From Gammaproteobacteria bacterium (GTDB lineage Bacteria > Pseudomonadota > Gammaproteobacteria > Chromatiales > Chromatiaceae), in the NCBI GenBank assembly GCA_018812525.1, contig JAHJDE010000159.1, forward strand, positions 1-46,266: a stretch of DNA of 46,266 nucleotides, given 5' to 3'. The position numbers were made by a program, and so were the translations under genes. Below, one piece after another: positions 1 through 46,266 of this stretch; the stretch's first letter is position 1; each line of letters begins with the position of its first letter. A model generated the notes under the pieces. The model saw only the letters and a list, made by a program, of their open reading frames with translations, did not search any database and was not told where the DNA came from.

Positions 1-1
1 C

Positions 2-147
2 CGGGAAGCCGGTCCCGGATCTTTTTACGCGCAGCCCCCCCACCAGAAGCCGCGCGTTATGACACCGGCCAAGGTTGCCGAATGCGCAAATCACTTGGCG
101 ACAGGTCTGAGTCCTGCCCAGATCGCCCGACAAATCGGCATCATTAT
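2..147 (+). pseudogene. C-terminal fragment of a recombinase/transposase (HTH tail)
   Basis: The reading frame is open from the window edge. It contains a helix-turn-helix-like segment (LSPAQIARQIGI) preceded by TPAKVAE, the usual look of the DNA-binding tail of resolvase-type serine recombinases. Similarity stops at about position 147, where an unrelated sequence beginning aggggacagaccacggtttt takes over, so the HTH is cut before its recognition helix is complete. That following sequence resembles short repeats often found beside IS200-like/RAYT genes. The family call rests on the HTH pattern alone; the catalytic domain, if present, lies outside the window. Confidence 0.4.
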
Positions 148-419
148 TAGGGGACAGACCACGGTTTTCTCTAATCTTTCCTTCATAAGTAATGTGCGCG
201 TTCAACTGAGCGAAGGCATGCAACGACTGCTTCCTTTTTTACATGAACTTGATTTCATATCTATTGGCTAGACACCTTTCAATCTTTCATATAAATCCCG
301 ATGATTGTTTTTCAACTTCTCCATTATTTTGGAGTCTTTTCTAAGTAATATCTGCATTGGTGGCTAATGGCAAAATCGATACGCTCGTTTTCCACGGCTG
401 GCAGCGTAAGTGGCGCGTA
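148..419. other. AT-richer gene-free stretch
   Basis: No convincing gene is visible. Base composition is lower in GC than the rest of the window, and the stretch begins with the abrupt junction after the recombinase tail. It probably consists of insertion debris. Confidence 0.4.
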
Positions 420-656
420 TTATGAGTGTCCACTCGGACGCCTAGTCAGGTTTCTTTTTATTTCATTTCCGGCCAGATCCATAAGCATGCGTAGCGCGTG
501 ATTCACGGAATCGGAATCCTTGAAGATCTCGGCAATGTCCGGCTCAAGAAGAACAACATTGGTCCCATTCCGATAGGCTTGGTGGTGCTTGCCGCGAATT
601 CCGCTGGAGAAATCATATTCTGAACGCATTTCATTATCTTTAGTGGTTTTGCTCAT
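420..656 (-). CDS. brnA: BrnA-like antitoxin
   Basis: This 78-residue protein starts at the ATG at 656. It carries SEYDFSSGIRGKH followed by TNVVLLEPDIAEIFKDS and SVNHALRML, the pattern of the short antitoxins found directly downstream of BrnT-type toxins. Its start overlaps the end of the toxin gene by 17 bp, which suggests translational coupling. Antitoxins of this group bind the toxin and usually repress their own operon. A longer frame extends upstream inside the toxin gene, but the ATG at 656 matches the family N-terminus. The symbol is by analogy, because the family is diverse. Confidence 0.7.
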   Translation of the reverse strand: MSKTTKDNEMRSEYDFSSGIRGKHHQAYRNGTNVVLLEPDIAEIFKDSDSVNHALRMLMDLAGNEIKRNLTRRPSGHS

Positions 657-918
657 AGTATCTCTCCTCTTGCGGTGCAGCCATCCTTGCGCTGATGATG
701 CGAATTTTGCCTTGCTCCGTCTCGGTGTAGGACACAACCAGCAGTTTGCCCGTACTTGATCGTCCAATACTAAGAAATCGGTACTCACCGGATGAGTGGT
801 CTGGATCTGAAATGGTCAACTCCAGTGGATCACCAAAGATAGTCGTGGCCTCGGAAAAAGCTATACAGTGCTTCTTCTCATTTTTCCATGCCTTATTTTT
901 GTCCCATCCAAATTCCAC
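640..918 (-). CDS. brnT: BrnT family toxin (RelE-fold ribonuclease)
   Basis: This 92-residue protein has the BrnT signature throughout: FGWDKNKAWKNEKKHCIAF at the N-terminus, EATTIFGDPLEL in the middle, and RFLSIGRSSTGKLLVVSYTE then IRIISARMA at the C-terminus. The family has a RelE-like fold and cleaves RNA to stop translation until neutralised by BrnA. Length is normal and no frameshift is seen, so the toxin looks intact. It is first in a two-gene operon with the overlapping antitoxin. The pair lies in a patch of insertion debris, typical of a mobile or addictive accessory locus. Confidence 0.85.
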   Translation of the reverse strand: MEFGWDKNKAWKNEKKHCIAFSEATTIFGDPLELTISDPDHSSGEYRFLSIGRSSTGKLLVVSYTETEQGKIRIISARMAAPQEERYYEQNH

Positions 919-1020
919 CCATTTCCCCTCTTTTCGCTGGCTCGCTCAACGCAAAAAAGAAGCCCCTGGCAACTAACCCTGGGTTACGTCCTGCATTTAG
1001 CGCAAAAGCTGAGGTGATCT

Positions 1021-1302
1021 CTACGCCGCCTGCCTCGCGGTATGGCGCAGTCGCTTGGCGGGGGGGCCATGGAGCATCCCTTCCACGCTGATGTCTTCGT
1101 CGATTTCGGGCCAGTGGATGCCCTGTCCACCGCCAAGTATTTCGTAATGCTGCTGTTGCGCCTCCGTGGCCTCGCTCAGGCGCCAGGACCAGAGCAGCGG
1201 CACGCTGATCGTCCTCCCGTCCAGGAGATGGGCGATGATCTCATCCGCTGTGATCTGGACATCAAGCAGGCGAGGTTCCGCTACGTTAAGCACAGTGTTC
1301 AT
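1021..1302 (-). CDS. DUF2442 domain protein
   Basis: This 93-residue protein has the DUF2442 layout: an N-terminal strand pattern LLDVQITADEIIAHLLDGRTISVPL, WSWRLSEATEAQ in the centre, and GIHWPEIDEDISVEGMLHG near the end. The ATG at 1302 fits the family better than an in-frame start 36 bp upstream. DUF2442 genes commonly follow a DUF4160 gene, and here the end of a DUF4160 remnant overlaps the start by 17 bp. The pair is often treated as a toxin-antitoxin-like module, but its biochemistry is not established and no function is claimed. Confidence 0.75.
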   Translation of the reverse strand: MNTVLNVAEPRLLDVQITADEIIAHLLDGRTISVPLLWSWRLSEATEAQQQHYEILGGGQGIHWPEIDEDISVEGMLHGPPAKRLRHTARQAA

Positions 1303-1402
1303 TCCATGCCTCCAGGATTTTTTGCAAGTCGGTTTCAATCAGCTTCCGAATGCTGTTGAGTTCTTTGGGTGAGAAGCCGCCATTCTTGGCCAGGCAGACA
1401 CT
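1286..1402 (-). pseudogene. truncated DUF4160 gene (C-terminal remnant)
   Basis: The last 38 or so codons (CLAKNGGFSPKELNSI then LLEAWNE-like KILEAWNEHCA) match the C-terminal half of DUF4160 proteins, which are normally about 80-90 residues. The frame stays open upstream to 1498, but the encoded residues do not look like the DUF4160 N-terminus (its usual HVHV-type segment is missing). They come from an intergenic repeat that ends near 1503. The gene therefore appears to have lost its 5' half to repeat insertion or deletion, leaving the DUF2442 partner without an intact mate. Confidence 0.65.
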
Positions 1403-1424
1403 CTTCGTATGACCCCCACTCTTC

Positions 1425-1503
1425 GTAGTGTGCGGTAAGGCACGATTCGCGTTTGGCGGGTGTCCCGCGAATGATGCGGTTCGCAAGCCCACCGGCATCC
1501 TAC
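1425..1503. repeat. intergenic repeat (GGATGCGGT...GAACCGCATCA type)
   Basis: On the minus strand the segment reads gtaggatgccggtgggc, then ttgcgaaccgcatcattcgc, then gggacacccgccaaacgcg. This resembles a widespread class of environmental-proteobacterial intergenic repeats with an internal inverted pair (GATGC-GGT / ACC-GCATC). It joins the truncated DUF4160 gene to the end of the Rpn nuclease gene. Assignment is by pattern, since only one copy occurs in the window. Confidence 0.4.
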
Positions 1504-1513
1504 GCGCTGTTTC

Positions 1514-2389
1514 CTACGGCAACCGCAGCCGCAGCTGCCTGACCTCCTCCTCATCCAGGCCGGTCTTGGCGGCGATGGTGGCGTCGTCGAGGAGATCCAG
1601 CAGGTTGCGGGCAATGGCGAGCTGGGCCTGGTGTTCGCCTTCTACTCGGCCTTCTTCCCGGCCCCTGGCCTCCCCCTTAGCCTCCGCCAGCTCCAGCGAT
1701 CCCCGTTGCAGGATGATGAAGTCCCTGCGTTTGTGTTGCAGTTCCAGCTCTTCCAGGGTCAAGCCCGCTTCGTTGATCTGGTCGAAGGCGGCGTGGATGC
1801 AGGGGTCGCTGCCGAGGCTGTCGGGGATGTATTCGAGGCTGCCGGCATTTTTGACGAAGTAGATCCATTTGTCCTGGATGCTGTGCAGTTGCTCCAGGCC
1901 GAGGCCGAATTTGGGCAGTTCGATGAACAGCAGTTCCACGTCGTCGCTGTATTCGATGAAGCGCTCCCGTTCGATCAGGCGGAAGCGGCTGAGGTGTTCG
2001 CTGCCTTCCTCGAACATATTGAAGTCGGTGAAGGTGATGGCGATGACGGGGTTGAGCAGCCGGTAGTCGTCGCCCTTTTGCAACTGGGTGGCGTATTGCT
2101 TGGCGGCGTTGTGGAGGATGCGCTTTTCGAAGCCGGGGACGTTGAGGACCTGCATCTCGATAATGACCCGCTTACCGTTGCCCAGGGTGGCCTTGACATC
2201 GACATAGGTGTCCTTCATGCCCTTGAGCAGGGGGATCTGGTAGGGATCGACAATGGTGAGGTCGGTGATGGCCTGCTCCCCTTCGTATTCGAGAATGGCG
2301 TTGAGGAAGCTGATGAGCAGGGGCTTGGAGCCTTCGGCGCCAAAGACGCGCTTGAAGGCATAGTCGGCCTTGACATCGAGAAAGCGCAT
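1514..2389 (-). CDS. Rpn family recombination-promoting nuclease / PD-(D/E)XK transposase-like protein
   Basis: This 291-residue protein starts at the ATG at 2389 (MRFLDVKADYAFKRVFG), which is the family's N-terminus. The nuclease core is visible as DTYVDVKA, then GKRVIIEMQV, supplying the D and ExQ residues of the PD-(D/E)XK fold, followed by the family motif FEKRILHNAAKQYATQL. The C-terminal third is charged and helical, with an EAKGEARGREEGRVEGEHQ segment that usually varies between paralogues, and ends in a short helical domain (IAAKTGLDEEEVRQLRL). Rpn proteins are DNA endonucleases that raise recombination and multiply as many paralogues in genomes such as this. The gene looks intact. 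The 3' end abuts the intergenic repeat. Confidence 0.85.
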   Translation of the reverse strand: MRFLDVKADYAFKRVFGAEGSKPLLISFLNAILEYEGEQAITDLTIVDPYQIPLLKGMKDTYVDVKATLGNGKRVIIEMQVLNVPGFEKRILHNAAKQYATQLQKGDDYRLLNPVIAITFTDFNMFEEGSEHLSRFRLIERERFIEYSDDVELLFIELPKFGLGLEQLHSIQDKWIYFVKNAGSLEYIPDSLGSDPCIHAAFDQINEAGLTLEELELQHKRRDFIILQRGSLELAEAKGEARGREEGRVEGEHQAQLAIARNLLDLLDDATIAAKTGLDEEEVRQLRLRLP

Positions 2390-2834
2390 GGGGACCTCGG
2401 GACGGCGTGAAATCACGGGAGGAATTATGCACCGGTTTAGGCTGGATCGCTGTTGTTCCTGCGTCACGGACCCGGTCGGCGCGTCGTTCGGCCTATATCA
2501 ATACCTATTCGTTATTCGTTACCCCAACCCTTTGACCGCTTCGATGCGCAACCCCGTCTTGGAATAACGGTGACAGTTTACCAAATGCATTTAATTACCT
2601 CATGATCTATCTGTGAATTATATGTATTTAGTAAACTGTCACCGTAATTCCAGGCTTTCGCCACATATTGAATTCAACTACTCTGAAGAACGTTCTCAAT
2701 GGCTTATCGCCATTGAGTTGAGTCATGGCGGTTTATCCTTGGACCTCCCCTGTGAAAGACTTGGCGCTAAATGCCAACCCTAACCCTCTGGGTCTTCATG
2801 GAAGGAGATCCACCAGCATCGATTGGGAACGGCA
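2390..2834. other. intergenic region with a hairpin element and the upstream region of the exporter
   Basis: Between the divergent Rpn and MMPL genes lie a small inverted-repeat element (2561-2651), a tandem ATTCGTT doublet near 2506-2520, and a perfect 9-bp hairpin (CTCAATGGC / GCCATTGAG, 2695-2717). No gene was seen. The SD-like ggag at 2803-2806 is too far from the likely start at 2835 to serve it. Confidence 0.5.
2561..2651. repeat. 91-bp hairpin element (MITE/REP-like)
   Basis: The 21-bp ends (2561-2581 and 2631-2651) are inverted copies of each other with one mismatch, and both contain ACGGTGACAGTTTAC. Pairing continues imperfectly inward for about ten more bases (taaatacat-type). The interior is AT-rich. 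Short ends of this kind usually belong to non-autonomous elements mobilised by a transposase elsewhere. No coding capacity is present. Confidence 0.7.
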
Positions 2835-5276
2835 ATGACACTTGGTTTTGGAATGGAAAGACTGGGTCTGATCGCCCTGAAAAGACCCCATGAAACGCTG
2901 ATCCTGACGTTACTCCTCACGATACTCCTGCTCCCTGGACTCTTCCGGATTCAATTCAACAGTGAAATCCGCGAGATCTTCCGCTCGGATTCTCCGGCAT
3001 TCGCCGTCTTCGAGGAGATGACGCGCCAGTATCCTGGCAGCGAGACCGATATCTTTTTCATCGTAGAGGGGAACGATCTCTTCCAGCCGCAGCCACTCCA
3101 GCGTCTCAGCGCCCTGCACATGGACCTGCTTTCGGTCACGGGCGTCCAGGATGTCCATTCGTTGTTTTCGGCCCGCTACCCGCTATCGGCCGGTGAGAAG
3201 GCTACCAAGCCGGTCTTCCCCTTCGACCTCGACGAGATCCCCGATACGGATGAACTGAAGCGGGAGTTTCTGCGACATCCCCTTGTCTCGGGCAGGCTCC
3301 TCTCGAAGGACGCCACCCTTGCACTCTTTCTGGTCTCCCTGGAGAGCGGTAATCTCGACCTGGGGAAATTCAAGGATGTCATAGGCGAAATTCGCTCCCT
3401 AGCTGACGAGGCGCTCTCAGGAACGGGGCTCTCCTACGGCCTCACGGGCGTTCCGGTAATGCGGGTGGAGATCATAGCCGCCCTCGTGCATGACAACATT
3501 ACCTTCATTTTGATGGGTTTTAGCTTCAGCCTGGGAATCGCCTGGCTGTTCCTGCGCCAATGGCGCTATGTGGTCGTCGCCACCTCGCCCGTTCTCGCGG
3601 CGATCTTCTGGCTGATCGGCACCATGGGCTATATCGGCCAGGCTTTCGATCTCCTGACCACGGCGGTCCCAACCCTCATCATGGCCATCACCCTCTCCGA
3701 GTCTCTCTTCATGCTGTTCGCGTTCCGGCGCAACTTTGAGGCTGGCATGGCGTTCAGGGACGCCCTCGAGAGGGCGATCCGCGAGGTGGGACCAGCCTGC
3801 TTCCTGACCTATCTGACCACCCTGATTGCCCTCCTCTCGCTGACGTTAGTGCCCTTTGGCTTCATCGCCCGATTCGGCCTGACAGCAGCCCTTGGCACCG
3901 CCATCGCCTTCATCGCTAACATGACGCTGATCCCGGCCCTTGCCTCCCTGCTGCTGCGCAGGGGGATGCCTAACACTCATGGGGCGAGCAGATCCATCCC
4001 AGAGAATGAAAAGTCAGCTCGCCCCGGTTCGTTTCCTCTGGGAGAGGGGCTTTCCCCACCCACCACCCTGTCCAAGGTCTCAGCGTCGATGCAGGGCTTG
4101 TCGTCTTTTCAGACCAGGGAGGCAGGCGCGAAGGGAAGGCCCCGGTTGGTCGAACGCCTCGGACAGATCGCCGCCACCCTCATTACGAACCGCCCCCGGA
4201 CCCTGGCCCTGATTTGCCTGCTCGGCGTCTCCCAGCTCGGCCTTCTCTATGCCCTGGGCGAACCCCATTACCGCTATCGGGAGTTTCTGCGCGAGGAGAA
4301 TCCCTCCCTCCAGGCCATGCGGAAGATCGACGAGAAGCTGGCGGGCACGAGCACTTTGGCGCTGTTTCTCCAGTGGCCCGCCGGGGCCAAGCCATCCTCT
4401 GAGCAGATGCTCGCGGTCATCCGCGACGCACACCACCTGCTGGAGGCCGAGCCATTGGTGAAGGATGTCTGGTCGCTGCACAGCGTTGCAGCCTGGCTGG
4501 ATGGCAACGGCACCGGAAAGCTCGATGTGGCCGGTTTCCTGCGCGCTTTCCAGCCCCGCCTTCTGGATCGCCTGCTCTCCGAAGAAAGGGGCACGGCGGT
4601 CCTTGCGGGGCAGTATGTGGACACCGATATCGCTCAACTGTTGCCGACGCTGCGTTGGATCGAGGGACAGCTGGACGGGCTGCGCCAACGCCACCCCGGG
4701 GTGACCATCAGCCTGACCGGCATCAATCCCCTGTCGGCAAAGGCGAGTCAGGCGATGATCATGACCCTGAACCGAAGCCTCCTGACCTCCATCCTTATCA
4801 TCATTGTCCTGATCGCTATCACCCTGCGCTCCGTCAAGGCGGGGCTGATCAGCATCCTGCCCAACCTCTTGCCCGTCACGGCAGGGGGGGCCTATCTCTA
4901 TCTCTCCGGGAACAACCTGCAACTCGTCGGCGTCATCGCCTTCACCATCGGCTTTGGCATCTCCGTAGACAGCACGATCCATGTCCTGAACCACTACCGC
5001 CTGGCCCGCGATGCCGGGCAAGGCCCGAGGGAGGCCATTGGCCTGACCATAGCCACCCTGGGTCCCGTCCTGATCATCAGCACGGCCGTGTTGATAGCCG
5101 GCTTCGGCGTTACCCTGCTGAGCGACATGCCCAAACTGCAGCTCTTCGGGCAAATCTCCGTGCTCCTGTTGTTCGTGGCACTCATCGGCGACATCCTCTT
5201 TCTCCCGGCGATCATCCTGGTTGTGGATAGCTGGCGGAAATCCCCCCTCAATGCCCGGCAAAGGGCTCCCAGTTGA
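2835..5276 (+). CDS. MMPL/RND superfamily exporter
   Basis: This is an 813-residue inner-membrane protein with the two-fold MMPL architecture. Each half has one leading transmembrane helix (about residues 17-37 and 460-480), a large periplasmic loop, and a bundle of five helices near residues 210-390 and 635-800. Substrates of the family include lipids, hopanoids and hydrophobic drugs, with transport driven by the proton gradient; no substrate can be read here. The ATG at 2835 is preferred over a TTG four codons upstream. The cytoplasmic linker between the halves is unusually long. It is encoded by DNA containing a 9-bp inverted repeat (3981-3989 / 4017-4025) and a stretch like the ctctgggagag intergenic repeat at 35485, so an in-frame repeat insertion is likely. 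No adjacent membrane-fusion protein or outer-membrane channel is present. Confidence 0.85.
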   Translation: MTLGFGMERLGLIALKRPHETLILTLLLTILLLPGLFRIQFNSEIREIFRSDSPAFAVFEEMTRQYPGSETDIFFIVEGNDLFQPQPLQRLSALHMDLLSVTGVQDVHSLFSARYPLSAGEKATKPVFPFDLDEIPDTDELKREFLRHPLVSGRLLSKDATLALFLVSLESGNLDLGKFKDVIGEIRSLADEALSGTGLSYGLTGVPVMRVEIIAALVHDNITFILMGFSFSLGIAWLFLRQWRYVVVATSPVLAAIFWLIGTMGYIGQAFDLLTTAVPTLIMAITLSESLFMLFAFRRNFEAGMAFRDALERAIREVGPACFLTYLTTLIALLSLTLVPFGFIARFGLTAALGTAIAFIANMTLIPALASLLLRRGMPNTHGASRSIPENEKSARPGSFPLGEGLSPPTTLSKVSASMQGLSSFQTREAGAKGRPRLVERLGQIAATLITNRPRTLALICLLGVSQLGLLYALGEPHYRYREFLREENPSLQAMRKIDEKLAGTSTLALFLQWPAGAKPSSEQMLAVIRDAHHLLEAEPLVKDVWSLHSVAAWLDGNGTGKLDVAGFLRAFQPRLLDRLLSEERGTAVLAGQYVDTDIAQLLPTLRWIEGQLDGLRQRHPGVTISLTGINPLSAKASQAMIMTLNRSLLTSILIIIVLIAITLRSVKAGLISILPNLLPVTAGGAYLYLSGNNLQLVGVIAFTIGFGISVDSTIHVLNHYRLARDAGQGPREAIGLTIATLGPVLIISTAVLIAGFGVTLLSDMPKLQLFGQISVLLLFVALIGDILFLPAIILVVDSWRKSPLNARQRAPS

Positions 5277-5440
5277 ACTGAAACGAAAGAGCGCCAAGCG
5301 CCGGTGTATTTGGCATCAAGGAGATCAATCCCTTCAACATGGGCTACATCCGCGTCGCCCTGTAAGCTGCCGCTCAGCCCATTTTCAGACGGGGGCGAGA
5401 AGGATATACAATGGACGTCAATGTCTTCCGGGAGATACGA

Positions 5441-6397
5441 ATGTCCGATTCCAACAAGCTACAGTTCTTTCCCGTCTCCTTCTTCTCCATGGTCATGGGA
5501 CTGGCCGGCCTGACCATCGCCTGGCGCAAGATGCAGGACATCCTGCAGGTGGATTGGGGCGTGGACGCTGCGCTAGGGCTCCTCTCCGGCGGGGTGTTCC
5601 TGACCCTGGCCCTGTTCTACCTGATCAAGATCAGCAAGCACCGCCCCGCCGTCATGGCCGAGCTGAAGCACCCGATGAAGCTGAATTTCTTTCCAACCAT
5701 CTCCATCAGCCTGATCCTGCTCGCAGTGGTCGCCTTCCAGTTCAGCTTCGCCCTGGCGAACCTGCTCTGGACCCTCGGCGTCATCCTGCACCTGTTGTTG
5801 ACCCACTATGTGATGTACTCCTGGCTGCACCACGAGCACTACGAGATCCATCACATCAACCCGGCCTGGTTCATTCCCGTGATGGGCAACGCCATGGTAC
5901 CCATCGTGGGCGTGCCCCTGGGCTACGGGGAGATCTCCTGGTTCTTCTTCAGCATCGGCATCATCTTCTGGCTGGTGCTGTTCGTCATCATCTTCTATCG
6001 GGTCCTGTTCCATAACCCGCTCCCGGACAACCTAATGCCGACCTTTTTTATCCTGATCGCGCCGCCAGCCGTGGGTTTCATCGCGTACGAAAAGCTCAAT
6101 GGCGACATCGACAACTTCGCGCGGGTGCTCTACTACGGCGGGCTCTTCCTGACCCTGCTCTTTCTCGCCCAGGCGCCGCGTTTCCTGAAACTGCCCTTCG
6201 CCCTGAGCTGGTGGGCCTACTCCTTTCCCATCGCCGCCATCACCATCGCCACCTTCGTGATGTTCCTGGATACGGGCATCGTCTTTTTCCAGACCATCGG
6301 CATGGGGCTGCTGACCCTCTTGACCCTGATGGTGGTCTATCTGCTCTACCGCACCCTCCAGGCGGCGCGCAAGGGCATGATTTGTCAGCCGGATTGA
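5441..6397 (+). CDS. TDT/SLAC1-TehA family anion channel or transporter
   Basis: This 318-residue membrane protein has about ten hydrophobic segments, as in the TehA/SLAC1/Mae1 (tellurite-resistance/dicarboxylate transporter) family. Family-like features are FFPVSFFSMVMGLAGLTIAW at the N-terminus, NPAWFIPVMGNAMVPIVG in the middle, and a conserved PTFFILIAPPAVGF segment, whose Phe residues correspond to the pore-gate region of TehA. The ATG at 5441 is chosen because ggag lies six bases upstream; a frame start at 5411 lacks a comparable site. Members conduct small anions such as nitrate, chloride or sulfite. The substrate is not predictable from sequence. It sits alone between the exporter and the esterase. 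Confidence 0.8.
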   Translation: MSDSNKLQFFPVSFFSMVMGLAGLTIAWRKMQDILQVDWGVDAALGLLSGGVFLTLALFYLIKISKHRPAVMAELKHPMKLNFFPTISISLILLAVVAFQFSFALANLLWTLGVILHLLLTHYVMYSWLHHEHYEIHHINPAWFIPVMGNAMVPIVGVPLGYGEISWFFFSIGIIFWLVLFVIIFYRVLFHNPLPDNLMPTFFILIAPPAVGFIAYEKLNGDIDNFARVLYYGGLFLTLLFLAQAPRFLKLPFALSWWAYSFPIAAITIATFVMFLDTGIVFFQTIGMGLLTLLTLMVVYLLYRTLQAARKGMICQPD

Positions 6398-6442
6398 GCA
6401 TGTTTTGTTGAAATCGGATCACTGCCGGGAAGGTGAAGCCCC

Positions 6443-7372
6443 ATGACCCAGATGCGTTATCTCTTCGTTTCCCTGCTGCTGCTTTTTGGCACGGCGGAGG
6501 CCCTCGCCCAGCCCCTCACCCTGGTCACGCTTGGCGACAGCCTGACCAAGGGCGACGGGGATGCCGAGGGGGGTGGCGGCTATCCAGCCCGGCTCCAGAA
6601 GAGACTGGAGGCCAGCCATCCGGGCGCCAGCCTGCAAAACCTGGGCCAGTCAGGCATGACCACGGACGACCTGATCGACAGCCAACTGGAACCCGCCCTG
6701 GAGCAGCTGGGCAAGGCGCCGACGGGAGGGGCCAAGAGGGTCCTGATCTGGATCGGCAGTAACGACCTCTTCGGCCTCTACAACTTCGTTTGCGACGAGC
6801 AGTATCCCGGCGACTATGAGAGTTGCGAGCGGGAATCCGAGGCCATCTTCGCCGACAATATCAATACCATCCTGGTCTCCCTTCAGGGCAGTGGGGCACA
6901 GATCTATATCGCCCTGCTGGACGACCAGTCGAAGCGGCCGGTGATGGCCGACCAAATGCTACGCCAGAGCGCCTTCGACCGTTTCACCGCCGAGGAGGTG
7001 CCGCGCATGGCGGCCCAGGTCGCCAAATACAACGGCATCATCCGAAAGATCGCCACCCGGCTGGGGGTAACCCTCGTCGATTTCTCCACCTCGACCCTGT
7101 TCCAGAACGCGGCAACCCTCGATAGCGACGGCAACCATCCCAACGCCACGGGCTACGACCAGATCGCCGACACCTGGTTCCAGGCGATCTCCGGCGCCAT
7201 CCCCGCTACTACCGCCCAGGCGCCCCTTACTGAGCCCGACCCGGTGCCCGAAGCCGAACCCGAAACGGCCCCCGGCACGCCCAACGACATCGCCACCACT
7301 GGCACGCCGGAACAGCCCTCTGGGACAGCCACCGCCACCACCATCACAGAGGGAACACCGGCGCCGAATTGA
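6443..7372 (+). CDS. periplasmic SGNH/GDSL arylesterase-like hydrolase (TesA-like)
   Basis: This 309-residue protein begins with a signal peptide (hydrophobic core LFVSLLLLFG, probable cleavage after ALA near residue 22). The SGNH catalytic blocks are all present: GDSLTKG with Ser33, the Gly in LGQSGMTTDD near 68-71, GSND with Asn107, and DGNHPN with Asp229 and His232. That is the set used by TesA-type multifunctional esterases/lysophospholipases. After about residue 250 the protein carries a Pro/Glu/Thr-rich low-complexity tail of about 55 residues, which is absent from ordinary TesA proteins and may be a flexible spacer. The start is supported by aaggtgaag seven bases upstream. Confidence 0.85.
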   Translation: MTQMRYLFVSLLLLFGTAEALAQPLTLVTLGDSLTKGDGDAEGGGGYPARLQKRLEASHPGASLQNLGQSGMTTDDLIDSQLEPALEQLGKAPTGGAKRVLIWIGSNDLFGLYNFVCDEQYPGDYESCERESEAIFADNINTILVSLQGSGAQIYIALLDDQSKRPVMADQMLRQSAFDRFTAEEVPRMAAQVAKYNGIIRKIATRLGVTLVDFSTSTLFQNAATLDSDGNHPNATGYDQIADTWFQAISGAIPATTAQAPLTEPDPVPEAEPETAPGTPNDIATTGTPEQPSGTATATTITEGTPAPN

Positions 7373-7464
7373 TCCTTCGATTGGCGCATGAAATGTGGAG
7401 GAATGTAGGTTCCGCCCCAAACCAGAAAACCGGGGCACAAAAAATGCGGCAGACTGATTTCCTT

Positions 7465-7480
7465 GGCGTCCTTTGCGGTT
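7465..7480 (-). repeat. CGCAAAGGA-type repeat unit, single copy
   Basis: The minus strand reads aaccgcaaaggacgcc, one unit of the repeat family that bounds elements near 15948-16133, 41494-41651 and 42921-43055. It lies about 20 bp before the start of the acetyltransferase/peptidase gene, and no inverted partner is seen nearby. Confidence 0.55.
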
Positions 7481-7500
7481 GATTTATTGAGGAATATTGC

Positions 7501-8634
7501 TTGAATCCTAGCGACAGCGCCCCGGTCCGGATCAGGTCCGCCCGCCTGGAGGATCTCCCCCAACTGACGGCCCTTGAGCAGCGCTGCTTCAGCGAGGATC
7601 GTCTGGCGCGGCGCCAGTTTCGCCACCTGCTCACCAAGGGCAACAGCGCCGTCCTGGTGGCCGAGGCCGATGGCCGTATCCTGGGCAATACGGTACTGCT
7701 GTTCAGCCGGACTACCGCCAACAGCCGCCTCTACTCCATCGCCATCGACCCCGAGATGCGCGGCCGGGGCATCGCCAGGCGGTTGGTGGAGGCTGCTGAG
7801 ACGGAGACCTGGAAGCGGGAGCGTTCCTGGATACGGCTGGAGATCCGCAAGGACAACCTGCCCTCCATCAATCTCTTCCAGTCCCTGGGCTACCGGCGCT
7901 TTGGCGAGTACGGCAACTACTACGCCGATCACATGGACGCCTGGCGCTTCGAGAAGCAACTGGATCTGCGCCTCAAGCCCGAGCTGGCCCGCGTTCCCTT
8001 CTACGAGCAGACCCTCGATTTCACCTGCGGACCGGCCTGCCTGATCATGGCCATGCAGACCCTGGACAAGGACCTGATCCCCGACCGTATGCTGGAGCTG
8101 AGGCTCTGGCGCGAGGCCACAACCATCTTCATGACCTCCGGCCACGGCGGCTGCGGCCCTTATGGCCTGGCGCTGGCAGCGCGCCGGCGCGGCTTTGGGG
8201 TGGAGATCTTCGTCAGCGCCCCCGGCGTTCAGATGTCGGAGACGGTCCGCAACGAGGAGAAGAAGGAGGTCATGGCCCTGGTGCAGGCCGATATGGAGGC
8301 CCAGATCGCCGAACGGGGCATCCCCCTCTATTTCCAGTCGGTCGATCTGGATCTGCTGGAGCAGAAATTCCGTGCCGGCTTCGTGCCCCTCGTGCTGATC
8401 AGCTCCTGGTGGCTCTACCGGGAGATATCGCCCCACTGGGTAGTCATCACCGGCTTCGATGAGCACTTCGTCTACCTCCACGACCCCTATATCGATGTGG
8501 AGATGGGTGAAACCCCGGCCGATTCCATCAACATGCCCATCGGACGGGAACTCTTCGTGCGCATGTGCCGCTACGGCAGGAAGGGACTCCAGGCCCTGGT
8601 ACTGATCGCCTCCCCCAACAACAACGCTATCTGA
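7501..8634 (+). CDS. GNAT acetyltransferase fused to a C39-like peptidase
   Basis: This 377-residue two-domain protein starts at a TTG with gagg eight bases upstream. Residues 10-150 form a RimI-like GNAT domain, with the acetyl-CoA loop at MRGRGIARRLVEAA (86-99) and a typical NLPSINLFQSLGYRR segment. Residues 160-370 form a papain-like C39 domain: Gln170, the nucleophile Cys176 in TCGPACL, His312 in PHWVVITGFD and Asp328 in LHDPY, so the catalytic set is complete. It ends seven bases before the ATP-grasp gene, implying co-transcription. Fusions of this type beside RLAN-RimK ligases recur in proteobacteria and have been proposed to attach and trim peptide tags. The target is unknown. Confidence 0.85.
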   Translation: MNPSDSAPVRIRSARLEDLPQLTALEQRCFSEDRLARRQFRHLLTKGNSAVLVAEADGRILGNTVLLFSRTTANSRLYSIAIDPEMRGRGIARRLVEAAETETWKRERSWIRLEIRKDNLPSINLFQSLGYRRFGEYGNYYADHMDAWRFEKQLDLRLKPELARVPFYEQTLDFTCGPACLIMAMQTLDKDLIPDRMLELRLWREATTIFMTSGHGGCGPYGLALAARRRGFGVEIFVSAPGVQMSETVRNEEKKEVMALVQADMEAQIAERGIPLYFQSVDLDLLEQKFRAGFVPLVLISSWWLYREISPHWVVITGFDEHFVYLHDPYIDVEMGETPADSINMPIGRELFVRMCRYGRKGLQALVLIASPNNNAI

Positions 8635-8641
8635 CTCATCC

Positions 8642-10111
8642 ATGTCTGAACAAATTCTCCTGGTCGACGATATCCGTCATTGGCAAAGTAACCTGCCCGA
8701 ATACCCCGCCGTGGCCGTGCAGGACTACCTCTCCGAACAGGGCTGGTCCGAGCGGCGCGGCCTGCGCGTGATCAACCTCTGCCGCGACACCGAATACCAC
8801 AGCCCCGGCTACTACGCCTCGCTGCTGGCGGAGGCGCGCGGCCACAAGGTGATCCCTTCGGTGCGCAGCCTCCAGAACCTGAGTCGCAAGGCCCTCTACA
8901 GCGCCGACCTGGAGGACCTGGACAAACGGGTGGGAAAGGCCCTGCGCATCCGCAAGGATATCGAGACTACCCGCTTCGAGCTGACCCTCTGTTTCGGCAA
9001 GTGTGAATCGGAGGAGCTGCGCGGTATCGCCCGCAGTCTGTTCGAGGCCTTTCCCGCGCCAATCCTGAAAGTGGAATTCCGGCTCGGCACCGGCTGGCAC
9101 ATTGCCAAGGTCAGGACCATCGGCTTCAAGGCGCTGAAGAAACCGCAGCAGGGCTTCTTTTTTACCGCCCTCAACGAATACTTCAGCCAGCGACGTCAGC
9201 GGACCCGGGGGCGGAGGATCGCCCGCTACGATCTGGCCATTCTGCACAACCCGGACGAGGCCATGCCGCCATCCAACCGGCGGGCACTGGCCGCCTTCAT
9301 GCGCGCGGCCAAGAAGGTGGGCATGGACGCCGAGCTGATCACGCGCAAGGAATACGCCCGTCTGGCGGAATACGACGCCCTCTTCATCCGTGAGACCACC
9401 AATGTCGATCACCATACCTACCGCTTCGCGCGCAAGGCGGCCAGCGAGGGGCTGGTGGTCATCGACGACCCGGACTCCATCCTGCGCTGCACCAACAAGA
9501 TCTATCTGAAAGAGCTGCTGTCGCGGGCGCGTATCGCCGCTCCCAAGGGCGTCGTCATCGGCCGCAAGGACCTGGACCGGGCCGAACAGGAGCTGGGCTA
9601 TCCCATGGTGCTCAAGGTCCCCGACGGTGCCTTCTCCCTGGGGGTGTTCAAGGTCGATGACCGGGCGCAACTGGAGGCGCGCGCCGCCCCACTCTTCAAG
9701 GAGACGGAACTCCTACTGGCACAGGCCTACACCTACACCACCTTCGACTGGCGCGTCGGCATCCTCAATAACGAGGCGCTCTATGTCTGTCGCTACCACA
9801 TGTCGCGCGGCCACTGGCAGATCCTCGACTACTCCGCCAAAGGTGCGCCGCGGGCGGGTCTGGCCGATACCCTTCCGGCCCGGGAGGCCCCGGCCGCTGT
9901 GGTGCAGACCGCCCTCAACGCCGCCCGGCGCATCGGTGACGGCCTCTACGGCGTCGATCTGAAGGAGACGGCCAACGATATCCTGGTCATTGAGGTCAAC
10001 GACAATCCCAATATCGACGCCGGCATAGAGGACCGGGTGCTGGGCGAGGAACTCTACCTGCGCGTCATGCGGGAATTCGTCAAGCGTCTGGATCAGCGCA
10101 CCCGGACCTGA
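8642..10111 (+). CDS. RimK-family ATP-grasp amidoligase with N-terminal RLAN domain
   Basis: This 489-residue protein has two parts. Residues 1-200 match the RLAN (RimK-like ATP-grasp N-terminal) domain, with LPEYPAVAVQDYLSEQ and LCRDTEYHSPGYYASLLAEA. Residues 270-480 form the ATP-grasp ligase, with the nucleotide-binding PMVLKVPDGAFSLGVFKV segment near 320-340 and the metal-binding end VIEVNDNPNIDAGIED near 455-470. The N-terminal domain distinguishes it from RimK, which glutamylates ribosomal protein S6. ATP-grasp ligases of this class join a carboxylate to an amine through an acyl-phosphate. The substrate is unknown; pairing with the upstream GNAT/C39 protein suggests a two-enzyme peptide-modification unit. 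Confidence 0.85.
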   Translation: MSEQILLVDDIRHWQSNLPEYPAVAVQDYLSEQGWSERRGLRVINLCRDTEYHSPGYYASLLAEARGHKVIPSVRSLQNLSRKALYSADLEDLDKRVGKALRIRKDIETTRFELTLCFGKCESEELRGIARSLFEAFPAPILKVEFRLGTGWHIAKVRTIGFKALKKPQQGFFFTALNEYFSQRRQRTRGRRIARYDLAILHNPDEAMPPSNRRALAAFMRAAKKVGMDAELITRKEYARLAEYDALFIRETTNVDHHTYRFARKAASEGLVVIDDPDSILRCTNKIYLKELLSRARIAAPKGVVIGRKDLDRAEQELGYPMVLKVPDGAFSLGVFKVDDRAQLEARAAPLFKETELLLAQAYTYTTFDWRVGILNNEALYVCRYHMSRGHWQILDYSAKGAPRAGLADTLPAREAPAAVVQTALNAARRIGDGLYGVDLKETANDILVIEVNDNPNIDAGIEDRVLGEELYLRVMREFVKRLDQRTRT

Positions 10112-10157
10112 GGGGCTGTGACCTCAGCGAAGCGCATCCACCAAATCCGCGCCAATA

Positions 10158-10337
10158 AGGAGCTGTCCGGAAATAAGTTGGACAATATCGCGCTCAGATT
10201 TAGGTCAGATTTGGTCGATCTGATTGAGCAAAACCGCAGGCGTAGCAGCGCAACGTCGAGGATTTTGCGATTGAAGATCGGCCAAAGATGGCCTGAATCT
10301 GAGATGCGAGATGTACAAGCTATTCCTGGACAGTTCC
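10158..10337 (+). repeat. TA-flanked MITE, copy 1 (180 bp)
   Basis: The ends are inverted copies of AGGAGCTGTCCGGAAATA-type sequence (left AGGAGCTGTCC, right GGACAGTTCC), with pairing extending about 25 bp imperfectly. TA dinucleotides flank both sides (10156-10157 and 10338-10339), as expected for IS630/Tc1-type target duplication. A second copy lies at 30625-30834 in the opposite orientation with near-identical outer segments. No transposase is encoded. Confidence 0.8.
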
Positions 10338-10424
10338 TAAGGTGGAAGCGCTTCGCTTATTCACCTGATTGATTTTTCAATGGATGGGTCGACCGAATAC
10401 TTGACTCGTAAGGGAATAGCTTGA

Positions 10425-10576
10425 GAGGTTCTTGCAAAACTGCAAGAACCTCTTGCGGTTCAGGGATGAACCGCCATTTTCAATGGCCTAAGCCATTGAA
10501 AATGAAGAAAACGAAAAATCGCATTTTTCGTTTTCGCCTTGCAAAATGGACAGGATGGCCATTTTGCAAGTTCCTC
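10425..10576 (+). repeat. five-hairpin 152-bp element, copy A
   Basis: The element consists almost entirely of five successive inverted repeats. Their stems are GAGGTTCTTGCA/TGCAAGAACCTC, GCGGTTCA/TGAACCGC, TTTTCAATGG/CCATTGAAAA, GAAAACGAAAA/TTTTTCGTTTTC and CTTGCAAAATGG/CCATTTTGCAAG. The outer ends are inverted relatives of each other (GAGG[TT/AA]CTTGCAAAA). The 4-bp direct repeat TTGA flanks it (10421-10424 and 10577-10580). Copies B (16152-16303) and C (30884-31035) have exactly the same length. Confidence 0.85.
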
Positions 10577-10604
10577 TTGAGTCACTTCCATTTACATTCA
10601 TTTG

Positions 10605-11429
10605 TTAATAGTAGGCCGGAGTGATATCGGTCTCTGCCTTGTTGAGCACCACCCCCAGCAGGTTGGTTGAATGCAGATGCCGGAGGCTCTCCTCGATCTC
10701 CCGCTTTGTGGACATGCCGTTGCCCACCACCATGAGTACGGCGTCCATCTTGGGCAGAACGGAAAGGGCGTCGTCGGTATTGACCAGGGGGGCCAGGTCG
10801 AAGATCACGATGCGGGATTCATAGCGTTCCCGCAGATCGGCGATGAGACCGGCCACCCGATTGGAGGCCAGGGCCTCGGCGGGGTTGGCGACGGGCCTTG
10901 AGGTCGGCAGCACAACCAGATGGCGGATGCTGGGATTGACCATGGCATCGGCAAGATCCACCTTGCCCTTGAGGGCCGCCACCAGCGAATCCACCCGGCA
11001 ATCCAGCCCCAGATATTGGGCCACCTTGGGCCGCCGCAGATCCAGGTCCACCAGCAGGGCTGTCTTTTGGGTGTGGCGGGCGATGCTGATGGCCAGATTG
11101 ATAGCCATCACCGTCTTGCCTGACCTCGGCGTGGGGGAGCTGATACCCAGGGTCCGCCAGCCATGCTCGTCCATCTTCTGCAACACCTGGGTGCGCAGCA
11201 GGTCGATAAAGGCCGTCATCGGATGGCTCTTCTGGTGGGCGAAGATCCGCTGGCTGGCCAGGTGCTCCATATCCAGCTCTACCACCTTTGTCTGCTGGTA
11301 TTTGACCGTGCGCAGACTGCCCTCCCTGGGGCCGGAATCCGGGTCTGCCTGGGGTTCCTCCTGTAGTGGAAGGGGGTTACTCAACCGCTCCTGCTTTGCC
11401 CGTTCGATCGCCTCTTTGATTCGTTCCAC
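10605..11429 (-). CDS. CpsD/CapB-type tyrosine autokinase of exopolysaccharide export
   Basis: This 274-residue cytoplasmic BY-kinase-like ATPase starts at a GTG. Visible motifs are the deviant Walker A in SPTPRSGKTVMAINLA (near 95-110), Walker A' LLVDLDLRRP and Walker B IVIFDLAPL. The canonical second Pro of the usual DLPP block is Ala here. BY-kinases work with a Wzz-like membrane activator to cycle polymer synthesis and export; that partner is encoded 12 bp upstream. The C-terminal tyrosine cluster that is normally autophosphorylated is reduced to a terminal YY, so regulation through the tail may be weak. It is the last gene of a four-gene minus-strand operon. Confidence 0.8.
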   Translation of the reverse strand: MERIKEAIERAKQERLSNPLPLQEEPQADPDSGPREGSLRTVKYQQTKVVELDMEHLASQRIFAHQKSHPMTAFIDLLRTQVLQKMDEHGWRTLGISSPTPRSGKTVMAINLAISIARHTQKTALLVDLDLRRPKVAQYLGLDCRVDSLVAALKGKVDLADAMVNPSIRHLVVLPTSRPVANPAEALASNRVAGLIADLRERYESRIVIFDLAPLVNTDDALSVLPKMDAVLMVVGNGMSTKREIEESLRHLHSTNLLGVVLNKAETDITPAYY

Positions 11430-11441
11430 GCTAAGCCCCTA

Positions 11442-13169
11442 TCAACCCAGGCCCGCTATGGTCTTCACCAGGAGCAGACCGAGCGGCATATAAAAGAAAT
11501 GGACGAGGATCAACAGCAGCAGCAAGGCGATGCCGGCCCCGGTCAGGATGACGCGGGTCCAATACCGCCGCCGCTGGATCTCCTCCTGGGTGGTGATGTA
11601 GGGGATGACCACCAGCGGCCGCCGGTGCAGCAAGACCTCCAGGGCATGGGCACCGCGGATGCGCTGATCGAGGGACTCCAACATCATGACCAGCCCCCCG
11701 GCGCCGGCCAATGCCAGCACCAGTCCCATGACGACGATCTTCTTGCGCTTGGGCTTGATGGGCTTTTCCGGCACTACCGGGGCCTCCAGCAGGCTGAAAC
11801 GCTCTGCCTTTTTGCTCTCCTCCAGATTTTCGGCCAGCTTGGCCTCCATCTGTTTGTTCTGGATCTCGTTGTATTTCTTGAGGGTGTTTTCATAGTCCCG
11901 GTTGAGGGAGACTAGGGCGCGCTCTACCTGGGGGGTCTCTATGACCTGTTCCTCCAGTTTTTGGCGCTTTTTCTTGAGTTCATCCAACTGGGCGATCAGG
12001 GAGCGCAGCCGCTCAGCGGCGGCGTCGATCTTGGTCTGCACCCGTGCCTCGTCGATGGATTGGGTCTCCTCCGCCAGGCGGTCCGCGCCACTCCCCTTGG
12101 GTAGGGCTTGCAGATCGGCGCGGAGCTTGGCGATGCGGGTCACCAGTCGCTTCATCTCGGGATGGTCGGCGGCATAATTGGCCTGCAATGCGACCTTCTC
12201 TGCCTCGGCATCGGCCAGTTGCCGCCTGACTTCATCCCTTGTGCCCTCGGCGCCGACCACCCGGCTCAGGTTGTCGATCTTGCGCTTGACGGACCTGACA
12301 TCCGGATGGTCGGGGCTATAGACGGAGAGGAGTTGCGCGTATTCGCCCTTGAGCCGGGCCAGTTGCTGGGATGGGGAGAGGGTCGCGGGGGTCTTCTCGC
12401 TGTCGGTGATGCCCATGCGCGCAGCGGAGAGTTGCACCTCCAGAAACCGTTCCTCCTCCTGGGCGGTCAGGATCTCCCGCTCGACTATCTTGATATCGGC
12501 CCCGGTCCGCTCCAGCATCTTCATGTGCAGGTCGAGATGCTCGGGCAGGGCCTCGCTGTACTGCTGCTTGTACTCCGCGATGCGCGCCTCGATCTGTTCC
12601 AGTTGCTTCTTGAACTTGCCCGCCTCGCCGGTCAGAAACTCCGTGGTCTCGCTGGCCCGTTCCGTGCGGGTACGGATGTTCTCTTCCAGAAAGAGATGCA
12701 CCAGCTTGTCGGCCACCCGAAAGGCAATGTCGGGATTGACGTGCTCGAAGCTGACGGTAAAGGCGATGGTCGCGGTCCCGCCCTGTTGCAGGTCAGACTT
12801 GATCGGCAGGATCTCCACCCGTTCGCGGAACTTATCCACCTGTTCGGCGGCTGTCAGGCTGGCGCCCTTGGCCGCGAAGATATCGAATTCCTTGATGATC
12901 CTGAGCAGATTTCCGCGTGTCATGACCCGCTCCTTGATGAACTGGATGCGTTCATCCGCGTAGCTGGTAATGGTGGAGCGGATCAGATCGACGGGGATCT
13001 GCTGGGACTCGACCAGGATGGTGCCGGTCGATTTGAAAACCGGCGGCAACAGCAAGGCGAACGCCAGACTCACCAGGGAGATGATCAGAAAGGGGAATAC
13101 CAGGTATACCCAGCGGCGGCGCAGGATATAGAGGTAGTCATCAATCGTAAGTCGGGATTCCTCGGCCAT
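11442..13169 (-). CDS. GumC/Wzz-family polysaccharide chain-length and export protein
   Basis: This 575-residue inner-membrane protein has an N-terminal Wzz domain (LTIDDYLYILRRRWVYLVFP, first transmembrane helix about residues 20-45). A long periplasmic coiled-coil follows (about 170-420, rich in Glu/Lys/Leu heptads), then a PVVPEKPIKPKRKK segment, then a second transmembrane helix near 470-490. After the second helix there is a further cytoplasmic stretch and a third hydrophobic helix at the C-terminus (VILTGAGIALLLLLILVHFF), an arrangement seen in GumC-like proteins. It controls chain length and links the cytoplasmic kinase to the outer-membrane exporter. The gene is intact and lies between the barrel and kinase genes with short gaps. 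Confidence 0.85.
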   Translation of the reverse strand: MAEESRLTIDDYLYILRRRWVYLVFPFLIISLVSLAFALLLPPVFKSTGTILVESQQIPVDLIRSTITSYADERIQFIKERVMTRGNLLRIIKEFDIFAAKGASLTAAEQVDKFRERVEILPIKSDLQQGGTATIAFTVSFEHVNPDIAFRVADKLVHLFLEENIRTRTERASETTEFLTGEAGKFKKQLEQIEARIAEYKQQYSEALPEHLDLHMKMLERTGADIKIVEREILTAQEEERFLEVQLSAARMGITDSEKTPATLSPSQQLARLKGEYAQLLSVYSPDHPDVRSVKRKIDNLSRVVGAEGTRDEVRRQLADAEAEKVALQANYAADHPEMKRLVTRIAKLRADLQALPKGSGADRLAEETQSIDEARVQTKIDAAAERLRSLIAQLDELKKKRQKLEEQVIETPQVERALVSLNRDYENTLKKYNEIQNKQMEAKLAENLEESKKAERFSLLEAPVVPEKPIKPKRKKIVVMGLVLALAGAGGLVMMLESLDQRIRGAHALEVLLHRRPLVVIPYITTQEEIQRRRYWTRVILTGAGIALLLLLILVHFFYMPLGLLLVKTIAGLG

Positions 13170-13187
13170 CCCCCATCCCTTCGGTAG

Positions 13188-14291
13188 TTACAACTGGGGG
13201 ATATCGTAACTCAGGGAGAGGGACCAGACACTGCCCTTGGCCTTGTCTGTTGCAGTTTTCTGTTGCTTGTATTCGTAACCCAGGCGCAGGGAGAGATCCT
13301 CCAGCAGCTCACGGTCCGCCCAGAGCCCCAGGCTGGAGGTGGTCAGGGGGCTCTGCGAATGGGTCTTGGTCCAGGCCGCGTCGGCCCCCACCTCGGTCAA
13401 GGGGTCCAGTTCGTAGCCGAGACTGGCCTTGACCTCATCGGCCTCGGTATAGCCGCTGGAGCCGCTGGCCGAGGAGGCTCGCGCATAGCTGACCGAAGCC
13501 TTGGTCCGCTCCCCTTCATGGCCCAGTGAGAGCAGGCCGTTCAATCCGGTCGCGTCCGCTGCGCCAGCCGTCTGGGCAATGCCCAGGTTGGCGTCAAACT
13601 TCAGCGACTCGGATAGATCCGACTTGATCCCCGCCACAGCGGTATAAAGGTTCGAGGATGCGCCGCTGGCGGGGCTGTATTGGGAGGCCCCGGCCTTCAC
13701 ATAGGGTCGGTTGCGCTCGTTCAGAAGATACTCAAGCGATGCCATGCCCGTTGTCGTCTTGTAGTTGGTAAAGCCGCTGGTGGCCCCGGTGGCCCCCTGG
13801 TAACTGTTGTCCTCGTGGGCCAGATTCACCTCGGCCTCGACCCGCTCGGTCACCTCATGCCTCCAGTCGCCCTCCACTCCATAGCGCGTGCGGGTATCGT
13901 TGGAGCCAGCCCCGCCTGGGGTATTCGTCTCCGTGGCGCTGGTAGACTGCCGGTCATAGGTTGCCTGCAGCGCGGTGGTGCTGCCCCTCGGGTTTTCCCG
14001 AATCCAGCCAACCCCCAGGGAGGGGTCCTGCCGGTCGATGCTCAGGGCCTGATCGGACGAGCGCTCCACATCAACCCTCGCGGTCGCATTCCACTCGTCA
14101 GCCCCCTCGACCCATTTCGCCTCGTAGCCGGGGGACAACTTGTAGCGCGACACCGCCCTGGCATTGGCGGCGGTCATGGCGGGATTGCTCTCGTGCTCCA
14201 CCCCGGTGCTCAGCGAGAGGCTCTGCTGCAAGGGCGAGGCCATCGCCGACTGTGCGCCGAGTATTATCAGGCCGATCAGGATGCATCTCAT
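13188..14291 (-). CDS. outer-membrane beta-barrel protein of the polysaccharide operon (EpsL/VpsM-like)
   Basis: This 367-residue protein starts at the ATG at 14291, giving a clear signal peptide (CILIGLIILGAQSAMA, cleavage near residue 17). The mature part is built of alternating polar/hydrophobic strands with many Gly, Ser, Thr and aromatic girdle residues, and ends YDIPQL, consistent with a beta-barrel. Proteins of this type occur in exopolysaccharide operons as accessory outer-membrane components beside the Wza-like exporter. An in-frame ATG nine codons upstream would disrupt the signal peptide. Sequence identity to a named family cannot be shown by eye. Confidence 0.7.
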   Translation of the reverse strand: MRCILIGLIILGAQSAMASPLQQSLSLSTGVEHESNPAMTAANARAVSRYKLSPGYEAKWVEGADEWNATARVDVERSSDQALSIDRQDPSLGVGWIRENPRGSTTALQATYDRQSTSATETNTPGGAGSNDTRTRYGVEGDWRHEVTERVEAEVNLAHEDNSYQGATGATSGFTNYKTTTGMASLEYLLNERNRPYVKAGASQYSPASGASSNLYTAVAGIKSDLSESLKFDANLGIAQTAGAADATGLNGLLSLGHEGERTKASVSYARASSASGSSGYTEADEVKASLGYELDPLTEVGADAAWTKTHSQSPLTTSSLGLWADRELLEDLSLRLGYEYKQQKTATDKAKGSVWSLSLSYDIPQL

Positions 14292-14304
14292 GACCCCGTG
14301 TTCC

Positions 14305-14859
14305 TTAGGGCACCACAATGGTGTCGCCAGCCTGGAGCTCGTAGTTCGTCCTTAGATCCTCGCCGCTCGCGATATCGTTGTAGTTGATAAAGCCCTGAAT
14401 CTGGCCCTCGCCCGTCAGACGAAGGATCTTGATCTGCTCCTCCCTGGCGAACTTGTCCAGGCCGCCAGCCAGGCTCAGGGCCTGGGTTACAGTCATGGGC
14501 GCACTCATCACCACCGGCCCCGGTTTGTTTACCTTGCCCAGGACATAGACCCGGTTTCCGTCGGGGGAGATCACCATCACCGTCACCTGGGCGTCGGGGA
14601 TGTATTTAGTCAGGCGCCCCTTGATGGCCGATTCCACCTGGGACGTGGACATCCCCTTGACATTCGTCCGGCCCGCCAGGGGAAAGCTGATGCTTCCATC
14701 GGGCAGGACCCGCGTCTCCTCCTTCAATTTCTCCTCGCCCCAGACCGAGATCAGGATGCGATCGCCCGGGTGCAGCCGATAGCCCGCATCGGCATCGAGA
14801 TAACCGGACGGCAGGAACGCGCTGAGGATCAATGCCAACAGGGATAGCTGTCTTTTCAT
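14305..14859 (-). CDS. Wza/BexD-type polysaccharide export protein
   Basis: This 184-residue secreted protein starts at the ATG at 14859 and has a signal peptide (LSLLALILSAFLPSG). The polysaccharide export domain is clear: YRLHPGDRILISVWGEEKL, LPDGSISFPLAGRTNVKGM and VTVMVISPDGNRVYVLGKV, followed by one SLBB-like unit (PGPVVMSAPMTVTQALSLAGG). It lacks a lipobox Cys and is much shorter than Wza, as is common for single-SLBB exporters. It forms, or contributes to, the outer-membrane polysaccharide channel. First gene of the operon; the promoter is at 14941-14969. Confidence 0.85.
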   Translation of the reverse strand: MKRQLSLLALILSAFLPSGYLDADAGYRLHPGDRILISVWGEEKLKEETRVLPDGSISFPLAGRTNVKGMSTSQVESAIKGRLTKYIPDAQVTVMVISPDGNRVYVLGKVNKPGPVVMSAPMTVTQALSLAGGLDKFAREEQIKILRLTGEGQIQGFINYNDIASGEDLRTNYELQAGDTIVVP

Positions 14860-14940
14860 TGCTGAATACCTTGGGTCTCGGATAACAAGCCTCGACAATG
14901 CCTTGCGAGACGTCCCGCTCAATCTTAATGCATGTTATCA

Positions 14941-14969
14941 AATATAATCTATATCTACTCGTTTATCAA
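14941..14969 (-). promoter_or_regulatory. sigma70-type promoter of the polysaccharide operon
   Basis: On the minus strand TTGATA (14964-14969) and TATATT (14941-14946) are separated by exactly 17 bp, each one base off consensus. Predicted transcription starts near 14934, leaving a leader of about 75 nt. A 12-bp direct repeat (TTATCAAAtATA / TTATCAAAgATA on the plus strand, at 14935 and 14963, 28 bp apart) overlaps both promoter elements and could be a pair of regulator sites. Confidence 0.6.
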
Positions 14970-15097
14970 AGATATTTTGCTTGAAATGCCGGTGTCGCCG
15001 CCCATTCCGGAAAATCCGATAGCAGCGCCCTTCATTTGCAAAGGGTTCAGTGACCCGGGGGAGAGAATCTAGGAGCCTGTCCGAGAATAGTAACCGT

Positions 15098-15320
15098 AGC
15101 GGGGGGGAAGCCATTTTGAGTCATTTTTGTCGCTTATTTAGGCAAATATTGGGCATATTTAACGAACATGAGCGAGGAGGGGGCAGTGGGTGGCCGAAGC
15201 CCTCTACGGCGAAAACGGCGACACGGTGACAGCTGCGACTGCGCAAGGGAGGGTCCCTTTTTCCTGCCCACAGATTCTGCGGAAGATATCTAAAATGACT
15301 CAAAATGGCTTCCCCTCGCT
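15098..15320. repeat. inverted-repeat element (about 223 bp)
   Basis: The ends share about 29 bp in inverted orientation: agcg-(g)gggaagccatttt-gagtcatttt at 15098-15127 and its complement at 15292-15320, with a small difference in G-run length. Between them is non-coding sequence. It may be a MITE or the remains of an IS. Only one copy is present. Confidence 0.6.
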
Positions 15321-15750
15321 GGGGTTTCGGCTGTCCGGAGGCGGTTGCAACCAGTGCCTTGGCCGGTGTAGTGGGTCTTTTGGCAAGCCTGGCATTGCTT
15401 TTGGAATAAATATGGGGCTGCTTTGTCAATGGATTTGGATGAAATTGGGGCTAAGGGCCTGTTTTTATAAACAGAGAATCTTTGGGGGGGCGGATTGGGC
15501 CTGGGACTGGATCAATGGATGAGGCGACTGTCAACGCAAATATTGTATCTATCTGATAAATCGATAATTATCTGCAATTGTTCAAAAAGAGATCAATTTG
15601 AAACAAAGCCTATGAGCACGGGGGCTCCCGGCCTCTGCTACAGAGAAATACACAGGGTTATGCACAGGGGGTGGGGAGAAGTGTCAAATCCCTTGTCGGA
15701 CGGCGTTATTCCGACTGTCAACCCCAAAGGGCCAATTATCTTAAAAAACC

Positions 15751-15795
15751 GTAACCATTCAGGTCGACCGGCTTTTTGGGCGATCTGAATGGTTA
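15751..15795. repeat. 45-bp hairpin repeat, copy 1
   Basis: Perfect 12-bp arms GTAACCATTCAG / CTGAATGGTTAC enclose gtcgaccggctttttgggcg. A second copy lies at 24067-24112, and a half copy (gatctgaatagtct) near 15918-15931. Size and structure are REP-like. Confidence 0.7.
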
Positions 15796-15947
15796 CTCCG
15801 CAGCTTTTGGGGTTTCCGTCCTTTGGTCCGTAAACGGCACATCCCTGTACCACTCCTCCAAAGGGGAGAAGTCTTACTCTCCCCTTTGGAAACCCCAAAA
15901 AATTGCATTTTTTGGGGTGATCTGAATAGTCTCAAAAAACCCTTCTC

Positions 15948-16133
15948 AACCGCAAAGGACATAAAGAACGCTAAGGAAAGCAATCTGATGCAATTGTTCG
16001 GCGCATCCCTGCGCCTCACCCCTCCGGGGCTGACGCGAAAATCCGCTCCAGGCGGTTTTTTGTCAGTGCTTCCACCTTCCTGAGCTGGGGCAAAACCTGG
16101 GAAAGCCAATGAATTTCTATGCGTTCTTTGCGG
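15948..16133. repeat. element bounded by inverted CGCAAAGGA-type units
   Basis: The left end reads caaccgcaaaggacataaag with further degenerate units to 15980. The right end (16121-16133) is the inverted gcgttctttgcgg. The interior is non-coding. The same architecture recurs at 41494-41651 and 42921-43055. Confidence 0.5.
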
Positions 16134-16151
16134 CAAAATGAGGTGTTTTAA

Positions 16152-16303
16152 GAGGTTCTTGCAAAACCGCAAGAACCTCTTGCGGTTCAGGGATGAACCG
16201 CCATTTTCAATGGCCTAAGCCATTGAAAATGAAGAAAACGAAAAGTCGCATTTTTCGTTTTCGTCTTGCAAAATGGTCAGGAAGGCCATTTTGCAAGTTC
16301 CTC
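16152..16303 (+). repeat. five-hairpin 152-bp element, copy B
   Basis: Same orientation, length and stem order as the copy at 10425-10576, with only a handful of substitutions (for example aaaccgcaag for aaactgcaag in the first loop). The 4-bp direct repeat TTAA flanks both sides (16148-16151 and 16304-16307). It lies about 195 bp upstream of ychF. Confidence 0.85.
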
Positions 16304-16497
16304 TTAAGTTTATTTCTCTCGTTTTCAGGGGGCGATCGATACGCACGAAGTTAGGTGGTCAGGCCAAGTCCCCTGTCCACCGGTCAGGGTCAGCCTTCGG
16401 CGAGTGCCGCCGCCGACCCGCACGGAACCGAATTGCTGTAATATTATCGCCCTTCGGTTTCGGGGCGCCGAATCCCTCTATCCTCAGGAAACAAGTC

Positions 16498-17589
16498 ATG
16501 GGCTTCAAATGCGGAATCGTCGGCCTGCCCAACGTGGGCAAGTCCACCCTGTTCAACGCCCTTACCAAGGCAGCTATCGCCGCTGAGAACTACCCCTTCT
16601 GCACCATCGACCCCAACGTCGGCATCGTGCCCCTGCCCGACCCCCGGCAGGATGTGCTCGCAGCCATCGTAAAGCCCGAGCGCATCGTCCCCACCTCCAT
16701 GCAGTTCGTTGATATTGCCGGACTGGTGGCGGGCGCCTCCAAGGGCGAGGGGCTGGGCAACAAGTTCCTGGCCAATATCCGAGAGACCGACGCCATCGCT
16801 CATGTGGTGCGTTGCTTCGTCAACGACGACGTGATCCATGTGGCCGGTCGGATCGACCCCCTCTCCGATATCGAGGTAATCGACACCGAACTGGCCCTGG
16901 CCGACCTGGAGTCGGTGGAGAAGGCATTGGACCGGGTCCAGCGCCAGGTCAAGACCGGCGACAAAAAGGTCCTCTTCCGTAAGGAACTGCTGGAGCGGGT
17001 ACAGGTGCACCTCAACGAAGGCCTCCCCGTTCGTTCCCTCGGCCTCAACGCGGAAGAGCAGCAAGAGATTCGTGACCTTTTCCTGCTCACCATCAAGCCC
17101 ACCATGTACGTGGCCAATGTCGCCGAAGACGGATTCGAGAACAACCCAGCCCTGGATGCGGTCCGGCAGCGGGCGGAAAAGGAAGGCTCCATGGTGGTCC
17201 CCGTCTGCGCCGCCATGGAGGCCGAGATGCTGGAGTTGGACGACGAGGAGCGTGCCGTCTTCCTGGCCGATATGGGTCTGGAGGAGCCCGGCCTGAATCG
17301 CGTCGTCCGCGCCGGTTACAAGCTGCTGGGGCTCCAGACCTACTTCACCGCCGGGGTCAAGGAGGTCCGTGCCTGGACCATCCCCATCGGCGCCACAGCT
17401 CCCCAGTCCGCCGGCGTCATCCACTCCGACTTCGAGCGCGGCTTCATTCGCGCCGAAGTGATTGCTTACAACGACTTTGTGCACTTCAAGGGCGAGCAGG
17501 GCGCGAAAGAGGCGGGCAAGATGCGTTCCGAAGGCAAGGAATATGTTGTTAAGGACGGTGATGTCATCCACTTCCGTTTTAACGTCTGA
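16498..17589 (+). CDS. ychF: redox-regulated ATPase/GTPase YchF (OLA1 family)
   Basis: The ATG at 16498 gives a 363-residue protein, the same length as E. coli YchF. It begins [20 protein letters not shown], with the P-loop at residues 8-18. The G3 region is [20 protein letters not shown] near 68-88. The C-terminal TGS/DUF933-type domain ends with [20 protein letters not shown] and DVIHFRFNV, the standard end. YchF proteins are ribosome-associated P-loop NTPases that favour ATP and influence stress responses and start-codon choice. The open frame continues upstream through non-coding sequence; the start is fixed by homology. No pth or other partner lies beside it, unlike in E. coli. Confidence 0.95.
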
Positions 17590-17887
17590 CCCTCTGCCGC
17601 CCAAGACCTCGTCATTCAACGCCCTAACCATCTGGGAAGACGTGGTGGGGCGGGCTGTGCCCGCCAGTCGAAGCCTCGGCACAGCCCGATCTACCCGTTC
17701 TGGGAAGTTGGATAACGTTGTTCTGCTCTGCCACCACGTCGTCGGGCTACTTGCTCCTAGTCTGTCGGACGAAACTCGGATATGCTACGAGGTTCTTTTT
17801 TTAGGCCGGCCCTAGCTGTATCGGCCATTCCCGAACACCATGCTATCGGGCCGGGCACAGGGTCCGGTCTCAAAGATGAGGAATAAG
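17590..17887. other. ychF-gltB intergenic region
   Basis: About 300 bp without a gene. It contains a 10-bp inverted pair gacgtggtgg (17639) / ccaccacgtc (17731) and a small GC hairpin ggcgggctgtgcccgcc, which could end ychF transcription although no T-run follows. No convincing promoter for gltB was identified. Confidence 0.4.
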
Positions 17888-22528
<4,641 letters not shown>

Positions 22529-22530
22529 TC

Positions 22531-23985
22531 ATGGGCAAGCCAACGGGTTTCATGGAATATCCACGCCAGGAGCGCAGCTACGCCCCGGCCTCTGACCGGG
22601 TCATCCATTACCGCGAATTCGTCCTGCCCCTTGACGAGGATAGCCTGAGCCGCCAGGGCGCGCGCTGCATGGATTGCGGCATCCCCTTCTGCCACAACGG
22701 CTGTCCGGTCAACAACCTCATCCCTGACTGGAACGACCTGGTCTATCGCAACGACTGGCATGCGGCAATCGAGGTACTGCACTCCACCAACAACTTTCCC
22801 GAGTTCACTGGCCGCATCTGTCCCGCCCCCTGCGAGGCAGCCTGCACCCTCAACATCGACGACGCCCCGGTCACCATCAAGACCATCGAATACAGCATCA
22901 TCGAGCGGGCCTGGGAGGAAGGCTGGATCCAGCCCCAGATCGCCCGGCACAAGAGCGGCAAGCGGGTCGCAGTGGTCGGATCCGGGCCTTCCGGTATGGC
23001 CTGCGCCCAGCAGTTGGCCCGAGCCGGCCATGCCGTGGTGCTGTTCGAGAAACAGAACCGCGTCGGCGGGCTGCTGCGCTACGGCATTCCTGACTTCAAG
23101 CTCGACAAGAGGATCATCGACCGGCGCATGGCGCAAATGCACGCCGAGGGGGTCGAGTTTCGCACCAGCACCCATATTGGCCTTGACATCCCGGCCGACA
23201 GGCTGCTGAAGGAATACGATGCCCTTGTCCTCACCGGCGGCTCCGAGAAACCGCGCGACCTTGATGTCCCTGGCCGCGACCTCAAGGGCATCCACTTTGC
23301 CATGGACTTCCTGCGCTGCAACAGCCACAGGGTCCAGGGCGACGAGATCAGGCCAGAGGAATTCATCAGTGCCGAGGGCAAGAACGTCCTGGTAATCGGA
23401 GGGGGCGACACCGGCTCCGATTGCATCGGCACCTCCAATCGCCATGGCGCCTGTTCGGTTACCCAGATCGAGATCCTGCCTCGACCGCCGGAAAGGGAGA
23501 ACAAGGAACTCACCTGGCCCAATTGGCCCAACAAAATGCGCACATCCTCCTCCCAGGAGGAAGGCTGCGAACGTCACTGGCAGATCGGCACCAAGGCGTT
23601 TCTTGCCGATGCTCAGGGTCATGTGCGCGCTGCCCGCTGCATCAAGGTGGAGTGGACCCGGGACGAGACCGGAAACTGGCGCATGAACGAGATCGCCGGT
23701 TCCGAATTCGAGATACCCTGCGAACTGGTCACCCTGGCCATGGGCTTCGTCCACCCGGTGCACGAAGGACTGCTGGAGCAGCTCGGGGTGGCTCTGGACG
23801 ACCGGGGCAACGTCAGGGGGGTAACAGAAGGAAAGGACGCCTACAGGACCAGTACCGATGGTGTCTTTGCCGCCGGTGATATGCGTCGCGGCCAATCGCT
23901 GGTGGTATGGGCCATTCGCGAAGGCCGGCAGTGCGCCCATGCGGTCGATCTGTATCTGATGGGAAAGAGCGATCTGCCGCGTTGA
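22531..23985 (+). CDS. gltD: glutamate synthase small subunit
   Basis: This 484-residue flavoprotein delivers NADPH electrons to GltB. The N-terminal region contributes cysteines for two 4Fe-4S clusters (Cys46, 49, 54, 58 and Cys97, 101, 105). The FAD-binding Rossmann motif is [14 protein letters not shown] near 147-160. The NADPH-binding GxGxxG-type motif is [15 protein letters not shown] near 288-302. The C-terminus has [20 protein letters not shown], as in the family. Length is normal (E. coli 472). Translation is probably coupled to gltB. Confidence 0.96.
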
Positions 23986-24066
23986 GCTTGATAGAGAACC
24001 CTAACCAATCAGCCAACAAGGAGGTGCCTCAGGGCGCATTTCTGTCGAAGCAATGAGTTGCGCAAG

Positions 24067-24112
24067 GTAACTGTTCAGGTCGACCGGCTTTTTGGGCGAT
24101 CTGAATAGCTAC
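24067..24112. repeat. 45-bp hairpin repeat, copy 2
   Basis: The core gtcgaccggctttttgggcg is identical to the copy at 15751-15795. The arms are slightly diverged (GTAACTGTTCAG and the complement of GTAGCTATTCAG). It lies between gltD and the diguanylate cyclase gene, an otherwise featureless 220-bp gap, and may act as the gltBD terminator. Confidence 0.65.
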
Positions 24113-24207
24113 TGCGCAAGAAGCATTCACAATAAGAATCGTCGCAGGATCTCTGTACCTGCCGTTACTTTCAAATCCAGGGCTGGATTATCACTGCGAG
24201 CGAGCTC

Positions 24208-26070
24208 ATGAGCCTTACACGAAAAACGACCCTCTTTTTCGTCACCCTCGCCAGCTTGGTCATCATTGCCTTGATGGCGATCGGCCTCTACAGCTTCCGG
24301 CACATCTACCTCAAATCCGTAGAGAACCAGGCAAAGACAGCGGCCGAGATCGTGCGCGTCTACCTCACGGAGGCCATGCTGAACGGCACCATCGACAAGC
24401 GCAAGCAATTCATGGATCGCCTCAACGCCGTCCACGGCCTCTTGTCGGCCGACCTGTTCCGCGGTCCCGACGTGGTCGCCCAGCACGGCCCCGGCCTGCA
24501 AAGCGAGCAGGCCCAGGATGCCGTCACCGCCCAGGTTATCGCCAGCGGCAAGCCCTATTTCGGACTGATCGAGCGGGACGGGGGCTATCTCTTCCGCGCC
24601 TCCATCCCCTATAAGGCCCAGAATGAGGGTACGCCCAACTGCCTCAGTTGCCACAAGACCCGGGCGGGCACCGTTCTCGGTGTCATCAGCCTGCATATCT
24701 CCGTGGAGGAGCAGCGAATCGAGGCCGCCTGGACCGTCGGTATCGTCATCGCCGTCATTTCCTTCTTTGCCCTGGGGGCCGCCGTATTCTCCCTGCGCAC
24801 CGCGCGGCCCCTCATTGCCATCGCCGGACAGGTCCAGGAGACCGTCGACCGCGCAAGCAAGGGGGATTATCGGGGGCGCATCGAAACCGACCGCAATGAT
24901 GAACTGGGGCAGATCGCCGCCAGCATGAATCGGCTCATGGCGCACCTCTCCGAGGGTCTCACCGCCATCAGCGGCAAGGTAGCCCAACTGATCCGCTACA
25001 ACATGCCGCCGATCACTAACCTCCTCGATACCACCATCGAGATGGTCGATTGCCTCGGTGATGTGGCCGCCTTCAAGCAGGCCATCGAGGAGGACGAGAC
25101 CACGGAGGAGGTCTATGCCCGCCTCTCTCGGATACTGAGGGAGGAATTCCTTGTCGACCACTTCTCCATCTACGAGGTCAGCCACAGCAAGAACCGCATG
25201 CAGCCCGTCGTCGTCGATGGCGCGCCCGATCAGAACTGTCGCTGGTGTGACCCTCAGATCCTGCTGCGGGCCGACGGCTGCCGGGCGAAGCGAACCGGGC
25301 ATCCGGTCGATTCGGTAATGACGCCCGATATCTGCACTGCCTTCTCCACCTGCGGCAGTCTGGAGGGATGCCGCCATGTCTGCATCCCGGTGATCCAGTC
25401 CGGCTCAGTGGGCAGCGTGGTGCAGCTCATCACCGATGGGGTGCAGGCCCCGCTGTTGCAGAAGATGATGCCCTTCATACAGGTCTACCTGCGGGAATCG
25501 GCCCCCGTGCTGGAGAGCAAGCGTCTGATGGACAGCTTGCGCGAGAACAGTCTGCGCGATCCCATGACCGGGCTGCACAACCGCCGATTCCTTCAGGAGT
25601 ACGCCGACACACTGACGACTTATTCCGACCGGAAAAAGTCCAGCTTCGCCGTGCTCATGGCCGACATGGATTATTTCAAGCAGGTCAACGACACCTATGG
25701 CCACGAAGCGGGCGACACCACCCTCAAACAGCTCGCCATGATCCTGCGCGAAAGCACCCGCGCCTCCGATCTGGTGATCCGTTATGGTGGCGAGGAGTTC
25801 CTGATCCTGCTGCGTGACTTGGGAGAGGAGGCCGCGATGGCCACCGCCGAAAAGATCCGGGACGGGGTGGAGAAGCACAGGATCCAGCTGGCCGGCGCCG
25901 TTATCAACAAGACCATCTCCATCGGGGTCGCCATTTACCCCGACGACAGCACAACCTTCTGGCAGGTGGTCAAATATGCCGATGTCGCCCTCTACCGGGC
26001 CAAGGAGGCGGGCCGTAACCGCGTCCTCCATTTCCAGCCGGAGATGTGGACGGAACAGGACCGTTATTGA
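24208..26070 (+). CDS. membrane diguanylate cyclase with c-type haem sensor and Cys-rich GAF-like domain
   Basis: This 620-residue protein has these parts in order: transmembrane helix (about 8-29); periplasmic DUF3365-like sensor domain (30-172) with a CLSCH c-haem attachment motif at 145-149; second transmembrane helix (about 174-196); HAMP (197-250); a GAF-like domain (about 280-430) with seven cysteines (344, 347, 358, 376, 382, 388, 392); and a GGDEF domain (450-610). The active site is intact (GGEEF, 527-531), and the inhibitory I-site RASD (518-521) is present. It should make cyclic di-GMP in response to a redox or gas signal at the haem, the cysteine cluster, or both. hemE follows 54 bases downstream. 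Confidence 0.88.
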   Translation: MSLTRKTTLFFVTLASLVIIALMAIGLYSFRHIYLKSVENQAKTAAEIVRVYLTEAMLNGTIDKRKQFMDRLNAVHGLLSADLFRGPDVVAQHGPGLQSEQAQDAVTAQVIASGKPYFGLIERDGGYLFRASIPYKAQNEGTPNCLSCHKTRAGTVLGVISLHISVEEQRIEAAWTVGIVIAVISFFALGAAVFSLRTARPLIAIAGQVQETVDRASKGDYRGRIETDRNDELGQIAASMNRLMAHLSEGLTAISGKVAQLIRYNMPPITNLLDTTIEMVDCLGDVAAFKQAIEEDETTEEVYARLSRILREEFLVDHFSIYEVSHSKNRMQPVVVDGAPDQNCRWCDPQILLRADGCRAKRTGHPVDSVMTPDICTAFSTCGSLEGCRHVCIPVIQSGSVGSVVQLITDGVQAPLLQKMMPFIQVYLRESAPVLESKRLMDSLRENSLRDPMTGLHNRRFLQEYADTLTTYSDRKKSSFAVLMADMDYFKQVNDTYGHEAGDTTLKQLAMILRESTRASDLVIRYGGEEFLILLRDLGEEAAMATAEKIRDGVEKHRIQLAGAVINKTISIGVAIYPDDSTTFWQVVKYADVALYRAKEAGRNRVLHFQPEMWTEQDRY

Positions 26071-26124
26071 GAAACCATGGTGTAGAATCGAAGCCCAACC
26101 AAGCCATTTCATAGAGGAATTCTG

Positions 26125-27189
26125 GTGTCCGAGCTCAAAAACGACCGTTTCCTGCGCGCCCTGCTGCGTCAACCCGTCGATGTCACTCCGGTCTGGATGA
26201 TGCGCCAGGCGGGCCGCTATCTGCCTGAATACCGGGCCACGCGCGAAAAGGCCGGCAGCTTCCTGGATCTGTGCATGAATCCCGATCTGGCCTGCGAGGT
26301 TACCCTTCAGCCCCTGGAACGCTATCCGCTGGACGCAGCCATTCTCTTCTCGGACATCCTCACCATCCCCGACGCCATGGGCCTCGGGCTCTATTTCGAA
26401 GAGGGCGAGGGCCCCCGATTCCAACGGCCCGTGCAGGACGAGGCAGCCGTCAAGGCCCTTGGCATACCCGACCCGGAAGAGGACCTGGGATACGTCATGG
26501 CGGCGGTGCGCACCATCCGCCGTGAACTGAATGGCCGCGTTCCGCTCATCGGTTTCTCCGGCAGTCCCTGGACCCTGGCTACTTACATGGTCGAGGGGGG
26601 GGCGACCAAGCACTTCGCCAAGGTCAAGGGGATGATGTTCGACCGTCCCGATCTCATGCATGAACTCCTGGCCAAGACCGCAGCCGCCGTCACCAGTTAC
26701 CTCAATGCCCAGATCGCCGCCGGCGCCCAAGCGGTCATGATCTTCGACACCTGGGGCGGCGTGCTGACACCACGCGACTACCGCGAATTCTCCTTGGCCT
26801 ATATGAAGCGCATCATCCAGGGACTGACGCGGGAAAACGAAGGCCGCATCGTTCCCGTCATTCTCTTTACCAAGGGTGGCGGCGAGTGGTTGGAGATGAT
26901 GGCCGATACCGGCTGCCACGCCCTGGGCCTGGATTGGACCACCGATATCGCCCTGGCCCGTGCCCGTGTCGGGGACAGGATCGCCCTTCAGGGCAACATG
27001 GACCCCTGTCTGCTTTATGCCTCACCCCAGCGCATTCGCCAGGAAGTGGCCTCCATTCTGGACGGATTCGGACCGGGCACAGGCCATGTCTTCAACCTGG
27101 GGCACGGTATACACCCCAATATCGACCCCGAGCGCGCCGGGGCCTTCATTGCAGCCGTGCATGAACTGAGCGCGCCATACCACCTTTGA
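26125..27189 (+). CDS. hemE: uroporphyrinogen decarboxylase
   Basis: This 354-residue cytoplasmic enzyme decarboxylates the four acetate side chains of uroporphyrinogen III to give coproporphyrinogen III in haem synthesis. The signature [18 protein letters not shown] is near residues 20-37 and the second signature [17 protein letters not shown] is near 145-162. The substrate-binding Asp lies in [12 protein letters not shown] near 77-88. The start is a GTG with agagg eight bases upstream; no ATG nearby fits. Length matches the family. It follows the haem-binding cyclase gene but is probably transcribed independently or by read-through. Confidence 0.96.
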
Positions 27190-27210
27190 CATCTACCGGA
27201 GGAAGACGAC

Positions 27211-27513
27211 ATGAGCGCCATTGACGGAAGAACCATCGCAATTATTGCCTACCTGACCCTGATCGGTTGGATCATTGCCCTCGTCCTGCACCTTGGCAAC
27301 CAGAGCTCCCTGGGCGCCTTTCATCTGCGCCAGATGCTGGGGCTGATGCTAACCGCATTGGTGCTCTCCATCATCCCCGTCGTTGGGTGGATGCTGAGCC
27401 TGGCCCTGCTTGTCTTCTGGGTGCTGGGCCTGGTCTCTGCGATTCAGGGAGAGCAAAAACCCCTTCCACTGATCGGTGACCTCTACCAGCAGGCATTCCG
27501 GATGATCCTCTGA
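27211..27513 (+). CDS. small membrane protein, DUF4870-like
   Basis: This 100-residue protein has three hydrophobic segments (about 8-27, 44-60, 61-80) and the DUF4870/Tic20-like pattern: an N-terminal AIIAYLTLIGWIIALVLH, then LGAFHLRQMLGLML, and a C-terminal LVSAIQGEQKPLPLIGDLYQ. Function is unknown. A good SD (ggagg) stands before the ATG. It lies 21 bp after hemE on the same strand and converges with speD, 42 bp away. Confidence 0.75.
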   Translation: MSAIDGRTIAIIAYLTLIGWIIALVLHLGNQSSLGAFHLRQMLGLMLTALVLSIIPVVGWMLSLALLVFWVLGLVSAIQGEQKPLPLIGDLYQQAFRMIL

Positions 27514-27555
27514 TCCCCTGAGGCGGGAAAAGGGCGGGGGCACGTATTGCCCCTC

Positions 27556-28374
27556 TCAGACCACCTTCTGGCCCTTCTGCATGTTGCGGCCGTAGAAGAT
27601 CTCGGTCATTTCGCGCTTCAGCCGGTCCGCGATCTGGCGCTGTTCCTTCGGCGGAACGGCGTCGGCCTCGATGCCGAAGAGGTAGTTATCCAGATCGAAC
27701 TCCTTCAGCATCATTTTGGTGTGGAAGATGTTTTCCTGATAGACGTTCACGTCGATCATCTGATAGCGGTCCTTGGTATCGCGCGCGATGTAGTTCTGGA
27801 TCGAATTGATCTTGTGGTCGATGAAGTGTTTCTTGCCGCTCACATCCCGGGTGAAGCCGCGCACCCGGTAGTCCATGATGACGATATCCGATTCAAAGGA
27901 GTGGATCAGATAGTTCAATGCCTTTAGCGGCGAGATGCGGCCGCAGGTGGAGACATCGATATCGGCGCGGAAGGTGGAGATCCCTATCTCGTTGTCGGGG
28001 TGGCTCTCCGGATAGGTATGAACGGTCAGGTGGCTCTTGTCGAGATGGGCTACGACTGCGTCCGGTTGCAGGGGGCCGGGCGCCTCCGAGTTGGAGAGAT
28101 GTTCCGCAGCGATCGGTTCCTCCGAGATGAGGATGGTCACGCTGGCGCCCTGGGGATCATAGTCCTGGCGTGCAATGTTGAGGATGGTAGCGCCGATGAT
28201 GTCGGCCACGGCCGTCAGGATCTGGGTCAGCCGCTCGGCGTTATAGGCCTCGTCGATATACTCGATGTAGTCGCGCACCTGTTCCGGCGTCGTCGCATAA
28301 CAGACATCGTAGATATTGAAGCTGAGGGTCTTGGTGAGGTTATTGAACCCTTGCAGTCTCAGTTTTTTATTCAT
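27556..28374 (-). CDS. speD: S-adenosylmethionine decarboxylase proenzyme (E. coli type)
   Basis: The ATG at 28374 gives 272 residues that follow E. coli SpeD from end to end ([56 protein letters not shown]). Self-cleavage between Lys113 and Ser114 in [15 protein letters not shown] would generate the pyruvoyl cofactor. The product decarboxylates S-adenosylmethionine, providing the aminopropyl donor for spermidine. No speE follows. A frame start nine codons upstream lacks homology. The agmatine deiminase at 40370 is another polyamine-related enzyme in this window, but it is not linked. Confidence 0.95.
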
Positions 28375-28442
28375 CAATGGGGCGACTCCCGACGCTTTCA
28401 TGCTTGATGTTAGAAGCGACCGGCGGGCCGGCCGAAAACTGC

Positions 28443-28859
28443 TCAGCCTTGGACGATCTCAAAATCGTGAGTCACCTGCGCGACGGCGCCAAGCATAATG
28501 GATGCGGAGCAGAATTTCTCGGCGCTAAGCTTGATGGCCCGTTCCACCGCCTTTTCTGTAAGCCCCGGCCCGCCGACCCGAAAATGCATGTGGATCCTGG
28601 TGAATACCTTGGGATCGGTCTCGGCGCGGTCGGCCTCCAGTTCGACCTCGCACAGGGTCACCGGATTGCGTCCCTTTTTCAGGATATGGACCAGGTCGAA
28701 CTGCGAGCAACCGCCCATGCCCAGCAGCAGCATCTCCATGGGTCGGGGACCGAGATTCCTGCCGCCATGCTCGGGTGGACCGTCCATCACCAGGGCATGG
28801 CCGCTGCCGGACTCGCCCAGCATCAGCGTATTTTCGACCCATTTCACCCTTGTTTTCAT
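28443..28859 (-). CDS. OsmC/YhfA-like family protein
   Basis: This protein of about 138 residues has the OsmC-like fold pattern: a [20 protein letters not shown] block and [11 protein letters not shown], giving two conserved cysteines as in the peroxide-reducing OsmC/Ohr group. Its N-terminal pattern ([16 protein letters not shown]) is closer to the YhfA branch, whose function is not established. The ATG at 28859 is given. A TTG at 28865 has a better-spaced gagg (nine bases), so translation may begin two codons earlier. It lies upstream of speD on the same strand with a 68-bp gap, and is divergent from crp. Confidence 0.8.
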
Positions 28860-28914
28860 TGTCAATTGTGGTTCCTCGCTTCTAATTCATCCGGCCTGGA
28901 TGAGCCATAGTTAT

Positions 28915-28930
28915 TGTGACAGGCTTCTCA
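28915..28930. promoter_or_regulatory. candidate CRP-binding site
   Basis: TGTGACAGGCTTCTCA matches the CRP consensus TGTGA-N6-TCACA with one mismatch and continues with TTT, as in strong sites. It lies between the divergent osmC-like/speD genes and crp. A TATTAT at 28949-28954 would put the site near -40 relative to crp transcription, a class II-like position. Confidence 0.5.
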
Positions 28931-29031
28931 TTTAGCCTCCTTCCGGCCTATTATCACCTATCGGGGCCGGCTGGACATGTAAGTCCCCTCGGTCTGTCTG
29001 CCAGGGTAAAAGATAACAAAGCACGTCCAGA

Positions 29032-29688
29032 ATGCCACTGACCATCAAACCACCGGCGCAACCTCCAGAGCACCTTACGCGGCTGCTCTCCTATTGCCAT
29101 AAGCGCAGACATCCCGCCAAAACGGAAATCATCCATCCGGGCGATGTCGCCGACACCCTGCTCTTCCTCCTCGAAGGGTCGGCCTCCGCCTCGATCCTGG
29201 ACGAAGAGGGTCGGGAGATCATCCTGGCCTATCTCAACAAGGGCGACTTCATCGGCGAACTGGGGATATTCCTGCCGCTACCCCTGCGGTCGGCCCTGAT
29301 TCGGACCCGTTCGGAATGCCTTATCGCCGAGATCTCCTATACCAAGCTGACCCAGCTTCTCGACACTGATCTCAAGGACAGCGCCAAGGAGATCCTCTTC
29401 TCCATCGGCAGGCAGCTCTCCTCCCGCCTAGTCCAGACTACCCGTAAGGTTGGCCATCTGGCCTTCTATGATGTCACCGGGCGCATTGCCCGTACCCTGC
29501 TCGACCTCTGCAAGCAACCCGACGCCATGACCCATCCCGACGGCATGCAGATCCGCATTACCCGCCAGGAGATCGGCCGCATCGTCGGCTGTTCGCGCGA
29601 GATGGTCGGCCGGGTACTGAAGAACCTTGAGGAGCAGGGGCTGATTCAAGTCAAGGGCAAGACCATCGTGGTCTTCGGTACCCGCTGA
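29032..29688 (+). CDS. crp: cAMP receptor protein (CRP/Vfr-type global regulator)
   Basis: This 218-residue protein has a cyclic-nucleotide-binding domain (20-130) and a CRP-type winged helix. The cAMP pocket signature [10 protein letters not shown] followed by LRSA retains the Glu and Arg-Ser that bind cAMP. The recognition region is [21 protein letters not shown], close to E. coli CRP, with [15 protein letters not shown] at the end. No Fe-S or haem cysteines of the FNR or CooA type are seen. The start has only a weak SD. A candidate CRP site upstream suggests autoregulation. The gene converges with trpC, leaving 15 bp. Confidence 0.9.
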
Positions 29689-29703
29689 ACCGGCCCGAGG
29701 CCC

Positions 29704-30501
29704 TCAGGCGAACAGCTCTGCCAGTCTCTCTCCAGGGTCCGCCGCCCGCATGAATGCCTCGCCCACCAGGAAGGCGTTGACCCCATGGGAACGCATCAAC
29801 CCCACGTCATCCCGCGAAAGGATACCGCTCTCGGTCACAACAAGGCGATCCGGCGGAATACGATCCAGGAGGGCGAGGGTGGTATTCAGACTGACCTCGA
29901 AGGTGCGTAGGTTCCTGTTGTTTATCCCGACCAGGCGATTCTCCAGGCGCAGGGCTCGCTCCAGTTCTCCGCTGTCATGGACCTCGATCAGCACATCCAT
30001 CCCCAGCCCATGGGCCAGATCGTTCAATTCGCCTAAGCGGACATCATCCAGGCAGGCCGCGATCAGGAGGATGCAGTCGGCACCGATGGCGCGCGCCTCG
30101 TAGACCTGATAGGGATCAATGATGAAATCCTTGCGGATCACCGGCAGCGTACAGGCAGCCCTGGCCTCCTTCAGATAGTCGTCACCGCCCTGAAAAAAAT
30201 CCACGTCCGTCAGTACCGAGAGGCAGGCCGCCCCACCACGTTCGTAGCTAGCGGCAATCGCGCCCGGACGGAAGTCCTCCCGCAAAACGCCCCTGGAGGG
30301 CGAGGCCTTCTTGATCTCGGCAATGACACCGGCCCGCCCGACCGCGACCCTGCCTTCGATCGCCCTCGCGAAACCCCGCGCCGGCCCCGCGTCCGCCAAG
30401 GCATTCCTCAATCCCTCCAAGGGGGCTTGCGCCGAGCGGTCTCTAACCTCTACCCGCTTGCGGGCGACGATTTTCTTCAGGATGTCGGGGGTATCGCTCA
30501 T
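29704..30501 (-). CDS. trpC: indole-3-glycerol phosphate synthase
   Basis: This protein of about 265 residues forms a (beta/alpha)8 barrel. Family blocks are [15 protein letters not shown] at the N-terminus, [17 protein letters not shown] (catalytic Lys), [47 protein letters not shown] and VVTESGILS. It converts CdRP to indole-3-glycerol phosphate in tryptophan synthesis. The ATG at 30501 is favoured over one two codons upstream because of SD spacing. No trpD or trpF lies beside it in this window; upstream DNA is repeat-filled, so insertions may have separated it from an operon. Confidence 0.95.
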
Positions 30502-30624
30502 CAGCATTCGCTCTCGGCAAGTCAGGACATATTCAGCCCGAATCTGTCACAAATTCGTTGTGCTCTCGCTTGACGTGTGATCCACCCGAAGAAGTGGCAC
30601 AGGGATCTGTCGGTTACGGACCTA

Positions 30625-30834
30625 AGGAACTGTCCGGAAATAACTTGTACATCTCGCATCTCAATCTTCAGGCCATCTTTGGCCGATCTTCAATCGATCT
30701 GTTTCGCGGCAGAGCCGCTCCCACGGCGGTGGGAGCGGCTCTGCCGCGAAAACAGGCGGTTTTGCTCAGTCAGATCGACCAAATCTGACCTAAATCTGAG
30801 CGCGATATTGTCCAACTTATTTCCGGACAGCTCC
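30625..30834 (-). repeat. TA-flanked MITE, copy 2 (210 bp), with nested palindrome
   Basis: Inverted relative to copy 1 (10158-10337) and nearly identical in the outer segments, including cagatttggtcgatctga and gaagatcggccaaagatggc. TA flanks both ends (30623-30624, 30835-30836). The centre differs: a perfect palindrome with 23-bp arms (30702-30724 and 30729-30751; core CGCGGCAGAGCCGCTCCCAC) replaces the copy 1 centre, resembling a Pseudomonas-type REP palindrome and probably a later insertion or exchange. Confidence 0.8.
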
Positions 30835-30883
30835 TAAGGATGGACAATCCGGCGCGATCATCGGGGCAAATCATGAAATATCG

Positions 30884-31035
30884 GAGGAACTTGCAAAATG
30901 GCCATCCTGGCCATTTTGCAAGGCGAAAACGAAAAATGCGATTTTTCGTTTTCTTCATTTTCAATGGCTTAGGCCATTAAAAATGGCGGTTCATCCCTGA
31001 ACCGGATGAGGTTCTTGCAGTTTTGCAAGAACCTC
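30884..31035 (-). repeat. five-hairpin 152-bp element, copy C
   Basis: Same 152-bp length as copies A and B but in reverse orientation. Flanks are ATCG (30880-30883) and ATCC (31036-31039), a 4-bp target duplication with one mismatch. Among its few differences, one in the third stem turns a C-G pair into a G-T wobble, and one in the fifth stem extends pairing. It ends 40 bp before the tmcA start. Confidence 0.85.
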
Positions 31036-31075
31036 ATCCGGGCCAGAAAAAAAGCATGACGAGGATAACGATTTT

Positions 31076-33244
31076 GTGCAAAAAATAAACAGTTTTAACC
31101 CTGTCCCTATCGAAATCAAGATATACGTGCCTAACAAACCCGTCCATGCCGCGAACCACCGCCGCCTTCTGGTGCTCGCCGGAGATGCAAAGTGGGCACG
31201 TCAGGCAGCCGCCCAATGCATCGCCCCCTTTGCCCACCGGCTTTGGATAGGTGATGGCGCCCCCGAGGGGGATGAGTGCCTTCCGTCCCACAAGGCCCGG
31301 CTCTGGCTCGGACGCGAACTGGATGCCTTGGCCTTCAATGCCCACGCCGGTTTCGACCCTGATGCCTTCGGTGCGGTAATCGGAACAGTGAGGGGAGGCG
31401 GCCTTGTCCTGCTGCTCACCCCGCCACTGGCCCATTGGCCCGACTACCCCGATCCCGACAGGGCGCGTATCGCCCAGCATCCTCACGGCTTGCAGGGGGT
31501 GTCTGGGCGTTTTTTGCGACGCCTGGCCAACATCATCCGCTATGACAGCGAATTGACCCTGGTAGAGCAGGGCGATGCCGTTCCCTCACTTGGGGTTCCG
31601 TTTCCTCCACCGGCTGACCCGGAAAAGCGGATCTCCCTGACACCGGATCAGCAACAGGCGGTTGATGCCTTGGTGCGGGTGGCAACGGGCCACGGCCGCA
31701 GACCCCTGGTCCTGATGTCCGATCGCGGGCGGGGCAAAAGTACAGCCCTCGGCATGGCGGCAGCCCAGCTTTTGTTGCTACGGTCAGGGAGCCGGATCCT
31801 GGTCACGGCACCCCGTCCGGATGCCGTACAGGCATTGTTCGATCAAGCCCGGCGGCTGTTGCCGGCCAGCGCCCGGCATGGCCACTGCCTGCTTGAAGGG
31901 GCCGGCGAAATCTCTTACCGGGCGCCCGACGCGCTTCTGCACGAAGCCGCGCACTGCGATCTGCTGCTGGTTGACGAGGCAGCGGCCATTCCCTTGCCCC
32001 TGCTGGAGCAGTTCCTGACCAAATACAATCGTGTCGCCTTCGCAACCACCGAGCATGGCTATGAGGGGGCCGGGCGCGGATTCAGCCTCCGTTTCCCGAC
32101 CCTCTTGCAAAGGCTGACGCCCCATTGGCGAAGAATGCGGCTGACCACCCCGGTCCGCTGGGCGGAAGGGGACCCGGTAGAGGACTTCGGCTTCCATGCC
32201 CTGCTCCTGAATGCCGAGGCTGCCGCAGATTCCGACCTGTCGGAGGCGACTCCAGAAGCCTGCTTACTTGAACGCCTCGATAGGGACCGGCTCGCCATGG
32301 ACGAAGGGCTGTTGTCGGAATTGTTTGGCCTGCTGGTCCAGGCCCATTACCAGACGCGTCCCTCAGACCTGCGTCATCTGCTGGACGGCCCCGATATCGC
32401 TATCTGGGTGCTGAGGCACCGGGACCATGTCGCAGCCGTCCTTCTGGCGGTGGATGAAGGGGGCTTCGAGGCCGGGCTTGCCAAGGCCATATGGCTGGGA
32501 CAGCGAAGGCCCCAGGGTCACCTCCTGGCGCAAACCCTCACGACGCATGCCGGCTTCAAAGAGGCGGCCGGGATGCGCTATTGCCGGATCATGCGCCTTG
32601 CCGTTCACCCCGCTATCCAACGACGGGGCTTCGGCTCCCGCCTGGTTGCTGCGCTGGTGGCGGACACCGAGCGCCGGGGGCGGGATTTCGTCGGCAGCAG
32701 CTTCGGTGCAACCGCCGGACTCCTGACCTTCTGGCGCCGGCTCGGTCTTGCCCCGGTACGCATTGGTACGCGTCGGGAAGCAGCCAGCGGCACCCACTCG
32801 GCGACCCTGCTGCGCCCCCTGTCGCCTAAGGCCCATGGATTGTTCGATCGCATGCGCCATCGCTTTCTGGAGTCCCTTCCCTATCTCCTGACCGATCCTC
32901 TCCAAGGGCTGGAGGCCGAGGTAGCCGCCAATTTGCTGGTCGGCACCGTTTTAGCCGGCGTCCTGGAAGAACAGGACCGGCTCGATCTGGAGGCCTTTGT
33001 CCAGGGGCGCCGTGACTATGCCGGAGCCTACCTTGCCCTGTTGCGCCTCGGTTACCTGCATGCGGCCGGAGGTGCCCCCCTTGCGCAGATAAAGCCACTA
33101 CTCATCAAGGTATTACAGGGCCATGCCTGGGATGATGCGGCCACCCTGCTTGGACTGACCGGCCGCAAAGGGGTGAATGAGGCCTTACGGCAGGCCGCTG
33201 GATCGCTTCTAGTAGACCCGAAATCACCCCGTTTTCCTGTATGA
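31076..33244 (+). CDS. tmcA: tRNA(Met) cytidine acetyltransferase
   Basis: This 722-residue enzyme acetylates C34 of elongator tRNA-Met to give ac4C, using ATP and acetyl-CoA. Domain order fits: N-terminal DUF1726-like region (30-170), a helicase-like ATPase with Walker A SDRGRGKST (215-223) and Walker B LLLVDEAAAIP near 293-303, a GNAT domain (about 430-580, RIMRLAVHPAIQRRGFGSRL), and a C-terminal tRNA-binding domain. The start is a GTG with gagg 12 bases upstream, slightly long spacing. Close upstream insertion of a hairpin element may affect its expression. Confidence 0.92.
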   Translation: MQKINSFNPVPIEIKIYVPNKPVHAANHRRLLVLAGDAKWARQAAAQCIAPFAHRLWIGDGAPEGDECLPSHKARLWLGRELDALAFNAHAGFDPDAFGAVIGTVRGGGLVLLLTPPLAHWPDYPDPDRARIAQHPHGLQGVSGRFLRRLANIIRYDSELTLVEQGDAVPSLGVPFPPPADPEKRISLTPDQQQAVDALVRVATGHGRRPLVLMSDRGRGKSTALGMAAAQLLLLRSGSRILVTAPRPDAVQALFDQARRLLPASARHGHCLLEGAGEISYRAPDALLHEAAHCDLLLVDEAAAIPLPLLEQFLTKYNRVAFATTEHGYEGAGRGFSLRFPTLLQRLTPHWRRMRLTTPVRWAEGDPVEDFGFHALLLNAEAAADSDLSEATPEACLLERLDRDRLAMDEGLLSELFGLLVQAHYQTRPSDLRHLLDGPDIAIWVLRHRDHVAAVLLAVDEGGFEAGLAKAIWLGQRRPQGHLLAQTLTTHAGFKEAAGMRYCRIMRLAVHPAIQRRGFGSRLVAALVADTERRGRDFVGSSFGATAGLLTFWRRLGLAPVRIGTRREAASGTHSATLLRPLSPKAHGLFDRMRHRFLESLPYLLTDPLQGLEAEVAANLLVGTVLAGVLEEQDRLDLEAFVQGRRDYAGAYLALLRLGYLHAAGGAPLAQIKPLLIKVLQGHAWDDAATLLGLTGRKGVNEALRQAAGSLLVDPKSPRFPV

Positions 33245-33347
33245 GTTCAGCCTCAAGGGGCAAGAAAAGTGGTGCAGGGCTGTGCCGTTTACGCATCCTA
33301 ACTCCGGGGACGGCCCATGAGAGTTGGGACATTCCAACGCATCGGAA

Positions 33348-33377
33348 TTGCTGGCGAATCAAGGCCTGTGCTAAATT
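33348..33377 (+). promoter_or_regulatory. possible promoter of the fatty-acid cluster
   Basis: TTGCTG (33348-33353) and TAAATT (33372-33377) are separated by 18 bp, with an extended -10 TGC immediately before the second hexamer. Transcription would start near 33384, giving an 86-nt leader. The match is moderate. Confidence 0.35.
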
Positions 33378-33469
33378 GCGCGGCCCTGCTATTTGTTCAA
33401 TGGGCCATGACTCTCATCGGGAGAGTTTCGGAAGCACCAATTCTTACTGCAAATCGAGGAATCGAAGAG

Positions 33470-34225
33470 ATGTCCGGACCCTTGGCCGGCAAGGTCGCAC
33501 TCATCACCGGGGCCGCACGCGGCATTGGTCGCGCGACTGCCCTGAAGCTGGCCTCGGCCGGTTGCGATATCCTGGCGAACTATTACAACAGCCACGAGGA
33601 GACCGAGTCCCTGTGCGGCGAGATCCGCGCCATGGGACGCAAGGCCGTTGCGGTCCAGGGCAGCGTCGGCATGCCCGACAGCGTGGACGAGATGTTCGCG
33701 GAGATTCGCAAGCACTTCGACCGGCTCGATATCCTCGTCAGCAACGCCGCCAGCGGCGTGCTCAAGCCAGCCATGGAGATGAAGCTCAAGCACTGGCGCT
33801 GGTGCATGGAGACCAACGCCTTCGCACTCAACCTGCTGGCGCAAGGTTCCGCCCCCCTGATGACCCAAGGAGGGCGCATCGTCGCCCTGTCGAGCCTGGG
33901 GGCCTATCGCGCCATCCCCTCCTATGGGTTCATCGGCGCCTCCAAGGCCGCCCTCGAGGCCCTTGCGCGCACCCTGGCCCAGGAGTTGGGACCAAAGGGT
34001 GTCCGTGTCAACGTAGTGAACGCCGGCGTAGTGGATACGGATGCCTTGAAGCACTTTCCCAACCGGGACCAACTTCTATCCGAGTTCTCCGAACGTACAC
34101 CGGCTGGCCCAATCCTGACTCCCCAGGACGTGGCCAACGCCATCTACCTGCTCTGTCTGCCAGAGGCGGAAATGATTAACGGGCATACGCTGTTCGTGGA
34201 CGGCGGCTTCGCCATTTCAGGATGA
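33470..34225 (+). CDS. fabL: FabL-type enoyl-ACP reductase (SDR family)
   Basis: This 251-residue SDR protein has the NAD(P)-binding GAARGIG (14-20) and the enoyl-reductase Tyr-x6-Lys pattern (Tyr152, Lys159 in SYGFIGASK) rather than the Tyr-x3-Lys of ketoreductases. Segments SNAASGVLKPAME, VVDTDALKHFPNRD and ERTPAG are strongly like Bacillus subtilis FabL (enoyl-ACP reductase III). It would reduce the trans-2-enoyl-ACP double bond, the last step of each elongation cycle. The ATG at 33470 is supported by gagg upstream. First gene of the cluster; seven bases before fabG. FabL is unusual in gammaproteobacteria, which normally use FabI or FabV. Confidence 0.8.
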   Translation: MSGPLAGKVALITGAARGIGRATALKLASAGCDILANYYNSHEETESLCGEIRAMGRKAVAVQGSVGMPDSVDEMFAEIRKHFDRLDILVSNAASGVLKPAMEMKLKHWRWCMETNAFALNLLAQGSAPLMTQGGRIVALSSLGAYRAIPSYGFIGASKAALEALARTLAQELGPKGVRVNVVNAGVVDTDALKHFPNRDQLLSEFSERTPAGPILTPQDVANAIYLLCLPEAEMINGHTLFVDGGFAISG

Positions 34226-34232
34226 TACGATC

Positions 34233-34991
34233 ATGACATTTGATTCAGGACTGAAAGACAAGGTCGCCCTGGTGACCGGCGGCAGCCGCGGCATCGGTCG
34301 CGCCATTGTAGAAACCCTGGCCGCCGACGGGGTGGACGTCACCTTCCTCTTCCGCGGCAATGCGGAGGCGGCCCGCGAAGTGACAGAGGCCGGCGCGGCG
34401 AAGGGCTGGCGGATCACGGCGGATCAGGTTGACGTAACCGATCCGGAGGCCTGCGAAGCGGCGGTCGAACGGCTGGCCGATCGCTGCGGGCGGATCGATA
34501 TCCTGGTGAACAACGCAGGGGTCATCCGTGATAATATTCTCGGCTTGTTGGCGCCGGACGATGTCCGCACCGTACTGGACACCAATGTCGGCGGCGTGTT
34601 CAATGTCACCCGCGCCGTGATACCACACATGATCTCCCAGCGCGCCGGACGGATCATCAATATCAGTTCCGTGTCGGGTGAGAAGGGCGGTCGAGGTCAG
34701 AGCAATTATGCCGCCAGCAAGGGGGCAATCAATGCCATGACCCGCGCCCTGGCAGTGGAGCTGGGCAAGCGCAAGATCCTGGTCAACGCGGTTGCGCCCG
34801 GCGTCATTGAGACGGAGATGTCCCAGCAGGTCAGGGACCTGGCGGGCGACGAGATCAAGTCACGCATCCTGTTGAAGCGCTACGGCCAGCCGGATGAGAT
34901 TGCCCACGCGGTGTGGTTCCTCGCATCGCGCTTCGCGAACTACATAACCGGCCAGGTGCTGAGCGTGGACGGCGGATTCAAGATGGAGTAA
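34233..34991 (+). CDS. fabG: 3-oxoacyl-ACP reductase (FabG)
   Basis: This 252-residue SDR has VTGGSRGIGRAI (14-25), NNAG (93-96), Ser145/146 and the Tyr-x3-Lys pair Tyr159-Lys163 in SNYAASKGA, the classical ketoreductase set, with the GFKM-type C-terminus. It reduces 3-oxoacyl-ACP with NADPH. It sits between the enoyl reductase and the ACP with gaps of 6-7 bp, so it probably serves this cluster rather than primary fatty-acid synthesis, for which another fabG would be expected beside fabD/acpP. Confidence 0.9.
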   Translation: MTFDSGLKDKVALVTGGSRGIGRAIVETLAADGVDVTFLFRGNAEAAREVTEAGAAKGWRITADQVDVTDPEACEAAVERLADRCGRIDILVNNAGVIRDNILGLLAPDDVRTVLDTNVGGVFNVTRAVIPHMISQRAGRIINISSVSGEKGGRGQSNYAASKGAINAMTRALAVELGKRKILVNAVAPGVIETEMSQQVRDLAGDEIKSRILLKRYGQPDEIAHAVWFLASRFANYITGQVLSVDGGFKME

Positions 34992-34997
34992 TTCACA

Positions 34998-35417
34998 ATG
35001 TCGAACCCAGAGATTACCGAAGAAGAGATCCAGGCCGTCTATCCGACGGTGGCCAAGACCATCGCCGATGCCCTCGGCATGGACGAGGACGAAGTCGAGT
35101 TGAAGCATTCCCTGATCGAGGATCTGGACGCCGAGTCCATTGATTTCCTCGATCTGGTCTTCCGCCTCGAACGCGCCTTCAAGATGAAGATCCCCCGCGG
35201 AAAGATCATCGAGGACGCGCGCGGCGACATGCCCGAATCCGAGTTCGAACAGAACGGCATGGTCACCGAGGCCGGCATGGCCCGCCTCAAGACCTTCCTC
35301 AACGAGCTCCCCGCGGATCGTTTTCCTTCGCCCCTCAAGGCTGCCGACATCCCACGCCTCTTCACCACCGAGACCTTCTGCAAGCTGGTGGTACGCGCGC
35401 AGAAGGACGCGGCCTGA
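34998..35417 (+). CDS. acyl carrier protein with C-terminal extension
   Basis: This 139-residue acidic protein. The ACP core covers residues 8-85, with the phosphopantetheine-attachment Ser47 in EDLDAESIDFLDLVFRLE and the KIPRGKIIEDA helix III/IV region. Normal ACPs are about 80 residues; this one has 50-60 further residues (PADRFPSPLKAADIPRLF, TTETFCKLV) of unknown role, which could dock partner enzymes. The ESIDFLD variant of the usual DSLD motif is typical of specialised lipid or polyketide ACPs. It lies six bases after fabG, and the cluster encodes its own holo-ACP synthase domain. Confidence 0.88.
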   Translation: MSNPEITEEEIQAVYPTVAKTIADALGMDEDEVELKHSLIEDLDAESIDFLDLVFRLERAFKMKIPRGKIIEDARGDMPESEFEQNGMVTEAGMARLKTFLNELPADRFPSPLKAADIPRLFTTETFCKLVVRAQKDAA

Positions 35418-35652
35418 CCGGGTCCTGAGAAACGCGGCCCATGGCGGAGCCTTATCCCGGAAATACGCGCTGCAAGCGCACGGTTGCTCCCTCTCCCTCT
35501 GGGAGAGATGGCCCGGCCCCGTGGCCGAGGCTTTTAGCCCCGGAACCGGACCATCTCTCCCTCATCCGGCCCTGCGGGCCACCTTCTCCCAGAGGGAGAA
35601 GGGAAGCGGCCATGGGTTCCTGGGTGGGGTTGGGGAGAGGGGACGATCACGG
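35418..35652. repeat. CTCCCTCTGGGAGAG-type intergenic repeat
   Basis: The gap inside the cluster is occupied by a repeat with inverted ends (ctccctctgggagag near 35490-35507 and ctcccagagggagaaggg near 35586-35603) around a GC-rich core. A shorter relative appears inside the MMPL exporter gene near 4035-4055. No gene is present; the repeat interrupts an otherwise tight operon without ending it, judging by the continuing gene order. Confidence 0.6.
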
Positions 35653-36537
35653 ATGAGGCAACATTTTCACCATTCGGGGGAGGGCGCCTCATCCGATGAT
35701 CGTTACAGCGCCTTCTCATTCGTCGACCGGATCGGTTCCCTTGAGCCGGGCATCAGCGCCACGGGCCAGTTCCAGATCCCAGCTGGGATCAACGGATTTC
35801 CCCCGAGCCTGGTTGCCGAGGCGATTGGCCAATTGGCCGCCTGGGTCTCCATAGACCGTCTCGACTATCGGTTCAGGCCGGTGGCGGGCATCGCCGCCGA
35901 GGTCCGGTTCCTGCGCCAGGTGCGCCCCGGCCAGTTGCTGGAACTGGCAGTGGAGATCGACAGTTGCAGCGAATCGGACGTGGCCTACAGCGGGCGGGCG
36001 TTGGTCGAAGGCGAGGTCGCCGTCGAACTCTTTCACTCCCTGGGACCCATGCTCCCCATGGTGGAGTTCGATGATCCTGCCGATGTGCGGGAGCGTTTCC
36101 GGCTCCTCTCTGGCGCTGGCGCCCCGGCGGGGCGTTTCCCCGGTGTGCCCGATATTGCACTCATCCCCTTCGAGCAGACGCCAGGCAAGGACCTCAGGGC
36201 CCGACTGCGTGTCCCCGAGGCCGCCCCCTTCTTCGGTGACCACTTCCCGCGCCGCCCGGTCTTTCCCGCTACCCTGTTGCTTAATACCCAGATCCTGGCC
36301 GCAACCAGACTGGCCCTTGAGTCGGATCATTGGCCTGCCGACACCCCCATCGGCGTCAAGCGGGTCCTCGACGTAAAGATGCGCTCCTTCATGCCCCCGG
36401 GGCAGGAGCTGGAGGTCCGGGTGGCCCTGGCATCGCCGGTGCAAGGCTTTGCCACCGCCCGTATGACTACCCAAATGGATGGCAAACGGGTGGCGCACGC
36501 CCTGGCCGAGATCGGCCCTTTAAATATCGGTATATGA
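35653..36537 (+). CDS. double-hotdog 3-hydroxyacyl-ACP dehydratase-like protein with split active site
   Basis: This 294-residue protein is made of two FabZ-like hotdog halves. In the N-terminal half the segment NGFPPSLVAEAIGQLAAW keeps the catalytic Glu (Glu56) but has Asn47 where FabZ has its His. The C-terminal half, GDHFPRRPVFPATLLLNTQ, keeps the catalytic His (His197) but has Asn211 at the Glu position. FabZ and FabA form each active site from His of one subunit and Glu/Asp of the other, so the fused pair could make one working site. The ATG at 35653 follows a purine-rich SD. Its last codons overlap the alternative start of the next gene (ATGA at 36534). Confidence 0.8.
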   Translation: MRQHFHHSGEGASSDDRYSAFSFVDRIGSLEPGISATGQFQIPAGINGFPPSLVAEAIGQLAAWVSIDRLDYRFRPVAGIAAEVRFLRQVRPGQLLELAVEIDSCSESDVAYSGRALVEGEVAVELFHSLGPMLPMVEFDDPADVRERFRLLSGAGAPAGRFPGVPDIALIPFEQTPGKDLRARLRVPEAAPFFGDHFPRRPVFPATLLLNTQILAATRLALESDHWPADTPIGVKRVLDVKMRSFMPPGQELEVRVALASPVQGFATARMTTQMDGKRVAHALAEIGPLNIGI

Positions 36538-36548
36538 GGAATGACTTC

Positions 36549-37862
36549 GTGACTGAGAGACGCCGTGTAGCGATCACTGGCCTAGGTATGGTCACCCCGG
36601 CGGGCAACGATGTTCCCAGCACCTGGTCAACCCTGCTGGCGGGACGCAGTCAGGTTGGCCCCATCAGCATTTTCGATGCTAGCGGCTTTTCCACCCGGAT
36701 TGCAGCCGAGGTGAAGGGCTTCGATGCCCTGGCGGCTATCGGTGACCGCCGGCTATTGAAATACGCACACCGTTCCCATCGATTCGGACTAGCCGCCGCC
36801 GAACAGGCCCTGATCGACGCCGGCATTCGACCCACCAGCGAGGATGCCCCCCGCTGGGGCTGCGTTGTAGGGGCAGGCATGATGAGTGCCGAGTTTCATG
36901 AACTCGACGGCATCCATCGCCACAGCAGCACCGAGGGCGAGCTGGATCCCCATAAGCTCCTGAGCGACGAAATCGCTCGCGACCCCATTGTCTTCTGCAC
37001 GACCCAAGAAGTGGCCGGGCTCTCCCTGCTGCTGAAGCGCTACGGCATCAAGGGCTATTCCTCATCGGTGCACACTGCCTGCGCCTCTGGCGGCCAGGCC
37101 GTCGGCACAGCACTGAAACTGATCCGGCGCGGCATCGCCGACCGGGTGCTGACGGGAGGCTTCGACTCCATGATCTCCCCCGTGGGCATCTCGGGCTTCT
37201 GCTTGCTGGGCGCCGTCTCTCCGGACAACGACAGCCCCGAGCACGCCAGCCGTCCCTTCGATCTGACCCGCAACGGCTTCGTCCTGGGCGAGGGCGCCGG
37301 TTTTCTGGTGCTGGAGGAGTGGGAATCGGCACGCCGGCGCGGTGCCCATATTTACGCCGAGCTGGCTGGCGACGGCAATTCGCTAAGCAGCTATCGCATC
37401 ACCGACTCGCCCCCTTCCGGGGACGGCCCCATCCAGGCCATGCGTCAGGCCCTGGCCGATGCGGGGGGCAGCCCTGATCAAGTGGACTATGTCAACGCCC
37501 ACGGCACCTCCACGCCCATGAACGACCGTAGCGAGAGCGCGGCCATCCAGCGGGTCTTCGGCGAACGGGCCGGCCAGGTCTCGGTGAGTTCCACCAAAAG
37601 CGTGATGGGCCACCTGATCGCTGCGGCAGGGGCCGTGGAGGCAGCGGTCTGTGCTTTGACCATCCGTAACGGCCTCATGCCGGTCAACGCCAACCTGGAA
37701 CAAAAGGACCCGGATTGCGACCTCAACATCGTTACCGGGACCCCGCGTTCTGGTCGCATCCGCCTCGCCATGTCCAACTCCCTGGGATTCGGTGGCTCCA
37801 ATAGCTGCCTGGTGTTCCGAAATCCCGAAGAGGTGGATGGCAGACCTGGTTCGCTGGACTAA
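36549..37862 (+). CDS. beta-ketoacyl-ACP synthase (FabF-like, catalytically complete)
   Basis: This 437-residue condensing enzyme starts at GTG 36549, chosen because gagga lies eight bases upstream; an in-frame ATG at 36534 overlaps the previous stop. The Cys-His-His triad is intact: Cys178 in VHTACASGG, His318 in NAHGTSTPMND and His355 in VMGHLIAAAGAVE. It ends with SLGFGGSN-type sequence. It would condense malonyl-ACP with the growing chain. It is immediately followed by a second, Cys-less ketosynthase homologue, an arrangement like KS/CLF pairs of type II polyketide and aryl polyene systems. Confidence 0.9.
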   Translation: MTERRRVAITGLGMVTPAGNDVPSTWSTLLAGRSQVGPISIFDASGFSTRIAAEVKGFDALAAIGDRRLLKYAHRSHRFGLAAAEQALIDAGIRPTSEDAPRWGCVVGAGMMSAEFHELDGIHRHSSTEGELDPHKLLSDEIARDPIVFCTTQEVAGLSLLLKRYGIKGYSSSVHTACASGGQAVGTALKLIRRGIADRVLTGGFDSMISPVGISGFCLLGAVSPDNDSPEHASRPFDLTRNGFVLGEGAGFLVLEEWESARRRGAHIYAELAGDGNSLSSYRITDSPPSGDGPIQAMRQALADAGGSPDQVDYVNAHGTSTPMNDRSESAAIQRVFGERAGQVSVSSTKSVMGHLIAAAGAVEAAVCALTIRNGLMPVNANLEQKDPDCDLNIVTGTPRSGRIRLAMSNSLGFGGSNSCLVFRNPEEVDGRPGSLD

Positions 37863-37887
37863 TCCAACATCGCTATTGCGGAGAAGA

Positions 37888-39162
37888 ATGGTGGGCAAAG
37901 AGAAAATCGTCATCACAGGGACCGGTGCTGTCTGCGCGGCGGGCAGGGAACCAGTGGAAATCTTCGAGCATGCCAAGGGGGGCCAATCGGCCATCGGTCC
38001 CATCGACCGCTGGGATGCGACCGACTGGCCCGTCCGCTTCGCGGGTGAGATCAAGGGCATGACGGCGCGCGATCTGGTGCCTGAGCGCAAGACCCACAAG
38101 TTCATTCGCCATACGGACATGTTGGGACTCTATGCCGCCAACGCCGCCATCGCCCAGTCAGGCCTAACCAGGTTTCGGGACGGGCTGAATGAGGAGGCAG
38201 CGGTTCAATACAACGACCGCACAGGGATCTACGTGGGCTCTGGCGGCGGTAATTACGAGAACCAGTACGACTACTTCCCCCTCATGGACACTGCCCAGGG
38301 CAGCCTGGAGGCCTTTGGCCGGGAGCTCTCCAATCACGTCAACCCCATGTGGTTGTTACGCACCCTGCCCAACAATGTCCTCTGCCATGTGGGCATACAG
38401 CACAACCTCAAGGGACCGAACGCCTGCATCACCTGCCATGCCACCAGCGGCATGCAGGCCATCATCGAGGCCAGCGAGGCCCTCCGTGCCGGCGAGGCGG
38501 AGCGTGCGGTTGCAATCGGACACGACGCGCCCATCGAACCCCAGAAGCTCTACTACTACCAGCAGATGGGCCTTATGGCTACCGAGGCCATTCGGCCCTT
38601 CGACAGCGCCCGCAACGGCACCCTGTTCGGTGAAGGTGCCGGCTCCCTGATGCTGGAGACCGAGAATTCCGCGGTTACTCGCGGCGCCACTATTCTCGGT
38701 GAAGTACTCGGAAGCGGCAGTGGCTCGGATGCTGAAGGATTATTGGCATTGCGACCGGACGGCGAGGGTCTGGCCAGCGCCATGACCGCTGCCCTGAAGG
38801 ATGCGAATCTGAAACCCGATCAAGTGGGCATGATTGTGGCCCACGCCAATGGCACCCCCCAATCGGATGCCTCTGAAGTAGCAGCGATCCGTCGTGTTTT
38901 CGGCGACGATTCACCTCCGATCACTGGCTTCAAATGGGCCTTTGGCCACCTTATCGCCGCCTCTGGCATTGTGGAAACCGCCGTGGCTTTACAGGCCCTC
39001 GCCGCCGGCCAAGCGCCGGGGATACCGACCCTGCGTGAGCTCGACCCGGCATTCGCCGGCCTGTCGGTGTCGACTCAGGCGCAAACCCCGCGAAGTGACG
39101 TGGCCATGGTCATTTCCCGTGGCTTCGGCGGCACCAATTGCGTACTGCTGATCCGTGCGTGA
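37888..39162 (+). CDS. ketosynthase homologue lacking the nucleophilic Cys (chain-length-factor-like)
   Basis: This 424-residue protein has the thiolase fold pattern of FabF, but its active-site block reads ITCHATSGMQA. Aligned with E. coli FabF TACTSG, the nucleophile is Ala185. His319 (VAHANGTPQSD) and His354 (FGHLIAAS) are retained, so it could decarboxylate malonyl-ACP or act as the non-condensing subunit of a heterodimer. Cys183 two residues earlier is unlikely to substitute. The start ATG at 37888 has ggag upstream. Its stop overlaps the GTG start of the next gene. Confidence 0.85.
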   Translation: MVGKEKIVITGTGAVCAAGREPVEIFEHAKGGQSAIGPIDRWDATDWPVRFAGEIKGMTARDLVPERKTHKFIRHTDMLGLYAANAAIAQSGLTRFRDGLNEEAAVQYNDRTGIYVGSGGGNYENQYDYFPLMDTAQGSLEAFGRELSNHVNPMWLLRTLPNNVLCHVGIQHNLKGPNACITCHATSGMQAIIEASEALRAGEAERAVAIGHDAPIEPQKLYYYQQMGLMATEAIRPFDSARNGTLFGEGAGSLMLETENSAVTRGATILGEVLGSGSGSDAEGLLALRPDGEGLASAMTAALKDANLKPDQVGMIVAHANGTPQSDASEVAAIRRVFGDDSPPITGFKWAFGHLIAASGIVETAVALQALAAGQAPGIPTLRELDPAFAGLSVSTQAQTPRSDVAMVISRGFGGTNCVLLIRA

Positions 39163-40361
39163 ACGGGAACCCGAGTCACTGTCGTTGCGGTATCGACAGT
39201 GTCGAGATCGCGCGCATGGAACGCCTGTTGCGCGATACAACCGATGCTGATTTGTCGCGGCTTTTCAGCGCCCAGGAGCTGAAGGATGCCGGCGAGGGTC
39301 CGGGCCGCGCGGCCCGTCTTGCCGGCCGCTTCGCCGCCAAGGAGGCCTGCCTCAAGTTGTTTCCGCGCGAAACCACGCTTGAGACCATCACCGCCGCCGA
39401 TTTTGCCGTGGAACGCGACAATTACGGCGCACCTCGCGTCCATTGCAGTGAAAGCGCAGCCATCGTGCTCGGACGCAACCGCATCGCCCGTATCGAGATC
39501 TCCCTCACGCACGACCGTTCCACTGCATCAGCCATCGCCCTGGCAATGCCCGACAGTATTCGGGTCCCCCTGGCGGGCCGGATCATTGATCGCCTGCTCC
39601 CCTTCCGCCGGACAGTGATACTGGAAAACCTTCGGCGCGTCTTTGGCGGCCGTATTTCCGAAGACGAGATCCTTCGCTTGGCCCAGGCCCACTACGGCCA
39701 TCTCTGGCGCATGATCGTCGAGTTCCTGACTTACCCCCTGATGTCCGCCGCCAAGCGTTCCAAGATCACCCGCGTGGAAAATCTTGAGGCCCTGCACTCT
39801 GCCCTGAATAAGGGTAAGGGCGTACTGGTACTGACCGGGCACTTCGGTAACTTCGAGATCGGGACAGCGGGGGGAATAAACCGCTTTCCCGAAGCGAGGG
39901 GCCGTTTCTATTTTCTGCGCCGACCCTTCAAGCCGCGCTGGTTGGATGACTATGTAACCAAGCGTTTCCTTCAGGCCGGTTTCGGCATACTCCCCAAGGA
40001 AGGCTCACTCGATTGGCTGATGGAACGGCTGGCGGCCAATGACCTGGTGGTATTTCCTTTTGATCAACATGCCAGCGGACGTGATGGCATCCGGGTGGAT
40101 TTTTTCGGCCACGGTGCCGGCACCTTCCGTAGCCTGGCCCTCATCGCCCAGTCCAGCGGCGCTCCGGTGGTACCCGCCGCTTGCTGGCGCGAACCAGACG
40201 GAAGCCATGTCCTGCGCTTCGAGGATGCCCTGCCCCACATCCATTGCGAAGACTTCGGCGAGGAGATCCGCCGCAATACCCGCGCCTACAACAAGGCGTT
40301 GGAACTGCTGGTGGCACGCCACCCCGAGCAATGGTGGTGGGTCCACCGCCGCTGGAAGTGA
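39159..40361 (+). CDS. fusion of holo-ACP synthase and LpxL/HtrB-like lysophospholipid acyltransferase
   Basis: This 400-residue protein starts at GTG 39159, overlapping the previous stop (GTGA). Residues 10-130 are AcpS-like: GIDSVEIARME with Asp13, RFAAKEACLKLF with Glu62 for metal binding, and SLTHDRSTASAIALA. Residues 135-400 are a lipid A-type acyltransferase domain, with ENLRRVF, the HX4E catalytic motif GHFGNFE (His228, Glu233), FPFDQHASG near 300 and a WWWVHRRWK end. The usual N-terminal membrane helix of LpxL is replaced by the AcpS domain. One polypeptide thus activates the ACP and transfers its acyl product to a lipid acceptor. I know of no common fusion of this type. Confidence 0.85.
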   Translation: MNGNPSHCRCGIDSVEIARMERLLRDTTDADLSRLFSAQELKDAGEGPGRAARLAGRFAAKEACLKLFPRETTLETITAADFAVERDNYGAPRVHCSESAAIVLGRNRIARIEISLTHDRSTASAIALAMPDSIRVPLAGRIIDRLLPFRRTVILENLRRVFGGRISEDEILRLAQAHYGHLWRMIVEFLTYPLMSAAKRSKITRVENLEALHSALNKGKGVLVLTGHFGNFEIGTAGGINRFPEARGRFYFLRRPFKPRWLDDYVTKRFLQAGFGILPKEGSLDWLMERLAANDLVVFPFDQHASGRDGIRVDFFGHGAGTFRSLALIAQSSGAPVVPAACWREPDGSHVLRFEDALPHIHCEDFGEEIRRNTRAYNKALELLVARHPEQWWWVHRRWK

Positions 40362-40369
40362 GGTATTCG

Positions 40370-41407
40370 ATGACGCGACGCCTGCCAGCCGAATGGGAGC
40401 CTCAGGACGGGGTCATGATGACCTGGCCCCACGACGGCGGGGACTGGGCCCCCTGTCTGCAAGAGGTGGAACCGGTCTTCGTCCGAATCGCCGTCGAGAT
40501 CGCCAAGCGCGAGCGGTTGCTTGCCGTCTGCCGCGATGAACCCCATCGGCGGCATGTCCAGGATTTATTGGATGGTGCCGGTGTTGATCCAGATCGCGTC
40601 AGCCTCCCCTGCATTCCCTCCGACGATACCTGGGCTCGCGACCACGGCCCCATTACGGTAATCGAGGATGGCCAGCCCCAACTCCGCGACTTTATTTTCA
40701 ACGGTTGGGGCGGGAAGTTCGAGGCCGGCCTCGATACCCAAATCACCTCAGCCTTACATGCGCAAGGCGTCTTCGGCGACTGGCCCCTGCAAGACATCAA
40801 GTTGGTGCTGGAGGGCGGTGGCATCGAGACCGATGGACAGGGTACCCTGCTCGTTACCCGCCGTTGTCTGCTGAGCGAGACCCGTAACCCCGGCATGATC
40901 CAGGAACGGATGGAAACCCTGCTAACCCAGTATCTGGGCGTAAAGCGTTTCCTCTGGATCAATGAGGGCGGCATGGAGGGAGACGACACCGATGGCCACA
41001 TCGATACCCTGGTTCGCTTCAGCGATCCGGGAACCCTGCTCTACCAGGCTTGCGACGACCTTTCAGACCCCAATTTCGGGGGACTGAGGGCCATGGAGGC
41101 CGAGTTGCAGACCCTACGGGATGCCGTGGCCAACCCCTACCGGCTGATCCCACTCCCCTCGACCCGACCCATCCGCAATGCCGAGGGGGACCAACTCCCC
41201 GCCAGCTACGCCAACTTCCTCATTGTCAACGGCGCCGTGTTGGCCCCCATCTACCGGGAACCGGCGGATGCCATCGTCCTGGAGCGGCTGGCAGCCGCCT
41301 TCCCGGCCCGCGAGATCGTCCCCATCGACTGCCGCCCCCTGATCCTCCAACACGGTAGCCTCCACTGCGTCACCATGCAGTTGCCCAAAGGGGTGTTGGC
41401 GCCCTAG
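40370..41407 (+). CDS. aguA: agmatine deiminase
   Basis: This 345-residue protein of the peptidyl-arginine-deiminase-like family hydrolyses agmatine to N-carbamoylputrescine and ammonia. Key segments: PAEWEPQDGVMMTWPH (N-terminus), WARDHGP near 88-94, LEGGGIETDGQGTLL near 147-161, MEGDDTDGHIDT with His210, and the nucleophile Cys333 in HGSLHCVTMQ. The ATG at 40370 has gaggt seven bases upstream and lies eight bases after the acyltransferase fusion, so it may be co-transcribed with the lipid cluster. No N-carbamoylputrescine amidase (aguB) follows, although the two are commonly adjacent. Confidence 0.92.
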   Translation: MTRRLPAEWEPQDGVMMTWPHDGGDWAPCLQEVEPVFVRIAVEIAKRERLLAVCRDEPHRRHVQDLLDGAGVDPDRVSLPCIPSDDTWARDHGPITVIEDGQPQLRDFIFNGWGGKFEAGLDTQITSALHAQGVFGDWPLQDIKLVLEGGGIETDGQGTLLVTRRCLLSETRNPGMIQERMETLLTQYLGVKRFLWINEGGMEGDDTDGHIDTLVRFSDPGTLLYQACDDLSDPNFGGLRAMEAELQTLRDAVANPYRLIPLPSTRPIRNAEGDQLPASYANFLIVNGAVLAPIYREPADAIVLERLAAAFPAREIVPIDCRPLILQHGSLHCVTMQLPKGVLAP

Positions 41408-41493
41408 GGTGCACATCCATCGGCAAACCGCGTGGGTTGGCACTCCAACTGATTGGACTTCAGCTCATTGGCTTGAACCCAAGAAAGTCCTTT

Positions 41494-41651
41494 CAACCGC
41501 GAAGGACGCAAAGAAAATCACTGGACTGGATTATCTCCACAGATGTACTCGCCTTCCGAGTGAAAGGCCATACGTTGTAGGGGCGGGTTTTAAACCCGCC
41601 CCTACCCTATTCCTGACGTTCATTTGCGTCCTTTGCGTCCTTTGCGGTTAA
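41494..41651. repeat. element bounded by inverted CGCAAAGGACGC units
   Basis: The left end (41495-41515) reads aaccgcgaaggacgcaaaga. The right end (41623-41651) is the inverted triple unit tttgcgtcctttgcgtcctt plus tgcggttaaa. The centre includes a 29-bp palindrome (41577-41605). The same outer architecture is found at 15948-16133 and 42921-43055. Confidence 0.65.
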
Positions 41652-41677
41652 ACGGTGAATTCATGTTGAATTTTCGG

Positions 41678-41706
41678 TTGACAGAGACGGCTTCTCTGTA
41701 TTCAAT
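41678..41706 (+). promoter_or_regulatory. candidate promoter of the tauE-dsrE pair
   Basis: A perfect -35 TTGACA (41678-41683) is followed after 17 bp by TTCAAT (41701-41706) or after 15 bp by TATTCA (41699-41704). The -10 is weak, as expected for a regulated promoter. Confidence 0.5.
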
Positions 41707-41729
41707 TACTCAAGCGTTCAATTGAATAC
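41698..41729. promoter_or_regulatory. perfect 10-bp dyad, probable operator
   Basis: GTATTCAATT (41698-41707) and AATTGAATAC (41720-41729) are perfect inverted repeats with a 12-bp spacer, overlapping the -10 region of the promoter before the TauE-like gene. The ATTCAA/TTGAAT half-sites resemble operators of ArsR/SmtB-type repressors, a family that includes sulfide-responsive BigR/SqrR, known to control TauE-like exporters. No regulator gene is adjacent. Confidence 0.55.
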
Positions 41730-41758
41730 ATAATGTTTATTTCGGGAGGAAAACGAAC

Positions 41759-42544
41759 ATGTCACTCTCCGTCATCCTGGCCGGTCTGATCACCGGCCTC
41801 CTACTCGGCATCTTTGGCAGCGGCGGCTCGATCATCACCACCCCCGCCCTACTCTATCTGCTGCATGTGGAGCCCAAGTCGGCCATCACCATGAGCATGG
41901 GCATAGTGGCAGTTACCGCCAGCATAACCGCTCTACAACACTGGTGGCGCGGCAACGTCAATCTGGAAGTGACAGCCATCTTTGGCCTCTTTGGCGTTGC
42001 CGGGACTTATGCAGGGGCTCTGCTCGGGGTCGCCACCCCCGTGGTAATCCAGTTGGGGCTGTTTGCCCTGGTCATGTACGCAGCAGCCTGGAAGATGCTG
42101 GAGCCCAGCCCGCCGGCCCACAAGTCCGTCGGTGCCGCCGCGGTCGCGGGCTGTATCGGGGATGATTGCGAGGAGTTCTGTTACAAGCGGATCGCCATGC
42201 ACGGCATCGGCGTCGGTATCCTGACCGGCTTCGTCGGCGTGGGCGGCGGCTTCCTGATCGTCCCGGCCTTGGTGTTGCTCTCGGGCCTCTCCATGAAGCG
42301 CGCTGTGGGCACCTCTCTCAGCATCGTTGCGTTCAAGTCCTTCGCCGGATTCGCGGGCTATGCAGGCGCGGTCGCCATCGACTACCGGGTGATGGCCCTC
42401 TTCACCGTCATTGCCGTCGTCGGCAGCGTCGCCGGTGGCATGATTGGCCACCGATTGCCCGCAGTCCTGCTGAAAACAGGCTTCGGCGTTTTCCTGGTCC
42501 TCGTGGCCAGCTATATTCTGATCAAGAGCGTTTTGTTTGTCTGA
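41759..42544 (+). CDS. TauE/SafE family sulfite/anion exporter
   Basis: This 261-residue membrane protein has about eight hydrophobic helices and the two-fold TauE signature: [20 protein letters not shown] near 14-33 and [20 protein letters not shown] near 152-171. Family members export sulfite, sulfoacetate or related anions. A central loop contains three Cys ([13 protein letters not shown]), unusual for the family and possibly redox- or metal-related. The SD gggagga precedes the ATG. A DsrE-like gene follows after 16 bp, supporting a sulfur-related role. Confidence 0.88.
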
Positions 42545-42560
42545 TACAACGGAGAGCATC

Positions 42561-42905
42561 ATGAACATCCTGGTAATACTCAATGATCCGCCCTACGGCA
42601 GTGAACGCAGTTATAACGGACTACGCTTGGCCAAGGCCCTGGGCAACGACCAGACCCAGGTCAGTCTCTTCCTCATGGCCGATGCTGTGACTTGCGCCAA
42701 GCAGGGGCAGAAAGTGCCGCAAGGTTTCTACAACATCGAGTTGATGGTCAAGGCAGTTGGCCGCAAGGGCGCGGTGTTATTGTGCGGCACCTGCATGGAT
42801 GCCCGCGGTCTGACGGACGCGGAACTACTGGAGGGCGCCCGCCGCAGCACCCTGCAAGAACTGACCGATCTGACCCGCGATGCGGACAAGGTCCTGGTCT
42901 TTTGA
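42561..42905 (+). CDS. DsrE family protein (sulfurtransferase-like)
   Basis: This 114-residue protein has the DsrE/DsrF-like fold pattern: MNILVILNDPPYGSERSYNGLRLA at the N-terminus, VSLFLMADAVTCAKQGQ in the middle, and LLCGTCMDARGLTD near 76-89. Cys in the last block is where sulfane-carrying cysteines occur in relatives. The ATG at 42561 follows ggag; an upstream in-frame start would overlap tauE. It probably carries or transfers sulfur, or helps sense it, together with the exporter. It is not the dsrEFH complex, since partners are absent. Confidence 0.85.
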   Translation: MNILVILNDPPYGSERSYNGLRLAKALGNDQTQVSLFLMADAVTCAKQGQKVPQGFYNIELMVKAVGRKGAVLLCGTCMDARGLTDAELLEGARRSTLQELTDLTRDADKVLVF

Positions 42906-42920
42906 ACCTAAATTCCTCGT

Positions 42921-43055
42921 TTAACCGCAAAGAACGCAAAGGAACGCAAAGAATATCCGTGAGTTAACCGCGCATGGCCATTTACCCGGAGGCTGAATGC
43001 ATCGACGGAGATAATCCAGTGATTCCCTTCGCGTTCATCGCGTCCTTCGTGGCTG
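42921..43055. repeat. element bounded by CGCAAAGGA-type units
   Basis: The left end reads ttaaccgcaaagaacgcaaa with a second ggaacgcaaag unit (to 42952). The right end, tcgcgttcatcgcgtccttc (about 43030-43049), is a diverged inverted copy. The SD of the following methyltransferase gene (aaggagg, 43057-43063) begins right at its edge. Confidence 0.5.
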
Positions 43056-43071
43056 AAAGGAGGTTTTTAGG

Positions 43072-43716
43072 TTGAACCAACCGGAGGCCTACGAGGCCTG
43101 GTACCAGACCGAACGGGGGAACTGGATCGCCGGCCGCGAATTCGATCTGATGCGGGGGGTGATGGGCCTTCGGCCGGGTGCCAGTCTGCTGGATGTGGGT
43201 TGTGGCACGGGCCATTTCAGCCGGCGATTCGCGGACTGGGGCTTGGAGGTGACCGGGATCGATCCCGATCCCATTACCCTGGACTTTGCCCGGACACAGG
43301 CGGGCGGGGTCCGTTATATTCGGGGAACCGCACTGAATTTGCCCTTTCCCGATCATGCCTTCGATTACGCCATCGCAGTCACCAGCCTCTGTTTCATTGC
43401 CGATCCCGTCGCGGCCCTGCGGGAGATGTGGCGCGTGAGCCGGCGGGGCCTGGTCCTGGGACTGCTCAACCGGCGCAGCCTGCTCCATCGGCTCAAACGG
43501 GACCGGGGCGGCTATCGGGGCGCCCGCTGGGACGAAGCGTGGGAGATCGAGAAGCATTGGCTGACCGCCCTCGACCCCGCCCCGGCCGAGACCCGACTGG
43601 CCTCCGCCCTGTTTCTCCCTTTGGGGAATCGCTGGATACCCCTGATCGAGGACTGGGTCCCCCAGAGGATTTTGGGCGGAGGTTTCCTCGCCGTTTCACT
43701 GAGGAAACCGGCTTGA
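43072..43716 (+). CDS. class I SAM-dependent methyltransferase
   Basis: This 214-residue protein starts at a TTG with a full SD (aaggagg) eight bases upstream. Motif I is LLDVGCGTGHFSRRF near 40-54; the acidic residue of motif II is in GLEVTGIDPDPITLDFAR; motif post-II is LNLPFPDHAFDYAIAV. This is the Methyltransf_11 layout used by ubiquinone/biotin-type small-molecule methyltransferases. The substrate is unknown. Its stop overlaps the TTG start of the next gene (TTGA), indicating coupling. Confidence 0.88.
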   Translation: MNQPEAYEAWYQTERGNWIAGREFDLMRGVMGLRPGASLLDVGCGTGHFSRRFADWGLEVTGIDPDPITLDFARTQAGGVRYIRGTALNLPFPDHAFDYAIAVTSLCFIADPVAALREMWRVSRRGLVLGLLNRRSLLHRLKRDRGGYRGARWDEAWEIEKHWLTALDPAPAETRLASALFLPLGNRWIPLIEDWVPQRILGGGFLAVSLRKPA

Positions 43717-44180
43717 AAGACCTGAGCCTGGAACCGCCCGCCCCGCCAGGCGAGGGCCGGATCTGGCCCTCGCCTGGCTATCTCCATCAGGTCGAACGGC
43801 TCAAGGGCGCCATAGGCCAGCGGATCTACCTGGTCGAGATCAAGCCCGGCGACATCAACCTGGGGGTCCGGCTCTCGGATACCTCCTACGAATTGCTCGG
43901 TGTGCTCGACTTTCCCCGCCCCGACCCCCTCAAGGGGCTGGCCCCGCACCTGCTCCTGCTCGACGACGGCCGAGGCCTGAACCTGGGGCGCGTCATCCGC
44001 GTCAGCATCAACTCCCCCTTCAGCCCCCCCGAGGCCGACATCCTCTATCAGGAGTCTTTCCTCATGGAACGGCTGCTGACCCGCGAATCCCAACTGACCA
44101 AGGAAACCATCGCCGCCCGCTCCCGGATGCTGCTGGGCAGGCTTTTGGGCAAGGGCGGGGAACTCTCAGGGACCAATTGA
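43713..44180 (+). CDS. conserved-looking protein of unknown function, coupled to the methyltransferase
   Basis: This 155-residue protein starts at TTG 43713, with gagga seven bases upstream and a four-base overlap with the preceding stop. I do not recognise the family. It has no signal peptide or transmembrane helix. The middle (IYLVEIKPGDINLGVRLSDT, then HLLLLDDGRGLNLGRVIRVS) looks like a mixed alpha/beta domain. The C-terminus (FLMERLLTRESQLTKETIAA) is helical. GC-rich codon use matches its neighbours. Coupling suggests it acts with the methyltransferase, perhaps as substrate-binding partner. Confidence 0.7.
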   Translation: MKDLSLEPPAPPGEGRIWPSPGYLHQVERLKGAIGQRIYLVEIKPGDINLGVRLSDTSYELLGVLDFPRPDPLKGLAPHLLLLDDGRGLNLGRVIRVSINSPFSPPEADILYQESFLMERLLTRESQLTKETIAARSRMLLGRLLGKGGELSGTN

Positions 44181-44362
44181 GCCGCCATTGGCGATGGGGA
44201 GAAGGGGGGGCATAGTTGCGTCGGTCTGCACATTGGGAGACGGCCATGCAACAAACCACTTTCACCGGCCAGCCTCACCACGCCAAGGAGTATTTCGACT
44301 GCGTCGGAAAGATCATTCGGAAGAGGTTACAAGGCGGGATCTGGCCCTGTGCGGCTCCTGCA

Positions 44363-44387
44363 GGCGGAACCCCCTGCGGGTTCCGCC
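44363..44387. terminator. GC-rich hairpin, possible bidirectional terminator
   Basis: Ten-bp arms GGCGGAACCC / GGGTTCCGCC enclose five bases, in the 230-bp gap between the convergent methyltransferase and secreted-protein genes. No T-run follows, so it may equally be a dispersed palindrome. The rest of the gap (44181-44410) contains a short frame from 44246 (MQQTTFTGQPHHAKEYFD) that could be a gene remnant but matches nothing recognised. Confidence 0.35.
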
Positions 44388-44410
44388 CTATGCTGGCTTT
44401 GATTGGGGTG

Positions 44411-45253
44411 TCAATATACGCGGATCGCTATATCAAAGGCAGTTTCACTGATCTCGTTGATATTGTTGTTAGTGATTCCAAGCGCGCAGGCTGTTTTGGT
44501 CTTAAATCCGACATCTAAGCTGCTGCTGTTATTTGTTATGGTGGCACTACTGCTGAGTGAGCTTATTCCGAATAAATACGCAATCGTTCCCATGCTGTTC
44601 GTAGCAGAACCGGTTCCTAAAGAGAGATCCAGTTGTGTAAGGTATACGGCCAAGGTATTCGATACTTCTTCGCCATAATTTGCAATACCGCCCATACTGT
44701 TTAACTTGTTTGTGAAGGTGCCCAATCCAGCGACACTATCCCCACATGCAAATGAAGATTCATAATCATTTCCATCCACATACACCGTTTTGTCCTTGGT
44801 CCAGCATTTTGTGCCCGTACCACTTCCACTGGAAAAAGCTTGTAGCGTTCTGTTAAAGGTGTGCTGCGTACGAATCTGGATCTGGGGAGCAATCACTACA
44901 TAGGCATGGGTATAGGTTCCATTTGGCGGTCGGCTGAAGGTGCCGCTCAGGGCGCTGCCGACGCCGTCAGTAATGGTTACCTTGCTACCCGTCGAGTTTT
45001 CGAACACGATTGAACACATGGAGAGATCGGCGGGCCGTCCAGTTGCAGGGGTGCCAGGCCTGCTTGTGCAGACGCCGACCCGGTAGACGGTCATGGTATA
45101 TTGATCTGGCTGGGTGTCACAATTGGCTGTATTGGTGATGGCTCCATTCGTGTATATACAGGCATCGGCCGCCATGGCCGATTGGCCAATTTGCAGCGAG
45201 GATATTAGAGCTATAAGACCGAAGAGAGAAAAGGAACGATTCCACATTTTCAT
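44411..45253 (-). CDS. secreted protein of unknown function downstream of an inverse autotransporter
   Basis: This 280-residue protein has a signal peptide (SFSLFGLIALISSLQIGQSAM, cleavage near residue 28 before ADACIY). The ATG at 45253 has ggag seven bases upstream. The mature part is Thr/Ser/Asn/Gly-rich and beta-strand-like, with Cys pairs (CIYTNG, NCDTQ, VCTSR, MCSIV, KCWTKD, FACGD) probably forming disulfides. Base composition is clearly lower in GC than the rest of the window, suggesting transfer. I do not recognise the family. It may be a surface or pilin-like partner of the outer-membrane protein encoded 14 bp upstream. Confidence 0.7.
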   Translation of the reverse strand: MKMWNRSFSLFGLIALISSLQIGQSAMAADACIYTNGAITNTANCDTQPDQYTMTVYRVGVCTSRPGTPATGRPADLSMCSIVFENSTGSKVTITDGVGSALSGTFSRPPNGTYTHAYVVIAPQIQIRTQHTFNRTLQAFSSGSGTGTKCWTKDKTVYVDGNDYESSFACGDSVAGLGTFTNKLNSMGGIANYGEEVSNTLAVYLTQLDLSLGTGSATNSMGTIAYLFGISSLSSSATITNNSSSLDVGFKTKTACALGITNNNINEISETAFDIAIRVY

Positions 45254-45267
45254 ACGAAACTCCATGT

Positions 45268-46182
45268 TTAGAACCCAGAAACCGAAACAGCAAACGGCGC
45301 AAGCGTCGAACGAGTGGCCTTGACGATACGGTTCTCACGCCGCACCTTCTCAAAGCGTCGATCCTCCATGCTCTCCATCTGCCAGGCGGTGTCGATGATG
45401 CGCGGCATCAGGGTCGATTTGGGACGGTCCCCGCCAAAGGTGTAGGTCAGCATGACGAAGTTATCGTTACTGCGGTTGTCGTTGTACTGGGTCTGTCCGA
45501 TCTCCGCCGAGACCCCCGGCAATAAGGCCCCGGTGACGCTGTAGGTCTGTCCTTGTAGATCGGCTGCACCATCCACGCCATCCCAGTTGAAGGTCTTGGC
45601 CCGCACATGGGCTGTGGGCACATAGGGCACCGCCACTGCCAACTCCAAGTCATAGCCGCCGAGCGCCTTCTCTTCCGTATTGTTTCCGGCGTCTTTCCAG
45701 CCACTCAGCCCTTTGTACCAGTTGGCATTGATCTCTCCTACGGTAGAGCGGATCTCGCCACCGATACTCATGCGCTGATGGTCATTGGGAAACTCATGGT
45801 CATAAAAGGCATTCAGCCCCAGCAACAGCCTGTTATTGCTGACCAAGCGACGATAACCGAGGCCCAGATTCAACGTAGTGGTGTCATCCTGATGAAACGC
45901 ACTCCCCTGCATGAAGGTCGAATGTTGCAGATCGGCACTCTCCGTCAACGGACGCACCAGCAAGACGTTATAGACCGGGTCCCCGTTCTCAATGCCCGTA
46001 ATCCCGATCTCTGTCACCCCGCGTTCGGCAGAGAGCAGATTACGCAGCCAACTCTCGGCGGCCTGATTAACGGGCGCGGCGATCAGGGATTTGACAGCGG
46101 GTGTTGGATCGTCGGCAGAGAAGGCGGCGGGTAACAGCGCGAGTGATAAGGCGCCGAAGAGTAGTGGTTGATGGAAATTCAC
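45268..46182 (-). CDS. inverse autotransporter beta-domain protein without passenger
   Basis: This 304-residue protein has a signal peptide (LLFGALSLALLPAAFSA) and an intimin/invasin-type beta-domain. Family features: NQAAESWLRNLLS near the N-terminus, TTTLNLGLGYRRL, LLLGLNAFYDHEFPNDHQRMSIGGEIRS, INANWYKGLSGW, and repeated amphipathic strands. The start is a GTG with aaggagg just upstream. Intimins continue with Ig-like passenger domains; here the protein stops about 50 residues after the barrel. It could export or anchor the secreted protein that follows. Confidence 0.8.
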   Translation of the reverse strand: MNFHQPLLFGALSLALLPAAFSADDPTPAVKSLIAAPVNQAAESWLRNLLSAERGVTEIGITGIENGDPVYNVLLVRPLTESADLQHSTFMQGSAFHQDDTTTLNLGLGYRRLVSNNRLLLGLNAFYDHEFPNDHQRMSIGGEIRSTVGEINANWYKGLSGWKDAGNNTEEKALGGYDLELAVAVPYVPTAHVRAKTFNWDGVDGAADLQGQTYSVTGALLPGVSAEIGQTQYNDNRSNDNFVMLTYTFGGDRPKSTLMPRIIDTAWQMESMEDRRFEKVRRENRIVKATRSTLAPFAVSVSGF

Positions 46183-46228
46183 TTTCCCTCCTTTCCAAGA
46201 AGATGTTAAGCATGGCGTGCGTGAATTT

Positions 46229-46266
<38 letters not shown>

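What the first reader, a model, noticed from the sequence alone, without database searches (positions are those of the whole stretch)
33470..41407. Self-contained secondary fatty-acid synthase with its own ACP, ACP activator and acyltransferase
Seen: consecutive genes for a FabL-like enoyl reductase, FabG, an extended ACP, a double-hotdog dehydratase, an intact ketosynthase, a Cys-less ketosynthase, and an AcpS-LPLAT fusion, most with overlaps or gaps below 30 bp. Known: aryl polyene and ladderane-type clusters also pair KS/CLF, ACP, FabG and dehydratase, but aryl polyene loci lack an enoyl reductase, and ladderane loci carry radical SAM and desaturase genes, which are absent here. Inferred: the locus builds a saturated or specially modified acyl chain on a dedicated ACP and attaches it to a lipid (lipid A, phospholipid or amino-lipid). 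I do not recognise this exact set as a described system.
Basis: partly seen in the sequence, partly recalled or inferred. Interest (0 to 1): 0.78.

Follow-up and report, generated by a model that had tools for sequence, protein, structure and literature searches.

The report
Second fatty-acid line for outer membrane
A block of seven genes, found in the same order in bacteria of several phyla and in a shorter form in Legionella, encodes a second fatty-acid assembly line that probably makes long fatty chains for lipid A, the anchor of the outer membrane.

Summary
All seven genes are present as described: FabL-type enoyl reductase, FabG, an ACP with an insert of about 48 residues, double-hotdog dehydratase, intact KS, Cys-to-Ala KS, and AcpS-LPLAT fusion. 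The span's last gene (PAD_porph) is a passenger seen only in this genus.

The set is a real unit: of 42 non-Legionella-type loci among the best 80, 27 hold all eight domains in one order on one strand, 10 are cut by contig ends, 3 lack a detectable AcpS and 2 are incomplete. Legionella-type loci lack FabG and AcpS.

It has a similar parts list, including a Cys-less KS, but no window protein tested reaches its family cut-offs. In two genomes taken as Legionellaceae the cluster's acyltransferase is the only PF03279 protein found, and papers state that Legionella makes VLCFA lipid A.

Chain length, acceptor and role are inferred. New variant of a known kind.

The parts
33470..34225 (+). SDR1, FabL-type enoyl-ACP reductase, YX6K active site
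   Evidence: NF005975 350.7 bits, cut-off 328; best solved relative 3oic, enoyl-ACP reductase; YX6K in 69 of 69 rows with SDR1
34233..34991 (+). SDR2, FabG-type 3-ketoacyl-ACP reductase
   Evidence: TIGR01830 266 bits, under its cut-off of 297.75; over the cut-off of NF009466 (247 vs 222); YX3K in 45 of 45 rows with SDR2
34998..35417 (+). Acyl carrier protein, 139 aa, with about 48 extra residues before the last helix
   Evidence: PF00550 31.7 bits, cut-off 20.8; alignment; AlphaFold2 mean pLDDT 92.5
35653..36537 (+). Double-hotdog 3-hydroxyacyl-ACP dehydratase; Glu in the N half, His in the C half
   Evidence: PF07977; conserved residues over 77 rows; AlphaFold2 model and fold search
36534..37862 (+). 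KS1, ketosynthase with catalytic Cys (37080-37082)
   Evidence: PF00109 and PF02801; Cys in 71 of 71 rows with a residue there
37888..39162 (+). KS2, ketosynthase with Ala (38440-38442) in place of Cys; both His kept; putative chain-length-factor partner
   Evidence: PF00109 and PF02801; column counts
39159..40361 (+). AcpS (39186-39536) fused to LpxL-family acyltransferase (39546-40358)
   Evidence: PF01648 37.9 and PF03279 134.1 bits, both over cut-off; places
40370..41407 (+). PAD_porph / agmatine-deiminase-like gene, 8 bases downstream; probably a passenger, not part of the system
   Evidence: PF04371; among the loci searched only in L033 and L048, which are one sister genome
35489..35602 (.). 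Inverted repeats in the ACP-dehydratase gap, REP-like by eye; not thought functional in the pathway
   Evidence: Repeat search; core motif 3 times in the window against 0.17 expected

Best explanation
The locus encodes a second, dedicated type II fatty-acid elongation cycle. The AcpS half of the fusion charges the cluster's own ACP with phosphopantetheine. KS1, probably paired with the Cys-less KS2 as a KS/chain-length-factor heterodimer, condenses malonyl units (malonyl-ACP from the cell's ordinary FabD) onto an acyl primer that is either handed over from the primary FAS or made by decarboxylation of malonyl-ACP on KS2. FabG reduces the keto group, the double-hotdog enzyme removes water, the FabL-type reductase saturates the double bond, and the cycle repeats to give a long, saturated, probably very-long chain. 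The LpxL-family half of the fusion moves the chain from the ACP to lipid A as a secondary acyl group. By analogy with rhizobial and Legionella VLCFA lipid A it would stiffen the outer membrane. Shown here: gene content, order, active-site residues, genome context. Inferred: KS1-KS2 pairing, primer, chain length, lipid A as acceptor, role.
For: Full reductive cycle in one block; YX6K in 69 of 69 SDR1 rows against YX3K in 45 of 45 FabG rows. Block conserved in order in 27 of 42 loci. Same functional parts, including a Cys-less KS, as the rhizobial VLCFA cluster, in which fabF2XL and adhlA2XL mutants lose VLCFA from lipid A (PMC11901934, passages). LPLAT is PF03279, and in the tree its family lies with rhizobial LpxXL (and one G060 protein, L157) on one side of a supported branch, apart from gammaproteobacterial LpxL (96/92). 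Own genome has LpxC and only two PF03279 proteins, the fusion and one that groups away from LpxL. In G480 and G714 the only PF03279 protein found is the cluster's LPLAT; both share the family code of G612, which I take as Legionella, and two papers state that Legionella makes VLCFA lipid A (passages).
Against: No lipid was measured and no chain length can be read from sequence. PF03279 proteins also serve other products. G060, G468 and G612 carry other PF03279 proteins besides the cluster's, so the LPLAT is not always the sole candidate. KS2 keeps Cys in 9 of 69 rows, all of them Verrucomicrobiota loci, so a chain-length-factor role may not hold throughout. Nine betaproteobacterial and verrucomicrobial loci have a condensation-domain-like gene upstream, a possible second transferase. 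Window proteins fall below all four rhizobial VLCFA family cut-offs. LpxC was not searched for in G480 or G714.
Confidence: 0.57

Rival explanations
1. The same elongation cycle makes a long chain, but the LPLAT (or another transferase) places it on a different envelope lipid, such as an amino lipid, phospholipid or glycolipid.
For: An LPLAT also sits in the aryl polyene cluster of E. coli CFT073 (annotation). NCBIfam lists a phosphatidylinositol mannoside acyltransferase among the fusion's matches (69.2 bits, under its cut-off of 209). Nine loci add a condensation-domain-like gene and five an alpha/beta-hydrolase-like lipoprotein upstream.
Against: The LPLAT family groups with LpxXL; in G480 and G714 it is the only PF03279 protein found; the own genome lacks an LpxL-like member of that family while it has LpxC.
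Confidence: 0.27
2. It is a spare ordinary fatty-acid synthase that feeds phospholipid synthesis, for example under conditions that block the primary enoyl reductase.
For: All steps are ordinary FAS II chemistry, and KS1 is close to FabF (TIGR03150 443 bits; 322.6 bits against the own FabF). FabL is known as a second enoyl reductase in Bacillus subtilis (recalled).
Against: A separate FabG-AcpP-FabF set lies on contig C17. The cluster has its own ACP with a conserved insert, an AcpS, a Cys-less KS partner and KS clades apart from FabF.
Confidence: 0.08
3. It is a pigment or polyketide cluster of the aryl polyene kind.
For: KS/CLF-like pair, ACP, FabG, dehydratase and LPLAT occur in both.
Against: An enoyl reductase is present here, and no AMP ligase, MMPL exporter, LolA-like, thioesterase or glycosyltransferase gene is among the cluster genes, unlike the CFT073 locus. 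KS1 and KS2 do not group with the two CFT073 KSs, whose branches are long.
Confidence: 0.03

Closest known systems
Rhizobial acpXL-fabZXL-fabF2XL-fabF1XL-adhlA2XL-lpxXL cluster (very-long-chain fatty acid of lipid A)
   Same: Dedicated ACP with extra residues before the last helix, dehydratase, intact KS, Cys-less KS, LPLAT of the lipid A family, all in one block (PMC11901934 and PMC5613085, passages).
   Different: No window protein tested reaches the four NCBIfam cut-offs of that cluster. The dehydratase is double instead of single. The reductase is SDR/FabL instead of MDR. FabG and AcpS are built in, AcpS is fused to LPLAT, and KS order is reversed. KS1, KS2, FabF1XL and FabF2XL form separate groups.
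Legionella-type version of the same block (L090-L119, L121, L123)
   Same: ACP, dehydratase, KS1, KS2 and LPLAT in the same order in 27 of 32 loci, the other 5 cut by contig ends; a FabL-like gene upstream in most.
   Different: No FabG and no AcpS in the block.
Aryl polyene cluster (E. coli CFT073; ApeO-ApeC)
   Same: KS with a KS-like partner, ACP, FabG, dehydratase, LPLAT (PMC8358021, passages).
   Different: Enoyl reductase present here; CFT073 partner genes absent; [quoted passage not shown]
Primary type II fatty-acid synthase of the same genome
   Same: Same chemistry; KS1 matches the own FabF at 322.6 bits.
   Different: Separate locus on contig C17, separate KS groups, ordinary ACP.

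Membership tests
Rhizobial acpXL-lpxXL VLCFA cluster | AcpXL-family ACP (NF005079, cut-off 83 bits) | tested here: not met
   Window ACP 38.6 bits; a rhizobial ACP scores 188.6
Rhizobial acpXL-lpxXL VLCFA cluster | FabF1XL-family KS with Cys (NF005076, cut-off 629) | tested here: not met
   KS1 319.8 bits; rhizobial 760.9
Rhizobial acpXL-lpxXL VLCFA cluster | FabF2XL-family Cys-less KS (NF005084, cut-off 320) | tested here: not met
   KS2 53.5 bits; rhizobial 629
Rhizobial acpXL-lpxXL VLCFA cluster | LpxXL-family acyltransferase (NF005120, cut-off 273) | tested here: not met
   Window fusion 81.9 bits, G060 fusion 105, rhizobial 497.9
Rhizobial acpXL-lpxXL VLCFA cluster | Block of ACP, dehydratase, intact KS, Cys-less KS and LPLAT | tested here: met
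   the Cys-less state is absent in 9 of 69 KS2 rows
Rhizobial acpXL-lpxXL VLCFA cluster | Very-long-chain fatty acid on lipid A | not testable with these tools
   Needs lipid analysis
FabL enoyl-ACP reductase | NF005975 over its cut-off, YX6K active site | tested here: met
   350.7 vs 328 bits; YX6K
Lipid A secondary acyltransferase (LpxL, PF03279) | PF03279 over cut-off and the GHxGN[FW]E motif | tested here: met
   134.1 vs 22.3 bits; motif GHFGNFE in the window
Lipid A secondary acyltransferase (LpxL, PF03279) | Over the LpxL/LpxP model TIGR02207 (cut-off 297.8) | tested here: not met
   69.8 bits
Aryl polyene cluster | No enoyl reductase; AMP ligase, exporter and thioesterase partners | tested here: not met
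   compared with the CFT073 annotation
Ladderane cluster | Radical SAM and desaturase genes in the cluster (recalled) | tested here: not met
   None among the nine genes scanned with Pfam; the rest of the window was not scanned

The most novel reading that the evidence does not exclude
The locus is a second, horizontally spreading route to very-long-chain lipid A, built from enzymes outside the rhizobial acpXL families. It would include the genes for the very long chains of Legionella lipid A, and it predicts membrane-spanning lipid A in Verrucomicrobiota, freshwater Synechococcus, NC10 and many betaproteobacteria, where I know of none described (recalled).
Probability: 0.45. Interest if true: 0.75.

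Novelty: new variant of a known kind. Interest (0 to 1): 0.6.

Why it matters
Very-long-chain lipid A is described for rhizobia, Brucella and Legionella and is tied to membrane strength (passages). If this cluster makes such chains, it supplies candidate genes for the Legionella chains and predicts this membrane design in free-living bacteria of other phyla, testable in one cultured isolate. It also offers three unusual parts: an ACP with a structured insert, a dehydratase whose one active site appears shared by two fused hotdogs, and an ACP activator fused to a lipid acyltransferase.

Tried and rejected
Aryl polyene and ladderane readings: rejected on the enoyl reductase and missing partner genes. 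PAD_porph gene as part of the system: rejected, since among the loci searched only the sister genome has it. KS2 as the orthologue of rhizobial FabF2XL: left open. A first tree put the KS2 rows and six FabF2XL rows on one side of a starred branch (99/96); with the long rows left out the join fell to 80/64. Distant ACP relatives L122, L124, L125 and L127 share the ACP insert, but the other core genes are missing or out of order; ten neighbours of L125 gave no matching set. L168 (G668) shows only the ACP.

Limits and dropped rows. Phylum, class and relatives searches are samples. The order search held one genome. In one search the L131 Cys-less row was lost because its name was reused. One search left out seven rows (own_PKS, two APE, two L126, L131, L133). 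The LPLAT tree has 31 rows; of the fifteen stretches fetched, L154, L159, L160 and L161 gave no ORF that matched and are not in it, so the third PF03279 protein of G001 (52 bits) was not placed. The first motif patterns for the KS columns failed and were replaced by alignment columns. In one search the KS1 query was translated in a wrong frame; it was corrected from then on. Model coordinates could not be read, so the Glu-His distance in the dehydratase was not measured. The ACP fold search gave no match at E <= 0.001.

Literature. Paper searches with listings: (no hit). Passages seen of five papers: PMC11901934, PMC13200437, PMC5613085, PMC8358021, PMC3098273. None describes this gene set in what I saw. 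Against novelty: PMC5613085 says, citing Ardissone 2011, that a five-gene cluster (ACP, two FabF, FabZ, acyltransferase) is found in all bacteria that make VLCFA lipid A; that paper was not read, and it may already count the Legionella block.
Full report
WHAT IS THERE. TmcA lies upstream (31076-33244) and a PAD_porph gene downstream (40370-41407).

ACTIVE SITES. SDR1 is over the FabL cut-off (350.7 vs 328); its best solved relative is 3oic, an enoyl-ACP reductase. All 69 rows with SDR1 show YX6K and all 45 rows with SDR2 show YX3K (one sister genome is counted twice in each). KS1 keeps Cys in 71 of 71 rows with a residue there. KS2 has Ala in the window; over 69 rows the position reads A 32, S 11, T 11, C 9, G 4, E 1, P 1, the last two from the distant loci L122 and L125; each of the two His is kept in 65 of 69. 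The nine Cys rows are all Verrucomicrobiota loci by their titles, so the loss is not universal. In the dehydratase the N-half Glu is kept in 76 of 77 rows (one X), the C-half His in 75 of 75 rows with a residue, no row has the N-half His, and the C-half Glu is kept in 30 of 75. I read this as one composite active site per fused pair. AlphaFold2 gives a confident two-half model (pLDDT 90.7) whose best PDB match is the dehydratase-region chain of a mammalian FAS model, followed mostly by double-hotdog thioesterases, at 9-16% identity ('dehydratase region' recalled). The ACP has about 48 residues more than AcpP before the last helix (model pLDDT 92.5). By profile, 2kw2, a specialised ACP (RPA2022 of Rhodopseudomonas palustris), is second among solved structures at 48.4 bits, behind an ordinary ACP at 52.7. 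By fold no match reached E <= 0.001, and among the 50 shown 2kw2 has the highest TM-score by query length (0.51). That RPA2022 is an AcpXL is recalled.

A CONSERVED, PATCHY UNIT. The extended ACP is found at high score in 4 of 74 genomes searched: the own genome, one of the same genus, and G060 and G069 in other families. It is in 1 of 398 sampled phylum genomes at E <= 1e-12, the own one, and in 9 of 369 sampled class genomes at E <= 1e-15, one of which (G668) has the ACP without the cluster nearby. Of the 42 loci L048-L089, 27 hold all eight domains in one order on one strand with AcpS and LPLAT fused, 3 lack a detectable AcpS (L062, L067, L070), 10 are cut by contig ends, 2 are incomplete (L069, L080). 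Of 32 Legionella-type loci (L090-L119, L121, L123), none shows FabG or AcpS in the block; ACP-DH-KS1-KS2-LPLAT is in order in 27 and 5 are cut. The other six of the 80 are L120, with all genes but no detected AcpS; L126, partial; and L122, L124, L125 and L127, with the ACP but not the cluster. In the tree, KS1 and KS2 each split into the same two sets: Legionella and kin with the Acidobacteriota locus, and a set mixing Gamma, Beta, Verrucomicrobiota, Cyanobacteriota and NC10 (L126 apart). This fits transfer of the block as a unit.

COMPARISON WITH THE RHIZOBIAL VLCFA CLUSTER. Four of them match NF005079, NF005084, NF005076 and NF005120 over cut-off. The order fits acpXL-fabZXL-fabF2XL-fabF1XL-adhlA2XL-lpxXL of Agrobacterium fabrum, where fabF2XL and adhlA2XL mutants lose VLCFA from lipid A (PMC11901934, passages); Bradyrhizobium ORS278 lacks adhA2XL (PMC5613085, passages). 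Window ACP, KS2, KS1 and fusion score 38.6, 53.5, 319.8 and 81.9 bits against cut-offs of 83, 320, 629 and 273. So the window is not a member of those families, although it works like them. KS1, KS2, primary FabF, FabF1XL and FabF2XL form five separate groups once long rows are left out.

WHY LIPID A. The LPLAT is PF03279. In a 31-row tree its family lies with LpxXL and one G060 protein on one side of a supported branch (96/92). The own genome has LpxC and two PF03279 matches, the fusion at 135 bits and one at 98 bits. The 98-bit protein groups with the second kind of PF03279 protein of its relatives, and no LpxL-like one was found. Of 17 same-family genomes outside the genus at 95% completeness or more, 16 have a match of 180 bits or more; G017 does not (my count). 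G480 (100% complete) and G714 (99%) have one PF03279 match each, and it is the cluster's LPLAT. Both share the family code of G612, whose contig length (2,776,985) equals that of the Legionella tucsonensis record of L112, and the G480 ACP is 86% identical to that of L. moravica; I take all three as Legionellaceae. Two papers say that Legionella makes VLCFA lipid A (passages). Against a general takeover: G060, G468 and G612 carry other PF03279 proteins too. G069 and G536 have one each, on another contig, which I could not assign.

THE ACP ACTIVATOR. Of ten genomes searched with the AcpS model TIGR00516, the two of this genus match, below the model's cut-off (49.3 and 43.4 vs 59.8), and the match is the fusion; the other eight, including G060 with its own fusion, show none. 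So the model misses diverged AcpS domains. With PF01648 the own genome has the fusion and one weaker match on contig C7 (27.5 bits), which may be an Sfp-type enzyme for the primary ACP (inference).

ADDED GENES. In nine betaproteobacterial or verrucomicrobial loci a related gene lies upstream; of three members scanned, two are over the Pfam Condensation cut-off and one is under it. In five loci an alpha/beta-hydrolase-like lipoprotein lies upstream (by eye; no Pfam match). The block thus has lineage-specific additions, and the final product may differ between lineages.

LITERATURE. PMC13200437 lists L. pneumophila lpg0359 as an ACP and lpg0361/lpg0362 as FabB, with no lipid A role in the passages seen. 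No listing or 92 names this gene set, and one search found nothing. PMC5613085 cites Ardissone 2011 for a five-gene cluster in all VLCFA lipid A makers; I did not read that paper, and it may bear on Legionella.

VERDICT. Observation confirmed. Best read as a dedicated long-chain FAS for lipid A (0.57). New variant of a known kind, close in logic to the rhizobial VLCFA cluster but built from other protein families.

Noticed in passing
L052, L053, L057, L058, L059, L061, L065, L070, L075, upstream of SDR1: A condensation-domain-like gene recurs upstream of the block in nine loci; two of three scanned members are over the PF00668 cut-off.
   Followed up: partly
L049, L051, L059, L070, L075, upstream of SDR1: A lipoprotein of alpha/beta-hydrolase type (GHSQGG, lipobox by eye) without Pfam match recurs upstream.
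   Followed up: partly
L057, L062, L063, L070, L071, L072, L073, L075, L079 (KS2): In these nine Verrucomicrobiota loci KS2 has Cys at the catalytic position, often with Gln instead of His before it; a regain or a different role is possible.
   Followed up: no
L122, L124, L125, L127: ACPs with the same insert and an AES[IL]DFLD motif lie in Myxococcota/Deltaproteobacteria-type loci without the rest of the cluster; their partners are unknown.
   Followed up: partly
window 35489-35602: REP-like inverted repeats in the only long gap of the operon.
   Followed up: partly
own genome, C47:2954-3760 and its relatives: The genus of the window seems to lack an LpxL-like PF03279 protein that 16 of 17 near-complete family members have.
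   Followed up: partly
window 44411-45265 and 45268-46182, - strand: Two neighbouring genes, the larger resembling an inverse-autotransporter beta-barrel by eye (resemblance recalled).
   Followed up: no
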